From Haloplanus salinus (GTDB lineage Archaea; Halobacteriota; Halobacteria; Halobacteriales; Haloferacaceae): a stretch of DNA of 64,000 bases. This document shows positions 1 to 64,000 of the stretch, piece by piece. A program made the translations under genes and the position numbers. Under the pieces are notes generated by a model, which was not told where the DNA came from, ran no database searches, and saw only the letters and a list, made by a program, of their open reading frames with translations. The DNA is taken from assembly GCF_003336245.1 (NCBI RefSeq), contig NZ_QPHM01000001.1, positions 1,674,001-1,738,000 of the forward strand. The letters are read 5' to 3'. How positions within the stretch are numbered: the first letter of the stretch is position 1; every line of letters begins with the position of its first letter.

Positions 1-381
1 GCGCGCGTCGGTCTCGTAGGCCGAGACGGCGTGATTCGAGGAGGCGAAGGCCACCTTCTCGACGCCGGCCTCGACGGCCGCCTCGAACACCGTTTGTGTC
101 CCGTCGATGTTGTTCTCGAGGACGGAGTTCCACGGCGCCTCGGGTCGCGGATCGCCCGCGAGGTGGACGACGGCGCCGACCCCCGCCATCGCCTCGGCCA
201 TCGCCGCGTCGTCGGTCACGTCCGCGACGACCACGTCACCCTCGTCGAGGCCGACCGGAAGCCGGTCGCTCGACAGCGGTTCCCGGTCGAGCAGTCGCCA
301 CTCGTGGGCGTCGCCGATTCCGCTCAGGATGGCTTGCCCGACGCGCCCGCCCGCGCCAGTCAATAGCACCGGGTCGTCCAT
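1..381 (-). CDS. azf: NAD-dependent epimerase/dehydratase-type enzyme, probably NAD-dependent glucose-6-phosphate dehydrogenase Azf (partial)
   Basis: The first 127 residues are visible; the rest lies beyond the left edge. The protein opens with the Rossmann glycine motif TGAGGRVGQ at residues 8-16, followed by HLAGDPRPEAPW (73-84) and FASSNHAVSAYE (112-123). These match my memory of the haloarchaeal Azf family, which oxidises glucose-6-phosphate with NAD in the oxidative pentose phosphate pathway. Uronate dehydrogenases are close relatives and cannot be excluded without the C-terminus. The start is the ATG at 381, since the family begins with M-D-D-P. It is divergent from the aldolase-like gene at 470, with an 88-bp shared upstream region. 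Confidence 0.75.
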   Translation of the reverse strand, partial: MDDPVLLTGAGGRVGQAILSGIGDAHEWRLLDREPLSSDRLPVGLDEGDVVVADVTDDAAMAEAMAGVGAVVHLAGDPRPEAPWNSVLENNIDGTQTVFEAAVEAGVEKVAFASSNHAVSAYETDAR

Positions 382-469
382 TCGGGCGTCAAGAGGACGA
401 CCGAACTCAAGTAAGGACCGGTTCGGGGTGATGGACAGGGCTTAGCCCCCGCCGGCCCAAGCGGGTGGT

Positions 470-805
470 ATGGTCACCGACCCACAGCAGGCCTGTTTCG
501 AGGCCGGCATCAAGTTCGGCTCGCTCTACCACCAGTTCGCGGGCACGCCCGTCTCGCCCGACAGCGCCCCCAGCCTCGAACGCGCCATGGCCGAAGCCAT
601 CGAGAACCAGCCGTTCTGTGCGTCGGTGTCGGTCGATATCGACGCGGACGCCCTCGCCGACGCCGCGGACGACAACGGCTACGTCGAACTCACCGGCCGG
701 TTCATGCAAGTCGAGATGCGGATCGAGTACGAGAGCGTCGTCGTCCGCACCGCGATGGAGATGGAAGACGGCTACCCGTTGATGCGGCTAGTCGCCGTGG
801 AATAG
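470..805 (+). CDS. mptD: Archaeal dihydroneopterin aldolase family protein (MptD-like)
   Basis: A 111-residue protein whose N-terminus (FEAGIKFGSLYHQFAGTPVS, residues 11-30) is the hallmark of the archaeal DUF372/MptD family. That family cleaves 7,8-dihydroneopterin to 6-hydroxymethyl-7,8-dihydropterin in tetrahydromethanopterin or folate-type cofactor synthesis. The length is typical and no domain is missing. ATG 470 fits the family start. Transcribed divergently from the azf-like gene. The family assignment is strong; the reaction rests on characterised methanogen homologues. Confidence 0.8.
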   Translation: MVTDPQQACFEAGIKFGSLYHQFAGTPVSPDSAPSLERAMAEAIENQPFCASVSVDIDADALADAADDNGYVELTGRFMQVEMRIEYESVVVRTAMEMEDGYPLMRLVAVE

Positions 806-885
806 GCGCGTTCGCCGTGTGAGGCCGGCGTTTCACTTTCACTTTCGGGCGTGCGTTTAACTCACACGCCGGCGAACGGTCGGGT

Positions 886-1296
886 ATGAGTCAGACGACG
901 CTCGGCGACGACGAACTCTTCGGCGAGGCGGCGGAAGAGATGCGCGCGGACGTGGAGGCGCATCTGGCACAGGCGCGCGCGGAACTCCCCGCCGCGGCCG
1001 ACGTTTGGGAGACGGAGGCGGACAACGTCCTCGGCGTCCTGAACGGCCTCCGGTCGGCGCTCGACGCCGGCGACGCCGAGGAACACCTCCGGCAAGCGAA
1101 GAAGTGGTACACGATGGGCGAACGCGCCGACGCCTTCGAGGACGCCGCCGACCTCGCGGCCGCCATCGAGGACCTCGAAGCCCTGATCGACGCCATCGGC
1201 GAGGCCCACGCGGACGTGGGCGACCTCACCAACGCGGTTCCGGAGCTTCGTGGGTCGCTTCAGGAGTTCGAAGCGGCCGAGGACGACGAGGGGTGA
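886..1296 (+). CDS. Small acidic haloarchaeal protein (DUF5790-like)
   Basis: A 136-residue, alanine- and glutamate-rich, predicted mostly helical protein beginning MSQTTLGDDELFGEAAEEMR. It has no signal peptide, membrane segment or recognisable catalytic motif. It resembles the small haloarchaeal protein family I recall as DUF5790, but I cannot verify that here. It ends immediately before the convergent creatininase-family gene (stop 1296, neighbour's stop 1297). No function is known to me. Confidence 0.6.
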   Translation: MSQTTLGDDELFGEAAEEMRADVEAHLAQARAELPAAADVWETEADNVLGVLNGLRSALDAGDAEEHLRQAKKWYTMGERADAFEDAADLAAAIEDLEALIDAIGEAHADVGDLTNAVPELRGSLQEFEAAEDDEG

Positions 1297-2034
1297 CTAC
1301 CGCCCCGCCGGCCGCGACACGTCCCGATCAGCCACCGCCGTCAGCAGCCGGTCCAACGCCTCGGCCGCCCGCTCCAGCAACTCGTCGCCGAGTTCGGCGC
1401 CGCCCGTCCCCGGGTCGCCGACGACCCCGTTCTCCGTGAACTCCGCCGAGTCGTGGGCGAGGTTCGTGCTCGACACCCAGTCGCCCCAGCCGTCGCTCGC
1501 CCCAGCCCGCGCCTCGTCGATCCGGTCCTCCCGGACGAGTTCGGGGTGGGTCGCCCGCAACAACGCCGTCTCCAGCGGCCCGCCGTGGCCCATCTCCGAG
1601 CTACGGTCACCCACCGCCTCGAACCACGTGAACGGGACGGCGTACGCGTCGTCGTGACGAGACACCGTCGCCGTCACCTCCCCTAGGGCGGGGACGTTCC
1701 CCCCGTGGCCGTTGACGACGACCACCCGATCCATGCCGTGGTGGGCGAGACTCCCCACCACGTCGCGGACGTAGCGCCGGAACGTATCCGGCGACACCCA
1801 GAGCGTTCCGTCGAAACGCCGGTGTTCCTCGGCGACGCCGACGGGAATCGTCGGGGCGACGGCCACGGTATCGTCGTGACGGTCCGCGCCGGCCTCGGCG
1901 ACCGTCTCGGCGTGGAGCGCGTCGGTACCGAGGGGGGCGTGCGGGCCGTGCTGTTCGGTGCTCCCGACCGGTAACAGGGCGAGGTCGGCGTCGGCGTCGC
2001 GAACGTCCGTCCAAGTCACGTCGCTGAGGTGCAT
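1297..2034 (-). CDS. Creatininase-family metal amidohydrolase (ArfB-like candidate)
   Basis: 245 residues with the metal-binding creatininase signatures TEQHGPHAPLGTDALH (about 26-41), NGHGGN (about 109-114) and the late GHGGPLETALLRATHPELV region. In archaea this family includes ArfB, the deformylase acting on a ribosylaminopyrimidine in F420 and riboflavin synthesis, and creatinine/creatinase-type hydrolases. The haloarchaeal context makes ArfB plausible but not proven. The start at 2034 gives MHLSDVTWTDV, a usual family N-terminus. Confidence 0.65.
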   Translation of the reverse strand: MHLSDVTWTDVRDADADLALLPVGSTEQHGPHAPLGTDALHAETVAEAGADRHDDTVAVAPTIPVGVAEEHRRFDGTLWVSPDTFRRYVRDVVGSLAHHGMDRVVVVNGHGGNVPALGEVTATVSRHDDAYAVPFTWFEAVGDRSSEMGHGGPLETALLRATHPELVREDRIDEARAGASDGWGDWVSSTNLAHDSAEFTENGVVGDPGTGGAELGDELLERAAEALDRLLTAVADRDVSRPAGR

Positions 2035-2094
2035 ACCGACTCCTGGGGGGCGGCGGCCTTCAACGTCCGGCCGACACGCTTAGCTTCCGGCGTG

Positions 2095-2528
2095 GTGATA
2101 GTTGCTACGGGGCGTCCCGTACGTCGGTCGATGCCGTCGACACCCGGGAGACGACCGGCCCGGAGTCTCCGACGTCGTCGGGACGGCGACGGGCCCCGCG
2201 GGCGGCCCCGACCGCATCGACCGGGGGTGGCCCGACTGCGTCGTCTCCGGCTACGAGATGCCCGGCCTAGACGGCATCGAGTTCCTCGACGCCGTCCGCG
2301 GGGAGTACGACACGCTCCCGTCCGTCCCCCTTCCGCCAGGGGACCGGAGGGGGTCGCCAGCGAGACGGCGTTCGAGGCGGGCCACTCCACCGCCGAGGAC
2401 GGCACCGGATTCGGCTTCCGCACCGTCGAACGGGCGGCCGACGCCCGCGGCTGGACGGTCGACGTGACCGGGGGCGAGGGCGGCGGCGTCTGCTTCGCGG
2501 CTCGCGGCGTCGCGCTCGTGGAGCGACC
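2095..2528 (+). pseudogene. Degraded receiver/histidine-kinase remnant
   Basis: Two reading frames carry pieces of a typical haloarchaeal signalling kinase. One (about 2190-2330) reads PDCVVSGYEMPGLDGIEF, a response-regulator receiver in which the phosphoacceptor Asp expected before YEMP is Gly. The next frame (about 2350-2528) reads EAGHSTAEDGTGFGFRTVER, the G2-box end of a HATPase domain. The PAS, H-box and N-box regions between them are missing. The gene was therefore lost by deletion and frameshift. It lies between convergent functional genes. Confidence 0.6.
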
Positions 2529-4472
2529 TCAGTCGTCGTTCGACTCCGACCGAAGCTCCACGCCGTCGGTCCGGGCACCTCGCCGCGTCGCCCGCTCGAC
2601 GAACTCCTCGGGCAGATCGTCGATCTCCCCCGCCTGCACGCCCCAGAGGCTGGCGTAGAGGCCGTCGGCGGCGAGGAGATCCTCGTGCGTACCGCGCTCG
2701 GCGACCCGCCCGTCTTCGAGGACGACGATCCGATCCGCGTCCTTCACCGTCGAGAGACGGTGGGCGATGACGAACGTGGTGCGGTCGGCGGTGAGCCGAT
2801 CCAGCGACCGCTGGATCAGCATCTCCGTCTCCGTGTCAACGTCGCTGGTCGCCTCGTCGAGGATCAGTAGCTCGGGGTCTTTCAGCATCGCTCGCGCGAT
2901 GGCGAGGCGCTGACGCTGGCCCCCGGAGAGCTTGACGCCGCGCTCGCCGACCATCGTGTCGTAGCCGTCGGGGAGGTTCGTGACGAACTCGTGGGCCTCG
3001 GCGGCCTTCGCGGCGGCGACGACGTCCTCGTCGCTCGCGTCGAAGGTCCCGTAGGTGATGTTCTCGCGGACCGTCCCGTAGAACAGGAACGTCTCCTGGC
3101 TGACGTAGCCGATGGCGCCACGGAGGCTGGTGAGCGTCACGTCGCGCACGTCCCGTCCGTCGACCGTGATCGAGCCGGAATCTACGTCGTACATCCGAAG
3201 CAGGAGCTTCAGCGCGGTCGATTTCCCGGCTCCCGTGGGGCCGACGAGCGCCAGCGTGTCGCCCCCCTCGGCGGTGAAGCGCACGTCCTCGAGGATGGGG
3301 TCGTCGTCGTAGCTGAAGGTCACGTCGTCGTACGTGACTCGCCCCGCGTCGACGACGAGCTCCTCGGCGTCCGGACGTTCGTCGATGCCCGCGTCCTCGT
3401 CCATCAGGCCGAAAATGCGGGCTGCGGAGGCGTACGCCCGCTGGTACATGTTGATGATCTGCCCGAACTGCGCCATCGGCCAGATGAACCGCTGGCTGTA
3501 GAGGATGAACGCGACGAACTCGCCGGGGCGGAGCGTGCCGGTGAAGAGCCACGGTCCCTCGCCCCGGAACACCCAGAGGCCGCCGATGGTGAACGTGAGC
3601 GCGAAGCCGACGCCCGCGAGCACCCGGAGGCCGGGGAAAAAGCGGATGCGCGTCTCGATGGCGTCCCAGTTGGCGTCGAAGTAGTCGCCGGAGACGTCCT
3701 CCACCCGGTCGGCCTCGTAGCCTTCGGTGTTGCTCGTCTTGATAACCTGGATGCCGCCGAGGTTGTTCTCCAGCCGGGAGTTCACCTGCCCAACCGTCGA
3801 CCGGACCTCGGCGTATTTCGGCTGGATCGTGTTCACGAACCGGTAGGTGAAGACGGCGATGAGTGGGACGGGAAGCAGCGCCACGACGGCGAGTTGCGGG
3901 TTCATCCAGAACAGCAGCGTGGCGATGCCGACGACCATCACGCCCAGGCGGAACGCCGAGTTCAGGCCGTCGTTGAGGAACCGTTCGAGGCGATTCACGT
4001 CGTTCGACAGCACCGACATCATCTCCCCCGTCTGCTTGTCGGCGAAGAAGGTCATGTTCAGCCGCTGCATCGCGTCGTACGTGTCGGTCCGGACGGCGTG
4101 CTGGACGTACTGTGCGAACCGGTTCCAGCCCCAGTTGCGCACCCAGTGGAGACCGGCGCCGCCGAGGAACGAACAGAGGACGATGCCGACGACCAGCCAG
4201 AACTGCGTTTCGGGGTCGGTCGGCAGCCACGCGCCGGGCACCAGCGGGAGGCCGAACGCGCTCTCGTCGAGGAAGATAGCGTCGACGGCGATGCCGAGGA
4301 GGAGCGGCGGCAACAGGTCGAGAAAGCGGGCGAGGACGCTGGCGGCGACGCCGACCGAGAAGGGACCGGCCTGTTCGCGCCCGTACTCGGCGAACAGCCG
4401 TCGCATCGGGTTGGCCGTCCGCTCCCGCTGCTCCTCGAAGGGGTCGTCGTCCGCGGCCGCGGGGACGTCCAT
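2529..4472 (-). CDS. ABC exporter, fused permease and ATPase (multidrug/lipid type)
   Basis: 647 residues from the ATG at 4472; an earlier in-frame ATG at 4499 only adds an unlikely nine-residue leader. An N-terminal six-helix exporter domain (about 45-340) is followed by a nucleotide-binding domain. That domain has Walker A GPTGAGKST (about 409), signature LSGGQRQR (about 516), Walker B LLILDEATSDVD (about 532) and the H-loop IAHRLS (about 569). This is a homodimeric half-transporter of the MsbA/LmrA type in the cytoplasmic membrane. The substrate cannot be read from sequence. Transcribed alone. Confidence 0.88.
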   Translation of the reverse strand: MDVPAAADDDPFEEQRERTANPMRRLFAEYGREQAGPFSVGVAASVLARFLDLLPPLLLGIAVDAIFLDESAFGLPLVPGAWLPTDPETQFWLVVGIVLCSFLGGAGLHWVRNWGWNRFAQYVQHAVRTDTYDAMQRLNMTFFADKQTGEMMSVLSNDVNRLERFLNDGLNSAFRLGVMVVGIATLLFWMNPQLAVVALLPVPLIAVFTYRFVNTIQPKYAEVRSTVGQVNSRLENNLGGIQVIKTSNTEGYEADRVEDVSGDYFDANWDAIETRIRFFPGLRVLAGVGFALTFTIGGLWVFRGEGPWLFTGTLRPGEFVAFILYSQRFIWPMAQFGQIINMYQRAYASAARIFGLMDEDAGIDERPDAEELVVDAGRVTYDDVTFSYDDDPILEDVRFTAEGGDTLALVGPTGAGKSTALKLLLRMYDVDSGSITVDGRDVRDVTLTSLRGAIGYVSQETFLFYGTVRENITYGTFDASDEDVVAAAKAAEAHEFVTNLPDGYDTMVGERGVKLSGGQRQRLAIARAMLKDPELLILDEATSDVDTETEMLIQRSLDRLTADRTTFVIAHRLSTVKDADRIVVLEDGRVAERGTHEDLLAADGLYASLWGVQAGEIDDLPEEFVERATRRGARTDGVELRSESNDD

Positions 4473-4572
4473 CGTCCCTACTCGGGGACGCGCGGGCAAA
4501 AGGTTGACTCGTCCGTCGACGGGCCGGACAGTCCGGGACCGTTAAACCGCGCGGGCGAGAACGGCCCGCCGG

Positions 4573-4728
4573 ATGGTCCGCTCCCCCTGCGTCTCCGTCT
4601 GTGAGGTCGAGAACGGCGTCTGTACGGCCTGTAATCGGACGCTCGAAGACATCGCGCGGTGGTCGCGTATGAGCGAACGGGAACGGCTCGAACGGATGCG
4701 CGAACTCGCCGCGGCGGACGACGAGTAG
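4573..4728 (+). CDS. DUF1289-type Cys-rich small protein
   Basis: A 51-residue gene. It starts MVRSPCVSVCEVENGVC and contains four cysteines in the pattern CVSVC...CTAC (residues 6, 10, 17, 20), then NRTLEDIARWSRMSERER. This spacing followed by an R-T-x-x-E-I-x-x-W segment is the DUF1289 signature, which probably binds a metal. The start is the first ATG after the divergent ABC gene. Function unknown in the family as far as I know. Confidence 0.75.
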   Translation: MVRSPCVSVCEVENGVCTACNRTLEDIARWSRMSERERLERMRELAAADDE

Positions 4729-4750
4729 CGACGACAGCCGCCGAACCGCG

Positions 4751-5014
4751 TTACAGCGACCGTCCCTCGGCCGCCGGATCGATTCCCGCGGCGTCGAGGT
4801 CCAGCCGCACGCGTTCACGGAGCGGATCGGGCACCGTCTCCCGCCCCACGGGCACCGCCGTCTCCCCGTCGCCCTTCACCTTCCAGTAGAGGACGCAGTC
4901 GCTCGGCGCGTAGTACTCGACCGCGTACCGGTCGCCCTCGCCGCGATAGTGGACCCGAGCCGCGAACCCCTCCGTGTGCCACCCCTCGCGGTCGGCGAGC
5001 GAGTCGAGGCTCAT
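4751..5014 (-). CDS. Conserved small hypothetical protein
   Basis: 87 residues, MSLDSLADREGWHTEGFAA..., with an aromatic beta-rich middle (HYRGEGDRYAVEYYAPSDCVLYWKVKG) and an acidic end. No motif that I recognise. Its ATG overlaps the stop of the upstream DUF192 lipoprotein gene by 4 bp (5011-5014), so the two are almost certainly cotranscribed and translationally coupled. It is intracellular (no signal or membrane segment). Confidence 0.6.
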   Translation of the reverse strand: MSLDSLADREGWHTEGFAARVHYRGEGDRYAVEYYAPSDCVLYWKVKGDGETAVPVGRETVPDPLRERVRLDLDAAGIDPAAEGRSL

Positions 5015-5562
5015 CGGCCCTCGACCCGTATCCGGTCACCGACTTCGACGCCCGTCTCGTTCGTGTAGCCCATCGGGACTTCGAGGACGTATTTCGCCCG
5101 GCCGGAATACTGCGTCAGATCGCCGCCCGACTCCACCGGCGCGTGGTGGATGGTCGTGATGGTGCCGTTCGCGGCGACGAACACCATATCGAGCGGGAAG
5201 GCCATGTCGCGCATCACGAACGAGCGGTCACCCTCGCCGTCGAATACGAACAGCATCCCGTGCCCGTCGTCGAGCGCCTCCGTATCGCTCAGGCCGGTGT
5301 ACTGCTTCCGAAACGTATCCGCGACCCACGCGTCGACCGCCGCTAGCTCCGTCCCGTTCGCGTCGAGGAGGACGACGGTCGTCGTGTCGTAGTCGCTGCC
5401 GGGGGTCGCAACGGGCGCCGCCGTCGTGGTACTCGGGGCGTCGTCGTCCACGGCCGCCGACGGAGTTGGTGTCCCGCTCGGCTCCGTGGGTGCCACCCCC
5501 GCACAGCCCGCACCGAGAACGAGGCAGGCGACGAGGAGGGCGCGGATCGTTCGACGGCACAT
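5011..5562 (-). CDS. DUF192-family exported lipoprotein
   Basis: 183 residues. The N-terminus has a hydrophobic signal and a lipobox LGAGCAG (Cys about 20), followed by a Thr/Pro/Ser/Ala-rich linker (about 25-55), so it is probably a membrane-anchored lipoprotein outside the cell. The rest (about 60-180) is a DUF192 domain, with TGLSDTEALDDGHGMLFVF and the FVMRDMAFPLDMVFV motif typical of the family. The function of DUF192 is unknown. First gene of a two-gene unit with the 87-residue protein downstream. Confidence 0.85.
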   Translation of the reverse strand: MCRRTIRALLVACLVLGAGCAGVAPTEPSGTPTPSAAVDDDAPSTTTAAPVATPGSDYDTTTVVLLDANGTELAAVDAWVADTFRKQYTGLSDTEALDDGHGMLFVFDGEGDRSFVMRDMAFPLDMVFVAANGTITTIHHAPVESGGDLTQYSGRAKYVLEVPMGYTNETGVEVGDRIRVEGR

Positions 5563-5649
5563 ATCCGGACGAATCGCCCGCGCGATGGTAAGGGTTTCGC
5601 GGATCGAGACAGAAACCGTTATTCGGTCGGGAGTCGGTGTTGTCGATGT

Positions 5650-5723
5650 GGGCTCGTGGTCTAGCTGGTTATGACGCGGCCTTTACAAGGCCGAAGTCGG
5701 TGGTTCGAATCCGCCCGAGCCCA
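5650..5723 (+). tRNA. tRNA-Val (anticodon TAC)
   Basis: The cloverleaf can be folded by eye: acceptor GGGCTCG pairs with CGAGCCC (5716-5722), discriminator A at 5723, anticodon stem CGGCC/GGCCG around loop TTTACAA, and T-loop GGTTCGAATCC. No intron and no encoded CCA. The 3' part is partly duplicated downstream (see the repeat at 5780-5967). Confidence 0.95.
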
Positions 5724-5758
5724 TGATTCTTCGCCGAACGAAGCGAGGCGAGAATCAT
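5723..5758 (+). terminator. Hairpin after tRNA-Val
   Basis: An inverted repeat ATGATTCT ... AGAATCAT (5723-5730 / 5751-5758) with an inner CGCC/GGCG pairing starts at the last base of the tRNA. It could be a processing or termination structure. There is no poly-T run after it, so termination is only inferred. Confidence 0.4.
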
Positions 5759-5779
5759 CTACGCGAGGGCGATTCGAGT

Positions 5780-5967
5780 CAGGGAACGAAGGGAGCGTCA
5801 GCGAGGGAAGTGACCGTGGTTCGAATCAGGGAACGAAGGGAGCGTCAGCGAGGGAAGTGACCGTGGTTCGAATCAGGGAACGAAGGGAGCGTCAGCGAGG
5901 GAAGTGACCGTGGTTCGAATCAGGGAACGAAGAGAGCGTCAGCGAGGGAAGTGACCGTGGTTCGAAT
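5780..5967 (+). repeat. Four tandem copies of a 47-bp repeat containing a tRNA T-arm half
   Basis: Copies start at 5780, 5827, 5874 and 5921, are near-identical (one G-to-A change in the last), and run head to tail without spacers. Each ends in GTGGTTCGAAT, the T-arm of the adjacent tRNA-Val. After the last copy the sequence continues CCGCCC, so a 17-bp stretch (5957-5973) exactly repeats tRNA positions 5700-5716. The array ends inside the stop region of the convergent lipoprotein gene. Confidence 0.9.
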
Positions 5968-5972
5968 CCGCC

Positions 5973-6317
5973 CTACGCCGCACTCGCGCTTGCCCGTACG
6001 TCCTCCGTCCCTTCCGGCACGTCCACGGAGAACGTCACGCGCTTTTGCTCGTCGGCGTCCATGTCGGTCGTCCGTGTCTCGTCGAGCAGGACCGTCCCCT
6101 CGCCGTCGAGGAGTTCGAGGGTCACGCTCACCGTCCCGGCGGCGCCGTCGTTCCGGACGGTCACGAAGATGTCGGTGTCGCCGAGCAGGGCGTCGATCCC
6201 CTCGTCGACTTCGGTGTCGACGACGGTCGGCTCGGGACCGGAGAGCGCGCTACACCCCGCGAGACCGACGAGGAGCGCCGGGCCGGCCCCGCCGACGACA
6301 GCCCGTCTGGTGTGCAT
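5973..6317 (-). CDS. Exported lipoprotein with a beta-sandwich (CARDB-like) domain
   Basis: 114 residues starting MHTRRAVVGGAGPALLVGLAGCSAL: twin arginines, a hydrophobic stretch and a lipobox with Cys about 22, so a Tat-exported lipoprotein. The rest (DIFVTVRNDGAAGTVSVTLELLDGEG...) looks like a small immunoglobulin-like domain. A much longer in-frame extension upstream to 6899 is rejected because it overlaps srp54 on the other strand. The stop codon (5973-5975) lies at the edge of the tRNA-derived repeat. Confidence 0.7.
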   Translation of the reverse strand: MHTRRAVVGGAGPALLVGLAGCSALSGPEPTVVDTEVDEGIDALLGDTDIFVTVRNDGAAGTVSVTLELLDGEGTVLLDETRTTDMDADEQKRVTFSVDVPEGTEDVRASASAA

Positions 6318-6470
6318 GAGTCGGTTTGCGGTACGCGTGGATAAGGGCCTTCTGGCCCACAGCAGCCGACTCGGCGAGCGCTCTATCCCGCCGACGCGTT
6401 CTCGGACGGCCGTTCTCGCCCCCTCGGCGTGAACAAAGCCTTTACCGGCGCCAACGCGTACCGACGGGTA

Positions 6471-7865
6471 ATGGTACTCGACAATCTGGGGAGTTCCCTG
6501 CGCGGCACCCTCTCGAAGCTGCAGGGGAAGTCCCGTCTCGACGAGGACGACGTTTCGGAGGTCGTCAAGGAGATCCAGCGGTCGTTGCTCCAAGCCGACG
6601 TCGACGTCTCCCTCGTGATGGAGCTTTCGGACGCCATCGAGACGCGCGCGCTGGAGGAGGAGCCACCCGCCGGCACGAGCGCCCGCGATCACGTCCTCAA
6701 GATCGTCTACGAGGAACTGGTCGACCTGATCGGCGAGTCGACGGAGATTCCGCTGGAACCGCAGACGATCCTGCTCGCCGGCCTGCAGGGGTCGGGGAAG
6801 ACCACCTCCGCCGCGAAGATGGCGTGGTGGTTCTCGAAGAAGGGCCTTCGCCCCGCGGTCATCCAGACGGACACCTTCCGGCCCGGCGCCTACGACCAAG
6901 CCGAGCAGATGGCCGGCCGCGCCGAGGTGGAGTTCTACGGCGACCCCGACTCGGACGATCCGGTCCAGATCGCTCGCGATGGGCTAGCAGCGACCGAAGA
7001 CGCCGACGTCCACATCGTCGACACGGCGGGTCGTCACGCCCTCGAAGACGACCTGATCGACGAAATCGAGGAGATCGAGTCGGTCGTCGACCCCGACCGC
7101 TCGTTGCTCGTCCTCGACGCCGCCATCGGGCAGGGCGCGAAGGAGCAAGCCCGCCAGTTCGACGACTCCATCGGCATCGACGGCGTCGTCATCACGAAAC
7201 TCGACGGGACGGCGAAAGGCGGCGGCGCGCTGACCGCCGTCAACGAAACCGAGTCCTCCATCGCCTTCCTCGGTACCGGCGAGACGGTCCAGGACATCGA
7301 GCGCTTCGAACCCAACGGCTTCATCTCCCGGCTGTTGGGGATGGGCGACCTCAAACAGCTCTCGGAACGGGTCGAGCGCGCCATGGCCGAGACGGGCGAG
7401 GAGGACGACGATTGGGACCCTCAGGACATCATGAAGGGGTCTTTCACGCTCAAGGACATGCAAAAACAGATGGAGGCGATGAACAACATGGGACCACTGG
7501 ATCAGGTGATGGACATGATCCCCGGCATGGGTGGCGGTCTCATGGACCAGTTGCCGGACGACGCGATGGACGTGACCCAGGATCGGATGCGGAAATTCGA
7601 CGTGGCGATGGACTCGATGACCGACGAGGAGTTGGAGAACCCCCGCGTCATCGGTCAGGAACGCGTCGAGCGCATCGCCCGTGGCTCGGGCGTCCCCGCG
7701 GAGTCGATCCGTGAACTCCTCGAACAGCACAAGATGATGGAGCGGACGATCAAGCAGTTCCAGGGGATGGGCGACGGCGACATGCAGCGGATGATGAAGA
7801 AGATGCAACAGGGCGACGGCGGCGGCGGGATGGGCGGGATGGGCGGCATGGGTCCGTTCGGATAG
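6471..7865 (+). CDS. srp54: Signal recognition particle GTPase SRP54
   Basis: 464 residues. The N domain helices (1-85) precede the G domain with G1 GLQGSGKTT (about 104), [17 protein letters not shown] and [11 protein letters not shown]. The methionine-rich M domain (about 300-464) ends in [14 protein letters not shown]. The protein binds 7S RNA and signal peptides and docks with FtsY at the membrane. The start is ATG 6471 ([12 protein letters not shown]), the usual start; an upstream in-frame GTG at 6429 would add 14 atypical residues. Confidence 0.96.
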
Positions 7866-7899
7866 GCGGGTTTTTGTCGGCGACGGACGTTCGGTCGCC

Positions 7900-9099
7900 G
7901 TGTCGTCCGTCTCCCGTCCCTGGCTCGCGCGCCTCCGCGCGCTCGACGTCCTCGCGCTGACTGCACTCCTCTGGTTTCTCGCGAAGTTCCTCCGCTACGC
8001 CTTCCCACCCCTGTTCGGGACCTTACAGACCGTCTACGGCGTCTCCAACACCGAACTCGGACTCACGTTCTCGGCGCTCATGGGGGGCTACGCCGTCATG
8101 CAGTTCCCGTCCGGTGCCCTCGCGGACCGGATCGGCACCGTCCGCGTCATCGTCGGCGGCGCCGTCGTCGCCGCCGCCGCCGCCATCGCGCTCTTTGCCT
8201 CGACGACGTACCCTGTCCTCCTCGTCGCCGTCGTCGGCATCGGCGTCGGCACCGGCGCGCACAAGACCGTCGCCATCACGCTTCTGACGACCGTCTACCC
8301 CGACCGCTCCGGGCGGGCGCTCGGGACGATGGACTTCGTCGGCGAACTCGGCGGTGCCCTCGCGCCCGTCGTCGTCGTCGCCGTCCTCGCCGCGGCGCTT
8401 CCCTGGGCGTCGCTCTTTCTCGCCGCCGCCGTCGGCGGCCTCTGTCTCGCCGCGGCCTTCGCCGTCCGGGTTCCCGTCCGCCTCCCGAACGACGCCGCCG
8501 ACGCGGGCTTCGACGCCGACGACGGCCTCCGCTCGTATCTCGCCGTCTTCGCCGCGCCGCGCTTTTCAGCCTTTGCCCTCGTCGCCGTTCTCGTCTCGCT
8601 CACCGTCAGCGGCGTCACCGCCTTCCTCCCGCTCTTTCTGGAGAGTCGTCCGGGTATCGACACCAGCCTCGCCGGCCTACTCTACAGCGGGTTCTTCCTC
8701 GTCTCGGTCGTCCAGCCCGTCACCGGCGACCTGGCCGACCGGCTGGGAGCGCTCCGCGTCATCGTCGTCCTCCTCGCGCTCGCAATCACGGCGCTCGCCG
8801 TCCTCGTCGTCGCCGGCGTCGGGCCCCTGGTCGTCGGCGTCGCGACGCTCGCGCTCGGCGTCGGCCTCCACGGCGTCCGCCCCGGCCGCGACGCACACCT
8901 GATGAACCTCATCCCCGACGACGTCGCGGGCGGGACACTCGGCGTCGTCCGCACGTCGATGCTGGGGCTGAGCGCCGTCTCCCCCGCGGTGGTCGGCTAC
9001 CTCTCCGACGTGGCCTCCTTCTCCGTCGCTTTCGGCGCGCTGGCGGCGGCGCTCGCGCTCGCCACGGCCGTCGTCGCCGCCCTCGCGCTCACCGACTGA
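7900..9099 (+). CDS. Major facilitator superfamily transporter
   Basis: 399 residues with about twelve hydrophobic helices, starting with GTG 7900. The loop 2-3 motif GALADRIGTVRV and the equivalent second-half motif GDLADRLGALRV mark the MFS fold, and GLHGVRPGRDAHLMNLIPDD sits late in the second half. A sugar, nitrate or drug substrate cannot be told. Transcribed 35 bp after srp54, possibly in the same transcript. Confidence 0.85.
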   Translation: MSSVSRPWLARLRALDVLALTALLWFLAKFLRYAFPPLFGTLQTVYGVSNTELGLTFSALMGGYAVMQFPSGALADRIGTVRVIVGGAVVAAAAAIALFASTTYPVLLVAVVGIGVGTGAHKTVAITLLTTVYPDRSGRALGTMDFVGELGGALAPVVVVAVLAAALPWASLFLAAAVGGLCLAAAFAVRVPVRLPNDAADAGFDADDGLRSYLAVFAAPRFSAFALVAVLVSLTVSGVTAFLPLFLESRPGIDTSLAGLLYSGFFLVSVVQPVTGDLADRLGALRVIVVLLALAITALAVLVVAGVGPLVVGVATLALGVGLHGVRPGRDAHLMNLIPDDVAGGTLGVVRTSMLGLSAVSPAVVGYLSDVASFSVAFGALAAALALATAVVAALALTD

Positions 9100-9145
9100 C
9101 ACACAGTCGGCCGACTTTTCAGCCCGGCCCACCTTTCCACCGACG

Positions 9146-9727
9146 ATGACCGTCCGCGAGGTTGCCGTCGAGGCGTACCGCGAGGCGCTCCCCGCCCTCG
9201 GCGCTAGCCTCGTCGGCGGCCTCCTCGCCGGCGTCGTCCTCGGCGGGATGCGCTCGGATCTCCGCGCCGTCGAGGGGCTGCTCGTCCTCGTGCCCGCACT
9301 CCTCGCCACCCGCGGCAACGTCTACGGCTCGCTCGGGGCACGGCTGGCGACTGGCCTCCACCAGGGCCTGATCGAACCCCGCGTCCGCGCCGGCGACCGG
9401 CGCATCCGTGCGGCGGCGGCCGCGGCGCTCGCCAACGGCATCGTCGCCTCGGTGTTCGCCGCGGCGGCCGCGTTCGCGGTGCTGTCGGCGCTCGGCGCCC
9501 CCGTCGCGAGCCTCGGCCGACTGGTCGGCATCGCCGTCGTCGCGGGCCTCCTCTCGGGCGCGACGCTCGTCGTCGTCGTCGTCACCGTCGTCTTCGCGGG
9601 CTACCGTCGCGGCTATAACCCCGACACGCTCGTCGGACCGCTCGTCACCACCACGGGTGACGTCTTCGGCGTCCTCTTTCTCCTGGTCGCGGTCCGAACC
9701 GTCGCGCTCGTTCTCGGGGGTGTCTGA
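9146..9727 (+). CDS. MgtE-type magnesium transporter, membrane half 1
   Basis: 193 residues, about five membrane helices, no CBS or N domain. The motif LLVLVPALLATRGNVYGSLG (about 47-66) and a late PLVTTTGDVFGVLFLL match the MgtE/SLC41 integral domain, in which polar and Gly-Asn-rich motifs line the ion path. Bacterial MgtE carries both repeats in a dimer. Here the stop TGA is followed directly by the GTG start of a second, homologous half, so the two are coupled and probably form a heterodimeric channel. Confidence 0.75.
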   Translation: MTVREVAVEAYREALPALGASLVGGLLAGVVLGGMRSDLRAVEGLLVLVPALLATRGNVYGSLGARLATGLHQGLIEPRVRAGDRRIRAAAAAALANGIVASVFAAAAAFAVLSALGAPVASLGRLVGIAVVAGLLSGATLVVVVVTVVFAGYRRGYNPDTLVGPLVTTTGDVFGVLFLLVAVRTVALVLGGV

Positions 9728-10285
9728 GTGGCGACCGACTGGACCGTCCGCGCCATCACGCGGGCGATGCTCCCCGTCCTCCTCCTTTTGACCCTCGTCG
9801 AACTCGGAAGCGGCCTCGTCCTCGGGAGCTTCGAGGACACCCTGCTTCGCTACCCCTCGCTGCTCGTCCTCGTCCCCGTCACCATCGGCACCGCGGGGAA
9901 CCTCGGGAGCGTCCTCGCGGCCCGTCTCTCGACCGCCTTCCACCTCGGGACCCTCTCGTTCGCGCCGGACGACGAGACGCTCGCGGGCAACGCCCTCGCC
10001 ACCGTCGCACTCGCCGCTACCGTCTTCCCCGTCGTCGGCCTCGGCGCGTGGAGCCTGAGCGCGGTCACCGGTTCGACCGCCCTCTCGCCGTGGACGGTCC
10101 TCGCCGTCTCGCTCACGAGCGGGCTTTCCCTGGCCGTCCTCGCCGTCCTCGTCACCGTCGTCGCCACCTACGCCGCCTACCGCCTCGAACTCGACCCCGA
10201 CGACGTGGTGATTCCCGTCGTCACCAACACCTGCGACGTACTCGGCGTCGTCCTCCTCTATCTCGCGGTCCTCGCGTTCGTCTAA
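9728..10285 (+). CDS. MgtE-type magnesium transporter, membrane half 2
   Basis: 185 residues beginning with GTG directly after the previous stop. It repeats the architecture of its neighbour: LLVLVPVTIGTAGNLGSVLA (about 38-57) and VIPVVTNTCDVLGVVLLYLA near the end, with about five membrane helices. The pair is a split and duplicated MgtE membrane domain without the cytoplasmic magnesium sensor, so gating by the N/CBS domains of bacterial MgtE is absent. Ends 4 bp into the convergent YjbQ gene. Confidence 0.75.
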   Translation: MATDWTVRAITRAMLPVLLLLTLVELGSGLVLGSFEDTLLRYPSLLVLVPVTIGTAGNLGSVLAARLSTAFHLGTLSFAPDDETLAGNALATVALAATVFPVVGLGAWSLSAVTGSTALSPWTVLAVSLTSGLSLAVLAVLVTVVATYAAYRLELDPDDVVIPVVTNTCDVLGVVLLYLAVLAFV

Positions 10286-10656
10286 GCGACCCGGATGGTC
10301 CGCTCCCGCGGCCCGTCGCACTCCACTAGGAGGATCGACTGCCACCGGCCGAGCGAGAGTTCGCCGTCCACCACCGGCACGGTCTCCGACGGCCCCAGCA
10401 GGAGCGCCCGGAGATGCGAGTCGGCGTTGCCGTCCAGCCCGTCGTGTGCCCACCCCTCGTCCGGAACCAGTTCGGCGAGGAAGGTCCGCATATCCTCCAG
10501 CAAGCGCGGTTCGGCCTCGTTGACGACGACGCCCGCGGTGGTGTGGTCGACGAAGACGGTCGCCGTGCCGTCCCGGTCGTCCGGCAGCGCCACGGCAACC
10601 TCGTCCGTCACGTCCACCACGTCGAGGCGAGCGTCCGTCGAGACGGTAATCTCCAT
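10282..10656 (-). CDS. YjbQ/UPF0047 family protein
   Basis: 124 residues with the family motifs FVDHTTAGVVVNE (about 42-54) and HLRALLLG...VDGELSLGRWQSILLVECDGPR in the C-terminal half. The family forms trimers with a conserved His/Glu site and has been annotated as a secondary thiamine-phosphate synthase, although its real role is uncertain. Full length. Convergent with, and overlapping by 4 bp, the MgtE half gene. Confidence 0.85.
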   Translation of the reverse strand: MEITVSTDARLDVVDVTDEVAVALPDDRDGTATVFVDHTTAGVVVNEAEPRLLEDMRTFLAELVPDEGWAHDGLDGNADSHLRALLLGPSETVPVVDGELSLGRWQSILLVECDGPRERTIRVA

Positions 10657-10727
10657 ACCCTGCCTCGCAGGCCGGGACGCAAAACGACCGGGGTAAGCTA
10701 TTCGGTACCACGTGTCGTACGACCGTC

Positions 10728-11243
10728 ATGGTCGACAGTCGCAATTACGCGTTCGAGGGAGTCAACCCGGCTATCCACGACGACGCACGGGTGAGCCGCG
10801 AGGCGACGCTCGTCGGCGACGTGCGCGTCGGCGCCGACGCGAGCGTCTGGCCCGGCGTCGTGCTTCGGGGTGACGTGGCGCCGGTCGAGGTGGGGGTGGA
10901 GTCACACGTCGGCGACAACGCCGTGTTGCACGCCGTGACGACCGGTGACCGGGTCATGATCGGCCACGGCGCCGTGCTCAACGAGTCCGACATCGACGAC
11001 GGCGCGCTCGTCGGCTTCAACACGACGGTCAACGCCGACGTCCACGTCGGCGAGCGCTGCATCATCGCTTCGGGAACGGTGGTCCCGAACGGGTACGACA
11101 TCCCGTCCGAGTCGTTCGTCCGCGGCGTCCCCGCACGAGCGACGCCGCTCGCCGAGACGCAGATCGACGCCGAATCGATCTTCGAGGCGTACAGCACGGG
11201 AGGGTACACCGACCTCGCCGCGCGCCACGAGGAACTGTTCTGA
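10728..11243 (+). CDS. Gamma-carbonic-anhydrase family left-handed beta-helix protein
   Basis: 171 residues with hexapeptide repeats (VGDVRVGADASVWPGVVLRGD, GDNAVLH, GALVG...) of the gamma carbonic anhydrase fold. In active enzymes three histidines bind zinc. Here H68 (VLH) and H80 (IGH) are present, but the third position, five residues after the second, is Asn85 (GHGAVLN). It may use a different metal site, or it may be a non-enzymatic or acyltransferase-like member. Start ATG 10728. Monocistronic. Confidence 0.8.
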   Translation: MVDSRNYAFEGVNPAIHDDARVSREATLVGDVRVGADASVWPGVVLRGDVAPVEVGVESHVGDNAVLHAVTTGDRVMIGHGAVLNESDIDDGALVGFNTTVNADVHVGERCIIASGTVVPNGYDIPSESFVRGVPARATPLAETQIDAESIFEAYSTGGYTDLAARHEELF

Positions 11244-11281
11244 CCGGCCTTCGGCCCCCCGACGACGCAGTCGCGGCCGAC

Positions 11282-11695
11282 TCACTCGTCGGGCCGAACC
11301 GGCGTGCCGTCCTCGGTTGGCGGCGCGACGTGATCGACGACCCCCTCCACGTCGGGGTCGTGAACCGTCACCTGCACCTCGATGTCGCCGAGTTCGTCCG
11401 GGTTCCCCACGGCGAAGTTGATCACGCCCCGAAACGCCGCCTGCTTTTTCAGCGCGAACGTGAACCCCTCGTCGTCCGCCCGACGGAAGAACTCCTTGCG
11501 TGCGGTGTCGAGGATCTCCTGTTCGTGGAGTCGCTCCGAGAACGCGTCCATCGAGTGACTGTCGGCGACGAGTCGTCCCGGCTCCTCCCGAAGCTCCGCG
11601 TTCGGGAACAGGGTCCGCACCGCGTCGGCGACGCGGTCCGTGACCTCCGTGTCGCGGACGGGCGCGATCACCCGCACGTCGATCCGGTAGATCAC
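11282..11695 (-). CDS. UPF0201-type RNA-binding-fold protein
   Basis: 137 residues, start GTG 11695 overlapping the stop of the upstream kinase-like gene (GTGA). The sequence (IYRIDVRVIAPVRDTEVTDRVADAVRTLFPNAEL...FALKKQAAFRGVINFAVGNPDELGDIEVQV) fits the archaeal UPF0201/COG1325 predicted RNA-binding proteins that commonly follow a UPF0200 kinase gene. Cytoplasmic. No biochemical role is established that I know of. Confidence 0.75.
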   Translation of the reverse strand: MIYRIDVRVIAPVRDTEVTDRVADAVRTLFPNAELREEPGRLVADSHSMDAFSERLHEQEILDTARKEFFRRADDEGFTFALKKQAAFRGVINFAVGNPDELGDIEVQVTVHDPDVEGVVDHVAPPTEDGTPVRPDE

Positions 11696-12237
11696 GGCTC
11701 GGCCCCCAGCAGGTCACGAACCCGCGCCCGGAAGCCGTCGAGCGATCCCGCGTTGTCGACGGTCACGTCCGCGGCGGCCATCACCTCGTCCATCCCGAAG
11801 CCGCGTTCGCGCTCCTCCCGCGCTCTGAGCGCCTCGCGGTCCGCGTCCGAGGCGTCGCGGCCGCGGTCGGCCAACCGCTCGACCCGCGTCTCGAACGGTG
11901 CCTCGATGCCCACGATGACGAAGTCGTCGTCGAAGGCCGCCTCGAAGCGGGCCACCTCGGCGGGCGAACGCAGACCGTCGACGAGGACGGTGTCCGACTC
12001 CTCCAGCGCGTCCCGGATCAGGGGGAGCGAGCGCTCCGCGATGGCCGCCTCGCCGTTCTCCTCCCGGAGCGTCTTCGCCACCTCGCCGTGACGCTCCATC
12101 GGGTCCAACCCCCGGTCGCGACACGCCTCGCGGATCACGTCGCCCATCGTGACGACCGGAACGCCGGCCTCGCGGGCGACGGCCGCCGCCTCGCCCTTGC
12201 CGCTCCCCGGAAGTCCGACGGTACCGAGTATCCTCAT
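11692..12237 (-). CDS. UPF0200-type P-loop kinase-like protein
   Basis: 181 residues with Walker A GLPGSGKGE (8-16), a nucleoside-kinase-like core (VTMGDVIREACRDRG, LVDGLRSPAEVARFE) and a lid rich in arginines (RGRDASDADREALRARE). It resembles adenylate or dephospho-CoA kinases, but its substrate is unknown. It is translationally coupled to the RNA-binding-fold gene downstream, a pairing conserved in archaea. Confidence 0.8.
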   Translation of the reverse strand: MRILGTVGLPGSGKGEAAAVAREAGVPVVTMGDVIREACRDRGLDPMERHGEVAKTLREENGEAAIAERSLPLIRDALEESDTVLVDGLRSPAEVARFEAAFDDDFVIVGIEAPFETRVERLADRGRDASDADREALRAREERERGFGMDEVMAAADVTVDNAGSLDGFRARVRDLLGAEP

Positions 12238-12319
12238 CGGTATCCGCTACCCGTCTCGCGGCCTTATAGCCTCTGCCCTCGCACGCTACCCTTTTGCCCG
12301 CGCTTCGCCTCCCTTTCAC

Positions 12320-12697
12320 ATGGCTCAGCGCTCCCTCCTCACCCGCGCCCTCTGGTTCGTCGTCGTCGGCTGGTGGGTCACGCCCGCCGTCGTCAACGCT
12401 GCGTGGTTCCTCTGTGCGACCGTCGTCGGCGCCCCCCTCGGCGTCAAACTGATCAACCTCGTCCCTACCGTCCTCACCCTCAAGGAACCTCGCTCGCTCG
12501 GCGATCCCGCTACCGCCGTCGGCCAGCGGTCGCTCGGGGTTCGCGCCCTCTATTTCGTCCTCGTCGGCTGGTGGCTCAGCTGGCTCTGGGCGAACGTCGC
12601 CGCCTTCCTCGCCGTCACCGTCGTCGGCCTCCCCGTCGCGATTCCGATGTTCGACCGCCTGCCGTTCGTCACGTCCCTGTATCGCTTCGACGGGTGA
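12320..12697 (+). CDS. YccF-domain small membrane protein
   Basis: 125 residues made of two similar halves, each with FVVVGWWV / FVLVGWWLS followed by LCATVVGAPLG / LAVTVVGLPVA. This is the internal repeat of the YccF inner-membrane domain (four membrane segments). The ATG at 12320 is chosen because a longer in-frame extension upstream overlaps the divergent kinase gene and has no coding character. Function unknown. The gene ends 121 bp before tRNA-Arg. Confidence 0.78.
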   Translation: MAQRSLLTRALWFVVVGWWVTPAVVNAAWFLCATVVGAPLGVKLINLVPTVLTLKEPRSLGDPATAVGQRSLGVRALYFVLVGWWLSWLWANVAAFLAVTVVGLPVAIPMFDRLPFVTSLYRFDG

Positions 12698-12818
12698 CGT
12701 CTCTACGGCCCGTCGTCCCTGATCGCCGCTGGTTCGCCCGGTTCCGGCGAACCAGCGGAACCGACTGACGACGGGCCTTATCGAACGGTTTTTTCATGCG
12801 CCCGCCCTGTCGTCGGTG

Positions 12819-12922
12819 GGGCACGTAGCTCAGTCCGGATAGAGCGTCGGACTTCTAGCCGCACGCGACCGCGTGTGCGGGAAGCCATCCGACGGTCGTG
12901 GGTTCAAATCCCATCGTGCCCG
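12819..12922 (+). tRNA. tRNA-Arg (anticodon TCT) with an intron
   Basis: Acceptor GGGCACG (12819-12825) pairs with CGTGCCC (12915-12921), discriminator G. The anticodon stem TCGGA/TCCGA surrounds a loop interrupted after position 37 by about 29 nt (12858-12886). Removing these leaves a normal seven-base loop with anticodon TCT (12854-12856). The intron (GCCGCACGCGACCGCGTGTG...) folds as CGCACGCG/CGCGTGTGCG, as expected for an archaeal bulge-helix-bulge substrate. The 3' end is the probable attachment site of the following element. Confidence 0.92.
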
Positions 12923-12923
12923 T
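12909..12923 (+). repeat. Candidate attL (tRNA-Arg 3' end)
   Basis: TCCCATCGTGCCCGT, the last 14 bases of the tRNA plus one. It is repeated with one mismatch 5.2 kb downstream. Archaeal integrases commonly use tRNA 3' ends as attB. Confidence 0.45.
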
Positions 12924-13411
12924 ACAGCAACACTTGGTTGCCTCCTTCAGCGTGAAAACACGCTTCAGGAGTGCTACCGCGTCAATTCTCGCGGTTCTCG
13001 ATTCGCCCGTCATGCTCTCAATCCGGACTTCGTTCAACGGCTGAACGCCCCCCATCGCCCGCTGTCGATTTCTATACTCGGTCCCGGCCCTCAGCGGGGA
13101 ACTCCACCCACCCACCTACCGACCCACCGGAAACGAACCGGAGTGGGGTCCATGCGGCCCCCGGCGGTTCGTTTCGGTGCGTCGACCGGCGGAGCATCCG
13201 CCGGGAGCGAGGAAGAGGGAGCGAGGCTCGTCGACGAGCGAGCGACCTTTCGGAGCGACGCGAGGAGATCGGCGCCGGGCGCCAACCGGCGCCGACCGAG
13301 TGACCGACCGGAAGCGGCCCCCCTCCCATGGGGGGCCGACCCGGAAGTCCGAGCGCACGCTCTCGACCGGAGGGAGAGAGCCAGCGAGGTTGCGGTGCGG
13401 GGGCGGTCGCG
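12923..13411. other. Gene-free left end of the element
   Basis: No credible reading frame on either strand. The stretch has repeated GAGCGAG/CGAGCGA motifs (about 13200-13270) and is where a replication origin for the following HUH Rep would be expected, but I cannot point to a nick site. Confidence 0.4.
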
Positions 13412-14776
13412 GTGAGCGATCCAACTTCGGTTACTGGACCACACGCCCCAGACTGGGAGTCGCGCTCTCGGCCTTCCAAGAATAACTGTAAACCAGACTC
13501 GAAAGAGTCTGAACCTGCCGAAGAACGTATTTCCGGCCGTTACTGGTGGCGCCGAAAGAACGGGACTGTCGACGAAATGCTCGATACCCTCTCTCAGCGG
13601 ATGAGTCGACCTGCTGCTGTCCGTGAGAAGACGAAATTACGCGAGGACTGCGTACGCGACCGCGCTGCCGGCGGATATCGATCCAAGCCGATGAGCGCCG
13701 TCGTCCGGGAGTTCCTGAGCTGGTACAACGACTACCGCCACGCTCATCTCCTGTTCAACGATCCCGACGGCAACACGGTTCGCTCAAAGATGGAGAACTC
13801 GCACCAGCCCGGATACGGAAATCGCTACTATGCCCGCTTCAAGGCGCTCGAACGCCAGGTGATTCAAAAATTCGATAATCCCTATTCCTGCATCCTCACG
13901 TTCTCCGGTTCACACGAGAACGCCGATGGGGATTGGCGCTGTCCCGTCGATCATCTCCGCGACGTGATCGATACCTGGCGTCCCGAACGCGGCGGTGGTG
14001 TCTATTACCAGCTCCGTCAGGCTCTCGACGGTATGGAGTGGGAATACTGCGTCGGCGTCGAACACAACTCGAAGGGCTACGGCCACGTTCACGTCGGCGT
14101 GTTCGTTGATGGCGAAATCACCGAATCGGATTTTCACAGCGTCATCGACAAACATCTCCGTCTCTGTGATATTGCACATCGTGACGCGCACAACTATTAT
14201 CACCCTGATTCGAAGAAGAAGCCCATTTCCGTGAGACGTATCGACCCAGGGCTTGATCCGGAGGATTACGATAGCTCGGAGGATGCTGTCGGTAACGTCG
14301 CTTCGTATCTTGCAGAATACATCGGCGCCGCCAACGAATCCGAACTATTCGACCGTTCCCCTGAAGAACTCTATTTCCGTGCCGCCTGCTGGTCGTCCGG
14401 AACGCAGCGGGTTCGCTTCTCGACGGGTGCCAACGAGATGATTCGCCAGGATCGGGACGAATCCAGCCGGGTCGAAGCGGTGGGACCAGTAAACCATGGC
14501 TGGAAACCAAACGCAACCGAGGAGAAGATCGCAGAGGCAGCGAACGATCCTGATCGTTCTATCACCGAGTGGCTTGAGCAACCGGACGGAGGGCGCTGGA
14601 CGTTACAGGGAATCGGCCGGGTCGATAATGAGGGAGAGACGACATACGAGATCGAACAGTCGACGGTTCAGTACCGAGAAATTCAGGGTGCTGAATCGCT
14701 CGACCCACCGAAGCAATTGCCTGCTGACCGACCGCGTCCGCCGTCTACTATATCGTCGCTAACGGAGTTCGGTTGA
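13412..14776 (+). CDS. HUH-type rolling-circle replication initiator (Rep)
   Basis: 454 residues from a GTG at 13412; other starts between 13328 and 13600 are possible. A middle hydrophobic beta strand followed by a polar segment (SCILTFSGSHEN) is a motif-1 candidate. KGYGHVHVGVFVDG contains the HxH metal motif 2, and NVASYLAEYIGA provides tyrosines for motif 3. This is the layout of HUH endonucleases that nick and restart plasmid or virus DNA. It resembles Rep proteins of haloarchaeal pHK2/SNJ1-type plasmids and pleolipovirus relatives as I remember them. It lies next to tRNA-Arg, consistent with an integrated replicon. Confidence 0.75.
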   Translation: MSDPTSVTGPHAPDWESRSRPSKNNCKPDSKESEPAEERISGRYWWRRKNGTVDEMLDTLSQRMSRPAAVREKTKLREDCVRDRAAGGYRSKPMSAVVREFLSWYNDYRHAHLLFNDPDGNTVRSKMENSHQPGYGNRYYARFKALERQVIQKFDNPYSCILTFSGSHENADGDWRCPVDHLRDVIDTWRPERGGGVYYQLRQALDGMEWEYCVGVEHNSKGYGHVHVGVFVDGEITESDFHSVIDKHLRLCDIAHRDAHNYYHPDSKKKPISVRRIDPGLDPEDYDSSEDAVGNVASYLAEYIGAANESELFDRSPEELYFRAACWSSGTQRVRFSTGANEMIRQDRDESSRVEAVGPVNHGWKPNATEEKIAEAANDPDRSITEWLEQPDGGRWTLQGIGRVDNEGETTYEIEQSTVQYREIQGAESLDPPKQLPADRPRPPSTISSLTEFG

Positions 14777-14834
14777 TCGTCTCTTTGCCCTTGTTCGGTG
14801 GACGTAAATGAGAAAAGATCAGGTATTCCCCCTA

Positions 14835-15509
14835 CTACGAGGGGTCATAGACGGGAGTGAATACGTCGGCTAGTCCCTCCCTGTCTGCAGTCGCGTTGAT
14901 CGTCATCGTCTGGCCATCTTTGAGTATCGCACTTCCCGCACTTCCTTCGGGTGTATCGACAACGAGTCCGACATCAACGAACTCACCCACACCGAGTTCG
15001 ACTGCCGCGGTATCGATCCCGGCGTCGAACTGGGGTTGGCGCTGGCGACCGTCGCGCTTCAGTGTGCCAACGCCGTTGTTGTAGTCAGCCAGACTGATCG
15101 CACGTGCGGACGTGCCTCCTTGCTCCCACGATCCGGCATAGAACGCGTGTCGCTTGCTACCGTTCCGACCGCCGGATTCGAGAATCCAAACGTAGATAGT
15201 CTGGGTGCCCTGATTCTCGATTCGGAACAGGTCGTCGAACACTGTCGTCGCGTTAGGATTGACGCCGTTCCCGAGTACGTTGTCGTTGCCGTCGGATATG
15301 TCGATACTGAGTGTCCCGCCGTCGGTGTTGACGTACGCCGCGTTACCGCTACCTGGAACCGGAACAAGGCGTAGGTACGCGCTTGCGTCATCAACGACGT
15401 TGACCTGGACGCTACGATCTGCACTCACGCTGGTGAATGCACCGGTTCCGAGTGCTCCGCCGGCGCCCAACAGTGTGCCTGCACCCAGTAGCAGTTGCCG
15501 TCTTTTCAT
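14835..15509 (-). CDS. Tat-exported DUF1102-type protein 1
   Basis: 224 residues. The N-terminus MKRRQLLLGAGTLLGAGGAL is a twin-arginine signal leading into GTGAFTSVSADRSVQV, the typical DUF1102 opening in haloarchaea. The mature part is beta-rich (LVPVPGSGNAAYVNTDGGTL, FRIENQGTQTIYVWI). Such proteins are surface-exposed and structurally reminiscent of TasA/camelysin-like filament subunits; that link is my inference. A second member lies 102 bp upstream, so the two could be partners. Confidence 0.75.
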   Translation of the reverse strand: MKRRQLLLGAGTLLGAGGALGTGAFTSVSADRSVQVNVVDDASAYLRLVPVPGSGNAAYVNTDGGTLSIDISDGNDNVLGNGVNPNATTVFDDLFRIENQGTQTIYVWILESGGRNGSKRHAFYAGSWEQGGTSARAISLADYNNGVGTLKRDGRQRQPQFDAGIDTAAVELGVGEFVDVGLVVDTPEGSAGSAILKDGQTMTINATADREGLADVFTPVYDPS

Positions 15510-15611
15510 TTTATCTCTCTTGCATATCGTGTTCCACGAAGCGCACCGACAGAGCCGAGCCGTCGTCGGAGATGTTAATAAACTGGTATAGTAGTGTGGG
15601 TTAGCTAAAAA

Positions 15612-16211
15612 TTACTGTCCTGGGAAGATACCTCTCTCAAATTGATCTCCAGTGCCAGCACAGATCACGATCCCGTTGCTCTCGAGAGTGCTGAGAATAT
15701 CGTTCAAATCGTCAGACGAATCGAGGTTGAAGAAGAATCCAATTGAGTTCGACTCACCTGGGCTAAGATCCACCGTACCCGAGGGGTCCGTTCCAATCTC
15801 TGCGTTCCGCTTGACATCCTCATCGTTTCCGGAGACGCTGAATTCCGCAGTAGGAACTGCCGTCTGTCCCCCGGGAACGCCGACCGACAAGAAAACATCC
15901 TGAGTCCCTTGATTCTCAACGCTCAGAACATTTTCAATGTTGATGAACGCCTCGTCGTTCAGGCCCGTATCCGAAGCCTCGTCGTTCTGGGTGAAATCAA
16001 GTGCAATGGTGTTACCACCATCAACTTCCTGCGCGTACTGGCCGTTGGGTCCGTCGTACGGCTCGAGTGCCAGCAGAGCACTACTGTCGGCCGTAGTGCT
16101 GACAGTGACATCTCGATCCGCTTGGACAAACGAGAATGCACCCGTACCTGTGACAGCTGCCGCGCCGGCAGCGAGCGATCCCACACCTGCGATGAACTTG
16201 CGTCGTTGCAT
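15612..16211 (-). CDS. Tat-exported DUF1102-type protein 2
   Basis: 199 residues starting MQRRKFIAGVGSLAAGAAAV, a twin-arginine signal, then GTGAFSFVQADRDVTVST. The mature domain repeats the pattern of its neighbour (LALEPYDGPNGQYAQ, LSVENQGTQDVFLSVG), including the conserved ENQGTQ strand. The C-terminal half has a Cys in NGIVICAGTGDQFE. First gene of the likely two-gene unit; 16212-16480 upstream holds no gene and presumably its promoter. Confidence 0.75.
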   Translation of the reverse strand: MQRRKFIAGVGSLAAGAAAVTGTGAFSFVQADRDVTVSTTADSSALLALEPYDGPNGQYAQEVDGGNTIALDFTQNDEASDTGLNDEAFINIENVLSVENQGTQDVFLSVGVPGGQTAVPTAEFSVSGNDEDVKRNAEIGTDPSGTVDLSPGESNSIGFFFNLDSSDDLNDILSTLESNGIVICAGTGDQFERGIFPGQ

Positions 16212-16480
16212 TGTCGATCTCCTGTTTTCGCGCGTCCTGTCTCACAGCCCGGTGCTGTGGTCGAACGCGCTTACCCAACCCATTCACCCCTACCCATGTT
16301 GTTGTAAGGTGATTGAAGAGGATCTACGACTGATTGCCGTTCGCGTTCACGCCGTTCAATGAGGTGATTGAGGACGGATAGCCCAGCCTGATCTGGCCGA
16401 TGATATTCGGTCTAACCGTTCAAGCGGTCTTTGAACACTGGAAATTTCGGGTTTGAGCGTTTCGACCGATAACGATCAAG

Positions 16481-17197
16481 TCAATTGAGGTCTGCCGCCT
16501 CAAGAGCCGCGCTCCAAGACTCGAACCGATTGATGTAGGTGCCCGGACTGAACTCACCATCCCGTTGCATGTCATCCGTCGTTGGAGTCGTGCCGAGTGC
16601 ATCGGCTAGACGCTGTAATTCAGTCACCAGTTCTGCTTCGGATGTTTTGCGCTTCGGTCGTCGGCGATCAAATCCAGCCGCTCCGAGGGCTTCATTCCAC
16701 GAACCGAAGTGATCCCGATACGTGATTCGGCCAAACTCCCCGTGTTCGGCCATGTCTCGGCTCGAAGGGATCCGTCCCAATTCGTCTGCGAGCCGCTCGA
16801 TTTCTGCGAGTAACTCCTGATCTGACCGCTCCTTTCGATCCGGCTTGCGAGAGAGGTCGGCGGCCTCAAGAGCCTCGTTCCACGATCCGAATCTATTCTT
16901 GTACGTGTTTATCCCGTGGTGCCCGTGACTGACCATCTCTTGGCCTGTCGGGACTTTGTCCAGTTCTTCAGCCAAACGGCGCAGTTCGGCACGGAGCGAT
17001 TCGCTTGGAATCTTCCGTCCCGCAGGTTGTTCTATGTCGGCGACAGCAAGGGCGTTCGCCCAAGAGCCGAACTCTTCCCTGTAGTCCGCGAGGGTGTACG
17101 AACTCTTTTCGTCGAGCTCGTCGGGAGTCGGGCCGCGATCAAGATCGGTAGCGAGGCGTCGAAGCTCGGTTAACAACTCCTCTCGTTGTAACGTCAT
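16481..17197 (-). CDS. Homing-endonuclease-associated-repeat (HEAR) protein
   Basis: 238 residues composed of four repeats of about 58 residues. Each has the pattern ELLxELRRLAxxLxRxPTxxDMxxHGxxxxxTYxxRFGSWNxALxAAxL (starting near 5, 66, 125 and 184). This is the HEAR/HNH-repeat found beside homing endonuclease and HNH nuclease domains, thought to bind DNA. No nuclease domain is attached. It starts inside the stop of the winged-helix gene (4-bp overlap), so it belongs to the toxin-antitoxin operon. Confidence 0.8.
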   Translation of the reverse strand: MTLQREELLTELRRLATDLDRGPTPDELDEKSSYTLADYREEFGSWANALAVADIEQPAGRKIPSESLRAELRRLAEELDKVPTGQEMVSHGHHGINTYKNRFGSWNEALEAADLSRKPDRKERSDQELLAEIERLADELGRIPSSRDMAEHGEFGRITYRDHFGSWNEALGAAGFDRRRPKRKTSEAELVTELQRLADALGTTPTTDDMQRDGEFSPGTYINRFESWSAALEAADLN

Positions 17198-17535
17198 TCT
17201 ATCTGAACGGGTGATTGGCCCGATTGTCCTTCATTTTCATCGTTGTAATCGAGATCTTCCGGGTCGACTTCCGGATCGCCCGTGACGACAAAACGACCAT
17301 CGGGCGTGATCTTGTATTTTCCTCGGTCAACTTTCTCAACATATCCTCCCGCTTGTAGGGTGTTCAGGCGCTTAGAAACCGTCTGTCGCGTCACATCTGA
17401 ATTCTCCGCGATAATCGAGGGAGTGAGCGTCAGACCCGAGTTCAGTATGAACAGAATATGCGCATCTGCGCCTGTGAACCAGTCCGGAGGATCGCCCGCA
17501 ATCACACTGACCAACGTAGCCACGAACCCGTTCAA
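17194..17535 (-). CDS. Winged-helix transcriptional regulator (phiH1-repressor-like)
   Basis: 113 residues. TPSIIAENSDVTRQTVSKRLNTLQAGGYVEKVDRGKYKITPDGR (about 38-81) is a winged helix with recognition helix and wing, as in small haloviral repressors. The acidic tail lacks a dimerisation coil. It overlaps both the upstream toxin gene and the downstream HEAR gene by 4 bp. It may autoregulate the operon; that is inference. Confidence 0.75.
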   Translation of the reverse strand: MNGFVATLVSVIAGDPPDWFTGADAHILFILNSGLTLTPSIIAENSDVTRQTVSKRLNTLQAGGYVEKVDRGKYKITPDGRFVVTGDPEVDPEDLDYNDENEGQSGQSPVQIE

Positions 17536-17828
17536 TCGAACCCGTAGCGCTTGTGCGCCTCGTCGATGTCCACGACCTCGATCACGCGGACTTCCCCGCC
17601 CGCTTCGAGTACGTCGTAGAACGCGGTGTGAGTTCGCCCGATATGCAGATGATACAGCTCCTCGCCCTCGATCATCAGCTTCCCTTTGTCACCGGATCCC
17701 GAATCCGGTCTCGGATACGGATCGTCCGCCAATTTCCGGAGATTGTCCTTCACGATGCGTGTGCTCTTCTCGTCTAACGCGGCGACGTACTCACGGGCTT
17801 CCTCCGCGAGGAGAATCTCATAACTCAT
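17532..17828 (-). CDS. RelE/ParE-superfamily toxin
   Basis: 98 residues with the RelE fold order: helix pair (EEAREYVAALDEKSTRIVKDNLRKLADDPYP), then strands KGKLMIEGEELYHLHIGRTHTAFYDV and VRVIEVVDIDEAHKRYG. The Arg in HIGRTH and the C-terminal HKRY sit where ribosome-dependent RNases keep basic catalytic residues. It follows, and overlaps by 11 bp, a small antitoxin gene, the normal order for such pairs. Confidence 0.8.
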   Translation of the reverse strand: MSYEILLAEEAREYVAALDEKSTRIVKDNLRKLADDPYPRPDSGSGDKGKLMIEGEELYHLHIGRTHTAFYDVLEAGGEVRVIEVVDIDEAHKRYGFD

Positions 17829-18015
17829 CGAGCGCCGTCAGTTCGTCAGTGTCTGCTTCACGGACCTCCTTCGCTCGTTCGACGAGTTGTCGACGCTGGT
17901 GTTCCTGGATCAGTTCCCTCAGCAGGTCGTCGTACGTCTCGCCCGCCCCCTTGAGCTCGTTCAGTTCCTTCCACCGCTCCTCAGTGACCGGGATTCGTTT
18001 GCTGGCGTTGGACAT
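17818..18015 (-). CDS. Cognate antitoxin
   Basis: 65 residues from ATG 18015 (MSNASKRIPVTEERWKELNELK). KRIPVTEERWKELNELKGAGETYDDLLREL is a ribbon-helix-helix-like DNA-binding segment. The charged tail (ERAKEVREADTDELTALDEL) would wrap the toxin. First gene of the four-gene operon. An in-frame ATG 12 bp upstream is possible. Confidence 0.75.
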   Translation of the reverse strand: MSNASKRIPVTEERWKELNELKGAGETYDDLLRELIQEHQRRQLVERAKEVREADTDELTALDEL

Positions 18016-18317
18016 ACGTGCTGACACCTCTGTTCAATCCTTACAACGCTTACAGGCAAAAGGGTTGGGTGGACGAACTGCGTTCGCTACCGTCGGGGTT
18101 ACATATCGCCAGCGAACGAACGGGACTCCCACCGTGCCCGTGACGAGTCGGGACCGACGGGGTCTGCCTCTGTGCCGACGGTCACACCCCGACCCGAATC
18201 GGTGAGACGGACGTTGCTGTACCGCCCAGTTCCCCGACCACCAGTTCCACAGCGTCACGCCCGACTCGTGGCCGTGGAGACCCGGGGATCGGATCGTCTC
18301 CGTGCCGGACGGCCGAG
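18016..18317. other. Right-end intergenic stretch of the element
   Basis: No gene seen. It contains the presumptive promoter of the antitoxin operon near 18030-18060 and the candidate attachment repeat at 18127-18141. The remaining bases up to the DUF5518 stop have the flanking chromosome's high G+C. Confidence 0.4.
18127..18141 (+). repeat. Candidate attR
   Basis: TCCCACCGTGCCCGT, 14 of 15 bases identical to the tRNA-Arg 3' end, in direct orientation. One mismatch and the short length leave a real possibility of coincidence. Confidence 0.4.
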
Positions 18318-18686
18318 TTAGCGTCCCTCGACCAAGTACGCCCCCAGATAGCCACCTAGCGCGCTCAGACCGACGGTGTAGGCGATGGCGACGACGCCGA
18401 GCAGGAGGACGACGAAGAAGCCACCGAGGCCGACGGCCACGCCACCGCTGCCGGGGCCGCCGATGGTGAAGAGGCCGAAGATGGCGAACGCGAGAAGACC
18501 GAACAGGAGGAGCGGAATCGACGCGATCAGCCCGGAGAGCGCGCCGATCCGAACGCCGTCGCTCGTGTCGGCGCCGTTCAGATAGGTCGCCACTCCGCCA
18601 CCGAAGACGGGCGAAAACGGCACGAACGAGAACACGACGGTCACGACGGCGCCGATCAGCGCGTGGAGGGTGGAGTCGGAGACCAT
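18318..18686 (-). CDS. DUF5518-type membrane protein
   Basis: 122 residues from ATG 18686. Four hydrophobic segments with glycine-rich turns (FGGGVATYLNG, GGPGSGGVAVGLGGFFVVLLLG) match the haloarchaeal DUF5518 membrane family I recall. Integral membrane protein of unknown function. First gene outside the tRNA-Arg element on this side. Confidence 0.7.
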   Translation of the reverse strand: MVSDSTLHALIGAVVTVVFSFVPFSPVFGGGVATYLNGADTSDGVRIGALSGLIASIPLLLFGLLAFAIFGLFTIGGPGSGGVAVGLGGFFVVLLLGVVAIAYTVGLSALGGYLGAYLVEGR

Positions 18687-18733
18687 GCGGTGAGGGAGTA
18701 GCGGACCGGACAAATACCTTCGGCCGGATCCGA

Positions 18734-19318
18734 CTATCGGGTGCGTTCGATGACCCGTTTCGCCGCCGTCGCTTTCTCCTTCCAGCCGTAGCCCGCCTCG
18801 TAGACGTGGCGTTTCTTCTCGACCAGCGCCTCGGGGCTAGCCTCCTCGAAGCCGCCACGGTCCCAGGCACCGCTCTCGCGGAGCCACCCGGCGACGTTCT
18901 CCTTGGTTTCCGGCCACGAGAGCCCGACCATCTCGTACCACGCGATCATCGCGAAGACGGCGTTGTCGTGACAGCCGGGGACGCTCCCGCGTTCGTAGAC
19001 GGTCTTGATCGGGTCACGGGTGGGTACGGACACCGCCTCACGGTACTCCTCCGCGGGGAGGAGACGGAGGCGGTCGTTGGCGTCGTCGACTCGCCCGTCG
19101 CGGCGAAGGCGTTCCAGCGCCGCCCCCCGGAGCGGTCCCCACTCCGCGACGGCCTCGGGCACCGCGTCCGCGTCGGCGACGCCGCCGGACAGGACCGACA
19201 CCACGTCGACGTAGGCGGCTTCCACCTCGGCCCACGGCGTCCCCTCGAACCGGCAGTCGGCGTCGTGGAGGCTGTTGGTCGTCCGGCAGTCGGGACAGGG
19301 GTAGTCGAACGTCGGCAC
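18734..19318 (-). CDS. Conserved haloarchaeal protein with N-terminal Cys motif
   Basis: 194 residues. MPTFDYPCPDCRTTNSLHDADC gives three cysteines (8, 11, 22) that could form part of a zinc site. The rest is helical and charged, with a conserved-looking segment PIKTVYERGSVPGCHDNAVFAMIAWYEMVGLSWPET. No family that I can name. Cytoplasmic. It lies 51 bp downstream of the aIF-1A gene in the same direction and may be cotranscribed with it. Confidence 0.6.
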   Translation of the reverse strand: MPTFDYPCPDCRTTNSLHDADCRFEGTPWAEVEAAYVDVVSVLSGGVADADAVPEAVAEWGPLRGAALERLRRDGRVDDANDRLRLLPAEEYREAVSVPTRDPIKTVYERGSVPGCHDNAVFAMIAWYEMVGLSWPETKENVAGWLRESGAWDRGGFEEASPEALVEKKRHVYEAGYGWKEKATAAKRVIERTR

Positions 19319-19369
19319 TGGTGTCGGGTTGACCGGCGCGAACTTAGGTCGTACGGTTGCGAGAATCGA

Positions 19370-19660
19370 TCACTCGATGTGGCCTTCGCGCCGCAACTGA
19401 TCGGCCTCGGACTTCTCGTAGCGCCACGAGATGTCGGCCTTCTCGTCCTGCCAGTCCCAGGGCTCGACGAGTACGACGTCGTCCTCGCGAATCCAGATGC
19501 GTTTCTGCATCCGGCCGGGGATGCGAGCGGTGCGCTCTGTCCCGTCCGCACAGCGCACCTTCACTCGGTTCGCACCGAGCATGTTCGTTACGACGGCGAA
19601 CACCTCGTCGTCGTCGGGCATTCTGAGGTCCCGTCGCCCGCCGTTTTCGTTCTCGCTCAT
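19370..19660 (-). CDS. eif1A: Translation initiation factor aIF-1A
   Basis: 96 residues. An OB-fold ([53 protein letters not shown]) is followed by the short C-terminal helix [21 protein letters not shown]. These are the standard eIF1A/IF1 motifs, including [12 protein letters not shown]. It acts on the small ribosomal subunit during initiation. Full length and unambiguous. Confidence 0.96.
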
Positions 19661-19728
19661 GGGCGCGAATTCGTGAGCGCGAGGTTTAAAACCGCCGACG
19701 TTTCGCCGACGGCGTCGCAGTCCGTCGA

Positions 19729-20730
19729 CTACGACTCCGTCTCGGCCGCCCGCAGCTTCGACCGCCCCGGTGCGATGAGGTCGTCGAGATACGCCGCGAG
19801 CGCGCCCTTCGCGTCCGCCGGATGCAACTCACCCGACTCCAAGTCCGCCGCCAGCGACTCGTAGTCGTCGTACGTCAGGTCGCCGCCGTACTCGTCGGGC
19901 CGGTCGACGACGACCGTCTCGAACCGCGGGAAGACGTGGTACTCGAAGATCTGGAGGACGGGGTTCTCGCGCTCCTCCCCGTCGTCGGTCGGGTCGGGAT
20001 CGCGGGTCGGCGGACAGTACGCCGCGGTCACCTTCTCCTCGATGTCCGCCGCGGAGTCCTCCATCGAGATGGAGACGCCCTCGCTCGCGGACATCTTCCC
20101 GATCCCCGTCTGGAGGTCGGCGATCAGCGGCGTATGCAGGCAGGTCGGGGCCGACTCGTCGATCTTGGGGAGCGTGTCGCGGGCGAGCATGTGGACTTTC
20201 CGCTGTTCCATCCCCCCGACCGCGAGGTCGACGTCGAGGTAGACGATGTCGAGCGCCTGCATCAAGGGGTAGACCGCCTGCGAGACGCTTACCGTGTCCC
20301 CGCTCTTGATCTCGGCCATCGCCCGCTCGGCCCGCGCGATGCTCGTCTCCAACTCCAGTGCGTGCAGGTCGAGGACGTACTCGCGGTCGAACTGGAACGC
20401 GGAGCCGTAGACGAACTCCGTTTTGTCCTCGTCGAGACCGTACGCGAGGAACTGTTCTTTCATGCGCTCGGCCGTCTCGCGAATCCCCTCGAAGGTCCCC
20501 TTGTCGTTGAGGTAGGCGTGGACGTCAGCGAGCAGGACCGTCACCTCGAAGCCGGCGTCCTGTAAGTCCATCAGCTTCGTCGCGGTGAGCATGTGACCGA
20601 TGTGGAGCACACCCGACGGCTCGTAGCCGACGTACGCGCGCTTCCCGTCCGGATCGGCGGCCAACGCTCGCCCCTCCTCCTCGGTGACCACCTCGGTCGC
20701 GTTCCGGGTGATCCGCTCGTAGACGTCCAT
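19729..20730 (-). CDS. tyrS: Tyrosine--tRNA ligase
   Basis: 333 residues from ATG 20730 ([15 protein letters not shown]). Class I signatures are present: HIGHM at about 47-51 in [15 protein letters not shown] and KMSAS in [10 protein letters not shown]. The archaeal TyrRS features YVGYEPSGV and [21 protein letters not shown], which bind tyrosine and ATP, are also present. Further upstream in-frame codons to 20880 overlap the region before the next gene and are unlikely to be translated. Confidence 0.95.
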
Positions 20731-20768
20731 GCACACTGAAAGCGCGAGCGCGGAAATATGACTTCTGC

Positions 20769-21341
20769 TTACGAGCCGGGTAGCAGGTCGCCGAGCGCCG
20801 CGCCGATGCTCATGGGGACGAACGCGACGACGGCGTTGGCGAGCGCGAGCCACGGCGCCCCCCAGTCGACCCGTCCCCACACCGTCAGCAGACAGACGGC
20901 GGTCAGAAAGGAGACGCCGACCACGCCGACCAGCCGACGTGGGAGCAGGCCGAGGATCGGCTTGTGAACCCGCACGTCCTGGATGTCCGCGACGTAGACG
21001 ATGCCGACGACCATGCCGACGGCGACACAGAACGTGGCGCCGAGCGCGCCGGGGTGGCCGGCGAGGAAGACGGCTACCTCCTGTGTCCCGCCCTCGACGG
21101 CCATCGGAATCCCGAACAGGAGCGCCCCGAGCAACGCCTCCGCGAGGTCCCCCCGGTCGAAGCCGCGGATGACGCGCCCGAACGGGCTGGCGGTGGCGCT
21201 GGCCGCCATCGCGACGCGCATCGTCTCGCGGACCTGTTCGCGGGCGGCGTCACTCCCGACGAGTTCTTCGAGTTCCTGAAGTTCGTCGAAGAGGTCACCC
21301 ATGTCGGTCGACCCGTCGTCGCCCCCCTTGCCCACACTCAT
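20769..21341 (-). CDS. DUF2391-type membrane protein
   Basis: 190 residues from ATG 21341. A soluble helical head (MGDLFDELQELEELVGSDAAREQVRETMRV) is followed by five or six membrane segments with EALLGALLFGIPMAVEGGTQEVAVFLAG and LGLLPRRLVGVVGVSFLTAVCLL. This matches the haloarchaeal DUF2391 family. Function unknown. Same strand as, and just upstream of, tyrS. Confidence 0.7.
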   Translation of the reverse strand: MSVGKGGDDGSTDMGDLFDELQELEELVGSDAAREQVRETMRVAMAASATASPFGRVIRGFDRGDLAEALLGALLFGIPMAVEGGTQEVAVFLAGHPGALGATFCVAVGMVVGIVYVADIQDVRVHKPILGLLPRRLVGVVGVSFLTAVCLLTVWGRVDWGAPWLALANAVVAFVPMSIGAALGDLLPGS

Positions 21342-21395
21342 GACTCCGTCCTCGCCGCGGGTGAACCTAAAACCACGCGCCGCCACCGCCCCCGC

Positions 21396-23363
21396 TCAGT
21401 CGCCGCTCTCGGCCCGGTGTTCGCTGATGATCTGATCCACCATCTCCGACTTCCGTTCGCGGGAGCGCTCCTCGGCGCGGCGCTCCCAGTCCTCGATGGC
21501 GGCCGCAACCTCGCTCTCGCGGGCGACGGCGAGCTCGTCGACCTCCTGAACGGTCACGTCGTCGGCGGGTGCGACGGGCACGTCGGCCTCGAACAGGGTC
21601 TCGTCGGCGACGTCGGAGAGGTTGCCGTCCCGAAGGACGACTCGCGGGTCGACCTCGACGAGTCGCTGCGCCGTCGACCGCCCGGCGCCGCTGGCGTCCC
21701 GGAGGTAGAGCACGTCGCCCGCCGCCAGCCCGTAGGCCTCGTCGGCGGCGTCGATGGCGTCCCGCGTGAACTGCTCGATCACCTTCACCGGGACGAGGTC
21801 ACGCCCCTTCGAGACGTCCGCGAAGTTCGAGTGATCGAGTTTCCAGAGCGTCTTCAGTCGCTCTAGCTTCGACGCCAACTCCTCGGCGCGTTCGTGCTCC
21901 TGATCGCGCTCCCGCTCCAGCCGCTCGGTCTCCCGCTGGAGGCGGTTCACCTCGCGGCGCTCGCGTGCCTCGCGACGCTCCTCGCGGCGGGCCTCCGAGA
22001 GCTCCTCCTCGTACTCCGCGATGCGCTCGTCCTTCTCGGCCACCGTCGATTCGAGGTCGTGGACTTTCGACTCCAGCCGGTCGACCTGCCGTTCGAGACG
22101 CTTGATCCGGCGTTCCTCGGGCGAGAGTTCGCGGGGCTCGTGGGTCGACTCCTCGTCGTCCCCCTCGTCGTCGTCGCGCAGGTCACGGAGGACGGCCTCG
22201 ACGGAGGCGTCGCCGGAGACGACGCGGTCGATCACCTCGCCGCGGTCGAACCCCGCCGGCACCTTCCGGGTGATACGCTCGAACTGGTCCTCGAAGGCGT
22301 CGAACGCGAACAGCGCGGCCGCCATCGCGTCGCGTTCGTGGTCGTTGTCGTAGGTGTGCTCGCGGGTGCGGTGGAGTTTCTCGTCGACCGGGAGGTCGGT
22401 GTCGGGTTCCCAGGCCGCGGCGTCGAAGCTCCGGCGGAACTTCTCGACCGTCTCGGGCATCGGTTCGACGTCCGCGGCGACGACGACGGGGCGGCCGCGC
22501 TCGACCAGCCACTCGATGACCCCCGCCGTGTCCGCCGTCCGGGTGGAGAACACGTCGAGCACCTCGCCGTCGAGGGAGACGACGGCCGCCGCCGTCGTCG
22601 TTCCGGGATCGATGCCGACGAGCACGCGGTCCCGTCGTTTCACCAGCGGTTCGAACTCGATGCCGTCGCGGCGCTCGCGCTCGATTTCGATCCGCGTGTC
22701 GCCGGCACGCTCGCGGGAGACCGGGAGGTCGTCGGGCGACGCCTCGACGGTGAAGACGGCGTTGGCGTAGCCGCCGTACTTCTCCGTCACCTCGCGCTCG
22801 TAGTCGAGGTTCGCCTCGTCGAGTGCTGACTCCACCTCGCGGGCGCGGGATTTGACGTTGCCGTGGATGCGTCGGGTGTAGCGGTCCTGGCTCCACCCTC
22901 CCTTGCCCGTCGACCGGCCCCGCGACACCTTCACCGTCGTCGTGTCGGTGAAGGCCGTCACCTCGTGGCCGACGTTCGCGGCGGCGAGGCGGGCGGCGGC
23001 CTCGGCTTCCTTCATCGGCTTCTTGCCGTAGGGGACGCCGTGTCTGGAGGCGACCCGCGAGAGGGGTTCCGGGCGCTCGGCGCCGGTCACCTGTACGAGT
23101 CGGGTCCCGTCGGGGAGCCACCGCAGGAAACGAACGAGGTCGTCGCGGTCCGTCGCGAGTTCGTAGACGTTGTCCGTGGCGAGCAGCGCCGGTTCCTCGC
23201 GTTCGACCAGTCGCCGGAGTTTGCGAAAGGACACCACGTCCCGGTCGACGTTCTCGCCGTCGTAGGCGACCACCGCGTAGGAGGGTGCGTCCCCGCGTAC
23301 GTCGCCGCTCTGTACGTCGACGCCGAACACCAGCGCGTCGAGCGCACTCGTCCGGGCGTTCAC
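21396..23363 (-). CDS. DUF460 protein with an RNase H-like nuclease domain and coiled coil
   Basis: 655 residues from GTG 23363 (VNARTSALDALVFGVDVQSG). A first domain (to about 250) is followed by a RuvC/RNase H-like core containing VLVGIDPGTTTAAAVVSLDGEVL, then a long charged coiled coil (about 390-520) and a C-terminal domain with VPVKVIEQFTRDAIDAADEAYGL. This is the archaeal DUF460 architecture (predicted nuclease with Walker-like features, function unresolved). Further upstream in-frame sequence runs into the 68-bp repeat and is not coding. Confidence 0.85.
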   Translation of the reverse strand: MNARTSALDALVFGVDVQSGDVRGDAPSYAVVAYDGENVDRDVVSFRKLRRLVEREEPALLATDNVYELATDRDDLVRFLRWLPDGTRLVQVTGAERPEPLSRVASRHGVPYGKKPMKEAEAAARLAAANVGHEVTAFTDTTTVKVSRGRSTGKGGWSQDRYTRRIHGNVKSRAREVESALDEANLDYEREVTEKYGGYANAVFTVEASPDDLPVSRERAGDTRIEIERERRDGIEFEPLVKRRDRVLVGIDPGTTTAAAVVSLDGEVLDVFSTRTADTAGVIEWLVERGRPVVVAADVEPMPETVEKFRRSFDAAAWEPDTDLPVDEKLHRTREHTYDNDHERDAMAAALFAFDAFEDQFERITRKVPAGFDRGEVIDRVVSGDASVEAVLRDLRDDDEGDDEESTHEPRELSPEERRIKRLERQVDRLESKVHDLESTVAEKDERIAEYEEELSEARREERREARERREVNRLQRETERLERERDQEHERAEELASKLERLKTLWKLDHSNFADVSKGRDLVPVKVIEQFTRDAIDAADEAYGLAAGDVLYLRDASGAGRSTAQRLVEVDPRVVLRDGNLSDVADETLFEADVPVAPADDVTVQEVDELAVARESEVAAAIEDWERRAEERSRERKSEMVDQIISEHRAESGD

Positions 23364-23417
23364 ACCGGTCGTTGGCGGCCGCGAAATAAATACTCCACGG
23401 CGAGAGCGAGGCCGAGC

Positions 23418-23577
23418 GACCGACGGGAGCGAGGCCTCGACACGGAGCGGCGAGGGACGAGCCGCGGAGGGCGGTGGGGACGTGGGACCGACGGGAGCGA
23501 GGCCTCGACACGGAGCGGCGAGGGACGAGCCGCGGAGGGCGGTGGGGACGTGGGACCGACGGGAGCGAGGCCTCGAC
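23418..23577. repeat. 68-bp tandem repeat, 2.35 copies
   Basis: Copies start at 23418, 23486 and 23554 (the last only 24 bp). Unit begins GACCGACGGGAGCGAGGCCT and contains the GAGGCCTC palindrome. The units are essentially identical. The array fills the intergenic space between the DUF460 gene start and the RNase Z stop. A related family lies at 34.9-35.1 kb. Confidence 0.85.
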
Positions 23578-23599
23578 GCGGCGCGTCCGTCGCCGACGG

Positions 23600-24523
23600 C
23601 TACTCCGGATACGGCACGTCGACAGTCTGCCCGTCGCTCGCGACGAAACACGCGCCCTCGAACGCCTCGCTCGCTTCGCGTTCGAGGCGCTTCCACTTCC
23701 CGGCGTAGCGCGAGGAGAGGTGGGTAAGCGCGAGTCGCTCGGCGCCCGCGCGGGCGGCCACCTGCCCAGCCTCGCGCGCGGTCGAGTGCCCCGTGTGCCG
23801 CGCCCGGTCGCGTTCGTCGTCCGCGAACGTCGCGTCGTGGATCAGAAGGTCCGCGTCCGTCGCCGCCTCGACCACGGCGTCGACGGGCCGCGTGTCGCCG
23901 GTGTAGACCACCCGTCGACCGGGCCGGGGGTCGCCAACCACCTGCTCCGGTTCGATCACCCGGCCGTCGTCGAGTTCGATGGCCTCCCCTTCGTGGAGGC
24001 GACCGAACTTCGGGCCGACGGGGACGCCGAGTTCCTCGGCGCGGTCCCGGTCGAAGCGACCGGGCCGGTCGTCCTCGACGAGCGTGAACCCCATCGACGT
24101 CGTGCGGTGGTCGGTCTCGACGGTCCGCACTTCGAAGTCGGCGGCGGCGTAGGCCACCGACCCCGGCGCAACCTCGTGAACCCGGACGGGGAAGCCGGGC
24201 TGGTGCCCACCGGCGTGGACCAGGCTCCGAACGTCGTCGCGTGACCGCGGCGGAACGTGAATCGCCAGCGCGTCGGTGCGGTCGTTGAAATCGAGCGACT
24301 GGAGCAGCCCGGGGATGCCGAGGATGTGATCGCCGTGGAGATGCGTGACGAAGATGTGGGAGACGTCGAAGCCGGTCCCGAAGCGCATCATCTGGCGCTG
24401 GGTGCCCTCGCCGCAGTCGAACAGAAGGCGTTCGCCCTCGCGGTTGACGAGGACGGCGCTCGGCGCCCGCTGGGTCGTCGGAACCGCCCCGCTAGTGCCG
24501 AGAAACGTCACGCGCATCGACAT
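23600..24523 (-). CDS. rnz: Ribonuclease Z
   Basis: 307 residues. Metallo-beta-lactamase fold with HLHGDHILGIPGL (about 63-75), the zinc-binding motif, the upstream FLGTSGAVPT, and later DTRPVD, DLLIHDATF and GHSTAREAG. RNase Z removes the 3' trailer from tRNA precursors, which is required because these tRNAs lack encoded CCA. Two ATGs (24523 and 24517) are possible; the first is given. Divergent from rfcC. Confidence 0.93.
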   Translation of the reverse strand: MSMRVTFLGTSGAVPTTQRAPSAVLVNREGERLLFDCGEGTQRQMMRFGTGFDVSHIFVTHLHGDHILGIPGLLQSLDFNDRTDALAIHVPPRSRDDVRSLVHAGGHQPGFPVRVHEVAPGSVAYAAADFEVRTVETDHRTTSMGFTLVEDDRPGRFDRDRAEELGVPVGPKFGRLHEGEAIELDDGRVIEPEQVVGDPRPGRRVVYTGDTRPVDAVVEAATDADLLIHDATFADDERDRARHTGHSTAREAGQVAARAGAERLALTHLSSRYAGKWKRLEREASEAFEGACFVASDGQTVDVPYPE

Positions 24524-24606
24524 ACCTCGGTGTGCGAGCGGCGGCGATAAACGCGTGTCGGTCGAGAGAGCAAGCTTTGTACCTCACGCCCGCATAGCCG
24601 CCGCCG

Positions 24607-25611
24607 ATGGACGCCCCGCTGTGGACGGAGACGCACGCGCCGACCCTCGACGACCTGCCACAGGCATCGGTCCGGAATCGCCTCGACCGGGCGGTCGACG
24701 AGCCGATGAACCTCGTCGTGCAGGGGCCGCCCGGGACCGGCAAGACCGCGGCCGTTCGGGCGCTCGCGGAGCGGGCACACGAGGACGGGACCGACCTCGT
24801 CGAACTCAACGTCGCCGACTTCTTCGACCGGACGAAAAAGGAGATTCGACAGGACCCCCGGTTCGAATCGTTTCTCACCGGTCGCTCCCGGATGCCCAAA
24901 CGCGATATGATCAACCGCGTGCTGAAGGAGTCCGCGAGCTACGCCCCCGTCTCCGGCGACTACAAGACCATCGTCCTCGACAACGCCGAGGCGATCCGCG
25001 AGGACTTTCAGCAGGCGCTCCGCCGGGTGATGGAGCGTCACCACCGCACCACGCAGTTCGTGATCGTCACCCGCCAGCCGTCGACGCTCATCGCACCCGT
25101 CCGGTCGCGGTGCTTTCCCGTCCCCGTCCGAGCGCCGACGGCCGACGAAATCGAGGCTACCCTCGCGGACATCCTCGACGCCGAGGGCGTCGATTACGAC
25201 GACGACGGCCTGGAGTTCGTCGCCGGCTACGCCGACGGCGACCTCCGGAAGGCGATCCTCGGCGCCCAGACGGCCGCCGTCGAGGCGGACGAGGTGACGA
25301 TGACGACGGTCCACGAGACGTTGGGTGACGTGGGCTACGACGACGAACTCGCCGCCGTCCTCGACGCCGCGGAAACGGGCGATCTGACCGAGGCGCGAAC
25401 GACCGTCCGGACCCTGCTCGACGACGAGGGCTACGACGGCCAGTCGCTCCTCGTCGACCTGTTGGACGCGGCGCGCAAGCGCTACGACGGCGAGACGCTC
25501 GCCCGCCTCCACCGCCTCGCCGGCGAGGCGGACCACGATCTGGTGACCGGCACGGACGACCGCCTTCACCTCACACACCTGCTGGCGACGTGGGCGCAGG
25601 TGGACGCATGA
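24607..25611 (+). CDS. rfcC: Replication factor C small-subunit-like AAA ATPase (RfcC)
   Basis: 334 residues. Walker A GPPGTGKT (about 41-48) and the sensor/arginine-finger motif SRCFPVPV mark a clamp-loader AAA module with a C-terminal collar. The Walker B region reads IVLDNAEAI instead of the usual DEAD-type LDEAD, so the DExx box is altered to DNAE. This is the divergent third small subunit of haloarchaea, which with RfcA and RfcB loads PCNA. The stop overlaps the ATG of the next gene (ATGA). Confidence 0.85.
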   Translation: MDAPLWTETHAPTLDDLPQASVRNRLDRAVDEPMNLVVQGPPGTGKTAAVRALAERAHEDGTDLVELNVADFFDRTKKEIRQDPRFESFLTGRSRMPKRDMINRVLKESASYAPVSGDYKTIVLDNAEAIREDFQQALRRVMERHHRTTQFVIVTRQPSTLIAPVRSRCFPVPVRAPTADEIEATLADILDAEGVDYDDDGLEFVAGYADGDLRKAILGAQTAAVEADEVTMTTVHETLGDVGYDDELAAVLDAAETGDLTEARTTVRTLLDDEGYDGQSLLVDLLDAARKRYDGETLARLHRLAGEADHDLVTGTDDRLHLTHLLATWAQVDA

Positions 25612-26213
25612 TCGGGCCTTCGTTCTCGCTCGCTCCCGGCGCCCGTCGGTTCGCCCTGCCACCCCTTCTGGTCGCCATCCCGCTCGCCGTCGCGGCCCCG
25701 CCGCTCGGTGCCCTCGCGCTCGCCCTCGGGGGCTTCGTGATCTGGTTCTTCCGTGACCCCGAGCGCACCCCGCCGCCGAACGGCGTCGTCGCCCCCGCCG
25801 ACGGCCGCGTCTCCGTCGTCCGCGAGGAGGACGGCCGGATTCGGGTCGGCGTGTTCATGAACGTCACCGACGTCCACGTCCTCCGTGCCCCGACGGACGG
25901 CGCCGTCGAGACGGTGACCCACCGCCCGGGCGCCCACCGCCCGGCCTTTACCAAGGAGTCAGAGCGCAACGAACGGGTGGACGTGACCCTCGACACCCAC
26001 GACGTGTCGATGATCGCCGGCTGGTTCGCGCGGCGCATCTACCCGTACCTCGCCGACGGCGACGCGGTGTCCCGCGGCGACCGGATCGGTCACATCGCCT
26101 TCGGGAGCCGCGCCGACGTGCTCCTGCCGCCCGCTTACGACCGCGCCGACCTCCTCGTCGAGGAAGGTAACGCCGTCCGCGCCGGGGAGACGGTTCTGGC
26201 GCTTCGCTCGTAG
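25608..26213 (+). CDS. asd: Archaetidylserine decarboxylase
   Basis: 201 residues from ATG 25608, overlapping the RfcC stop. Two hydrophobic helices (about 10-48) anchor it in the membrane. FFRDPERTPP, APADGRVSVV, FMNVTDVHVLRAP and IGHIAFGSRADVLLP are the phosphatidylserine-decarboxylase small-form motifs. The FGSR Gly-Ser is the predicted self-cleavage site that makes the pyruvoyl group. The product is archaetidylethanolamine, used as the anchor for ArtA-type (PGF) protein sorting in haloarchaea. Confidence 0.88.
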   Translation: MIGPSFSLAPGARRFALPPLLVAIPLAVAAPPLGALALALGGFVIWFFRDPERTPPPNGVVAPADGRVSVVREEDGRIRVGVFMNVTDVHVLRAPTDGAVETVTHRPGAHRPAFTKESERNERVDVTLDTHDVSMIAGWFARRIYPYLADGDAVSRGDRIGHIAFGSRADVLLPPAYDRADLLVEEGNAVRAGETVLALRS

Positions 26214-26347
26214 TTTTCATTCTGCCGTGTCTATGTGCGGAAGTAAACAGATACAGTTACGTTGACGCCTGTGAACCCGTCACGTGTTGTCGAATGTAGC
26301 TACGATTGGATAGGATTAAATGTGCAGACTACTCTATTTGTGACAGT

Positions 26348-27388
26348 ATGACAGAGGATTCTACCCGACGTCGGTTCCTTCGTGCAGCCGGAGTGACTGG
26401 TGTGGCCGCACTCGCCGGATGTAGCGGCGGTGGCGACGGCGGCGACGGCGGCGACGGCGAGGCGACTGCGACGGAAACGTCGATGGACGACGGCGACGGG
26501 ATGACCGAGACGGAGACGGAGTCGTCGGGCGGCGGGACCCGCCTCTCGTGGCACGCCGGCGGCACTGGTGGGACGTATTTCCCGCTCTCCAACGAGTTCA
26601 AGTCGGTCGTCGAGGCGAACACGGACTTCACGCTGAACGTCCAGTCGACGGGCGCTAGCGTCGAGAACGTGGGCAACCTCGCCAGCGGCGACGCGGACTT
26701 CGCCCTGATTCAGAACGACATCGCGTCCTTCGCGAAAAACGGGACGGGCATCGAGGCGTTCCAGGGGAACGCCATCGACAATCTGATGGGCGTCGCGACG
26801 CTCTACCCCGAGACCATCACGGTCATCACGCTCGCGGACACGGGCATCGAGACGCTCTCCGACCTCTCTGGGACGACGATCAACACCGGTGACCTCGGCT
26901 CGGGCACGCAGGTCAACGCCCTCCAGATCCTGGAGGCCGTCGGCATCACGGATTTCAACGAGCAGAACGCCTCGTTCTCGCAGGCGGCCGACCAGCTCCG
27001 CAACGGCGACATCGACGCCGCGTTCGTCGTCGGCGGCTGGCCCGTCGGCGCCATCGAGGACCTCGCGACGACGAACGACGTCAACATCGTCCCTATCGCG
27101 GGCGAGAACCGGCAGGCCGTCAAGGACGCCGCTTCCTGGTTCGCGGACGACACCATCCCCGCGGGCACCTACACCGGCGTCGACAGCGCCGTCGAGACGG
27201 TGGCCGTGCAGGCGATGATCGCCACCCGGTCCGGCGTCGACGAGTCCACCGTCGAGACGGTTACGGCGGCCATCTTCGACAACGTCGACGAACTCACTAT
27301 CAAGACCGACTTCATCAGTCGGGACTCGGCTCAGGACGGCATGTCCATCGAACTCCACCCCGGCGCGGCCGCGTACTTCGACGCGTAA
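26348..27388 (+). CDS. TAXI-type TRAP transporter solute-binding lipoprotein
   Basis: 346 residues from ATG 26348. Tat signal and lipobox (RRRFLRAAGVTGVAALAGCSGG, Cys about 22), then an acidic/Thr linker and a two-lobed binding domain (LSWHAGGTGGTYFPLSNEF, DFALIQNDIASFA, FVVGGWPVGAIEDLA). This is the TAXI family (TRAP-associated extracytoplasmic immunogenic). Its likely cargo is a carboxylate such as glutamate or a dicarboxylate. Followed by DUF1850 and the fused permease. Confidence 0.88.
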   Translation: MTEDSTRRRFLRAAGVTGVAALAGCSGGGDGGDGGDGEATATETSMDDGDGMTETETESSGGGTRLSWHAGGTGGTYFPLSNEFKSVVEANTDFTLNVQSTGASVENVGNLASGDADFALIQNDIASFAKNGTGIEAFQGNAIDNLMGVATLYPETITVITLADTGIETLSDLSGTTINTGDLGSGTQVNALQILEAVGITDFNEQNASFSQAADQLRNGDIDAAFVVGGWPVGAIEDLATTNDVNIVPIAGENRQAVKDAASWFADDTIPAGTYTGVDSAVETVAVQAMIATRSGVDESTVETVTAAIFDNVDELTIKTDFISRDSAQDGMSIELHPGAAAYFDA

Positions 27389-27418
27389 CGCCGGGTTCGC
27401 GACCCGTTTTCGACCGTT

Positions 27419-27910
27419 ATGAAGCGCCGATACGTCGCCGCCGCCGCGTTCGTCGTCCTCGTCGCGGCCCTCGGGAGCGCCGCGGCCGTCCCCGACCGAC
27501 AGGTGCTCGTCGTCAGCGACGTGGAGACGGGCGAGACGTATCTCGAAACCCCCGTCGACAACGGCACCGTCGTAGCGCTCGAATACACCCACAGCGTCGA
27601 GAAAACCCGTGTCTACGAGGCCTACACCGTCCGCGGCGATCATCTGGAGATGACTCACATGGAGTTCGAATCGTACGGCTGGGGGTTGCCGAGCCGTGCG
27701 AACGTCACTCGGAAGAACGGGACATTTATCTACGATCCACCGGGGAGTTACGAGCGATTGACGGTCGCGCCCGGACGGATCGCCGGTCATCGACTTCACG
27801 TCGGCGACGAGACGCACGATCTGGTTGCGCTCTCGAACGGTCGGTCGGTGACGCTCTCGATCCACCGCCAGTCCGCGTTCGCGTTGCCGCTCTACGGAGT
27901 CGATAGATGA
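27419..27910 (+). CDS. DUF1850 protein of the TAXI-TRAP operon
   Basis: 163 residues starting MKRRYVAAAAFVVLVAALGSAAAVP, a signal peptide or anchor. The body (VVALEYTHSVEKTRVYEAYTVRGDHLEMTHMEFESYGWGLP) has the DUF1850 motif around TYTHSV and SYGWGLP. DUF1850 proteins regularly sit between the TAXI protein and the permease. The function is unknown but is presumably accessory to uptake. Its stop overlaps the permease start (ATGA, 27907-27910). Confidence 0.8.
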   Translation: MKRRYVAAAAFVVLVAALGSAAAVPDRQVLVVSDVETGETYLETPVDNGTVVALEYTHSVEKTRVYEAYTVRGDHLEMTHMEFESYGWGLPSRANVTRKNGTFIYDPPGSYERLTVAPGRIAGHRLHVGDETHDLVALSNGRSVTLSIHRQSAFALPLYGVDR

Positions 27911-30648
27911 CCGACGAACCATCCCCCGACGAGACGACCGACGAACCGGACCCGGAGGAGACCGAGGCGCTCATCCAGGAGATCGAGCGCAAACGCTCGC
28001 TGACCGGCTGGGCGGTCGTCGCCGTGGCCACCATCGGCATCGCCTTCTCCGTCTTCCAGATGTGGCTCGCCGCGAAGGGCTTCGTCCTCTCGCTCGCCGT
28101 CCCCGGCCTCGGCGAGGTGGAGTTCGTCGCCCTGCAACTGCTCCAGATCAACGCCATCCACGTCGCTTTCGGCCTCGTGCTCACCTTCCTGCTCTACCCG
28201 TCGAGCACCGGCGACGGACCGATCTCGTCCCGCTGTATCGCACTCGGTGCGGCGCTCGACGCCCGTCTCGGTCCCGATCACCCGCTCTCGCGGGTCGTCC
28301 ACGCCGGCGGCGGCGCGCTCCGGTGGGTCTTCGTCGACCCCGACATGGACCGCGTGACGCCGTTCGATCTGACGCTGATCCCCATCGCGGTGCTCTCCGC
28401 GGCCTACTTCATGACCGACTTCGACGAAATCCAGCGCATGCGCGCGCTGGGACTGGAGTCCGGCCGCCCTATCCAGGGCGTGTTCACGTTTCTCGAACCG
28501 ATCGCCGGCGCCCTCGGCCCCGTCGCCGACACCTCCTACGCGATGGTGCTCGGCGTCCTCGGCGTCCTTCTCGTGCTCGAAGCGACCCGCCGGGCGATCA
28601 GCCTCTATCTCATGCTCATCGTCGCCGCCTTCGTCGTCTACGCCCGCTTCGGCGTCCTCATCCCGCAGAACGCCGCCTACGTGGGCGTGCTCTCCATCCC
28701 CGAGCTCTCGTGGCCCTCGATCATCCAGAACCTCTGGTACAACACGGAGAACGGCGTCTTCGGCATTCCCGTCACCGTCTCCGTGCAGTTCATCTACATC
28801 TTCATCCTCTTCGGCGCCTTCCTCGAGATGTCCGGCGCCGGGCAGTGGTTCATCGACCTCGCGTACGCGTCGACGGGCACCCGCCGTGGCGGCCCGGCCA
28901 AGGCCTCCATCCTCGCCTCCGGCTTCATGGGAACCATCTCCGGCTCCTCGATCGCGAACACGGTGACGACGGGCGCGTTCACCATCCCGCTGATGAAGAA
29001 GTCGGGCTATCGCCCCGAGTTCGCGGGCGGCGTCGAGGCCTCCGCGTCGTCTGGGGGACAGATCCTCCCACCCGTCATGGGGGCGGCCGCCTTCCTGATC
29101 GTCCAGTACACCGCGACGCCCTTCGCGGACGTCATCGTCGCCGCCGCCATCCCCGCCATCGTCTTCTTTTTCGGCGTCTGGGTGATGGTCCACTTCGAAG
29201 CCTCGAAACTCGGCATCGGCGGCCTCGATCCCGCCGACCTCGTCGACGTCCGGTCGCATCTCCGGAGCGGCTGGTTCTACCTCGTCCCCATCGGCCTCCT
29301 GCTGTACTACCTCATCGTCGAGCGGCTGTCGGTCGCGCGGTCGGCGTGGTTCACGCTCGTCGCCATCGGCGCCCTCATCGCGCTCGTCGCGGCCTACAGC
29401 GACGAGACGCGGGGGCGACTCGGCGCGCTCTTCGTCGGCCTGTTCGCGGCGACGCTCGGCGCCCAGTACGCCGCCGGCACCAGCATCCTCGGGGCGCTCC
29501 TCGGCACCGGCCCCGGCGGCCAGTCGCTGGCGGCGGCGTTCGCGGCCACCGTCGGCCAGCTCGGCGGCATCAGCATCGTCGCGGGCGTGCTCACCCTCGC
29601 CACGCACCCGTTCGTCGAGGCGCCACTTCTGGAGTTCGACGACGCGGTGGATCGGGCCGCCGAGACCAACGCCGACGCCCTCGGCCGGCCACGCCTCGCG
29701 GACAACGGCCTCCACCGGCTGATCGTCTTCCTCGGGAAGTCCATGGAGGGCGGCGCGCGGACGGCCGTGCCGGTCGTCATCGCCGTCGCCGCCGCGGGCA
29801 TCATCCCCGGCGTCATCAGCGTCACCGGGCTCGGCCCGAACCTCGTTGCGCTCATTGAGGCCGTCGCCGGCGGGTCGCTCGTGCTTCTCCTCCTCGTCAC
29901 CGCCGTCTCCTCCATCCTGCTCGGGATGGGGATGCCGACGACGGTGACGTATATCATCCTCGTCTCCCTGCTCGCGCCGGCGCTGACCGCCTTCGGCGTG
30001 CCCGAACTCGCGGCGCACCTCTTTATCCTCTATTTCGGCGTCATCGCGGACATCACGCCGCCGGTGGCCGTGGCGGCGTACGCCGCCTCCGGCGTCGCGA
30101 AATCCGACGCCTTCCAGACCGGCATCGAGGCCTTCTCGCTGTCCTTGAACAAGGCCATCGTTCCCTTCGCGTTCATCCTCTCACCGGGGCTCGTCCTCCT
30201 GCGCCGTGAGCCGAACGCCGCGGAACTGGAGGTGGGAGGGAAGTATCGCGTGCTCGGGACCGCCGACCTGCTGGACCTGGGCTACGCCGTGCCCGAAGTG
30301 TTGATCCCCGTGATCGGCATCTTCCTCGGCGTCGTCGCGCTGGCGGCGACGGTCATCGGGTTCGTCTACACGCCAGTCTCGCGGCTCGAACGCGCCGCCT
30401 TCGCGCTCAGTTCGCTCCTCCTGATGGCCCCCGGATTGGGCGTCCGGGGCGTCCTCGACGTGCTCGGCCTCGTCGGCATCGGCAGCGGTGGCGGCGGCGA
30501 GGTGGCGCTCGGTCTCGAACTCGCGCTCCGGGGTGTCGGCCTCGCGCTCTTCGTCGCGCTCCTCCTCGGCAACCGCGGCCAGGGCGCCTCCGGCTTCTTC
30601 AGCACCGACACTGGGGCCGACGCCGACGCCGACGCGGAGACCGTCTAA
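27907..30648 (+). CDS. TRAP transporter permease, fused 4TM/12TM subunits
   Basis: 913 residues with about 20 membrane segments. DctQ-like helices sit in the N-terminal part and a DctM-like carrier in the rest. Landmarks are GTISGSSIANTVTTGAFTIPLMKKSGYRPEFAGGVEASASSGGQILPP and the second-half counterpart LLGMGMPTTVTYIILVSLLAPAL, FGVIADITPPVAVAAYAAS. This is the TRAP fused permease driving sodium- or proton-coupled uptake with the TAXI protein. The last about 90 residues are a haloarchaeal extension. Convergent overlap of 4 bp with the methyltransferase gene. Confidence 0.93.
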   Translation: MTDEPSPDETTDEPDPEETEALIQEIERKRSLTGWAVVAVATIGIAFSVFQMWLAAKGFVLSLAVPGLGEVEFVALQLLQINAIHVAFGLVLTFLLYPSSTGDGPISSRCIALGAALDARLGPDHPLSRVVHAGGGALRWVFVDPDMDRVTPFDLTLIPIAVLSAAYFMTDFDEIQRMRALGLESGRPIQGVFTFLEPIAGALGPVADTSYAMVLGVLGVLLVLEATRRAISLYLMLIVAAFVVYARFGVLIPQNAAYVGVLSIPELSWPSIIQNLWYNTENGVFGIPVTVSVQFIYIFILFGAFLEMSGAGQWFIDLAYASTGTRRGGPAKASILASGFMGTISGSSIANTVTTGAFTIPLMKKSGYRPEFAGGVEASASSGGQILPPVMGAAAFLIVQYTATPFADVIVAAAIPAIVFFFGVWVMVHFEASKLGIGGLDPADLVDVRSHLRSGWFYLVPIGLLLYYLIVERLSVARSAWFTLVAIGALIALVAAYSDETRGRLGALFVGLFAATLGAQYAAGTSILGALLGTGPGGQSLAAAFAATVGQLGGISIVAGVLTLATHPFVEAPLLEFDDAVDRAAETNADALGRPRLADNGLHRLIVFLGKSMEGGARTAVPVVIAVAAAGIIPGVISVTGLGPNLVALIEAVAGGSLVLLLLVTAVSSILLGMGMPTTVTYIILVSLLAPALTAFGVPELAAHLFILYFGVIADITPPVAVAAYAASGVAKSDAFQTGIEAFSLSLNKAIVPFAFILSPGLVLLRREPNAAELEVGGKYRVLGTADLLDLGYAVPEVLIPVIGIFLGVVALAATVIGFVYTPVSRLERAAFALSSLLLMAPGLGVRGVLDVLGLVGIGSGGGGEVALGLELALRGVGLALFVALLLGNRGQGASGFFSTDTGADADADAETV

Positions 30649-31640
30649 CGCGCCAGCAGGTGGACGTGCCGCGTGAGCGAGCGGTGAACCCGCCGCTCGA
30701 ACGTCCGTTCGACGATCCAGCCCGCCCGCTCGGCCGCCTCGACCCACGACCGGTCGGCGACGACGACGGCCCGCGGGGCGACGCGGGCCGCCTCCGCGAG
30801 CGCCCCCGACACGAGGTCCGCGAGCGTGTGGCGGGCGATCTTCGACTGTCGACCGTAGGGGGCGTCGAAGACGACGCCGTCGACGGCGTCGTCGACGAGC
30901 GGAAGCGCCGTCGCGTCGCCGCGGAGGGCGTGAACGTCGCCGTCGAGATACGCCCGACAGTTCTCGCGGGCGCCCCGGACCATCTTCCGCTGGGCGTCGA
31001 TTCCGACGGGTCGGGCGCCGACCAGCCCCGCCTCGATCAGGGTGCCGCCCGTCCCGCACATCGGATCGAGTATCGTCGCCCCCGGCTCGGCGCCGGCGAG
31101 GTTGACGAACGCGCGGGCGTCGAGCGGCGCCATACTGCCCGGCTGGAAGAACGGGCGGTCGGTCGGCCTGCGGTCGCCGTAGTCGCGGACGCTCTCTGCG
31201 ACCAGCCAGCCCACGAGGCAGGTGTCGCCCGCGAAACAGGCCCGGAGTTCGTGATCCGGATGGTCGAGCTCCACGTCGAAGCCACGGCCGACGAGCGCCG
31301 ACCCGAGTTCGCGTTCGGCACGGCGGGTGTCGACGCCCGCCGTCCCCCGAACGTCGCGGGCGCGGACGGCGACGGTACCCGTGCGGTCGACGGCGGCCGC
31401 GTCGACGAGCGCCCGCGCGGCGTCGATGGCCGCGTCACACCGCCCGAGTAACCGGCTGGCGCGGTGGGTGTAGGCGAGCGTTCGGAGGCGGTCGGGGTCG
31501 ACGCCGCGGGCCGTCGCGAGGCCGGGCGCGACGGACTCGACGGCCGTCGCCGCACACGCCGCCTCCCGGGCCGCGAACGCGTCGTCCTCGCCCGCGAGTT
31601 CGAGACCGTACACGCGTTCGGGTCCGACCGCCGCCGGCAT
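30645..31640 (-). CDS. trmG10: tRNA (guanine(10)-N2)-dimethyltransferase (TrmG10/Trm11 family)
   Basis: 331 residues from ATG 31640 (MPAAVGPERVYGLEL). An N-terminal THUMP-like RNA-binding region (about 1-150) is followed by a Rossmann methyltransferase with the SAM motif LDPMCGTGGTLIEAGL (about 185-200) and the catalytic motif FDAPYG. In Trm11 enzymes this last motif is usually DPPYG, so D-A-P-Y is a small deviation. The enzyme forms m2(2)G10 in tRNA. Confidence 0.88.
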   Translation of the reverse strand: MPAAVGPERVYGLELAGEDDAFAAREAACAATAVESVAPGLATARGVDPDRLRTLAYTHRASRLLGRCDAAIDAARALVDAAAVDRTGTVAVRARDVRGTAGVDTRRAERELGSALVGRGFDVELDHPDHELRACFAGDTCLVGWLVAESVRDYGDRRPTDRPFFQPGSMAPLDARAFVNLAGAEPGATILDPMCGTGGTLIEAGLVGARPVGIDAQRKMVRGARENCRAYLDGDVHALRGDATALPLVDDAVDGVVFDAPYGRQSKIARHTLADLVSGALAEAARVAPRAVVVADRSWVEAAERAGWIVERTFERRVHRSLTRHVHLLAR

Positions 31641-31664
31641 GAGGCTACCGCTCGCCCCCGCCAC

Positions 31665-31682
31665 CAACCTTTTTAAACCTTA
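31665..31682 (+). promoter_or_regulatory. TATA box of tbp
   Basis: TTTTTAAA (31670-31677) lies about 30 bp upstream of ATG 31705, matching an archaeal TATA box feeding a transcript with a very short leader. Confidence 0.6.
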
Positions 31683-31704
31683 AATACGACACTTAAGTCG
31701 TCTC

Positions 31705-32265
31705 ATGACCGATCCCAAGGAGACGATCAACATCGAAAACGTGGTGGCTTCTACCGGAATCGGACAGGAACTCGACCTCCAGAGCGTCGCGATGGATCTC
31801 GAAGGGGCGGACTACGATCCCGAGCAGTTCCCGGGACTCGTCTACCGGACGCAGAACCCCAAATCGGCGGCCTTGATCTTCCGCTCGGGTAAGATCGTCT
31901 GCACCGGCGCGAAGTCGACGGCCGACGTACACGAGAGCCTGCACATCGTCTTCGACAAACTCCGCGACCTCAAGATCAGCGTCGACGACGACCCGGAGAT
32001 CGTCGTCCAGAACATCGTCACGAGCGCCGACCTGGGGAAGAACCTCAATCTGAACGCCATCGCCATCGGCCTCGGACTCGAAAACATCGAGTACGAACCC
32101 GAGCAGTTCCCAGGGCTCGTCTACCGCCTCGACGACCCCGACGTGGTCGCGCTCCTGTTCGGCTCCGGCAAACTCGTGATCACGGGCGGGAAACAGCCCG
32201 AGGACGCCGAGGAAGCCGTCGACGTGATCGTCTCCCGACTCGAAGAGCTCGGCCTCCTCGGGTAG
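31705..32265 (+). CDS. tbp: TATA-box-binding protein
   Basis: 186 residues formed by two direct repeats of about 90. Repeat 1 has IVASTGIGQELDLQSVAMDLEGADYDPEQFPGLVYR and repeat 2 has IVTSADLGKNLNLNAIAIGLGLENIEYEPEQFPGLVYR, with FRSGKIVCTGAK / FGSGKLVITGGK. This saddle binds TATA boxes and recruits TFB. Haloarchaea often carry several TBPs; this one has the length of the housekeeping TbpE type. Acidic surface as usual. Confidence 0.95.
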   Translation: MTDPKETINIENVVASTGIGQELDLQSVAMDLEGADYDPEQFPGLVYRTQNPKSAALIFRSGKIVCTGAKSTADVHESLHIVFDKLRDLKISVDDDPEIVVQNIVTSADLGKNLNLNAIAIGLGLENIEYEPEQFPGLVYRLDDPDVVALLFGSGKLVITGGKQPEDAEEAVDVIVSRLEELGLLG

Positions 32266-32280
32266 TTCGTCGTCGCTCCG

Positions 32281-32661
32281 ATGGACTCCGTCTCCCTGCA
32301 GACCGGCGTTGGACAAGCCCCGCCCCTCGCCGTCGCCGGCACCGTCGCGTTGCTCGCCCTGTTTCTCTCGCTCACTGCCCACCTGGCCGCCCGGAACGTC
32401 CTCGGCGACGTGCCGATCCGCAACGGCTTCCTCGTCGGACCGCTCCCCGCCGCCATCGCCGTCGTCGCCGCGGCGCTCGAACTTCCCTCGCTTCCCGCCG
32501 TCGCCGTCGCCCTAGCCGTCGATACGTTGGTGATCCACTACGTCTACGACCTCGACCGGCGACTCACGGCCGGCGTCACGCTCATCCACGCCGTCGTCAG
32601 CATCATCCTCGGTGCCATCGTCTTCAGCCTCTACGTCCTCGTCCGCTCGGCGCCGGGCTAA
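32281..32661 (+). CDS. Haloarchaeal four-helix membrane protein
   Basis: 126 residues with four hydrophobic segments (VAGTVALLALFLSLTAHLA, GFLVGPLPAAIAVVAAALEL, VAVALAVDTLVIHYVYDL, LIHAVVSIILGAIVFSLYVLV). No catalytic motif. It starts 15 bp after the tbp stop, so probably cotranscribed with it. Function unknown; it resembles a small haloarchaeal DUF family that I cannot name with certainty. Confidence 0.65.
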   Translation: MDSVSLQTGVGQAPPLAVAGTVALLALFLSLTAHLAARNVLGDVPIRNGFLVGPLPAAIAVVAAALELPSLPAVAVALAVDTLVIHYVYDLDRRLTAGVTLIHAVVSIILGAIVFSLYVLVRSAPG

Positions 32662-32888
32662 CCGAGCGCCCGGAAGGCGTCCCGGGCGCTCCGAACCGTG
32701 AGCGTCCCGAGCACGCAGACGACGCCGACGCCCACGCCGACCGTCGCCGCCTCGGTGTGTCCGAGCAGCAACGCCACGACGTACACCAGCAGCCCGACCG
32801 CCCCGCCACCCGTGAGGAGCGTGTCCACGGCGTCGAGCGATGCCTCGGCCGATCCCGGCCCGTCACCGGCGTACGTACGAGTTCCCAT
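32658..32888 (-). CDS. Small two-helix membrane protein
   Basis: 76 residues, MGTRTYAGDGPGSAEASLDAVDTLLTGGGAVGLLVYVVALLLGHTEAATVGVGVGVV..., with two membrane helices. It begins at ATG 32888; longer reading to 33410 overlaps the CPBP protease gene and has no coding look. Overlaps the convergent membrane-protein gene by 4 bp. Function unknown. Confidence 0.55.
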   Translation of the reverse strand: MGTRTYAGDGPGSAEASLDAVDTLLTGGGAVGLLVYVVALLLGHTEAATVGVGVGVVCVLGTLTVRSARDAFRALG

Positions 32889-33006
32889 ATCGTGGCATTC
32901 GTTACCTACCGACAGTAATCTTGTGCATATGTTCATTATGTTTACCTGTCTAAATAACCGGCGGTCGACGGCAACCATATTAGCCGCCGCTCCCGACGTG
33001 TCGGGC

Positions 33007-34029
33007 ATGAACCTCAGAGGCGTCCTGTGGAACGACGCCGAGCGCCGTCCCCGCGCGCTCCTCCGGGTCGTCCTCCTGGTCGTCGTCGCGGCGTTGCTGG
33101 CCATCGGGACGAGCGTCGGTGCGACCGTCGGTTTCGGCGCCCTCCGGTCGTGGCTCTCGACGGCGTTCGGAGCGGCCGTCGCCGACACCGTCGGCGCCGT
33201 CGTCGGCGTCACCCTCACCGGCGGGACCGTCACGCTCGCCGTCCTCATCGCCGGGCGGTACGTCGACCGGCGACGCGTCCGCGATTTCGGCCTCCGGATC
33301 GATCGTGACTGGTGGCTCGACTGCGGGTTCGGCCTCGCGCTCGGCGCCGCCCTCCTGACGCTGGTCTTTCTCGTCGGCCTCGCGTTCGGGTGGCTCCGAG
33401 TCACCGGCACCGTCCAGCCTCGGACCGGCTTCGGGGTCCGCTTTGCCGGCCTCGTCGCTATCTTCGTCGTCGTCGGCGTCTACGAGGAACTCCTCTTGCG
33501 TGGCTACCTGCTGACGAACGCCGCGGAGGGACTGGCCGGCTCGCTCGGCGACCGCGGGGCCGTGGTGGGCGCGACGGCGCTCTCTTCGCTCGTCTTCGGC
33601 CTCGCCCACGCCAACAACCCGAACGCGACGGCGGTCTCTTCGCTCGCCATCGTCCTCGCGGGCGGCATGCTCGCCGCCGGCTACGTTCTGACCGGCGACC
33701 TCGCGGTTCCCATCGGCCTGCATACGACCTGGAACCTCTTTCAGGGCGGCGTCTACGGCTTCCCCGTCTCCGGCCTCGGCGTCGGGGCGAGTGTCGTCGC
33801 CGTCGAAGAGACCGGCCCGGACGTCGTCACCGGCGGCGCGTTCGGCCCCGAAGCCGGCCTCCTCGGCCTCTGCGCGATGGCCGTCGGCACCGCCGCCATC
33901 GCCGCCTGGACCCGGTGGCGAACGGGCGAGTTACGGATCGATCCGGCGGTGACGACGCCGGAGTTGCGTGCGGAGCGGACGGAACGCGCCGTCGACGCCG
34001 ACCGTTGGGAGCCGTCGCCGGACGAGTAA
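33007..34029 (+). CDS. CPBP-family intramembrane glutamic endopeptidase
   Basis: 340 residues with eight or so membrane helices. The catalytic motifs of the Abi/CPBP (Rce1-like) family are visible: YEELLLRGYL (EExxxR), FGLAHANNPN (FxxxH) and LHTTWNLFQGG. The C-terminal 60 residues are soluble and acidic. It may process CAAX-like or bacteriocin-type substrates, but in archaea its target is unknown. The start is ATG 33007; an upstream in-frame stretch contains no better start. Its stop directly abuts the convergent hisG stop. Confidence 0.85.
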   Translation: MNLRGVLWNDAERRPRALLRVVLLVVVAALLAIGTSVGATVGFGALRSWLSTAFGAAVADTVGAVVGVTLTGGTVTLAVLIAGRYVDRRRVRDFGLRIDRDWWLDCGFGLALGAALLTLVFLVGLAFGWLRVTGTVQPRTGFGVRFAGLVAIFVVVGVYEELLLRGYLLTNAAEGLAGSLGDRGAVVGATALSSLVFGLAHANNPNATAVSSLAIVLAGGMLAAGYVLTGDLAVPIGLHTTWNLFQGGVYGFPVSGLGVGASVVAVEETGPDVVTGGAFGPEAGLLGLCAMAVGTAAIAAWTRWRTGELRIDPAVTTPELRAERTERAVDADRWEPSPDE

Positions 34030-34875
34030 CTACTCCACCAGCCGCTCGATTTCGGTGACGAGGACGTCGCTCGCACCCATCGTCTTGAGGTCGTTGATGA
34101 CGCCGAACACCTCGCGTTCCTCGACGACGGCGTGGACCGCCACGTCGTCGCTGCCGGCCACGTCCATCACCGTCGGCCCGCCCATCCCCGGCAACACGTC
34201 GCGCACGTCGTCGAGGCGGCTCTCCGGGACGTTCAACATCACGTAGCGCCTGTCCTCGGCGGCGAGGACGGACTCGAAGGCCGTGACGAGCTGTTGGACT
34301 TTCTCGTCGTCGACGGCGTCGGGGTGGGCGAAGAGGCGGACCGAACTCGCGAGCACCTCCTCGATTTCGGCCAGTCGGTTCACCCGGAGGGTCGTCCCCG
34401 TCGACGTGATGTCGACGATGGCGTCCGCCATGTCGACGTGTGGGGTGAGCTCCGTCGCGCCCGTCACCTCCACCACCTCGGCGTCGACGCCCCGCTCCGC
34501 GAAGAAGTCACGGGTGATGCGGGGGAACTCGGTGGCGACGGTGTCGCCTTCGAGGTCCGCGACCGTCTCGATGGCGCCGTTCTCGGGTGCGGCGACGACG
34601 AGGCGACACCGGCCGAACTCCAGATCCAGCAGGTCCACCAGGTCGTGGCCCGACTCGCGGACCTGATCCAGACCCGTGATGCCGACCGCGGCGGCGCCGT
34701 CCGCGACGTACTCGGGGATGTCGGCGGCGCGGGCGAACAGGGCGGTCACGTCGGGGTCGACCGTGTCCGCGTAGAGCTTCCGGTCCGCGCCGCCTTCGAG
34801 GTGCAGGCCGGCGCGTTCCAGCAGGTCGATCGAGGGGTCGTGCAAGCGGCCCTTGTTGGGGACGGCGATACGCAT
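34030..34875 (-). CDS. hisG: ATP phosphoribosyltransferase HisG (long form)
   Basis: 281 residues from ATG 34875 ([23 protein letters not shown]). Periplasmic-binding-like catalytic lobes ([48 protein letters not shown]) are followed by a C-terminal regulatory ACT-like domain ([35 protein letters not shown]), so this is the HisZ-independent, histidine-feedback-regulated form. First step of histidine synthesis. Confidence 0.95.
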
Positions 34876-34914
34876 TGGTTCACGTTGCTCGCCCACGGGG
34901 CAACTGCCTTTCGG

Positions 34915-35115
34915 GTGCGAGGCCGAGGGAGCAACGCGACCGAGGCCTCGTGGCGGAGCGGGGAGCGACCGAAGGGAGCGACCCGCGGAGCGCGGTGCGG
35001 GAGGTGGAGCAACGCGACCGAGGCCTCGCTCCCCAAGTCCGCCACTGCTCCGCGGTTCGCTTCGCTCACCGCTCCGCTTCGAGGCCTCGCTCCCTTCGGT
35101 CGCTCGGCCTCGCTC
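34915..35115. repeat. GAGGCCTCG-containing intergenic repeat
   Basis: Two direct copies of GCAACGCGACCGAGGCCTCG (34933-34952 and 35008-35027) plus inverted forms around 35085-35105 (CGAGGCCTCGCTCCC). It resembles the 68-bp tandem unit at 23.4 kb in its GGGAGCGA, GAGGCCTCG and CGGAGCG elements. The downstream end encodes the last residues of the lipoprotein gene at 35066. Confidence 0.7.
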
Positions 35116-36412
35116 GCAACGCTTCCGCCACCCGCTCGCTCGCCGCCGGCGTCGCCCGTGCCCGCGCCATCACGGTCAGATACGTCCCCACGTCGTTACG
35201 GAGCCACGACGTCCGAACGCTCCCCTCCTCGTTCAGCAGTTCCTCGTCGACCCACGCCAGCTGCGCGGCGAGTTCGGCCGTCGAGTGACGCGTCAGCGCC
35301 GGCTCCGCCGGCGACGCCTCGGCGGCCCGCAGCGCCTCGATGGCGGCCGACCGGACGGCGTCGACGTCGGTAACCGACTCGACGGCGAACGTCTCGCCCT
35401 CGCGCACCCGCTCACGGAGGGCGACGAAGGCCGCCAGCGTGACGAACGAGGCGTGCGCCCACGTCAGCGCCTCGGCGGGCGTCGTCCCGTCCCAGCCGTC
35501 GTCGCGTTCGGGGTCGATGGGGCGGAAGAGTTCTTCGAGCGCCTCCGCGGCCGGCGTGTCCTCGACGTCGACCCCTTCGACCTGCCAAGGCTCCTGCCGG
35601 TCGATCGACGACAGGGGCTCGCGCTCGGCCTCGAACGCGTCGCGGAGCCGACGCCGGGCGTCGACCAGCCGGTCGCGCAGGTCGGCCGGATCGTCGAGCG
35701 TCGCCGTCAGTCGGTCGTAGATGTGGGCGGCGTCGTCGACGGCGACGCGTGCGCGCTCCACCTCCTCCGCGAGTTCGCCGACGCCGAGCGGGTTGTCGGC
35801 GCGGTAGCGGCGCGGTTCGCCGGCGGCGACGCCGCTTCGCCCGGACGCGATCCGGTCCTCGATGGCCGCGTGGACGAGCGTCGCCGCGACGGGGTCGTCG
35901 CCAACGTAGCGCCACCGGTCGTGGAGCGCCCGGCGGTCCGAACGGACCGTCTCGGCCTCGCCTCTGAGGTCCTCGCGGGTCAGTCCCTCGTCGATGGCGC
36001 GCCACGACCCGGCGGCGAAGCGTGCCTCGGCGCGGGCACCTCCGAACGCCTCCAGCCGGGCGAACGGCGTCGACTCCGCCTTCGCGGCCGAAATCTCCGT
36101 CGCGGCGCCCTCGCGAGCCCGTCGGACCTCCTCGCGGATCGCGCCGTTCGGAATCTCGTCCGGGCCCAGGGTCGCGGGTACGGCGTCGAGGAGCGCCCGC
36201 GCCCGGTCCTCGCCCGCCGCGACGTGGGCCTCGGCGATTCCCACGGGGAGTCGTTCGGGAAGCGAGGGCGCCGAGTCGTCGACGACGCCGCGGAGCGCGG
36301 CGGCATCGAGTTCGACCGGCTCCGGCTCCGAAGAGAGCGGATTCGCGCCGCTACAGCCGGCGAGGGCCCCGAGGGCGACGAGCGCCCCGCGGCGGGTGAG
36401 GTGACCGGTCAT
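35066..36412 (-). CDS. Haloarchaeal exported lipoprotein (hypothetical)
   Basis: 448 residues. [25 protein letters not shown] has twin arginines and a lipobox (Cys about 20). The mature part is helical and acidic, with no motif I recognise. The last 15-20 residues ([16 protein letters not shown]) are encoded by the GAGGCCTCG repeat, so the C-terminus was probably rewritten by repeat insertion. It starts inside the previous gene's stop (4-bp overlap), so the two lipoproteins form an operon. Confidence 0.65.
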
Positions 36413-37047
36413 CGGGCGCCTCCCGAGTCGTCGCTCGCGTTGCGGCGCCGGCGTATCCGTTCGTTCTCCCGCTCGCAGGTGCCGGAGCCACGACTCGATC
36501 CGTAGCCGTTGATATCGCTCGGGTCGAACGCCCCGGGGATGCGGATCAGTACCGCGAGGACGTCCTCGTCGTCGGTCTCACAGCGAACGTCGACGTCGCG
36601 GTACCGTCGACTGTAGTTCGTCTGTACGTCGGATTCGGACCACTGGATCGAACAGAGGTCCGACGCGAAACACGCCCCGACCTGTTGCTGCTCGACGTAC
36701 ACCGTCGCGGCGTCGTAGTCGGTGGCATCGAGGAACTCGCGGGCGTCGGCGACGCCGTCCACGTCGGCGAAGGCGACGGCGCCGGCTTCCTCGGCGTTCG
36801 TCACGAATAGGTGGCGGCGGCGGTGGACGCGGTCCTCGCCCTCGCGCGGCGTCGGTCGCTCACCGGTCCAGACGGTCGGCGCACGCTCGGGGTTCCGCAG
36901 GGTGTGCGATTCGGGGTTCAGTTCGATGTTACCGGTCGCGTCGGGCGGATAGCCAGAACTCGACGACGACTCGCCGGAACAGCCGGCGAAGCCGGTCAGG
37001 AGCCCGACCGCTCCGGCGAGGGTGCGTCTGCGCGTGATGGAGGGCAT
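36409..37047 (-). CDS. Exported lipoprotein (hypothetical)
   Basis: 212 residues from ATG 37047. MPSITRRRTLAGAVGLLTGFAGCSGESSSSS gives a Tat signal with lipobox Cys about 23. The body contains RVHRRRHLFVTNAEEAGAVAF and two cysteines in VGACFASDLCSIQW. No family recognised. Cotranscribed with, and coupled to, the 448-residue lipoprotein. Divergent from the deaminase gene. Confidence 0.6.
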   Translation of the reverse strand: MPSITRRRTLAGAVGLLTGFAGCSGESSSSSGYPPDATGNIELNPESHTLRNPERAPTVWTGERPTPREGEDRVHRRRHLFVTNAEEAGAVAFADVDGVADAREFLDATDYDAATVYVEQQQVGACFASDLCSIQWSESDVQTNYSRRYRDVDVRCETDDEDVLAVLIRIPGAFDPSDINGYGSSRGSGTCERENERIRRRRNASDDSGGAR

Positions 37048-37128
37048 CGGAGGTCGTACCGGCGCGACGGTGAAACGTCTTTTCACCGAATCCCCGGGGC
37101 TTAACCCGGCCGCCGGCGAGGGTTGGAC

Positions 37129-38421
37129 ATGGCTACGCTTGCGATCCGCGGCGGGCGCATCCTCCGCTCGGATATGACCGTCACCGAGGCGGACGTGCTG
37201 GTCGACCGCGAGACGGGCGACATCGTCGAACTCGGTGCCGAACTCGCCGGCGACGAGGAACTCGACGCCCACGGCGACTTGGTGATGCCCGGACTGGTGA
37301 ACGCCCACACCCACGTCGCCATGACGCTCCTGCGCGGCCACGCCGACGACAAACCCCTGGACGCGTGGCTCCGGGAGGACGTCTGGCCGGTCGAGGCGGC
37401 GCTCGAACCGGCCGACATCGAGGCCGGCGCGGCGCTGGGTATCCTGGAGATGATCAAGTCGGGGACGACGACCTTCGCCGATATGTACTTCGAAATCGAC
37501 CGGACGGCCGAGGTGGTAGAGCGGGCGGGGTTGCGGGCCGTCCTCGGCCACGGCGCCATCGCGGCGGGGAAGGACGACGTGGCGGCCCGCGCCGACATCG
37601 AGGAGAGCGTCGAGATGGCCCGACGACTCGACGGCGCCGCGGCCGGCCGAATATCGACGGCGGTGATGCCCCATAGCCTCACCACCGTCACGCCCGAGTT
37701 GCTGGAACTGGCGGCGACGGAGGCCCACGACGCGGGCGTCCCCGTCCACTACCACGCCAACGAGACGGTCGACGAGGTCGACCCCATCGTCGAGGAACAC
37801 GGCCAGCGCCCCGTCGAGTGGGCGCGTGACCTCGGCCTCTGCACCGAGGCCGACTTCTTCGCCCACGGCGTCCACCTCGACGACCGGGAGATCGACCTGC
37901 TCGCCCGGACGGGGACGGGCGTCGTCCACTGTCCGGCGTCGAACATGAAGCTCGCCTCGGGGATGGCGCCGGTCCAGCAGCTGCTCGACGCCGGCGTCCC
38001 GGTCGGCCTCGGCACGGACGGCGCCGCCTCGAACAACGACCTCGACCTCTTCGACGAACTGCGCGACGCGGCGATGCTGGGGAAACTCGCCGCCGCCGAC
38101 GCGAGCGCCGTCGCCGCTCCCGACGCCGTGTCGATGGCGACGGCCGGCGGCGCCGACGTACTCGGCCTGAACGCCGGTCGGATCGAGGCCGGCGCCAAGG
38201 CCGACCTCGCCGTGATCGACCTCGACGCGCCGCATCTCACGCCCGAACACGACGTCGTGAGCCACCTCGCCTACGCCGCTCGCGGATCGGACGTGCGCCA
38301 CACCGTCTGTGACGGCACGGTGTTGATGCGGGACCGCGAGGTGCTGACGCTCGACGAGGGGGCGGTGATGGAGCGAGCGGCGGCGCGGGCCGCGGGGTTG
38401 CTGGAGCGGGCGGGGGTCTGA
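37129..38421 (+). CDS. Amidohydrolase: 5'-deoxyadenosine / S-adenosylhomocysteine / MTA deaminase
   Basis: 430 residues from ATG 37129; a TTG two codons earlier is less likely. Metal-dependent deaminase motifs are in order: VNAHTHVAMTLLRG, GILEMIKSGTTTFADMYF, VHYHANET, HGVHL and GLGTDGAASNNDLDL. This is the MtaD/SAH-deaminase subgroup of the amidohydrolases (TatD-like barrel with one zinc). It lies 300 bp upstream of ahcY in the same direction, suggesting that both handle SAM by-products. Confidence 0.85.
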   Translation: MATLAIRGGRILRSDMTVTEADVLVDRETGDIVELGAELAGDEELDAHGDLVMPGLVNAHTHVAMTLLRGHADDKPLDAWLREDVWPVEAALEPADIEAGAALGILEMIKSGTTTFADMYFEIDRTAEVVERAGLRAVLGHGAIAAGKDDVAARADIEESVEMARRLDGAAAGRISTAVMPHSLTTVTPELLELAATEAHDAGVPVHYHANETVDEVDPIVEEHGQRPVEWARDLGLCTEADFFAHGVHLDDREIDLLARTGTGVVHCPASNMKLASGMAPVQQLLDAGVPVGLGTDGAASNNDLDLFDELRDAAMLGKLAAADASAVAAPDAVSMATAGGADVLGLNAGRIEAGAKADLAVIDLDAPHLTPEHDVVSHLAYAARGSDVRHTVCDGTVLMRDREVLTLDEGAVMERAAARAAGLLERAGV

Positions 38422-38661
38422 GGGCTCGAACGTGTCCAGTGTGGGCCTCTCTTCCGACACCGCGGGTCTCGAACGTGTCCAGCGCGGGCCTCTCTTCCGA
38501 CACCGCAGGTCTCGAACGTGTCCAGCGCGGGCCTCTCTTCGGACACCGCGGGTCTCGAACGTGTCCAGCGCGGGCCTCTCTTCGGACACCGCGGGTCTCG
38601 AACGTGTCCAGTGTGGGCCTCTCTTCGGACACCGCGGGTCTCGAACGTGTCCAGCGCGGGC
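38422..38661 (+). repeat. 43-bp tandem repeat, 5.5 copies
   Basis: Copies begin at 38422, 38465, 38508, 38551 and 38594, with a partial copy at 38637. The unit reads GGTCTCGAACGTGTCCAGCG then CGGGCCTCTCTTCGGACACCGCG. GTGTCC and GGACAC inside each unit can pair. Unit length is 43 (not a multiple of three), so it is not a coding repeat. It starts at the deaminase stop codon. Confidence 0.9.
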
Positions 38662-38688
38662 CGCCGCCGACGTGGCGGCGGCCCGCGC
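38654..38688 (+). terminator. Strong 15-bp perfect hairpin
   Basis: GCGCGGGCCGCCGCC pairs with GGCGGCGGCCCGCGC around a 5-base loop GACGT. It lies after the tandem repeat and 50 bp before ahcY. Likely a terminator or attenuator structure; archaeal termination usually needs T-runs, which are absent here. Confidence 0.5.
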
Positions 38689-38738
38689 TCCGACGTTCGA
38701 GACGGTACCGTTTTGCCACGCCTCCCGTTACGAAACGT

Positions 38739-40019
38739 ATGAGCGCACCCACGATAGCCGAGCGACTCGACGACCCCGACGCGGCCCGCACGGAGGGGCG
38801 TCGGAAGATGGACTGGGCGGAGGCACACATGCCCATCCTCGCCGCCCTCCGCGAGGAGTTCGAAGCGGAACAACCCCTCGCCGACGAGCGAATCGCGATG
38901 GCGATGCACGTCGAGGCCAAGACGGCCGCCCTCGTCGAACTCCTCGCCGTCGGCGGTGCGGAGGTGGCCATCACCGGCTGTAACCCCCTCTCCACTCAAA
39001 ACGACGTGAGCGCGGCGCTCCACGCCGTCGACGGCGTGACTTCCTACGCTGCCAACGGCGTCGACACCGACGAGTACTACGACGCCATCGAAGCCGTGGT
39101 TGGGGTCGACCCCACCATCACCGTCGACGACGGCGCCGACATGGTGACCCACATCCACGACGAACATCCCGACCTGATCCCCCAACTCAAGGGCGGGTGC
39201 GAGGAGACGACGACGGGCGTCCACCGTCTGCGCTCGATGGCCGACGACGGCGCTCTGGAGTATCCGCTGTTCGCCGTCAACGACACGCCGATGAAGACGC
39301 TGTTCGACAACGTCCACGGCACCGGCGAGTCCGCGCTCACGAACATCGCCATGACGACCAACCTCTCCATCGCGGGCAAGACGGTGGTCGTCGCGGGCTA
39401 CGGCTACTGTGGCCGCGGCGTCGCGAAGAAGGCCGCGGGCATGAACGCCGACGTGATCGTGACGGAGGTCGACCCGCGCCGCGCCCTCGAAGCCCACATG
39501 GAGGGGCACGCGGTGATGCCGATGCACGAGGCGGCGAGCGAGGGCGACGTGTTCGTGACGACGACGGGCAACCGCGACGTGATCACGCGCGAGGACTTCG
39601 AACGGATGGGCGACGGCGTCCTGCTGGCCAACGCCGGCCACTTCGACGTCGAGATCAACCTGGAGGAACTCGGCGAGATGGCCGTCTCGACCCGCGAGGT
39701 TCGCGACGGTGTCGTGGAGTACGAACTCCCCGCCGGCCGGCGGCTAAACGTCCTCGCCGAAGGGCGGTTGGTGAACCTCGCCGGCCCGCTCTCGATGGGC
39801 CACCCCGTCGAGGTGATGGACCAGAGCTTCGGCGTCCAAGCCGTCTGCGTGCGTGAACTCGCCGAGAACGCGGACGCCTACGACGCGAGCGTCCACGAAG
39901 TGCCGGACCGCCTGGACCGGGAAGTGGCCGAAGTGAAACTCGACGCCGAGGGCATCGCCATCGACGGCCTGACCGACGACCAGCGCGAGTATCTGGACTC
40001 GTGGGACCACGGAACCTGA
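38739..40019 (+). CDS. ahcY: Adenosylhomocysteinase
   Basis: 426 residues from ATG 38739 ([20 protein letters not shown]). NAD-binding [20 protein letters not shown], substrate motifs [14 protein letters not shown] and [16 protein letters not shown], and the C-terminal GQPVEV-type segment are all present. It hydrolyses S-adenosylhomocysteine to adenosine and homocysteine. Full length. Follows the deaminase gene and the tandem repeat. Confidence 0.95.
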
Positions 40020-40065
40020 CTCCGCCGACCGGCTCTTTATAACCCGTCACCGCCCACGCGTTCGT

Positions 40066-40488
40066 ATGTCCGCGAACCGCAAGGGGGACCGCCGGGAGCG
40101 CGAACTCGTCAACGAACTCGACGCGGCGGGCTTCGCGGTGATGCGCGCCCCCGCGAGCGGCAGCGCTACCGAGCGCGACCTGCCCGACGTACTCGCCGGA
40201 GATGGGGACAGGTTCTACGCCATCGAGGCGAAGTCCTCCGCCGGCGACCCCATCTACCTCTCGGGCGAGGAGGTCGAATCCCTGATCTACTTCGCCCGCA
40301 ACTTCGGCGCGAAGGCCCGGATCGCCGTCCGATTCGACCGTGAGGACTGGTACTTCTTCCATCCCGGCGACCTGCACGTCACCGACGGTGGCAACTACCG
40401 AGTCAAAAAGGAGACGGCGCTGGCCGACGGCGAGGATCTGGACGCACTGGTCGGCCACTCGACGCAGGCACGCCTCGACGAGTCCTAA
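40066..40488 (+). CDS. hjc: Holliday junction resolvase Hjc
   Basis: 140 residues with the type II restriction-endonuclease-like core: [31 protein letters not shown], then [21 protein letters not shown] (E-A-K catalytic motif). This is the archaeal Hjc family. It resolves four-way junctions in recombination. The stop overlaps the convergent SWIM gene by 4 bp. Confidence 0.92.
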
Positions 40489-41168
40489 ACGGTCGTCGGC
40501 GGGGCCGTGCCGTCCGTCCGCGGTGGACCGGCGTCACCGTTCGCCCTTCCCTCGACCCGTCGCAGTCGCGACGCCGGGAAGGCGTAGCGGTTCACGTCGC
40601 CATCGCGTCCGAGCGAGTCGAGGTAGACGGCCCGAAAGACGGGTTCGTGGGCGCCGTAGTCGGCGTTGGTCGGGTAGTCGGCGACGAGACGGCCCGTCGC
40701 CGTCTCGACCCGGTCGGCACGCTCGCCGGTCGCGGCGACGACGATCAGGCGGTCACCCGTTTCGCGGTCCCGGACGAGCGTGCCCGGTCGGTGGTCGTGG
40801 CGCCGGCAGAGCGCGGGGCCGTCGAACGCCGTCGGGACGAACGTGCGTCCGCCACAGACCGCACAGACGGCGGTTCGTTTTCCAGGGGGTGGCACGAGCT
40901 CCGCAGTCACCTCGAGGGCGACTCGGCGGCGGTGCTTACACCGGGCGCCGCGGAGCTGGTGATCGGGACAGGTACACGTGTTCGCGTCGAGGTCGACGAC
41001 GTACGTCCCGCCCTCGGTCTCGACGGCGTAGCGGCCGTCGCGGAGCGGGCGGACCGCCATGGGTTCGACGCGGGCACGCCTGGCGCGCCCCGACGCTCCG
41101 GCGGCGGGGAACGTGGTCTTCGAGCGGGTCGCCGGCAGTGACGCGGGTGTGTGTGCTGGGTGCGTCAT
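40485..41168 (-). CDS. SWIM zinc-finger protein
   Basis: 227 residues. The SWIM motif [15 protein letters not shown] (about 69-83, CxCx(n)CxH) and a second CxxC motif (AVCAVCGG, about 101-108) suggest zinc-dependent DNA or protein binding. The longer N-terminus (from 41168) is kept because haloarchaeal homologues begin similarly with a Thr/Pro-rich leader. Convergent with hjc. Confidence 0.75.
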
Positions 41169-41317
41169 GAGTGTGGAGCGACCGTCGCTCCGGTAGCTCC
41201 AGTTGGGGTTCGATACATCTAAACCCTCGTTTCGGGCTGTCTGACCGCCGAATCCGGGCTACTCGACGGCCGTCGTCTCATCGAAGCCCTTTTGAGGTGG
41301 CCGGCGGATGCCCGCAT

Positions 41318-41515
41318 ATGGAACTCGAAGAGGGGATGGTCCGGAAAATCGCCATCTCCGTCGGCGCGGTGGGGGTTTTCGTCGCCTTCGTCGTCGGCAT
41401 CGGCACCACGTTCAACGACGGTGGACTGGGGTCGGCCGGTGGGCTGGCGCTCGTCGGCGCTATCGTTCTATTCATCGTCTTGATGGCCGTCGTCGGCCTC
41501 TTTCTCTCCGACTGA
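41318..41515 (+). CDS. Small two-helix membrane protein
   Basis: 65 residues, MELEEGMVRKIAISVGAVGVFVAFVVGIGTTFNDGGLG..., with two membrane helices, starting at ATG 41318. The short glycine-rich loop separates them. Function unknown. Located between the SWIM and primase genes. Confidence 0.6.
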   Translation: MELEEGMVRKIAISVGAVGVFVAFVVGIGTTFNDGGLGSAGGLALVGAIVLFIVLMAVVGLFLSD

Positions 41516-41569
41516 GGCGCATCGCCGCCGCTCGTCTTCGACTGCGAGAACCGACCACGCCACCGGCCG

Positions 41570-42652
41570 TCAGTCCGCGTTCGTGTCGGCGTCCGCTTCG
41601 TCCGCGTCGGCGACGGCCGACGCGTAGTAGCGGAGCGGGTGGTCGATGGTCTCACAGCGCTCGTCGGGGTTTACGCAGTCGCCGAACGTCTGCATCGTCG
41701 TACACGAGGGGGCTGGATACTGGCTCCCCTTGCGGTCGTCGAGGACCGTCGCTCGGTAGGAGAGCGAGCCGTCGTCGAGGACGGGCCAGCGGTCCGCGAT
41801 GGCGTCGGCGTCGAGACCCAGCGAGACGAGGAACGCGGTGGCCGCGAAGGCGGCGTGTGGGGAGAGCGTGTCGTTCTCGTCCTCGTCCAGCAACGCCTGC
41901 ATACACGGCGGGAACTGCGCAGGGACGACGGTGTCCACGTCCGGGAGCCGTTCGCGCTCCGCGAGGCGGTCACGGAGGGTAGCCACGTCCTCGGCTAGCG
42001 CGTCCGCGATGGCGTCGCCGCCGGCGCTTCCCCGCACCTCGAACGGGAGGCCGTCCGCGACCCGGCGGCGGACCGCCTTCCGGAGCAGGCGGGTGAGTTC
42101 CGCGTCGCCGACGGGGACTGCCCCGTCGGAGAGACAGCGGTTGACGAGCCGCCAGTCGTCGCCCCAGTCGGGGTCCGCGAGGCGAAGGTACGCGGTCACG
42201 TCGACGCGGAACTCGGCGCGGCCCCGAGTGCCGTGGACCCGCCGGACCGCCTCGTCGAGGTCGAACTCGTCGAGGACCGTCCCGAGGTCGGCACGCGGCG
42301 TCGACACGCTCCGCAGTTCCGCGTCACTGCCCTCCAAGTCGGCGGTCAGACGTTCGAACGCCGTCGCCGCTTCCGCCTCGGCGTACTTCTCGACGGCGGC
42401 GCGCACGTCGACCAACGAGACGAGGATGCGCGCGACGGGATACGAGAGGAGTTCGTCGCGGTCGCTCCAGCGCCCCGGCGTCTCCGACTCGACGGTGCCC
42501 GACATGAGCGCGCGCTCGACGCGTTCACGGGCGCGCTCGACGGCTGGGTCGCCCTCGGTGACCAACCGTGGGGGCGAAATGTCCGCCCGCTGGACCGCCT
42601 CGCGGGCGGCGCGGAAGAACGGATACCGGGCGTAGAGCGGGTCGGGACGCAT
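41570..42652 (-). CDS. priL: DNA primase large subunit PriL
   Basis: 360 residues. C-terminal iron-sulfur domain with four cysteines in the expected order: QFPPCMQALL, PSCTTMQTF, GDCVNP and ERCETIDHPLRYY. The N-terminal part is helical. With PriS it forms the archaeal/eukaryotic-type primase. The start ATG at 42652 (MRPDPLYARYPFFRAAREAVQ) matches the family opening. Its upstream side borders the hairpin-rich block. Confidence 0.93.
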   Translation of the reverse strand: MRPDPLYARYPFFRAAREAVQRADISPPRLVTEGDPAVERARERVERALMSGTVESETPGRWSDRDELLSYPVARILVSLVDVRAAVEKYAEAEAATAFERLTADLEGSDAELRSVSTPRADLGTVLDEFDLDEAVRRVHGTRGRAEFRVDVTAYLRLADPDWGDDWRLVNRCLSDGAVPVGDAELTRLLRKAVRRRVADGLPFEVRGSAGGDAIADALAEDVATLRDRLAERERLPDVDTVVPAQFPPCMQALLDEDENDTLSPHAAFAATAFLVSLGLDADAIADRWPVLDDGSLSYRATVLDDRKGSQYPAPSCTTMQTFGDCVNPDERCETIDHPLRYYASAVADADEADADTNAD

Positions 42653-42715
42653 CGACGAACGGTTGTGTAGCGGGGTGGATAAGCGCGACGGTCACTAGTC
42701 TCGAGTGCAGTTGTC

Positions 42716-43196
42716 GAACCGGAACACGTTGCTCTTGGGAACACCTCGAAAGCCCCCGCCGTCTCGACTCCCGGGACTCGTTGCGGTCCTCGGCCTCCGG
42801 CCTGCGGTCCTTACGTCGTCACCAGAAGCCTTTGGCTTCTGGTTGGCTCACGAGAGCTCTGCTCTCGTGAACGTCCGGGTTCGTCGAGACGGCGGCCCCT
42901 TTCAGTCCTACCCACGCCGGCTGGCCAATCAGCCGCATCGGGTGGGACTGAAAGGGGCGAGTCGTCATCGGGCGGCGAAGCCGCCCGATTGCCCGAGGGA
43001 GCTTCGCTCCCTCGCTGCTGGGGGAAGGCGGGCGACGCAAGCACCGCAGCGAAGCGAGGAGCGTGGTTCGAAAGACGCCTCCGGCGTCTTTCGTCATCAC
43101 GAAAGAGCGCGGAGCGCTCTTTCGAACGACAGCGAGCCCCCCGAGCCCAGCGGCTCGGGGCTTTCGAGGTGGTTCCAGTTGCCACCTCACCGGTTC
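42716..43196. other. Hairpin-rich non-coding element with terminal inverted repeats
   Basis: Between PriL and RIO1 lies a block bounded by GGAACACCTCGAAAGCCCC (42738-42756) and its near-perfect inverse (43157-43176), with a further GAACCGG/CCGGTTC outer pair (42716 / 43190). Inside are consecutive perfect stem-loops at 42822-42842, 42848-42870, 42968-42988, 42994-43014, 43069-43093, 43100-43124 and 43139-43160. A longer one has arms 42895-42913 and 42940-42958 (18 of 19). Loops are 3-4 bases. No gene is likely here. Confidence 0.8.
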
Positions 43197-43259
43197 AGAT
43201 TCCATCTACTACTAGCCGATACCCACGCTTTTCCCCCTCGCCCGCGTATTCGGATCTAG

Positions 43260-44123
43260 ATGACAGAGGAGTACGGCCTGCTCGACCCCGAGGAGGGCGA
43301 GGGGGAAGACTTCGGCGACGAGTGGGAGGAGATCGACGTCTCCGACACCGAAGCGGATCGCATCGCCCGAAAGCGGGATCGCGAGTTCGCCGAGTTCCGC
43401 AAGCGTCTGAAAGACGCCGACCAGTTCAAAGTCGAGCAGTCGGTGTTCGACGACGCCACCTTTGCGGCCATCTACAAACTGGTACAGGACGGGTACATCG
43501 ACGCCTTCGGCGGGCCGATTTCGACGGGCAAGGAGGCCAACGTCTACGAAGCGCTGGGCGCGGAAAACCGGGACGTCGCGGTGAAGATCTACCGCATCAA
43601 CGCCTCGAACTTCCAACAGATGCGGGAGTATCTCGAAGGCGATCCGCGCTTCAAGGGCATCGGCTCGGACAAAAAGAAGGTGGTGTTGGCGTGGACGAAA
43701 AAGGAGTTCGCCAACCTGCGCCGGGCGAGGCAGGCGGGGGTCCGGGTACCGGAGCCCCTCGCCGTCGAGCGGAACGTCCTCGTGATGGAGCTGGTGGGGT
43801 TGGTCGAGGATCGCGCTCGGCGACTGGCCGAGGTGAACGTCGAGAACCCGGAGACGGCGTTCGAGGTGGTGCGCGAGTATATGCGCCGGCTCTACGGCGC
43901 GGGATTGGTCCACGGCGACCTCTCGGAGTACAACCTGATTATCCACGACGGCGAACTGGTCGTGATCGACCTGGGGCAGGCGGTGACGGTCCATCACCCG
44001 AACGCCGACGACTTCCTGGCGCGGGACTGTCGGAACGTCGCTTCGTTTTTCACCCGTCAGGGTATCGACGTGGCGCCGTCCGACCTTCGCGAGTTCGTGA
44101 CGGCCGTCGACGCGGAGCCGTAA
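43260..44123 (+). CDS. rio1: RIO1-type serine/threonine protein kinase
   Basis: 287 residues. RIO motifs: STGKEANVYEALG (nucleotide loop), KIYRINASNFQQMREYLEGDPRF (RIO1-specific flexible loop), LVHGDLSEYNLIIHDG (catalytic loop with Asp) and IDLGQAV (metal-binding DFG equivalent). An acidic N-terminal leader precedes the domain. RIO1 acts in late 40S/30S ribosome maturation. Followed by a KH protein, a common archaeal pairing. Confidence 0.95.
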   Translation: MTEEYGLLDPEEGEGEDFGDEWEEIDVSDTEADRIARKRDREFAEFRKRLKDADQFKVEQSVFDDATFAAIYKLVQDGYIDAFGGPISTGKEANVYEALGAENRDVAVKIYRINASNFQQMREYLEGDPRFKGIGSDKKKVVLAWTKKEFANLRRARQAGVRVPEPLAVERNVLVMELVGLVEDRARRLAEVNVENPETAFEVVREYMRRLYGAGLVHGDLSEYNLIIHDGELVVIDLGQAVTVHHPNADDFLARDCRNVASFFTRQGIDVAPSDLREFVTAVDAEP

Positions 44124-44169
44124 TTCCCGAGCGAGAACGCTTAAACGGCTACGGCCGGTATCGACGGTC

Positions 44170-44712
44170 ATGCAGCACGTGAAGGTACCGCAGGATCGTC
44201 TCGGCGTCCTCATCGGCGACGGTGGCGAGACGATGCGCGAGATCGAGCGACGCGCCGAGGTCCGCCTCGACATCGACTCCGAGAGCGGGAGCGTCGCCAT
44301 CGACGCCGTCGGCGACCCCGTCACCGCGATGGTCGCACCGGACATCGTCCGCGCCATCGGCCGCGGCTTCCGCCCGGACGCGGCGCTCTCCCTGCTCGAT
44401 AACGACATGCGGATGTTCGACCTCATCGACATCGACGAGGCCACGAGAAACAAAAACGACCTCCAACGACAGAAGGGACGGCTCATCGGCGAAGACGGCC
44501 GCACCCGCGAACTGATGGAGGAACTGACCGGCGCCGAGGTGGTCATCTACGGGACCACGCTGGGCATCATCGGGCAACCGGAGGAGGTTCAGGCCGTCCG
44601 CCGGGCCGCCGAGATGTTGCTCGACGGCGCCCCTCACGGCGCGGTGTACGGCTTCCTCGAACGCAAACACAACGAACTCACCCGCGGCGCCGACCTCCAG
44701 CCGTCGAGCTAA
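44170..44712 (+). CDS. KH-domain ribosome-assembly protein (Dim2/Pno1-like)
   Basis: 180 residues with two KH modules. The first is VPQDRLGVLIGDGGETMREIERRAEVRLDIDSESG (GxxG loop GDGG). The second is QKGRLIGEDGRTRELMEELTGAEVVIYG (GEDG). This is the archaeal homologue of Dim2/Pno1, which helps mature 16S rRNA 3' ends, consistent with the adjacent RIO1 kinase. Probably cotranscribed with it (46-bp gap). Confidence 0.9.
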   Translation: MQHVKVPQDRLGVLIGDGGETMREIERRAEVRLDIDSESGSVAIDAVGDPVTAMVAPDIVRAIGRGFRPDAALSLLDNDMRMFDLIDIDEATRNKNDLQRQKGRLIGEDGRTRELMEELTGAEVVIYGTTLGIIGQPEEVQAVRRAAEMLLDGAPHGAVYGFLERKHNELTRGADLQPSS

Positions 44713-44849
44713 CGCCCGTCCCGCTTCCGCCGCGACCATACGCCGTCCAGCCACCGGCCCGTGGTACCGAGTGACGGACAACATTCCCCCACCCTCACGC
44801 CACCGCCCGATTCGCCTAATCCCATGACCGCGTGAGGGTGTCGCAAGCG

Positions 44850-44872
44850 ACGAAACACAATTTTTTTATAGA
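44850..44872 (+). promoter_or_regulatory. Thermosome promoter (BRE and TATA)
   Basis: CGAAACACAA (44851-44860) precedes the run TTTTTTTATA (44861-44870). The TATA box is about 27 bp upstream of the expected transcription start just before ATG 44897. A CGAA element next to the TATA box matches what I recall for heat-shock-inducible haloarchaeal cct promoters. Confidence 0.6.
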
Positions 44873-44896
44873 ATCACAATCAATCAATGACCGATT

Positions 44897-46585
44897 ATGT
44901 CTCAGCGAATGCAGCAAGGCCAGCCGATGATCATTCTCGGCGAGGACTCCCAGCGGACACAGGGGAAAGACGCCCAGACGATGAATATCACGGCCGGCAA
45001 GGCCGTCGCGGAAGCCGTACGGACCACCCTCGGTCCGAAGGGAATGGACAAGATGCTCGTCGACTCCGGCGGGAGCGTCGTCGTCACGAACGACGGCGTC
45101 ACGATCCTGAAGGAGATGGACATCGACCACCCCGCCGCGAACATGATCGTCGAGGTGTCCGAGACCCAGGAAGACGAGGTCGGCGACGGCACCACGACGG
45201 CAGTCGTCGTTGCCGGTGAACTCCTCGACGAGGCCGAGGAGCTCATCGACCAGGACATCCACCCGACGACGCTGGCCCAGGGCTACCGCCGGGCCGCGGA
45301 GAAGGCGAAGGAGATCCTCGAGGAGAACGCAATCGACGTCTCCGCCGAGGACCGCGAGACGCTCGTGAAAATCGCCGCGACGGCGATGACGGGCAAGGGC
45401 GCCGAAAGCGCCAAAGACCAGCTCGCGGACCTGCTCGTCGACGCCGTACTCGCCGTGCGCGACGACGACGGCGTCGACACCGACAACGTCTCGATCGAGA
45501 AAGTCGTCGGCGGCGCCATCGACAACTCCGAGCTCATCGAGGGCGTCATCGTCGACAAGGAACGCGTCAGCGACGGCATGCCCTACGCCGTCGAGGACGC
45601 GAACATTGCGCTGATCGACGGCGCGCTCGAGGTCAAGGAGACCGAAATCGACGCCGAGGTCAACGTCACCGACCCCGACCAGCTCCAGCAGTTCCTCGAC
45701 CAGGAGGAGAAACAGCTTCGGGAGATGGTCGACCACCTCGAGGAAGTCGGCGCCGACGCCGTCTTCGTGGGGAGCGGCATCGACGACATGGCCCAGCACT
45801 ATCTGGCTCAGGAGGGCATCCTCGCCGTCCGCCGCGCGAAGGACAGCGACCTCTCGCGGCTCGCACGCTCGACCGGCGGCACCGTCGTCGGGAGCGTCGA
45901 CGACCTGACCGAGGACGACCTCGGCTTCGCCGGTTCCGTCGCACAGAAGGACATCGGCGGCGACGAGCGCATCTTCGTCGAGGACGTGGCCGAGGCCAAG
46001 TCCGTGACGCTCGTTCTCCGCGGTGGGACCGAACACGTCGTCGACGAGGTCGAACGCGCCGTCGAGGACTCCCTCGGCGTCGTCCGCACCACGCTGGAGG
46101 ACGGCAAGGTCCTGCCCGGCGGCGGTGCCCCCGAGACGGAACTCGCCCTCGGCCTGCGCGACTACGCCGACGACGTCGACGGCCGCGAGGCCCTCGCCGT
46201 CGAGGCGTTCGCCGAGGCCGTGGACATCATCCCGCGCACCCTCGCCGAGAACGCCGGTCTCGACCCCATCGACTCGCTGGTCGAACTCCGCGCCAGCCAC
46301 AGTGAAGGCAACCTCTCCGACGGCCTCGACGCCTACACGGGCGACGTGGTCGACATGGACGAGGAGGGCGTCGTCGAGCCCCTCCGCGTCAAGACCCAGG
46401 CCATCGAGAGCGCCACGGAAGCGGCCGTCATGATCCTCCGCATCGACGACGTCATCGCGGCCGGCGACCTCAAAGGTGGCGGCAGCGACGACGACGGTGA
46501 CGACGCCCCCGGCGGCCCCGGCGGCGGCATGGGCGGCGGCATGGGCGGCATGGGCGGTATGGGCGGCATGGGCGGCGCGATGTGA
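44897..46585 (+). CDS. thsA: Thermosome (group II chaperonin) subunit
   Basis: 562 residues. Signatures: [45 protein letters not shown] (ATP-binding), [17 protein letters not shown] and a Gly/Met-rich tail ([21 protein letters not shown]). It forms the hetero-oligomeric double ring that folds cytosolic proteins. Subunit letter (A, B or C) cannot be told from one gene. Its promoter is listed separately. Confidence 0.95.
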
Positions 46586-46717
46586 CGTAGGCCACAGCCC
46601 ACTCACCCCCACGCCCGCGAGTCGACTCGGCTTCCGATCGTCCCTCGATTTTTATCGACACCCCGCGACCGACGAGCCTCGGTCCCGCTCGGCGCGACGC
46701 GTTCGCCCCGAACGGGA

Positions 46718-48403
46718 TCAGAACGGTCGTTCCGCGTCGTCCCGTGCGATCTCCCGCAGCCGTTCCTCGTCCATCCCCTCGATCACGGCGTCGGGCATCC
46801 CGTCCGGGAGCGCGTCGCGCAACTCCGCGGGGACGCCGCCGTCAGTTCGACGGCCACCGTCGGTCGCCGACCGTGCGTTCGCCGAACGCGTGGCGTCGGT
46901 CACGGCCGTCATCTCGATTTCCTCGCCCGTGCCGAGGTCGTCGACGGCGTCGTCGATGACCGTGATCTGTCCGGACTGTGACCGAACGCTCTCGAGGACG
47001 CTCTCGGCTTCCGCGGTCATCTCGTCGGCACGGGCCGCGATATCGTCGACCATGTTCGACAGCTCCGAACTGGACGCGGCCTGTTCGTCGGTGGCGGTCG
47101 CCACCTCCTCGATGCCCGTCGCCACCGACTCCACGGAGTCGACGATGCGTTCCAACGCCGCCTGCGTCTCGTCGACGCGTTCCGTCCCCCGCTCGATGGC
47201 CTCGTCCGCCTCGTCGAGGCTCGACGCCGTGCTGTCGATGTGATCGGTCACCTCGACGATGATGTCCTCGACCCGGCTCGCCTGTTCCTGCGTGTCCTCC
47301 GCGAGGCTCTTGACCTCGTTCGCGACGACGGCGAAGCCGTCGCCGGCCTCGCCGGCCCGTGCGGCCTCGATAGACGCGTTGAGGGCGAGGATGTTCGTCT
47401 GGTTCGCGATGTCGTTGATGACCTCGACGATCCCTTCGACCTCGTCGATGGCGTCGACCAGGGCGTCCACGTCCTCGCCGATGTCGGCCTGTTTCGTCCC
47501 GACCCGTTCCATCGCCGCCATCGCCTCGCTCGCCGCGTCGTCGCCGTCGGCGGCGGCTTCGCGGGCCGCCTCGCTCGTCGTGGCCACGTCGTCCGTGGTC
47601 GCCGCGATCTCCTCGATGGTGGCGCTCAGATCCGCGATCTCCGACGAGAGATCGGCCGTACTCTCCGACTGCTCGCCGACGAGGCGGTCGACTTCCGTCA
47701 TCCGCTTGGTGACGCTCGCCGCCTCCGTCTGTACCTCGTCGATGGAGTCCGAGATCTCCTCGCGCATCTCCCGCGACGCCTCGAGTTCGTCGTACAGGTC
47801 CTCGGAGTAGGAGTGGAGGTAGGTATCGTTGACGACCTGCATATCGAGGTTCGTGCCACGCACCGCCGACTTGGCGGTTTCGAACCCCTCCTCGATGGCA
47901 TCGGCCACGGCTTCGGTATGCTCCTCGGGTAGCTCCGCCGTCGCCGACGCGACGGTCTCGGCGACGAGTTCGTCGAGAACGATGTTGAGCAGGTTGCCGA
48001 ACATGCCACCGAAGTAATGCAGCGGCATATCGAGCCGGTCGTGCAGGCTGCCGATCCGGGTCCGGTGTTTGAAATACTCGCGGTCGTACTGGCCGCCGGT
48101 GAGGGTCCGGAGGTAGCCCGAGACGATCCCCCTGAGTGCGGTCTCGTCGCGCGGCGACCGATCCAGAATCTCCTGCGTGCGGTCGTGGTCGTGGATGGGG
48201 CGGAGAAAGGCGTCGACGAGTTCCCCTTCCCGCGTCTCGACGACGTCACGAAGCTCCGCCAGTCGCTCCGCGTCCGCCGTGGTGAACCCGAGGAAGTCCT
48301 TTCGCCACTCGATCTCTTCGTCGGTCAGGCCGATTTCGGTTGCGAGTTGCTCCGTCGACTTGTCACCGATACCGATCGACTGTCCGTCCACGAGGGAACT
48401 CAT
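46718..48403 (-). CDS. hemAT: HemAT-type globin-coupled methyl-accepting transducer
   Basis: 561 residues. A globin-coupled sensor domain (about 20-190) opens with [25 protein letters not shown] and includes the proximal-histidine segment [15 protein letters not shown] (candidate haem ligand H121). A cytoplasmic MCP signalling domain follows, with the hairpin tip [38 protein letters not shown]. No membrane segments. It would bind oxygen and signal through CheA/CheW for aerotaxis. Confidence 0.9.
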
Positions 48404-48534
48404 GGTTCGTCACACCGCTCGCCCCGTGATAACGATGTGCGCCAAAGTATCATGGATGATACGGCGAGCGGGTCGTGGTGGGGGCACGCCCGCGGATGAG
48501 AGGTGGGGTCGGCGGCGGCCGCCGAGGGGTCCTC

Positions 48535-48619
48535 TCATACGGTTTATCGTAAGTCATTGCCGGTGTTCACCAAGACGGTCCGGCGAACCACCGGTAAACA
48601 GTTACAATAATCCGTATCA
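48535..48619. repeat. 85-bp imperfect palindromic repeat
   Basis: TCATACGGTTTATCGTAA (48535-48552) inverts to TGATACGGATTATTGTAA read from 48619 on the minus strand, and pairing continues through CCGGTG and a GGCGAAC/TTCACC core. The right-hand end coincides with the SufS stop codon (48617-48619). The CATACGGTTTA half also occurs at about 58.1, 58.4 and 58.6 kb. Confidence 0.7.
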
Positions 48620-49894
48620 GGCGAACAGGTCGCGGGCACCTTCGAGCGCGTCGATCAGCCGGTCGACCTCCTCGCGCGTGTTGTAGATGTAGAAGGAGGC
48701 ACGCGCGGAGGCCGCGGCGCCGAGTTTGTCGTGGAGCGGCTGGGTGCAGTGATCGCCGGCACGGATGGCGACGCCGTATTCGTTGACGATGCTGGAGAGG
48801 TCGTGGGCGTGGACCGAATCGAGGTTGAAGGCGACGAGGCCGCCGCGGTCGTCGCCCGGCGGGCCGTAGACGGTCACGTCGTCGAACTCGGCCAGGCGGT
48901 CGTAGGCGTACTCGGCGAGGAGTTCCTCGTGGGCCTGCACCGCGTCCATGCCGATGTCTTCGAGATAGTCGACGGCGGCGGCGAAGGCGATGCCCTGCGC
49001 GATGGAGGGGGTCCCGGCCTCGAACTTCCAGGGGAGGTCCTCCCACGTCGAGTCGTCGTAGGTGACCCGGCGGATCATGTCGCCGCCGTAGAGGTAGGGA
49101 CTCATCTCCTCTAAGATCGCCTCCTTCCCGTAGAGCGTACCGATACCCGTCGGGCCGCACATCTTGTGGCCGGAGAACGCGAAGAAGTCGGCGTCCATCT
49201 CCTGTACGTCGACGGGCCGCGTCGGCGCCGACTGGGCGCCGTCGACGAAGATGTAGGCGCCGTGGTCGTGGGCCATGTCGGCCAGTTCCGCGACGGGGGT
49301 CACCGTCCCCAGCGTGTTCGAGACGTGAACGACCGACACCATCGCCGTCGAGTCGTCGATCAACTCGGCGGCGTGGTCCATGTCGAGGTACCCCTGCTCG
49401 TCCACGCGGATGTAACGCACCTCCGCGCCCGTCTTCTTGGCGATCTGTTGCCACGTCACCAGCGAGGCGTGGTGTTCCATCTCGGTCATCACGACCGAGT
49501 CGTCGGGACCGAGTTCGTTCAGCCCCCACGCGTAGGCGACGAGGTTCTCGCTCTCGGTGGTGTTTTTGGTGAAGACGATCTCCTCCCGGCCCGACGCCCC
49601 GATGAAGTCGGCGACGGTGTCGTGGGCCTTCTCGTAGGCCACCGAGGCTTCCTGACTCAACTGGTGAATCCCTCGGTGGACGTTCGCGTTGTACCCTCGG
49701 TAGTAGTCGCTGATCGTCTCGACCACCTGTTCCGGCGTGTGACTGGTCGCGGCGTTGTCCAGATAACACAGCGGCGTGTCGTCTTCCGGCCCCTCGCCGG
49801 GCGTCTCCACGTCACCGCCGACTTTCCGGTCGAGGATGGGGAAATCGGCCCGGATGGCCTCTACGTCGAACGGATACGATTCCTGCACTCCCAT
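48617..49894 (-). CDS. sufS: Cysteine desulfurase SufS
   Basis: 425 residues. PLP-binding SGHKMCGPTG (Lys forming the Schiff base), ANVHRGIHQLSQEA, TRPVDVQEMDADFFAF, and the catalytic cysteine loop RAGDHCTQPLHDKLG. It supplies sulfur for Fe-S cluster assembly. No SufBCD genes are nearby in this window. The stop codon overlaps the palindromic repeat. Confidence 0.93.
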   Translation of the reverse strand: MGVQESYPFDVEAIRADFPILDRKVGGDVETPGEGPEDDTPLCYLDNAATSHTPEQVVETISDYYRGYNANVHRGIHQLSQEASVAYEKAHDTVADFIGASGREEIVFTKNTTESENLVAYAWGLNELGPDDSVVMTEMEHHASLVTWQQIAKKTGAEVRYIRVDEQGYLDMDHAAELIDDSTAMVSVVHVSNTLGTVTPVAELADMAHDHGAYIFVDGAQSAPTRPVDVQEMDADFFAFSGHKMCGPTGIGTLYGKEAILEEMSPYLYGGDMIRRVTYDDSTWEDLPWKFEAGTPSIAQGIAFAAAVDYLEDIGMDAVQAHEELLAEYAYDRLAEFDDVTVYGPPGDDRGGLVAFNLDSVHAHDLSSIVNEYGVAIRAGDHCTQPLHDKLGAAASARASFYIYNTREEVDRLIDALEGARDLFA

Positions 49895-50024
49895 TGACGC
49901 CAGCTAGGGTCTGGAGGGATAACACCCCTTCGGTGTCTCACCCGGCCGTGGACCGGTTCGGGTTATCGACCGCCGACTTGGTCAGACACCAACTTCTTTA
50001 CGCGTACTCACACGTACCCTGCCT

Positions 50025-50702
50025 ATGGAACGCCGAAAGATGTTGACAGCGTGTGGAACGGTTTTCACGGGACTGCTCGCCGGCTGTAGCGGGGGCGGGG
50101 GCGAGGACGGGGACGGGGACGGGGACGCGACGCCGACGGCGACGGCGACGACGGAGCCGACGGCGACCGAAACCGACGCGCCGACCGCCACCGCGACGGA
50201 AGCGCCCGAGCCGACGGAGACGCCGGCATCCGGCGGCCCGACCCACGGGCTCGACGAACGGTTCACCGTCGGAAGCGGCGAGAACGCTATCGACTACCGC
50301 ATCATCGACTTCTACCGTACGGATCGGATCGGGAGCAGCGCGAACAACCGGACCGCCGACGGCACCTACCTGCTCATTCTCCTGGAGTTCTACAACCCAC
50401 AGAACGACGCGACCACGTTCCCACGGAACCAGTTCATCGTGGGTAACGAGGAACAGATTCGCTACGTCGACGAGGACGCGACGCCGCTGGTTTCGGACGA
50501 CGACCGGATCGACACCGATCCGCTCCTCAACGCCACCGTCCTCGCCGGCAGTTCGAAAGTCGGTGCCGTGGTCTTCGACCTGGATCCCGACCGGTCGTAC
50601 CGGATCCGATTCCTTCCGACCGGTGGCGAGGGTGAGACACACTACCTCGACATCGGTACGATCTCCGATATTCAACCCCTCGAGAGTTCGATCGTCGGCT
50701 AA
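50025..50702 (+). CDS. DUF4352-type exported lipoprotein
   Basis: 225 residues. MERRKMLTACGTVFTGLLAGCSGGGGEDGD: twin arginines, hydrophobic core and lipobox. Then a low-complexity Thr/Ala/Glu linker (PTATATTEPTATETDAPTAT...) and a beta-sandwich (YLLILLEFYNPQNDATTFPRNQFIVGNEEQIRYV) fitting DUF4352. Surface-anchored; function unknown. Convergent with the DUF424 gene (4-bp overlap). Confidence 0.8.
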   Translation: MERRKMLTACGTVFTGLLAGCSGGGGEDGDGDGDATPTATATTEPTATETDAPTATATEAPEPTETPASGGPTHGLDERFTVGSGENAIDYRIIDFYRTDRIGSSANNRTADGTYLLILLEFYNPQNDATTFPRNQFIVGNEEQIRYVDEDATPLVSDDDRIDTDPLLNATVLAGSSKVGAVVFDLDPDRSYRIRFLPTGGEGETHYLDIGTISDIQPLESSIVG

Positions 50703-50989
50703 AGCCAGAGCAACTGCGCGTGGAGCGCGTCGCCGAGATCCAAGACGCGTTCCTCGTCGACGAGGCCGGCCTCAATGGCGACGGTGACACACTCCTCGCC
50801 GACGAGGTTGGCGACCGAGGCCCGCGTCAGCGAGTCCACCACCTCGTCGGCGTCGGCTTCGTCGCCCCCGTAGAACTCCTCGGTCACCGTCAGCGACACG
50901 TCGTCGTCGCCGTAGGTTTCGCCGAGACACTCCTCGTCACAGACGGCGACGAGCAGCCCCTCGGGGGTGTCGCGCTCGCGGACCAACAT
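50699..50989 (-). CDS. DUF424-family protein
   Basis: 96 residues. MLVRERDTPEGLLVAVCDEECLGETYGDDDVSLTVTEEFYGG...LVGEECVTVAIEAGLV matches the archaeal DUF424 family (small beta-rich protein). The start codon directly abuts the stop of the upstream TPR gene (no spacing), so they are coupled. Function unknown to me, suspected RNA- or ribosome-related. Confidence 0.8.
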   Translation of the reverse strand: MLVRERDTPEGLLVAVCDEECLGETYGDDDVSLTVTEEFYGGDEADADEVVDSLTRASVANLVGEECVTVAIEAGLVDEERVLDLGDALHAQLLWL

Positions 50990-51721
50990 CTACCGGTCCT
51001 CGACCAGTTCACGTTCGGCCTCCTCGCGTAGCTCCTCGGCCTGCTCTTGGACGCGTTCGGCCTCCTCGCTCCGTCCCGCCTCCTCCAAGGCGATGGCCTT
51101 CTCCTCCAGCACCGCGGTGTTGCGCATCCCGAGACGGATGGCGTTGTCAAAGCAGTCGACCGCGTTCTCGTGCAGGCCACGCTCCGAGAGAAAGAAGCCG
51201 CGGTTGTACCACGCCTGCGCGAACCGAGGGTCAACCTCGACCGCCCGCTCGGCGTGTTCCAACGCCTGTTCCGTGCGCCCCCACTCCCAGAGCGCGTACG
51301 CCAGATTCGTGTGTGCCGACGCGGCGTGTTCGGAGTCCTCGCCGATGGCCAGCGCTTCCTCGTAAGCACCGACCGCCTCGTCGTACTCCTCGAGTTGGGC
51401 GTGGGCGGCGCCCTTGTTCACCCACGCCTCCTGCTCGATTCGGTCGTTCTCGGCGAACCCCGCCGCCCGCTCGAACGTCTCCGTCGCCTCCTCGAAGCGG
51501 TTGATACCCATGTAAGAGAGTCCGACGTCGACGAGGCGTTCGGCGTCGACCTGGTCGCTGGCGACGTTGCGCTCGTCGAGCATGTCGGTCAGCACCCGCG
51601 AGTCGACGGGGTCGACCTGCGCCGGGTCGACCGAGAGTTCGGGCGGGTCGAGCGAGAACTCCTCGTACTCCTCGTCGAAGCCCTGCCCTTCCGAGAACCG
51701 GTGGGGGCGGTCGTCGTCCAT
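50990..51721 (-). CDS. TPR-repeat protein
   Basis: 243 residues. From about residue 65 there are roughly four tetratricopeptide repeats (VDVGLSYMGINRFEEATETFERAAGFAENDRIEQEAWVNKGAAHAQLEEYDEAVGAYEEALAI...). The N-terminal about 60 residues are acidic and disordered. A scaffold for protein interactions. Cotranscribed with DUF424. Confidence 0.85.
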   Translation of the reverse strand: MDDDRPHRFSEGQGFDEEYEEFSLDPPELSVDPAQVDPVDSRVLTDMLDERNVASDQVDAERLVDVGLSYMGINRFEEATETFERAAGFAENDRIEQEAWVNKGAAHAQLEEYDEAVGAYEEALAIGEDSEHAASAHTNLAYALWEWGRTEQALEHAERAVEVDPRFAQAWYNRGFFLSERGLHENAVDCFDNAIRLGMRNTAVLEEKAIALEEAGRSEEAERVQEQAEELREEAERELVEDR

Positions 51722-51808
51722 ACGGGCGTTTCGGCGCCGGATCGGTTAAGACCTGCGTCACCGGCTCTCCGGCGTAGGGCTTACGACCGCCCGTCGCTCA
51801 TCCTCCCC

Positions 51809-52351
51809 ATGCGACTGTTCGTCAGCGTCGACCTCGACGACCCCGACGCCGTCGCCGGCACACAGGCCCACTTGCCCGACGTGGCGAGCCTCCGTCCCGT
51901 CGACCCTCGAGGGGCCCACGTGACGCTGAAGTTCCTCGGCGAAGCCGACCCGGACCGCCTCGACGACGCCCTCGCGACGGCCGTCGACGACGCCGGCGTC
52001 GCGCCCTTCCGCATGGTCGTCGGCGGCTTCGGCGTCTTCCCCTCGCTCGACTACATCAGCGTCGTCTGGACGGGCGTCCGCGAGGGCGCCCCCGAACTCA
52101 CGCGTCTGCACGAGGCGATCGAACGCGAGACGACGGCGCTCGGCGTCGACCCCGCCGACCACGCGTTCACGCCCCACGTCACCCTCGCACGGATGGACGA
52201 CGCTCGGGGCACGGAAGCGGTCCAGCAGGTCGTTCGTGAGGCCGATCCCACCGTCGGCCGATACGACGTGACGGAGGTGCGTCTCACCGAGAGCCGACCG
52301 ACGGACGACGGGCCGGCGTACCGGACGGTCGCGCGGTTCCCGCTGGCGTGA
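51809..52351 (+). CDS. thpR: RNA 2',3'-cyclic phosphodiesterase (2'-5' RNA ligase family)
   Basis: 180 residues from ATG 51809. The two HxTx motifs HVTLKFLG (about 40-47) and HVTLARMD (about 126-133) define the LigT/ThpR fold. The enzyme handles 2',3'-cyclic ends of RNA. Divergent from the TPR gene. An earlier in-frame extension overlaps that gene and is not used. Confidence 0.93.
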   Translation: MRLFVSVDLDDPDAVAGTQAHLPDVASLRPVDPRGAHVTLKFLGEADPDRLDDALATAVDDAGVAPFRMVVGGFGVFPSLDYISVVWTGVREGAPELTRLHEAIERETTALGVDPADHAFTPHVTLARMDDARGTEAVQQVVREADPTVGRYDVTEVRLTESRPTDDGPAYRTVARFPLA

Positions 52352-53287
52352 CGCCGGACGCCGCCGGCCCGATGCACGGCCGGCAGCGAGTGCACGACGC
52401 AGTCGCGTGCCCCCGAGCGAAGTCGTAGCCACGACCACCGCGACCGAGAACCCGGCACGACCGCCACACCCGCGCCGTACGATGGCACTCCGGGGCCGAC
52501 AACGACGGCCCTCACTCCCCGCTCCGAACGACGTAGTACGGTAGAAACGGACCAAACGATCCCCCGAGTCGGATCGGATCGCCAACCCGACTCAGTGGCT
52601 ATCGGTTGCGTCAGTCGTGGTTACGTGAGTGCGAGGAGAAAGCCCCGCGCTTCAGGGCGGGGATGAATCCGACACGCTCATGCCACTCGCTCTCATACAT
52701 TGGTCTACCGGAGTTCCCTCGCCGGGACACACCGGCTTCGCCGGTACAGACGCTTTGCGTCCACGTCCCACGGGGTAACAAATCCGACACCAGTCCACGG
52801 CGTAACACCTCAGGTGACGCGAACCGTGGTACCCAGTCGGCTGAATACCCGACCGTGGAGGGGCGAACGGTATTCGCCCCGTCGAAGCGTCTGGCACGTC
52901 CGGGTGGGAAGGCCGCTTTGACACGGCTAAACGCACTGCAAAGCACGCCCTTGGTAATAACTGGGCGGCGACCCCCGACGTGGGACGCGAAAGCGTACTT
53001 CGCCACCGAGGAAACGTGCAACCTTGAACTCCCCTTCGGGGAATCCTCGCCCTTCAGGGCGGGGAGGATGTCAACGGCGTCCTCCACGTCCATGCCGGCC
53101 TCGTCGGGGGATGGACTCCCGTTGCACTCGCGGGTGTCGGCTCCGCCGGTGCACTCGTGCTCCTCTCGACCGACCATCGGCGGCGACCGCTCTCCCCCAT
53201 CGGTGGTCCGGACACTACGGTGCCGTTTCCCCTCCGGATCGTGGCCAAGTCGGCATACGGGACGACCGACCGCGTCGACGGGGCGGT
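52352..53287. other. Gene-free stretch around the IS remnant
   Basis: No convincing gene on either strand; long frames here only read through the element and have no coding character. Besides the two hairpins, nothing else recognised. Confidence 0.4.
52637..53075. mobile_element. IS1341/TnpB-type element ends without tnpB
   Basis: At 52643-52662 a hairpin CCCCGC..TTCAGG..GCGGGG is followed by ATGAATCCGAC. At 53044-53068 TCCTCGCCC-TTCA-GGGCGGGGAGGA is followed by TGTCAAC. I recall both as end structures of haloarchaeal IS200/IS605-IS1341 elements; the second is the right-end hairpin over which TnpB guide RNA is made. The 380 bp between them holds no tnpB or tnpA. It is a MITE-like derivative or a stand-alone guide-RNA remnant. 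Confidence 0.5.
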
Positions 53288-55486
53288 TCAGGTAGCCCCG
53301 ATCCGCGTCTCGATCGACCCCTGTGGGAGACTCAGTACGACGCACGTTCCACGCGGTGCGTTTTCTTCGATCGAGATCTCACCCCCGTACAGCGAGATGG
53401 TCCAGTAGACGATCCACAGTCCGATCCCGGTGCCGTGTTGTAGGGGCGTTTCCTCGCCTCTCTCGATCGTTTCCTGTTCCTGATCCGGGATGCCGGGTCC
53501 GTCGTCGGCGACGACGAGTTCTATCCACTCGCCGGTTCGATCCTCGCTCGGCGGTCTGGTCGTGACCGTAACCTCCGGCGTGGACCGGTCGTTGTGGACG
53601 ATTGCGTTTTCGACGAGCTCCGACAGCGCCGTCTTCAACCGATCGTCCGCCCGTGCGTGGAGGGAATCGGGCGTACTGGCCGTGAGCATCGCACCGGGAT
53701 ACTCCTCGGAAAGCTCGTCGACGACCTCAGTGAGCAGCCCAGTCACGTCACAGGTCGTCTGGGCCGCTGCTTCGTTACCGAACAGGGAGCGCACCGTCGC
53801 GCTCTTATCACCCAAACTCGCCAGTGCCGCCGATCGATCTTCGATCGCGTTCACGTGCGCCTGGAGTTCGTCGCCGTCCAGCGCCTTCCGGAGCATCGCC
53901 GCACGGCCTTCGATTACGTTTACCGCGTTCCGGAGGTTGTGGCGCAGCACACGATTGAGGACCTCGAGTTGCTGTTCGCGCAACCGGCGGTTCGTCACGT
54001 CGGCTTCGATCGTGACGAAGTGCGTGAGCGCTCCCTCGTCGTTCGCTATGGGCGAAATCGTCTGATCGACGTGGTACAACTCCCCATTTTTGCGGCGATT
54101 GACGAGGTGGGCATCCCACTGGTCGCCCCCGAGGACCGTCCGCCACAGCCGATCGTAGAACTCGTCGTCCTGTTTGCCTGACTTGAGAAGACGGGGCGTT
54201 CGACCGACGGCTTCCTCACGAGTGTAGCCGGACCTGGCCTCGAACTTCGGGTTCACGTACTCGATGCTGCCGTCGCTGTCGGTGATGAAGACCGACTGAC
54301 CCGCGTTCTCGACGGCTTTTTTGAACAGCTGTAAGTCCATTTCGCGCTCCTTGCGTTCGGTGATGTCCTCCTGAAATCCGACGTAGTTGGTTACGGTTCC
54401 GGCCCGGTCTCTCACCGGGGCGATACTGACACGATCCCAGAACTGGCTCCCGTCCTTGCGGTAGTTGCGAAGTTCCACCGAGACCGGCTCGGCTCTATCG
54501 ATCGCCCGCCGCATCTCGGCGACGGGCCGCTCCCGCGTCGCCTCTCCCTGCAGGAACCGGCAGTTGCGACCGATCGCTTCCTCCTTGGAGTATCCCGTTA
54601 GCGCCTCGAATCCCTCGTTCACGTAGATCATCGGGTTGTCCTCCCGGTCGGGATCGGTAATCGTGATTCCGACGGGGGCTTCGTCCATCGCCCGGGACTT
54701 CAGTTCGAGCTCCCGTGCGTACGCTTTCCGTTCCGTCACGTCGCGCGCGGAGAGGAGTACCGAGGAATCGTCGAGCGCCGCGGCCGACACCTCCAACTGT
54801 CGCTCGTTGCCCTCCTTCGTCAGACACGCGAGGTCGTCGGTCGACCCCTGACCCGCCTCCCGTACGTCCCGGAGGAAGGATCGAAACCGCTCGCGGTCGT
54901 CGGCGTGGATCGTCTCGGTCGCCGCCAAGGAGAGCAACTCGCCGCGTGAGTATCCCACGAGGGCACACGCAGCCGGATTACATTCGGTGATCTCGTCGCT
55001 GCCTGGGGCAACCACCAAGAGAGCGTCGTTCGTCGACTCGAACAGCCGTTGAAATCGGGTCTGAACGTCCTCGTAGCGCTCGGACAACTCCACCGACTGC
55101 TCCCGTCGGGCCAACAAATTCCCCACCCGACGAAACAGGGTCTTCCGGTCGACGGGTGCCGGCACCACTTCGTCGATAAGCGGTGGGCCGTCGCCGTTCT
55201 GCTCGGACGGCAGTGGGACAGTTCCCCGCGATCCTTCCTTCTGAATCAACAGCACGGGGGTGAACGTCGGGTGGCGGTCGGCCTTGTGCTCTTCCAACGC
55301 GTCTCGATACGTCGGCACCATCCGCTCATCGACGACGTAACAATCGGCAGGGCTGAGAGTCCCGCCGTCGATAACGTCGTACCGCTCGCGGAGGGATCCT
55401 TCGAGGGCGGCCCGGTCGTTATCCCCGTGTATGAAGAGCTGTACCGTGTGTCGCTCACTCGCGTCGTGGCTCGACCGGCCGGTCAT
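53288..55486 (-). CDS. PAS/LOV sensor histidine kinase
   Basis: 732 residues. Residues 13-85 form a degenerate receiver-like domain (VQLFIHGDNDRAALEGSLRERYDVI). PAS 1 is about 142-250. PAS 2 (about 265-375) contains GRNCRFLQG (306-314), the LOV flavin-binding motif with the photoactive cysteine C309, and NYRKDG (341-346). PAS 3 is about 385-500. H-box LNRVLRHNLRNAVNVIEG (H517) and a HATPase domain (ELVENAIVHN, DDGPGIPD, GTGIGLWIV) follow. It probably senses blue light. Its start overlaps the KaiC-like gene stop (ATGA). Confidence 0.85.
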   Translation of the reverse strand: MTGRSSHDASERHTVQLFIHGDNDRAALEGSLRERYDVIDGGTLSPADCYVVDERMVPTYRDALEEHKADRHPTFTPVLLIQKEGSRGTVPLPSEQNGDGPPLIDEVVPAPVDRKTLFRRVGNLLARREQSVELSERYEDVQTRFQRLFESTNDALLVVAPGSDEITECNPAACALVGYSRGELLSLAATETIHADDRERFRSFLRDVREAGQGSTDDLACLTKEGNERQLEVSAAALDDSSVLLSARDVTERKAYARELELKSRAMDEAPVGITITDPDREDNPMIYVNEGFEALTGYSKEEAIGRNCRFLQGEATRERPVAEMRRAIDRAEPVSVELRNYRKDGSQFWDRVSIAPVRDRAGTVTNYVGFQEDITERKEREMDLQLFKKAVENAGQSVFITDSDGSIEYVNPKFEARSGYTREEAVGRTPRLLKSGKQDDEFYDRLWRTVLGGDQWDAHLVNRRKNGELYHVDQTISPIANDEGALTHFVTIEADVTNRRLREQQLEVLNRVLRHNLRNAVNVIEGRAAMLRKALDGDELQAHVNAIEDRSAALASLGDKSATVRSLFGNEAAAQTTCDVTGLLTEVVDELSEEYPGAMLTASTPDSLHARADDRLKTALSELVENAIVHNDRSTPEVTVTTRPPSEDRTGEWIELVVADDGPGIPDQEQETIERGEETPLQHGTGIGLWIVYWTISLYGGEISIEENAPRGTCVVLSLPQGSIETRIGAT

Positions 55487-57000
55487 GATTCATTGGTCGT
55501 CCGGTTGGAGCCGTCCGGAACGCGACGCGTCGAACTCCCCCCCATGATCCCTCGTACGTTGTCGAACGGCCCCTCGATAACGAGTCCCGCGCCGGATTCG
55601 ATGGAGAACCGATGGAACCGACTGTCGAAGTCCCCGAGTCGCTTCTTGACGACCCCGATCGCACGGTCCAACTCGCCGCCGACCTCCACGTACGTGAGAA
55701 ACACGATGTTGTCGGCGATGTAGCTGGTGTTCGTACTCGTGGCTTCCGGGATGCCGGTGAGACGATCCGCTTCGTCCGTGATGATGACTGCGATACCGCG
55801 ATCCTTGAGTACCCGCGTAAGGCCGTGGAGACGTCGAACGAGCCGTCGATCGTCGCCCTGGAGCGAGGTCTGATAGCCCGAGAGCCCGTCGACGAACACC
55901 GCGTCCGGGGCGTGCTCGTCGACCTGATTGAGGACGTGCTGATCGAACTCCTCGGCCGAGCGAACGAGCGGCTCGGTCTCCGTCAGCACCAGTGATCCCT
56001 GCGCCCGCATCTCCGAAATCGGGAGTCCGAGGGCTTCCGAGCGGTGGACGAACTGGTCGATGGACTCTTCGAACAAGTAGCCGAGTGCCGTCCCACCGTC
56101 TTCGACGACGCCGGAGAGGCTCCGTGCCCCGGTGGTCGACTTTCCGATGCCGGTCGGACCGCTGATGAACGAGACGGTTCCGCGTTCGATGCCGCCGCCG
56201 AGGAGACCGTCGAGGGACTCGTGTCCGGTGGGGATGAGCTCCGGATCGAACGTTCGGTCGCCGTGTTTTGGGATGGTCTGTGGGTAGACTTCGATCCCGT
56301 GATCGCGGATCTCGAGTCCGTGGGTACCGTCTACCTGGCCGAGTCCACGGTGTTTCGGGACCGCTATCCGACGCTCGCGCTCGTCGAGATACAGATCGAC
56401 GACGCCGTCACTGAGCGACTCGAAGTCGTCGTGTGTGGTCCGCGATGCACCGTTTCTGTTGTGCGTTCGCGTAGCAACTGTCGTCACCTGTCGGTCCCGG
56501 AGAAATCGGATGAGCGACTGCAGTCGCTTCCGGTACTGGTACTCGTCCCGTTCCACGTACTGGAGCTGTGTGATCGGATCGACGAGAATCCGGCTCGGGT
56601 CGACGTCCTCGATCACCTGCTTGATATCTTGCGTAAACCGCTCTGATTCGACTTCGGTCGCCTCGACCAGGTTGTACGACCTGTCCTCGGCGAAGAAGTC
56701 CGTCCCGGGACCGATGTCGAGAAACTCGGCGTCCTGGATGTCGATTCCCAACCGTGCGGCGTTGACGAGAATGTCGTCTCTCGATTCCTCGCCGTGGATG
56801 TAGACGACCGTCTCCTCCCTATCGAGTCCTGCTCGCAGGAAGTGCTGGCCAAGCAGTGACTTCCCCGTCCCGGAGACGCCCTGCACGAGATACGTCCGAC
56901 CGCGAACGTACCCACCGTTGAGCAGCTCGTCCAACTCGGGGATGCCGGACGCGACCAGTTCGATTTCCTCGGTCGCCGTCCCGTTGGAGTAGTTAGGCAT
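55483..57000 (-). CDS. KaiC-like double RecA-type ATPase
   Basis: 505 residues in two RecA/KaiC modules. Module 1: Walker A GVSGTGKS (41-48) and the catalytic Glu pair HGEESRDD (71-72). Module 2: Walker A GPTGIGKS (281-288), Glu pair FEESIDQF (311-312), and a final TSYIADNIVFLTYVEVGGELDRAIGVVKKR. In cyanobacterial KaiC the equivalent of TSY (425-427) carries the phosphorylated Ser-Thr. Here Ser is kept and the Thr is Tyr. KaiA and KaiB are not nearby. It is upstream of, and translationally coupled to, the LOV kinase. Confidence 0.85.
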   Translation of the reverse strand: MPNYSNGTATEEIELVASGIPELDELLNGGYVRGRTYLVQGVSGTGKSLLGQHFLRAGLDREETVVYIHGEESRDDILVNAARLGIDIQDAEFLDIGPGTDFFAEDRSYNLVEATEVESERFTQDIKQVIEDVDPSRILVDPITQLQYVERDEYQYRKRLQSLIRFLRDRQVTTVATRTHNRNGASRTTHDDFESLSDGVVDLYLDERERRIAVPKHRGLGQVDGTHGLEIRDHGIEVYPQTIPKHGDRTFDPELIPTGHESLDGLLGGGIERGTVSFISGPTGIGKSTTGARSLSGVVEDGGTALGYLFEESIDQFVHRSEALGLPISEMRAQGSLVLTETEPLVRSAEEFDQHVLNQVDEHAPDAVFVDGLSGYQTSLQGDDRRLVRRLHGLTRVLKDRGIAVIITDEADRLTGIPEATSTNTSYIADNIVFLTYVEVGGELDRAIGVVKKRLGDFDSRFHRFSIESGAGLVIEGPFDNVRGIMGGSSTRRVPDGSNRTTNES

Positions 57001-57080
57001 CGGATATCATGTTCTCCCACTGGGTCTCCGACGGAATAAGTCGAACGTACGGATTCCACATCTCGACACGCTGGTTTCGC

Positions 57081-57428
57081 CTAGCGTGCGGTCTCGACGC
57101 CGGTACTCTCGAAGCGTGCGCCGCACCGCGCGCCGTCGACGACGCAGACGTCCCAGCCGTGCGCCTCGACGGCCTGCTCTACGATCCGCAGGCCAAACCC
57201 AGTTCCCTGATCCGTGGTCGAATGGCCGGCTTCGAACACCCCGTCCCGGTCGCTCCCGGCCACCGCCTTCCGCTCACGCGCCAGCGCCAGCAGGTCGTCG
57301 ACGAGTGCTTGACTCCGGTCAATCGCCTCGTCTACCCGGGTCAAATGGTCGCCGCCGACACACTCTCGCTGACTCGATCGACGTTCTCCTCCCACCTGCG
57401 AAACGCGCAGCAAACGCTTTTCGAACAA
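57081..57428 (-). pseudogene. Histidine-kinase fragment with internal deletion
   Basis: The frame reads a phosphoacceptor-helix remnant (TRVDEAIDRSQALVDDLLALARE) directly joined to the HATPase G2-box end (FEAGHSTTDQGTGFGLRIVEQAVEAHGWDV). The N-box, F-box and most of the ATPase are missing. Its homologue remnant is the 2.1-2.5 kb pseudogene. It may be a leftover of the kinase originally paired with this locus. Confidence 0.6.
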
Positions 57429-59215
57429 CTATTCGACCGAATACAACGGCAGTGACGGCCGTCCCGTCCAGTATGCGTACGGCGACCGAAGACGCGGCCG
57501 GATCGTGCGTCGTGGCGACCTCGGAAACACTTTCGCGGGGGGCCGACCATCGACATCCAGGTACTGCGGCCCATCTACGGTAGCTGGTCGAACTCACACC
57601 CTTTCACAACACCGACACTAAAACCCGGCAGAACGTCATCCGACGCGTGAGTCCGTGGGCCATGTCACGGCGGTGATTCCGGCCGTGTCACGACCCGCGT
57701 CCGTCACTGACGACGTTTTAGCAGCCTCGATCCGTCGTCTTTCGACGGCCCGCTCGGCGCCCACACCGGTTCCGGTGTCGAGTTCGACCACCACGCCCGC
57801 GACTCGGTCGGGGCATCCGTCCCTCAGTATCACCGTCCTCCGTGGAGTTCGATCCTCACGACCGCCACTCCGACCAGGCTCGATACGACGTACCGCCGCG
57901 GCCGGATTACGGTGAGTACGAACCCTCACCGATCGTAGCGGCTGACAACGCGCCCACGCGGCGAGGCAAGAGACGGGCACTGGGAAAGGAGTCGCCCGAT
58001 CCGGGGAACGCCGGGGTGCCGAGCGTGACCGTCGGAACCACGCGGCCACGCTGCCCCCGCGGTAAGCTCGATGTCCCAGCGGCGCCGTTTCGTATCGCTA
58101 CATACGGTTTATGGCCGACGGATACCGGCCGCTTGCGGACCGTTTCGGACGGCCCCGCGCGGCGGTGGCCCGGGCGGTCCCCCGCGATGGGCGCTCGTCT
58201 CCCGGAGCACGCTGGCGACCGAAACGAGGGCGAGCGCAGCCCGCGACGCCGGGGCCCGCCGGCGTCCGCCGGAGCGGAGTCGAGAGCGGTGGTCACCTCG
58301 TCCGCCCGGACGATTCGAATCGCGAGGGCGGTGCCGTCCGGCGCGCCGTGGGGTCGTCGGACACGCCGCCGTCGGGTCGTCCGGTGGCAGCCGTGGGAAC
58401 CCACTTTGTAGAGCCATATACGATTTACAGAAGCCGACAGCGTTCGGCGGCCGTTTCGGCCGCGCTCCCCGAACGCCGTCGGACGGGGACTCCCACCTCG
58501 TCCCCGCCGGCGGTCCGCGTACGGGTGTCCCGCCGACTCGGTCGTTCGCGACCCTACTCCGACGGCTCCGACGCCTCCCGACGCGACGATGGGTTCCTCC
58601 ACCCTCGCGGACGCCGTCGTAAACCGTATGTCGCGATAGTGAACGCCCCACGGAGAAGTCGAGACTACGGAGGACTTAGCAGGGCTGTGATGTGTGGCTT
58701 CGGCTGTTTTACCCCACTGAACTAACCATACACGCGAATGTCGGCCGCTTCCGACAGCGCTGCCACTCGGACGCCACGCTAACACGCGTAAGACCGCCCC
58801 CCCCTCCGATTCCCGTTTCCGTCTCCAACGGCGTCGGCGCGGTACTGGCCGTGTCACGATTGCCGAGTGCTCGTACCCCTCCGTCAACTCAACCTGTCCC
58901 AGCAGGTCTGTAGCTCGCCAAATCGGGTACGGGAGGCGCGCGAACGCGAGGTGGAAGCTCCGCCGGCGCCGTCGAAGCCACTGCACGCTTACTCGTCGCC
59001 GCCAGCCCCGCCGATCCGACTCGACCTGAATCCCGGCACGTCGCGTCGTCCATCGAGCTATCGATCGTCGCCAACGGCCGGGGCGAGCGGTTCGAGTTCC
59101 TCGCTTGCGGCGACCCTCGGCGGTCCGATGGAGACGATCAGCGCGCCGACGTCCGACGGCGGACGTGTACCTGAGCCGATCACCAAGACCGCGACCGACG
59201 GAACGCGCCCGTCGG
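57429..59215. other. 1.8-kb gene-free stretch
   Basis: No frame on either strand has a recognisable domain; long frames are GC-driven. It contains the inverted-repeat pair at 58094-58113 and 58618-58637 and a third related motif at 58414-58429. Degraded genes cannot be excluded. Confidence 0.5.
58094..58637. repeat. 544-bp segment bounded by inverted CATACGGTTTA repeats
   Basis: ATCGCTACATACGGTTTATG (58094-58113) inverts with 18 of 20 matches to 58618-58637. A degenerate third copy CATATACGATTTAC is at 58415-58428 in direct orientation. The motif equals the outer half of the palindrome at 48535. Possibly a non-autonomous mobile unit or paired protein-binding sites. Confidence 0.55.
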
Positions 59216-61700
59216 TCAGCGGTCTGAAAACGTGATAGTCGCGGTCGTTCCAGCGCCAGTATCGAACGTCAGCGCAGCCTCCGAGTACCGGACCACGCGG
59301 TCGACTATCCACATCCCTGCTCCGCTCCCGTGTTCTAGCGACGACTCGGCGTGTTCGTCGATCACGTCGAGTTCGCACGGATCGATCCCAGGGCCGTTGT
59401 CGCTGACTCGAACGCGTATACTCTCATCGTTCTGCTGGACTGAGACCTCGACCCGGGGGGCATCGCTATCGTTGTGCTCGAACCCATTCCGAATGAGGTG
59501 AGCAAAGGCGGTCTGGAGTTCTCGGTGCGCCGTCACGGTCGGGACGTCACCGATGTCGACTTCGAGTTCCCCATCCGGAAACTCCGCCCCCACGTTCCTG
59601 ACAGCGGACTGGATTGCCGACTCCAAGTCGACGGGGGTGATGTCACTCCGCCTGTTCACAATCGTTCGCATCTCTCGAGCGTGTCGGGACGTCTTTTCGA
59701 CCGCGCGACAGCTCTCGAGTGCGCGCCGCGCGTATTCCCGTATCGGCTCGTCCGCTGTGGACTCTATCTGCGAAGCGTATCCCATGATCGTCGTGAGCTC
59801 GTTCCGGACGTTGTGCCTGAGGATCCGCGCGATGACCTGATTGAGGAGGTCACGGTCCCGACGGCTGTCGATCACTTCCGCGACTACCGCAAGATTGGTG
59901 CCGAGAGATTCGAGTATCTCGGCGTCCAAGTCGCTGAAACTCTCCGCATGAGTCGACCCGGCGATCAACACCCCGAAGTCACCGATGGGAACGATCACCT
60001 CCTCTTCGATCGGCGTCTCGTCGTTGTAGGCGTCGGGATGTGAAGCGACGTTGCTCGTGACAAGCGTCGACTTGCTTTCGAACGACCGCCACGCGAGGCT
60101 GTCGTCGCCCGAAAACGATGGTAAGTCCCCGAACAGCCGGTCGGATCGATCCGTGCCCGCGACCGGTTCGAGCTGCTGTCGTGCAGGCTGGGTTTTCCAG
60201 ATGCCCATCAGGGGCATATTCAGCGCCTCCGGGAGCTCAGCGAGAGCAGCTTCGACCATGTCCTCGTAAGAGTGCTTTTGAAGCGCACTACGAGCCACCT
60301 CCTGGGTCTTTTTGAGGCCCCTCTCGTTCAGCTTGCGATCAAGCCCAATCGCCGTGAGCTGGCCTAACACCCGCAGAAAGTACACGTCCTCGTCTTTGAA
60401 ACCGTTCGGCTTGAGCGCAGAGGTGACGACGACCCCGTGCTTCCTGACTGGAACGACGACTGCGCTTCCCACCGGCGTCTCTTCGTTCGGGAGACGGCCG
60501 TCGAACGCGTCGGTATCGTCGATGCGAATCGGCTCGCCTCGTCGGTACGCGTCCCACACCACCGAGTCCCTGTCGGTGTACGTGATCGAACTCCACACTC
60601 AACCGCTCTCTGACTGCGGCAGTCGTAACGACTGGTTCGAGCGCTCCTGAACCGCGATCGTACAGGTGGACACCGACGTTCGAATGCCCGAGCACCGACT
60701 CGACGGTCCGAACGGCCGTTCGGCAGATTTGATCACGGGAGTCCCCCGTGAGGACGTCCTGTGCCGCGGCGTACAGCTTCTGAAGCGTCAGCTCACGTTC
60801 TCGCTGATCAGTGATGTCGGCATACACGCCGAAGTACTCGGTTCGGTGAGCCGCGCCGACCGGGACGGCGGTAAACAGGAAGTACCCGATTCCGTCGGGA
60901 GTCTCACGCCGTACCTCCCGTTGGAATGGCTCTCCCGCCTCGAGAGTCTGCGTAAGCGCGTCTGTCTCCACCGGTTGGTCGTCGGGGGTAATCAACTCGT
61001 TGAGGTCACGGCCCCGGATGGACTCGTCGGAGTATCCGAACGTCGATTCGAACGCGTCGTTGGCGCGGTCGAGTCGCTCGGTCCCGTCGGCCTCAATGAC
61101 GACTTCGACGGTCGGGTCGGCGGTAGCGGCGAAGATGGCTTCGAAGCGGTCGCGCTGTCTGCGGAGCGAGCGTTCCCGACGGTTTGCCCGGCAAGCCTGT
61201 CCCAACCTATCGTTCAACGGCTCCAACGCCGAAACGGTCTTGATGTCGAGCGACCCGCCCCGCTTACAAAGCACCAAGACGCCGAACCCCGGCAGATCAA
61301 ACAGATAGTACGTGCCAGCACCCTCGACTGTTCCAGAAGCCGGGAGTGCGTCGGCGACTCCGCGAGCCGGCGTCGCGGCCGACGGTTCGGTCGTGGACCT
61401 GTCCGTGCGGCCGGGCCGCCCGGAGGCACTGTGACCGGGATCGGTTGCGATGTCCACGAGGCGATCCCGCGCGGCGCAGAACAGCTCGTTTCGGGTCGGG
61501 TTCGCAGGGATCGACGCCACGAGCGTCGGCTTGGCCCCGTCGGCGACCCCAGCGGTTTCGAACACGCCACCGGCAGAGCAGTTCAGCTTCTTGAGGTAGG
61601 CCGAGAGCGCCCGATCAGCGGTCTCTGCGAGCGTCTCGCCGGTTTCGATCCCGAGCGAAATCTCGTAGAGCGTCTGGACGCGACGCTGCCGAGACGTCAT
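59216..61700 (-). pseudogene. PAS/GAF histidine kinase, frameshifted (split into two frames)
   Basis: The first frame (61700 to about 60600) reads a GAF-like N-terminus, a PAS domain (FEAIFAATADPTVEVVIEAD...) and the first part of a GAF domain ending VRERLSVEFDH. The second (about 60600 to 59216) continues the same GAF domain (SVVWDAYRRGEPIRIDD), another GAF, H-box RILRHNVRNELTTIMGYASQIE and a HATPase (NGFEHN, DNGPGI, GSGAGMWIV). One extra nucleotide (or two missing) near 60600 joins them. It is an authentic frameshift or a sequencing error. Its start overlaps the FIST gene stop by 4 bp. Confidence 0.75.
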
Positions 61701-62800
61701 ATATCTTCAACTGCCCCGATTACGGCGGTTTTGTTGTAGTAGTCGAGGTGCCCGTAGCCGTCGTTGGCGATTTCGCCGATCGTGAGGGCCCCTACCATCG
61801 ACGTGTCGTCGACCTCTACAGCCGAGAGTTCGCGTTCGAACTGGTCTTCGAGGTACAACACCCGCGAGATACAATCAAAGAAGAACAGCCCTTCGGCGGG
61901 CGTGTCCGGCTCCCGGGCCTCTCTCCCCGCGTCGCGGGCGGCGTTTATCAGTGATTCCGGTTCGCCCTCAAGAATGTGAACAAACTCGCCTTCGGGGATA
62001 TTACCGAAGCAGTTGAGACCGTCCCCCTCCGTCACCTCGAAGGGATCGCGGACGATCTGTTCACCGTCCAACCTCGCGACGCCGAACGGGTACGCCTTCG
62101 CCGTCTCGAAGAAGTCCGCCGCAGTGAGCTCGGTCTCAGTGTGCCCTTCGACAACGGATCTGTACACGGAAAACGCCGGCCGCCCGTCGAGGCCCCACAG
62201 CGTGGTCCCGTCCGTGTCGGTCACGCGAAACGGGCCGGCTATCTCGCGCCACCCGTGTTTTACGCCGAGTGTCATCGGAGCCTCTATCGCCGCCAACACG
62301 GCGCTATCCTCGATGACGCCCTCATTGGTGAACAGACAGGGGCGCTGTTCCATCTCCAGCGCCCCGGCACCGCCGCCGATATAGTTGAGTTCGACGCCGT
62401 ACGTTCTAAACAACGATTCGATGCACTGCTGGATGTTCGCGCTGTACGCGTCCGCGAAGACGAACGCCGTTTCGTACCCCTCAAGCGGAAGTTCCGCATC
62501 AAGATGCGCCGCGTAATCCCGGTCAGGGGCGCTCAGTTCCGGAATCGTGGTCACGTGCGGTTCCGACAATAGGCCGCATACGACGGCCCCATGGCTCCTG
62601 TTCTCGCCGTCGTAGATGACTTCCGGAAAGAGAGCGCCGAAGACAGTCACATCAAGCCGTCGGAGGAACGGGTCCAACCAGTCGACGATACCGTCGGCTG
62701 GCGTTACACACAAGAATACCCCAACCACGCCGTCTCGCGACGCCATATCCCGTACCGTTGACCGGATCGATTCCGGGGTGTCCGCGTACGCGTGATACAC
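61697..62800 (-). CDS. FIST-domain sensor protein
   Basis: 367 residues. FIST N (VVGVFLCVTPADGIVDWLDPFLRRLDVTVFGALFPEVIYDGENRSHGAVVCGLLSE) and FIST C (FGVARLDGEQIVRDPFEVTEGDGLNCFGNIPEGEFVHILEG) domains are seen in order. FIST proteins are input modules thought to bind small ligands such as amino acids. Its stop overlaps the kinase start (61697-61700), so this is a sensor-kinase operon. A TATA-like ATTAATAATCC (about 62820-62834) precedes it. Confidence 0.85.
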   Translation of the reverse strand: MYHAYADTPESIRSTVRDMASRDGVVGVFLCVTPADGIVDWLDPFLRRLDVTVFGALFPEVIYDGENRSHGAVVCGLLSEPHVTTIPELSAPDRDYAAHLDAELPLEGYETAFVFADAYSANIQQCIESLFRTYGVELNYIGGGAGALEMEQRPCLFTNEGVIEDSAVLAAIEAPMTLGVKHGWREIAGPFRVTDTDGTTLWGLDGRPAFSVYRSVVEGHTETELTAADFFETAKAYPFGVARLDGEQIVRDPFEVTEGDGLNCFGNIPEGEFVHILEGEPESLINAARDAGREAREPDTPAEGLFFFDCISRVLYLEDQFERELSAVEVDDTSMVGALTIGEIANDGYGHLDYYNKTAVIGAVEDI

Positions 62801-62956
62801 AACGGGAGTACGAGAGACCGGATTATTAATCCAATTTCACTACTGTTGACATACGGTATAACCGATTTTGGACAGTATCGAACGGCTGCCGGGCGCGTGA
62901 GGCGAATACAGTCGGAATGAATTCCGCGACATCAATAGAGTTTCGACGGGTCTCCA

Positions 62957-63312
62957 CTAGTGTCGTTCTTCGACGAGCGCGGCAACCGCCTCGTTGACGG
63001 GGTCGCTGTCAAGACACCCTTGCCAGAAGTCGACGTCTTCGTGGTCGATCGGGTGGACTCCCCACGAAACAGTCCGACTCACATCCGGAACCCTACCACG
63101 AAGCCAGCTCTCACGAGGAACGTCGGTCGGGCCGTCCATCCGGGAGTTCGACGTCAACGTGGGCGCAATATACTGCTCGCCGTGGAACGGACGGCCTTCG
63201 TGATTCGGGAGAGCGAGCCACGCCCGAGCATCGTCCTCGCCCCTGACTGGCTCAGCCCGCAGACGACGTCGCCACGCTCGACGATGGGTGTTTGTCCGTC
63301 GGTCACGTTCAT
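62957..63312 (-). pseudogene. PemK/MazF-family toxin gene with a frameshift
   Basis: From ATG 63312 the frame reads [20 protein letters not shown]. One base then appears missing near 63250, and the next frame continues [36 protein letters not shown]...[38 protein letters not shown] at the start and the ARxWLALP...[11 protein letters not shown] core are typical of haloarchaeal PemK-type toxins. About 118 residues when restored. No antitoxin gene is seen beside it. Confidence 0.6.
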
Positions 63313-63449
63313 GCTCGACGCTCGGGTGCGTGTTCGCGCCAAGATTCCGTGGACCTTCGGCTTGGGCTCTCGGACGAGGACGGCGCCGCCCGGGAAAGAG
63401 AGGCGGCGCCACGCCGTTCGCGACGCGGCCCGCGACGACGACCGAACAA

Positions 63450-63464
63450 ACAAGATTTTATGCG
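63450..63464 (+). promoter_or_regulatory. TATA box of the L39e-L31e-aIF-6 operon
   Basis: GATTTTATG (63454-63462) lies 26-34 bp upstream of ATG 63488, the usual position for a leaderless or short-leader archaeal transcript. Confidence 0.5.
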
Positions 63465-63487
63465 GCGGCTGGGTAGTAGTGCCCACT

Positions 63488-63640
63488 ATGGGTAAGAAAT
63501 CGAAGGCGAAGAAGAAGCGCCTCGCAAAGCTGGAGAACCAGAACAGCCGCGTCCCGGCGTGGGTCATGCTCAAGACGGATCGACAGGTGACGCGCAACCC
63601 CAAGCGGCGTAACTGGCGCCGGAACGACACGGACGAATAG
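63488..63640 (+). CDS. rpl39e: Ribosomal protein L39e
   Basis: 50 residues, [50 protein letters not shown]. The basic N-terminus and the [23 protein letters not shown] tail are the eL39 signature. Located in the exit tunnel of the large subunit. Immediately followed by L31e. Confidence 0.97.
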
Positions 63641-63919
63641 ATGAGCGCCAACGACTTCGAGGAGCGCGTCGTCACCGTCCCGCTCCGCGACGCGAAGGCC
63701 GCGCCGTCGAACAAGCAAGCCGACAAGGCGATGTCGCTCGTCCGCGGGCATCTCGCGAAGCATTTCAAGGTCGACGAGAGCGAGGTGCGACTCGATCCCG
63801 GGATCAACGAGGCGATGTGGGCACAGGGGCGTAACAACCCGCCGAGCAAGCTTCGCGTTCGCGCCGCTCGCTTCGTCGAGGACGGGGAACCGACCGTCGA
63901 AGCCGAACTCGCCGACTAA
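63641..63919 (+). CDS. rpl31e: Ribosomal protein L31e
   Basis: 92 residues. [37 protein letters not shown] and [31 protein letters not shown] are the eL31 motifs. It lies directly after the L39e stop (ATG at 63641). Part of the conserved L39e-L31e-aIF-6 cluster. Confidence 0.97.
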
Positions 63920-63920
63920 C

Positions 63921-64000
63921 GTGTTACGCGCCTCCTTCGCCGGCTCGTCCTACGTCGGCGTGTTCGCCCGCACGACGGACGACTGTCTGCTCGTGCGACC
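63921..64000 (+). CDS. eif6: Translation initiation factor aIF-6 (partial, N-terminus)
   Basis: From GTG 63921 the visible 26 residues read [20 protein letters not shown] then DCLLVR, the aIF-6/eIF6 beginning. It is cut by the right edge of the window. aIF-6 binds the large subunit and prevents premature joining. One base separates it from the L31e stop. Confidence 0.92.

Follow-up and report, generated by a model that had tools for sequence, protein, structure and literature searches.

KaiC proteins are abundant in archaea. Makarova 2017, as cited in PMC5847659, proposed KaiC-like ATPases as archaeal signalling hubs tied to signalling domains, an association shared by the locus described here. 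In Haloferax volcanii, cirC adjoins fixL, so that adjacency of a KaiC gene and a kinase gene has been in print since 2014 (Maniscalco 2014, PMC3941300). That pair resembles ours in being haloarchaeal and in setting a KaiC homologue of two-domain size beside a histidine kinase of the PAS type; it differs in that the accessible part of the report, from which alone the two were compared, gives no analysis of a LOV domain, a pseudo-receiver (psREC) or a conserved module.

The SasA, CikA and KaiA systems of cyanobacteria likewise join KaiC to partner kinases; a pseudo-receiver is found in both CikA and KaiA, the CikA one being a KaiB-binding domain (PMC12632262). In contrast, the psREC of our locus sits at the N-terminus of a protein whose gene adjoins that of KaiC, and no KaiB accompanies it. 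The kinase shares its NCRFLQ motif, LOV fold and kinase output with LOV histidine kinases, YtvA and the archaeal ALovD-1 (PMC12202551). Unlike in those proteins, its LOV domain is flanked by two PAS domains and preceded by a psREC, is coupled to KaiC and has FWD instead of FWN. A kinase also directly follows KaiC in a bacterial operon of Bradyrhizobium (locus L238), although that kinase lacks an N-terminal psREC and ends in an ordinary receiver domain. Literature searches found no paper combining KaiC, LOV and haloarchaea and recognised no description of an archaeal KaiC-linked pseudo-receiver, Makarova 2017 being outside their reach. The authors of a 2025 review were aware of no published function for any archaeal pseudo-receiver (PMC12632262).

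The KaiC and kinase genes of Haloplanus salinus

The window, that is, the whole stretch of DNA analysed, comprises 64,000 nucleotides of the 3.55-Mb genome of the haloarchaeon Haloplanus salinus, which contains about 50 HATPase_c matches. The features of the locus are as follows.

57081..57428, minus strand: remnant of an upstream histidine kinase (HK1), preserved only as fragments corresponding to residues 706-745 and 821-878 of an intact 880-aa relative
55483..57000, minus strand: KaiC-like two-domain ATPase, 505 aa (two PF06745 domains; full-length alignment with solved KaiC)
56857..56880, minus strand: CI Walker A motif GVSGTGKS, residues 41-48 (sequence; P-loop Lys conserved in relatives)
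56137..56160, minus strand: CII Walker A motif GPTGIGKS, residues 281-288 (sequence; Lys in 104/104 relatives)
55720..55725, minus strand: S426-Y427, equivalent to KaiC phosphorylation sites S431/T432, with Thr changed to Tyr (alignment)
55483..55486, minus strand: ATGA overlap of the KaiC stop and kinase start codons (sequence)
53288..55486, minus strand: psREC-PAS-LOV-PAS histidine kinase, 732 aa (open reading frame, domain and profile matches)
55082..55444, minus strand: N-terminal predicted psREC, the invariant domain of KaiC-partner proteins (profile, fold, conservation)
54722..55072, minus strand: first PAS domain, about residues 139-255 (domain match)
54329..54703, minus strand: LOV domain, residues 262-386, with adduct Cys309 and with Asp351 at the second flavin Asn (YtvA similarity, alignment)
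53972..54334, minus strand: third PAS domain, about residues 385-505 (domain match)
53312..53971, minus strand: kinase core with H-box RHNLRN and HATPase_c (domain match)

A sequence-only reading of this DNA had described an ATGA overlap of the two genes, a LOV motif between two PAS domains, retention of the Walker A motifs and Glu pairs of both KaiC domains, and the absence of KaiB nearby, and our analysis bore out each of these observations. Both frames are open on the minus strand, with the KaiC TGA at 55483-55485 and the kinase ATG at 55484-55486. The upstream gene product contains two PF06745 domains (E=3.6e-65) and belongs to the two-domain KaiC family by virtue of its two RecA-like KaiC domains, each with a Walker A motif and a Glu pair (E71/E72 and E311/E312). 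Among 104 aligned relatives, the P-loop Lys is present in 103 in CI, with one gap, and in all 104 in CII, and the second Glu of each pair is conserved in every sequence. Of the 104, 102 retain the Ser that corresponds to S431, and 84 have Tyr at the T432 position. Scores against two models of clock KaiC fell well short of their cut-offs (160.7 versus 546 bits for TIGR02655 and 278.8 versus 408 bits for PRK09302), and no PF07689 (KaiB) match was found anywhere in the genome. KaiA has been reported from cyanobacteria only (PMC5520375). Membership in the KaiABC clock was rejected because of these scores, the lack of KaiB and the Tyr at the T432 site, which leaves the Ser but not the Thr of the KaiABC dual phosphorylation site.

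The second gene encodes a histidine kinase, as judged by its RHNLRN H-box and HATPase_c domain (PF02518, 70.5 bits); HisKA scored under its cut-off. The middle of its three PAS stretches is a LOV domain that matches YtvA structures (E=1.7e-34) and contains GRNCRFLQG. No response regulator was recognised adjoining the gene pair.

A predicted pseudo-receiver in proteins encoded beside KaiC

Conservation of the pair was assessed at 102 loci, with 105 two-domain KaiC entries, from the host's haloarchaeal order. A histidine kinase gene lies directly downstream on the same strand of 81 of the 105 KaiC genes and divergently upstream of 8 more. The two genes overlap or abut in 32 of the 81 downstream cases, and the gap is 30 nt or less in 61. 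As the host genome has only 50 HATPase_c matches in 3.5 Mb, 81 downstream kinases cannot be attributed to chance, and we rejected the view that the adjacency is accidental or a quirk of the strain. The sequence-only reading had presented the pairing as noteworthy, had asked for a search for conserved adjacency and had named uniqueness to this strain as one outcome that would tell against it. The pairing proved to be real and widespread in the sampled order; the location of a KaiC gene beside a PAS kinase gene had already been published (PMC3941300). The reading had also proposed that the two might form a light-responsive ATPase/kinase switch, a proposal supported in part: the adjacency is conserved, but the unit is not specific to LOV, a canonical version of which is present in just 14 of the 81 downstream kinases (and in 7 of the 8 divergent ones).

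Residues 1 to ~125 of the kinase matched no Pfam family, and receiver models matched none of 53 psREC representatives. A profile built from psREC sequences matched receiver domains in the PDB, with PleD as the best. The AF2 model of psREC (pLDDT 91) has a receiver-like fold, and Foldseek searches with it returned receivers at probabilities near 1 and TM values of about 0.55-0.7; the CikA pseudo-receiver ranked 37th (TM 0.54), a similarity at the level of the fold only. For one bacterial psREC modelled from single-sequence input, pLDDT was 44, too low to be informative. The Asp at the phosphorylation position is retained in 48 of the 53 representatives, the strand-4 Thr/Ser is mostly absent and the residues listed ahead of the conserved Pro include no Lys. 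With a receiver fold in the model and missing catalytic residues, the domain is a predicted pseudo-receiver. It went unmentioned in the sequence-only reading.

The profile detected psREC in all but one of the 81 downstream kinases and in all 8 divergent ones, counts that are partly circular because the profile was built from the same partner kinases; the window psREC as a single-sequence query already finds nearly all of them. By locus, psREC is present at 95 of 102. The psREC-less loci L113 and L118, as well as a named Haladaptatus locus (L220), encode a stand-alone receiver-like protein right after KaiC. A candidate psREC beside KaiC at L210 was discarded as an ordinary receiver with MetOD1. 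Across 36 whole genomes, psREC was found in 18 of 18 with KaiC and 3 of 18 without it (Fisher p=3e-7, kinship ignored). The 38 psREC loci detected genome-wide comprise 27 beside intact KaiC genes, 5 beside KaiC remnants and 6 with no KaiC nearby. Phylum-wide, psREC is almost exclusively haloarchaeal, apart from a few matches in one other family (f15), 3 of 6 of which adjoin a KaiC-like gene. A KaiC scan of named genomes, the coverage of which was patchy, gave at least 21 loci.

The domain also occurs outside haloarchaeal kinases. Beside KaiC, psREC is found fused to GAF-BAT-HTH_10 proteins. Bacterial loci were picked by KaiC similarity alone and took no part in building the psREC profile; among the matches listed, which span several bacterial phyla, the gene next to this type of KaiC encodes a psREC kinase in Hyella, Lyngbya and an Anaerolineae bacterium, and in a Methylococcaceae bacterium and Halothiobacillus the neighbouring psREC protein carries GGDEF-EAL. 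The two cyanobacteria also have a second KaiC of lower similarity (28-30% identity), presumably that of the clock, and no psREC match was found on its contig. From these data we conclude that the conserved unit is KaiC plus a psREC protein rather than KaiC plus LOV. The window pair, in which a psREC protein is encoded beside this KaiC type, conforms to that definition.

We also compared divergence of KaiC with that of individual kinase domains. For 87 pairs, uncorrected distances gave r=0.79 (partial 0.71) between KaiC and psREC and r=0.51 (partial 0.19) between KaiC and the kinase core. Since psREC shares its polypeptide with the core, linkage cannot by itself account for this contrast, to which rate differences and the use of uncorrected distances may contribute. 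Within the window's clade, identity of the kinase core drops to 55-64% in some members, whereas the other kinase domains are at 68-85%, the pattern expected if kinase cores are swapped.

A model for KaiC-psREC signalling

We consider it fairly probable, judging from sequence comparisons, that the window pair is one copy of a KaiC-psREC module in which psREC faces KaiC and LOV adds light. The KaiC-like protein would be an ATPase and autokinase, hexameric by homology, encoded together with a dedicated partner kinase. As the KaiC-facing domain of that kinase, psREC would dock on KaiC and relay its nucleotide or phosphorylation state, possibly that of the conserved Ser426, to the kinase core; signalling might also run in reverse, with the kinase setting the state of KaiC via psREC. 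Whatever domains separate psREC from the core would be exchangeable inputs. In the LOV domain, blue light would generate a flavin-cysteine adduct that shifts kinase output, such that the kinase would integrate light with KaiC state and signal to a response regulator encoded elsewhere. As a domain nearly restricted to the vicinity of one KaiC type, psREC is a candidate KaiC signalling interface that operates without the cyanobacterial partners, and the LOV versions would provide a light switch for perturbing a KaiC-linked kinase. A broader proposal, which may about equally be right or wrong, is that archaea and bacteria share a KaiC system distinct from KaiABC, built from one KaiC lineage, a psREC adaptor and interchangeable outputs (histidine kinase, BAT-HTH_10 or GGDEF-EAL) and inputs (PAS, GAF or LOV), with light input acquired repeatedly.

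The genes could instead be merely co-transcribed, serving the same pathway or condition without contact between their products, while psREC has its role within the kinase only, for instance by restraining the core as in ShkA. Intramolecular control by pseudo-receivers is documented for ShkA and CikA (PMC12632262). No KaiC-psREC fusion was seen at the 102 loci, which, like the 6 of 38 psREC loci that lack KaiC, counts against docking and is in line with co-transcription only. However, psREC is retained beside KaiC even in BAT-HTH_10 and GGDEF-EAL proteins without a kinase core for it to restrain, and its divergence follows that of KaiC, not that of the core. We therefore regard co-transcription without contact as rather unlikely and favour psREC as the domain that would face KaiC.

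Putative LOV input and reduction of a larger operon

LOV was rejected as the defining feature of the partner kinases: it is absent from most of them and common elsewhere in the host genome, where 2 of 6 LOV domains are in KaiC-linked kinases. About six gains or losses of LOV can be placed on the KaiC tree, and LOV is one exchangeable add-on among several. The window LOV retains the Cys, the Arg, both Gln and the first Asn of the flavin and adduct residues, with Asp (D351) in place of the second Asn, a change that the sequence-only reading did not mention; it scored 216.4 bits against a cut-off of 250 for the YtvA family NF052652. Since a LOV domain from a haloarchaeon completes its photocycle at salt concentrations of up to 3 M (PMC12202551), light sensing by the window LOV is plausible by analogy.

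A LOV domain that acts as a flavin redox sensor, or that is a decayed copy, would fit FWD in place of FWN in the window and its two nearest relatives and the replacement of the cysteine in four others (L067, L070, L137 and L143), observations that count against photosensing. In addition, cysteine-less LOV domains can signal through flavin reduction, as reported in PMC4682037. The residues kept in the window LOV, including the adduct Cys, and the photocycle of its haloarchaeal counterpart argue the other way, as does strong purifying selection in the window clade: dN/dS for LOV is 0.08-0.20 near the window, and LOV is usually the most constrained kinase domain. Loss of photoreceptor function thus appears improbable, and we retain blue light as the putative input.

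Just upstream of the pair lies the degraded HK1 gene, which the sequence-only reading had missed. On plasmids of Haloarcula, Halorientalis and Haloplanus, the pair is part of a larger block, MCP-CheW-HK1-KaiC-LOV kinase-HK. KaiC of these plasmids is 86-88% identical to that of the window, and from this identity and the plasmid location the block is probably mobile; a KaiC match is at 38392 on the Haloplanus sp. HW8-1 plasmid NZ_CP098520.1 (200,002 bases). Several Haloplanus chromosomes retain most of the block, and other genomes have KaiC and the kinase only. The window copy, which lacks MCP, CheW and the last kinase and retains HK1 as a remnant, is a reduced form of this operon.

This history raised the question of whether the ancestral operon tuned swimming to light and the window holds its decayed remainder. 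MCP and CheW genes preceding the pair on the plasmids, MCP genes in several Haloplanus chromosomes and the HK1 remnant are consistent with a taxis function. Nevertheless, in the regions examined, MCP and CheW are absent from most KaiC-psREC loci, L258-L260 retain only KaiC and the kinase of the block, and the window pair has stayed intact despite loss of the taxis genes. A taxis branch is accordingly an unlikely account of the pair, and a KaiC-psREC module remains our preferred interpretation.

An archaeal circadian clock with a KaiC oscillator and LOV as entrainment input is very improbable: the cir genes of H. volcanii show diurnal, light-dependent expression (PMC3941300) and two archaeal KaiC proteins have demonstrated kinase activity (PMC5520375), but the features that set the window KaiC apart from KaiABC speak against it, as does the more distant cyanobacterial KaiC without a psREC neighbour. 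The host genome carries a second two-domain KaiC gene, with a divergent LOV kinase gene, at C1:2411-2414 kb.

A kinase gene remnant, a probably split kinase gene and a probable element remnant in the window

The histidine kinase gene upstream of the KaiC-like gene is a pseudogene remnant, whereas its counterpart in related genomes is an intact histidine kinase of about 600-900 aa. Two further ORFs overlap in different frames and look like a single histidine kinase gene that was split by a frameshift (59216-61700, minus strand).

57081-57428, minus strand: pseudogene remnant of the upstream histidine kinase
60339-61700, minus strand: PAS protein ORF
59216-60598, minus strand: GAF-HATPase ORF

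On the plus strand, positions 52908-53087 gave matches to the HgcC and sot0042 RNAs, both sub-threshold; these RNAs are similar to the sequence at which IS200/IS605 elements, those of the TnpB type, end on their 3′ side. Because no TnpB gene was noticed adjoining this segment, it is probably the remnant of an element.

psREC partners of a second KaiC and of truncated or broken KaiC genes

A second two-domain KaiC in the same genome is transcribed divergently from a psREC-LOV kinase, whose LOV domain has Glu at the second flavin Asn position.

G000:C1:2411-2414 kb: second KaiC and psREC-LOV kinase (locus L012)

At five other loci (L163, L164, L165, L167 and L173) KaiC is truncated or broken next to psREC proteins, which suggests that KaiC decayed repeatedly while its partner remained.

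Other possible inputs and outputs near KaiC

In a Haloarcula sp. GH36 plasmid (L253), a protoglobin-MCP gene at 7469-9229 is divergent from the MCP-CheW-KaiC operon. The same arrangement was found at L254 and L261, hinting at an oxygen input in addition to light at these three loci. In bacteria, a psREC protein with GGDEF-EAL domains adjoins KaiC at L227 and L234, where KaiC may be linked to c-di-GMP.
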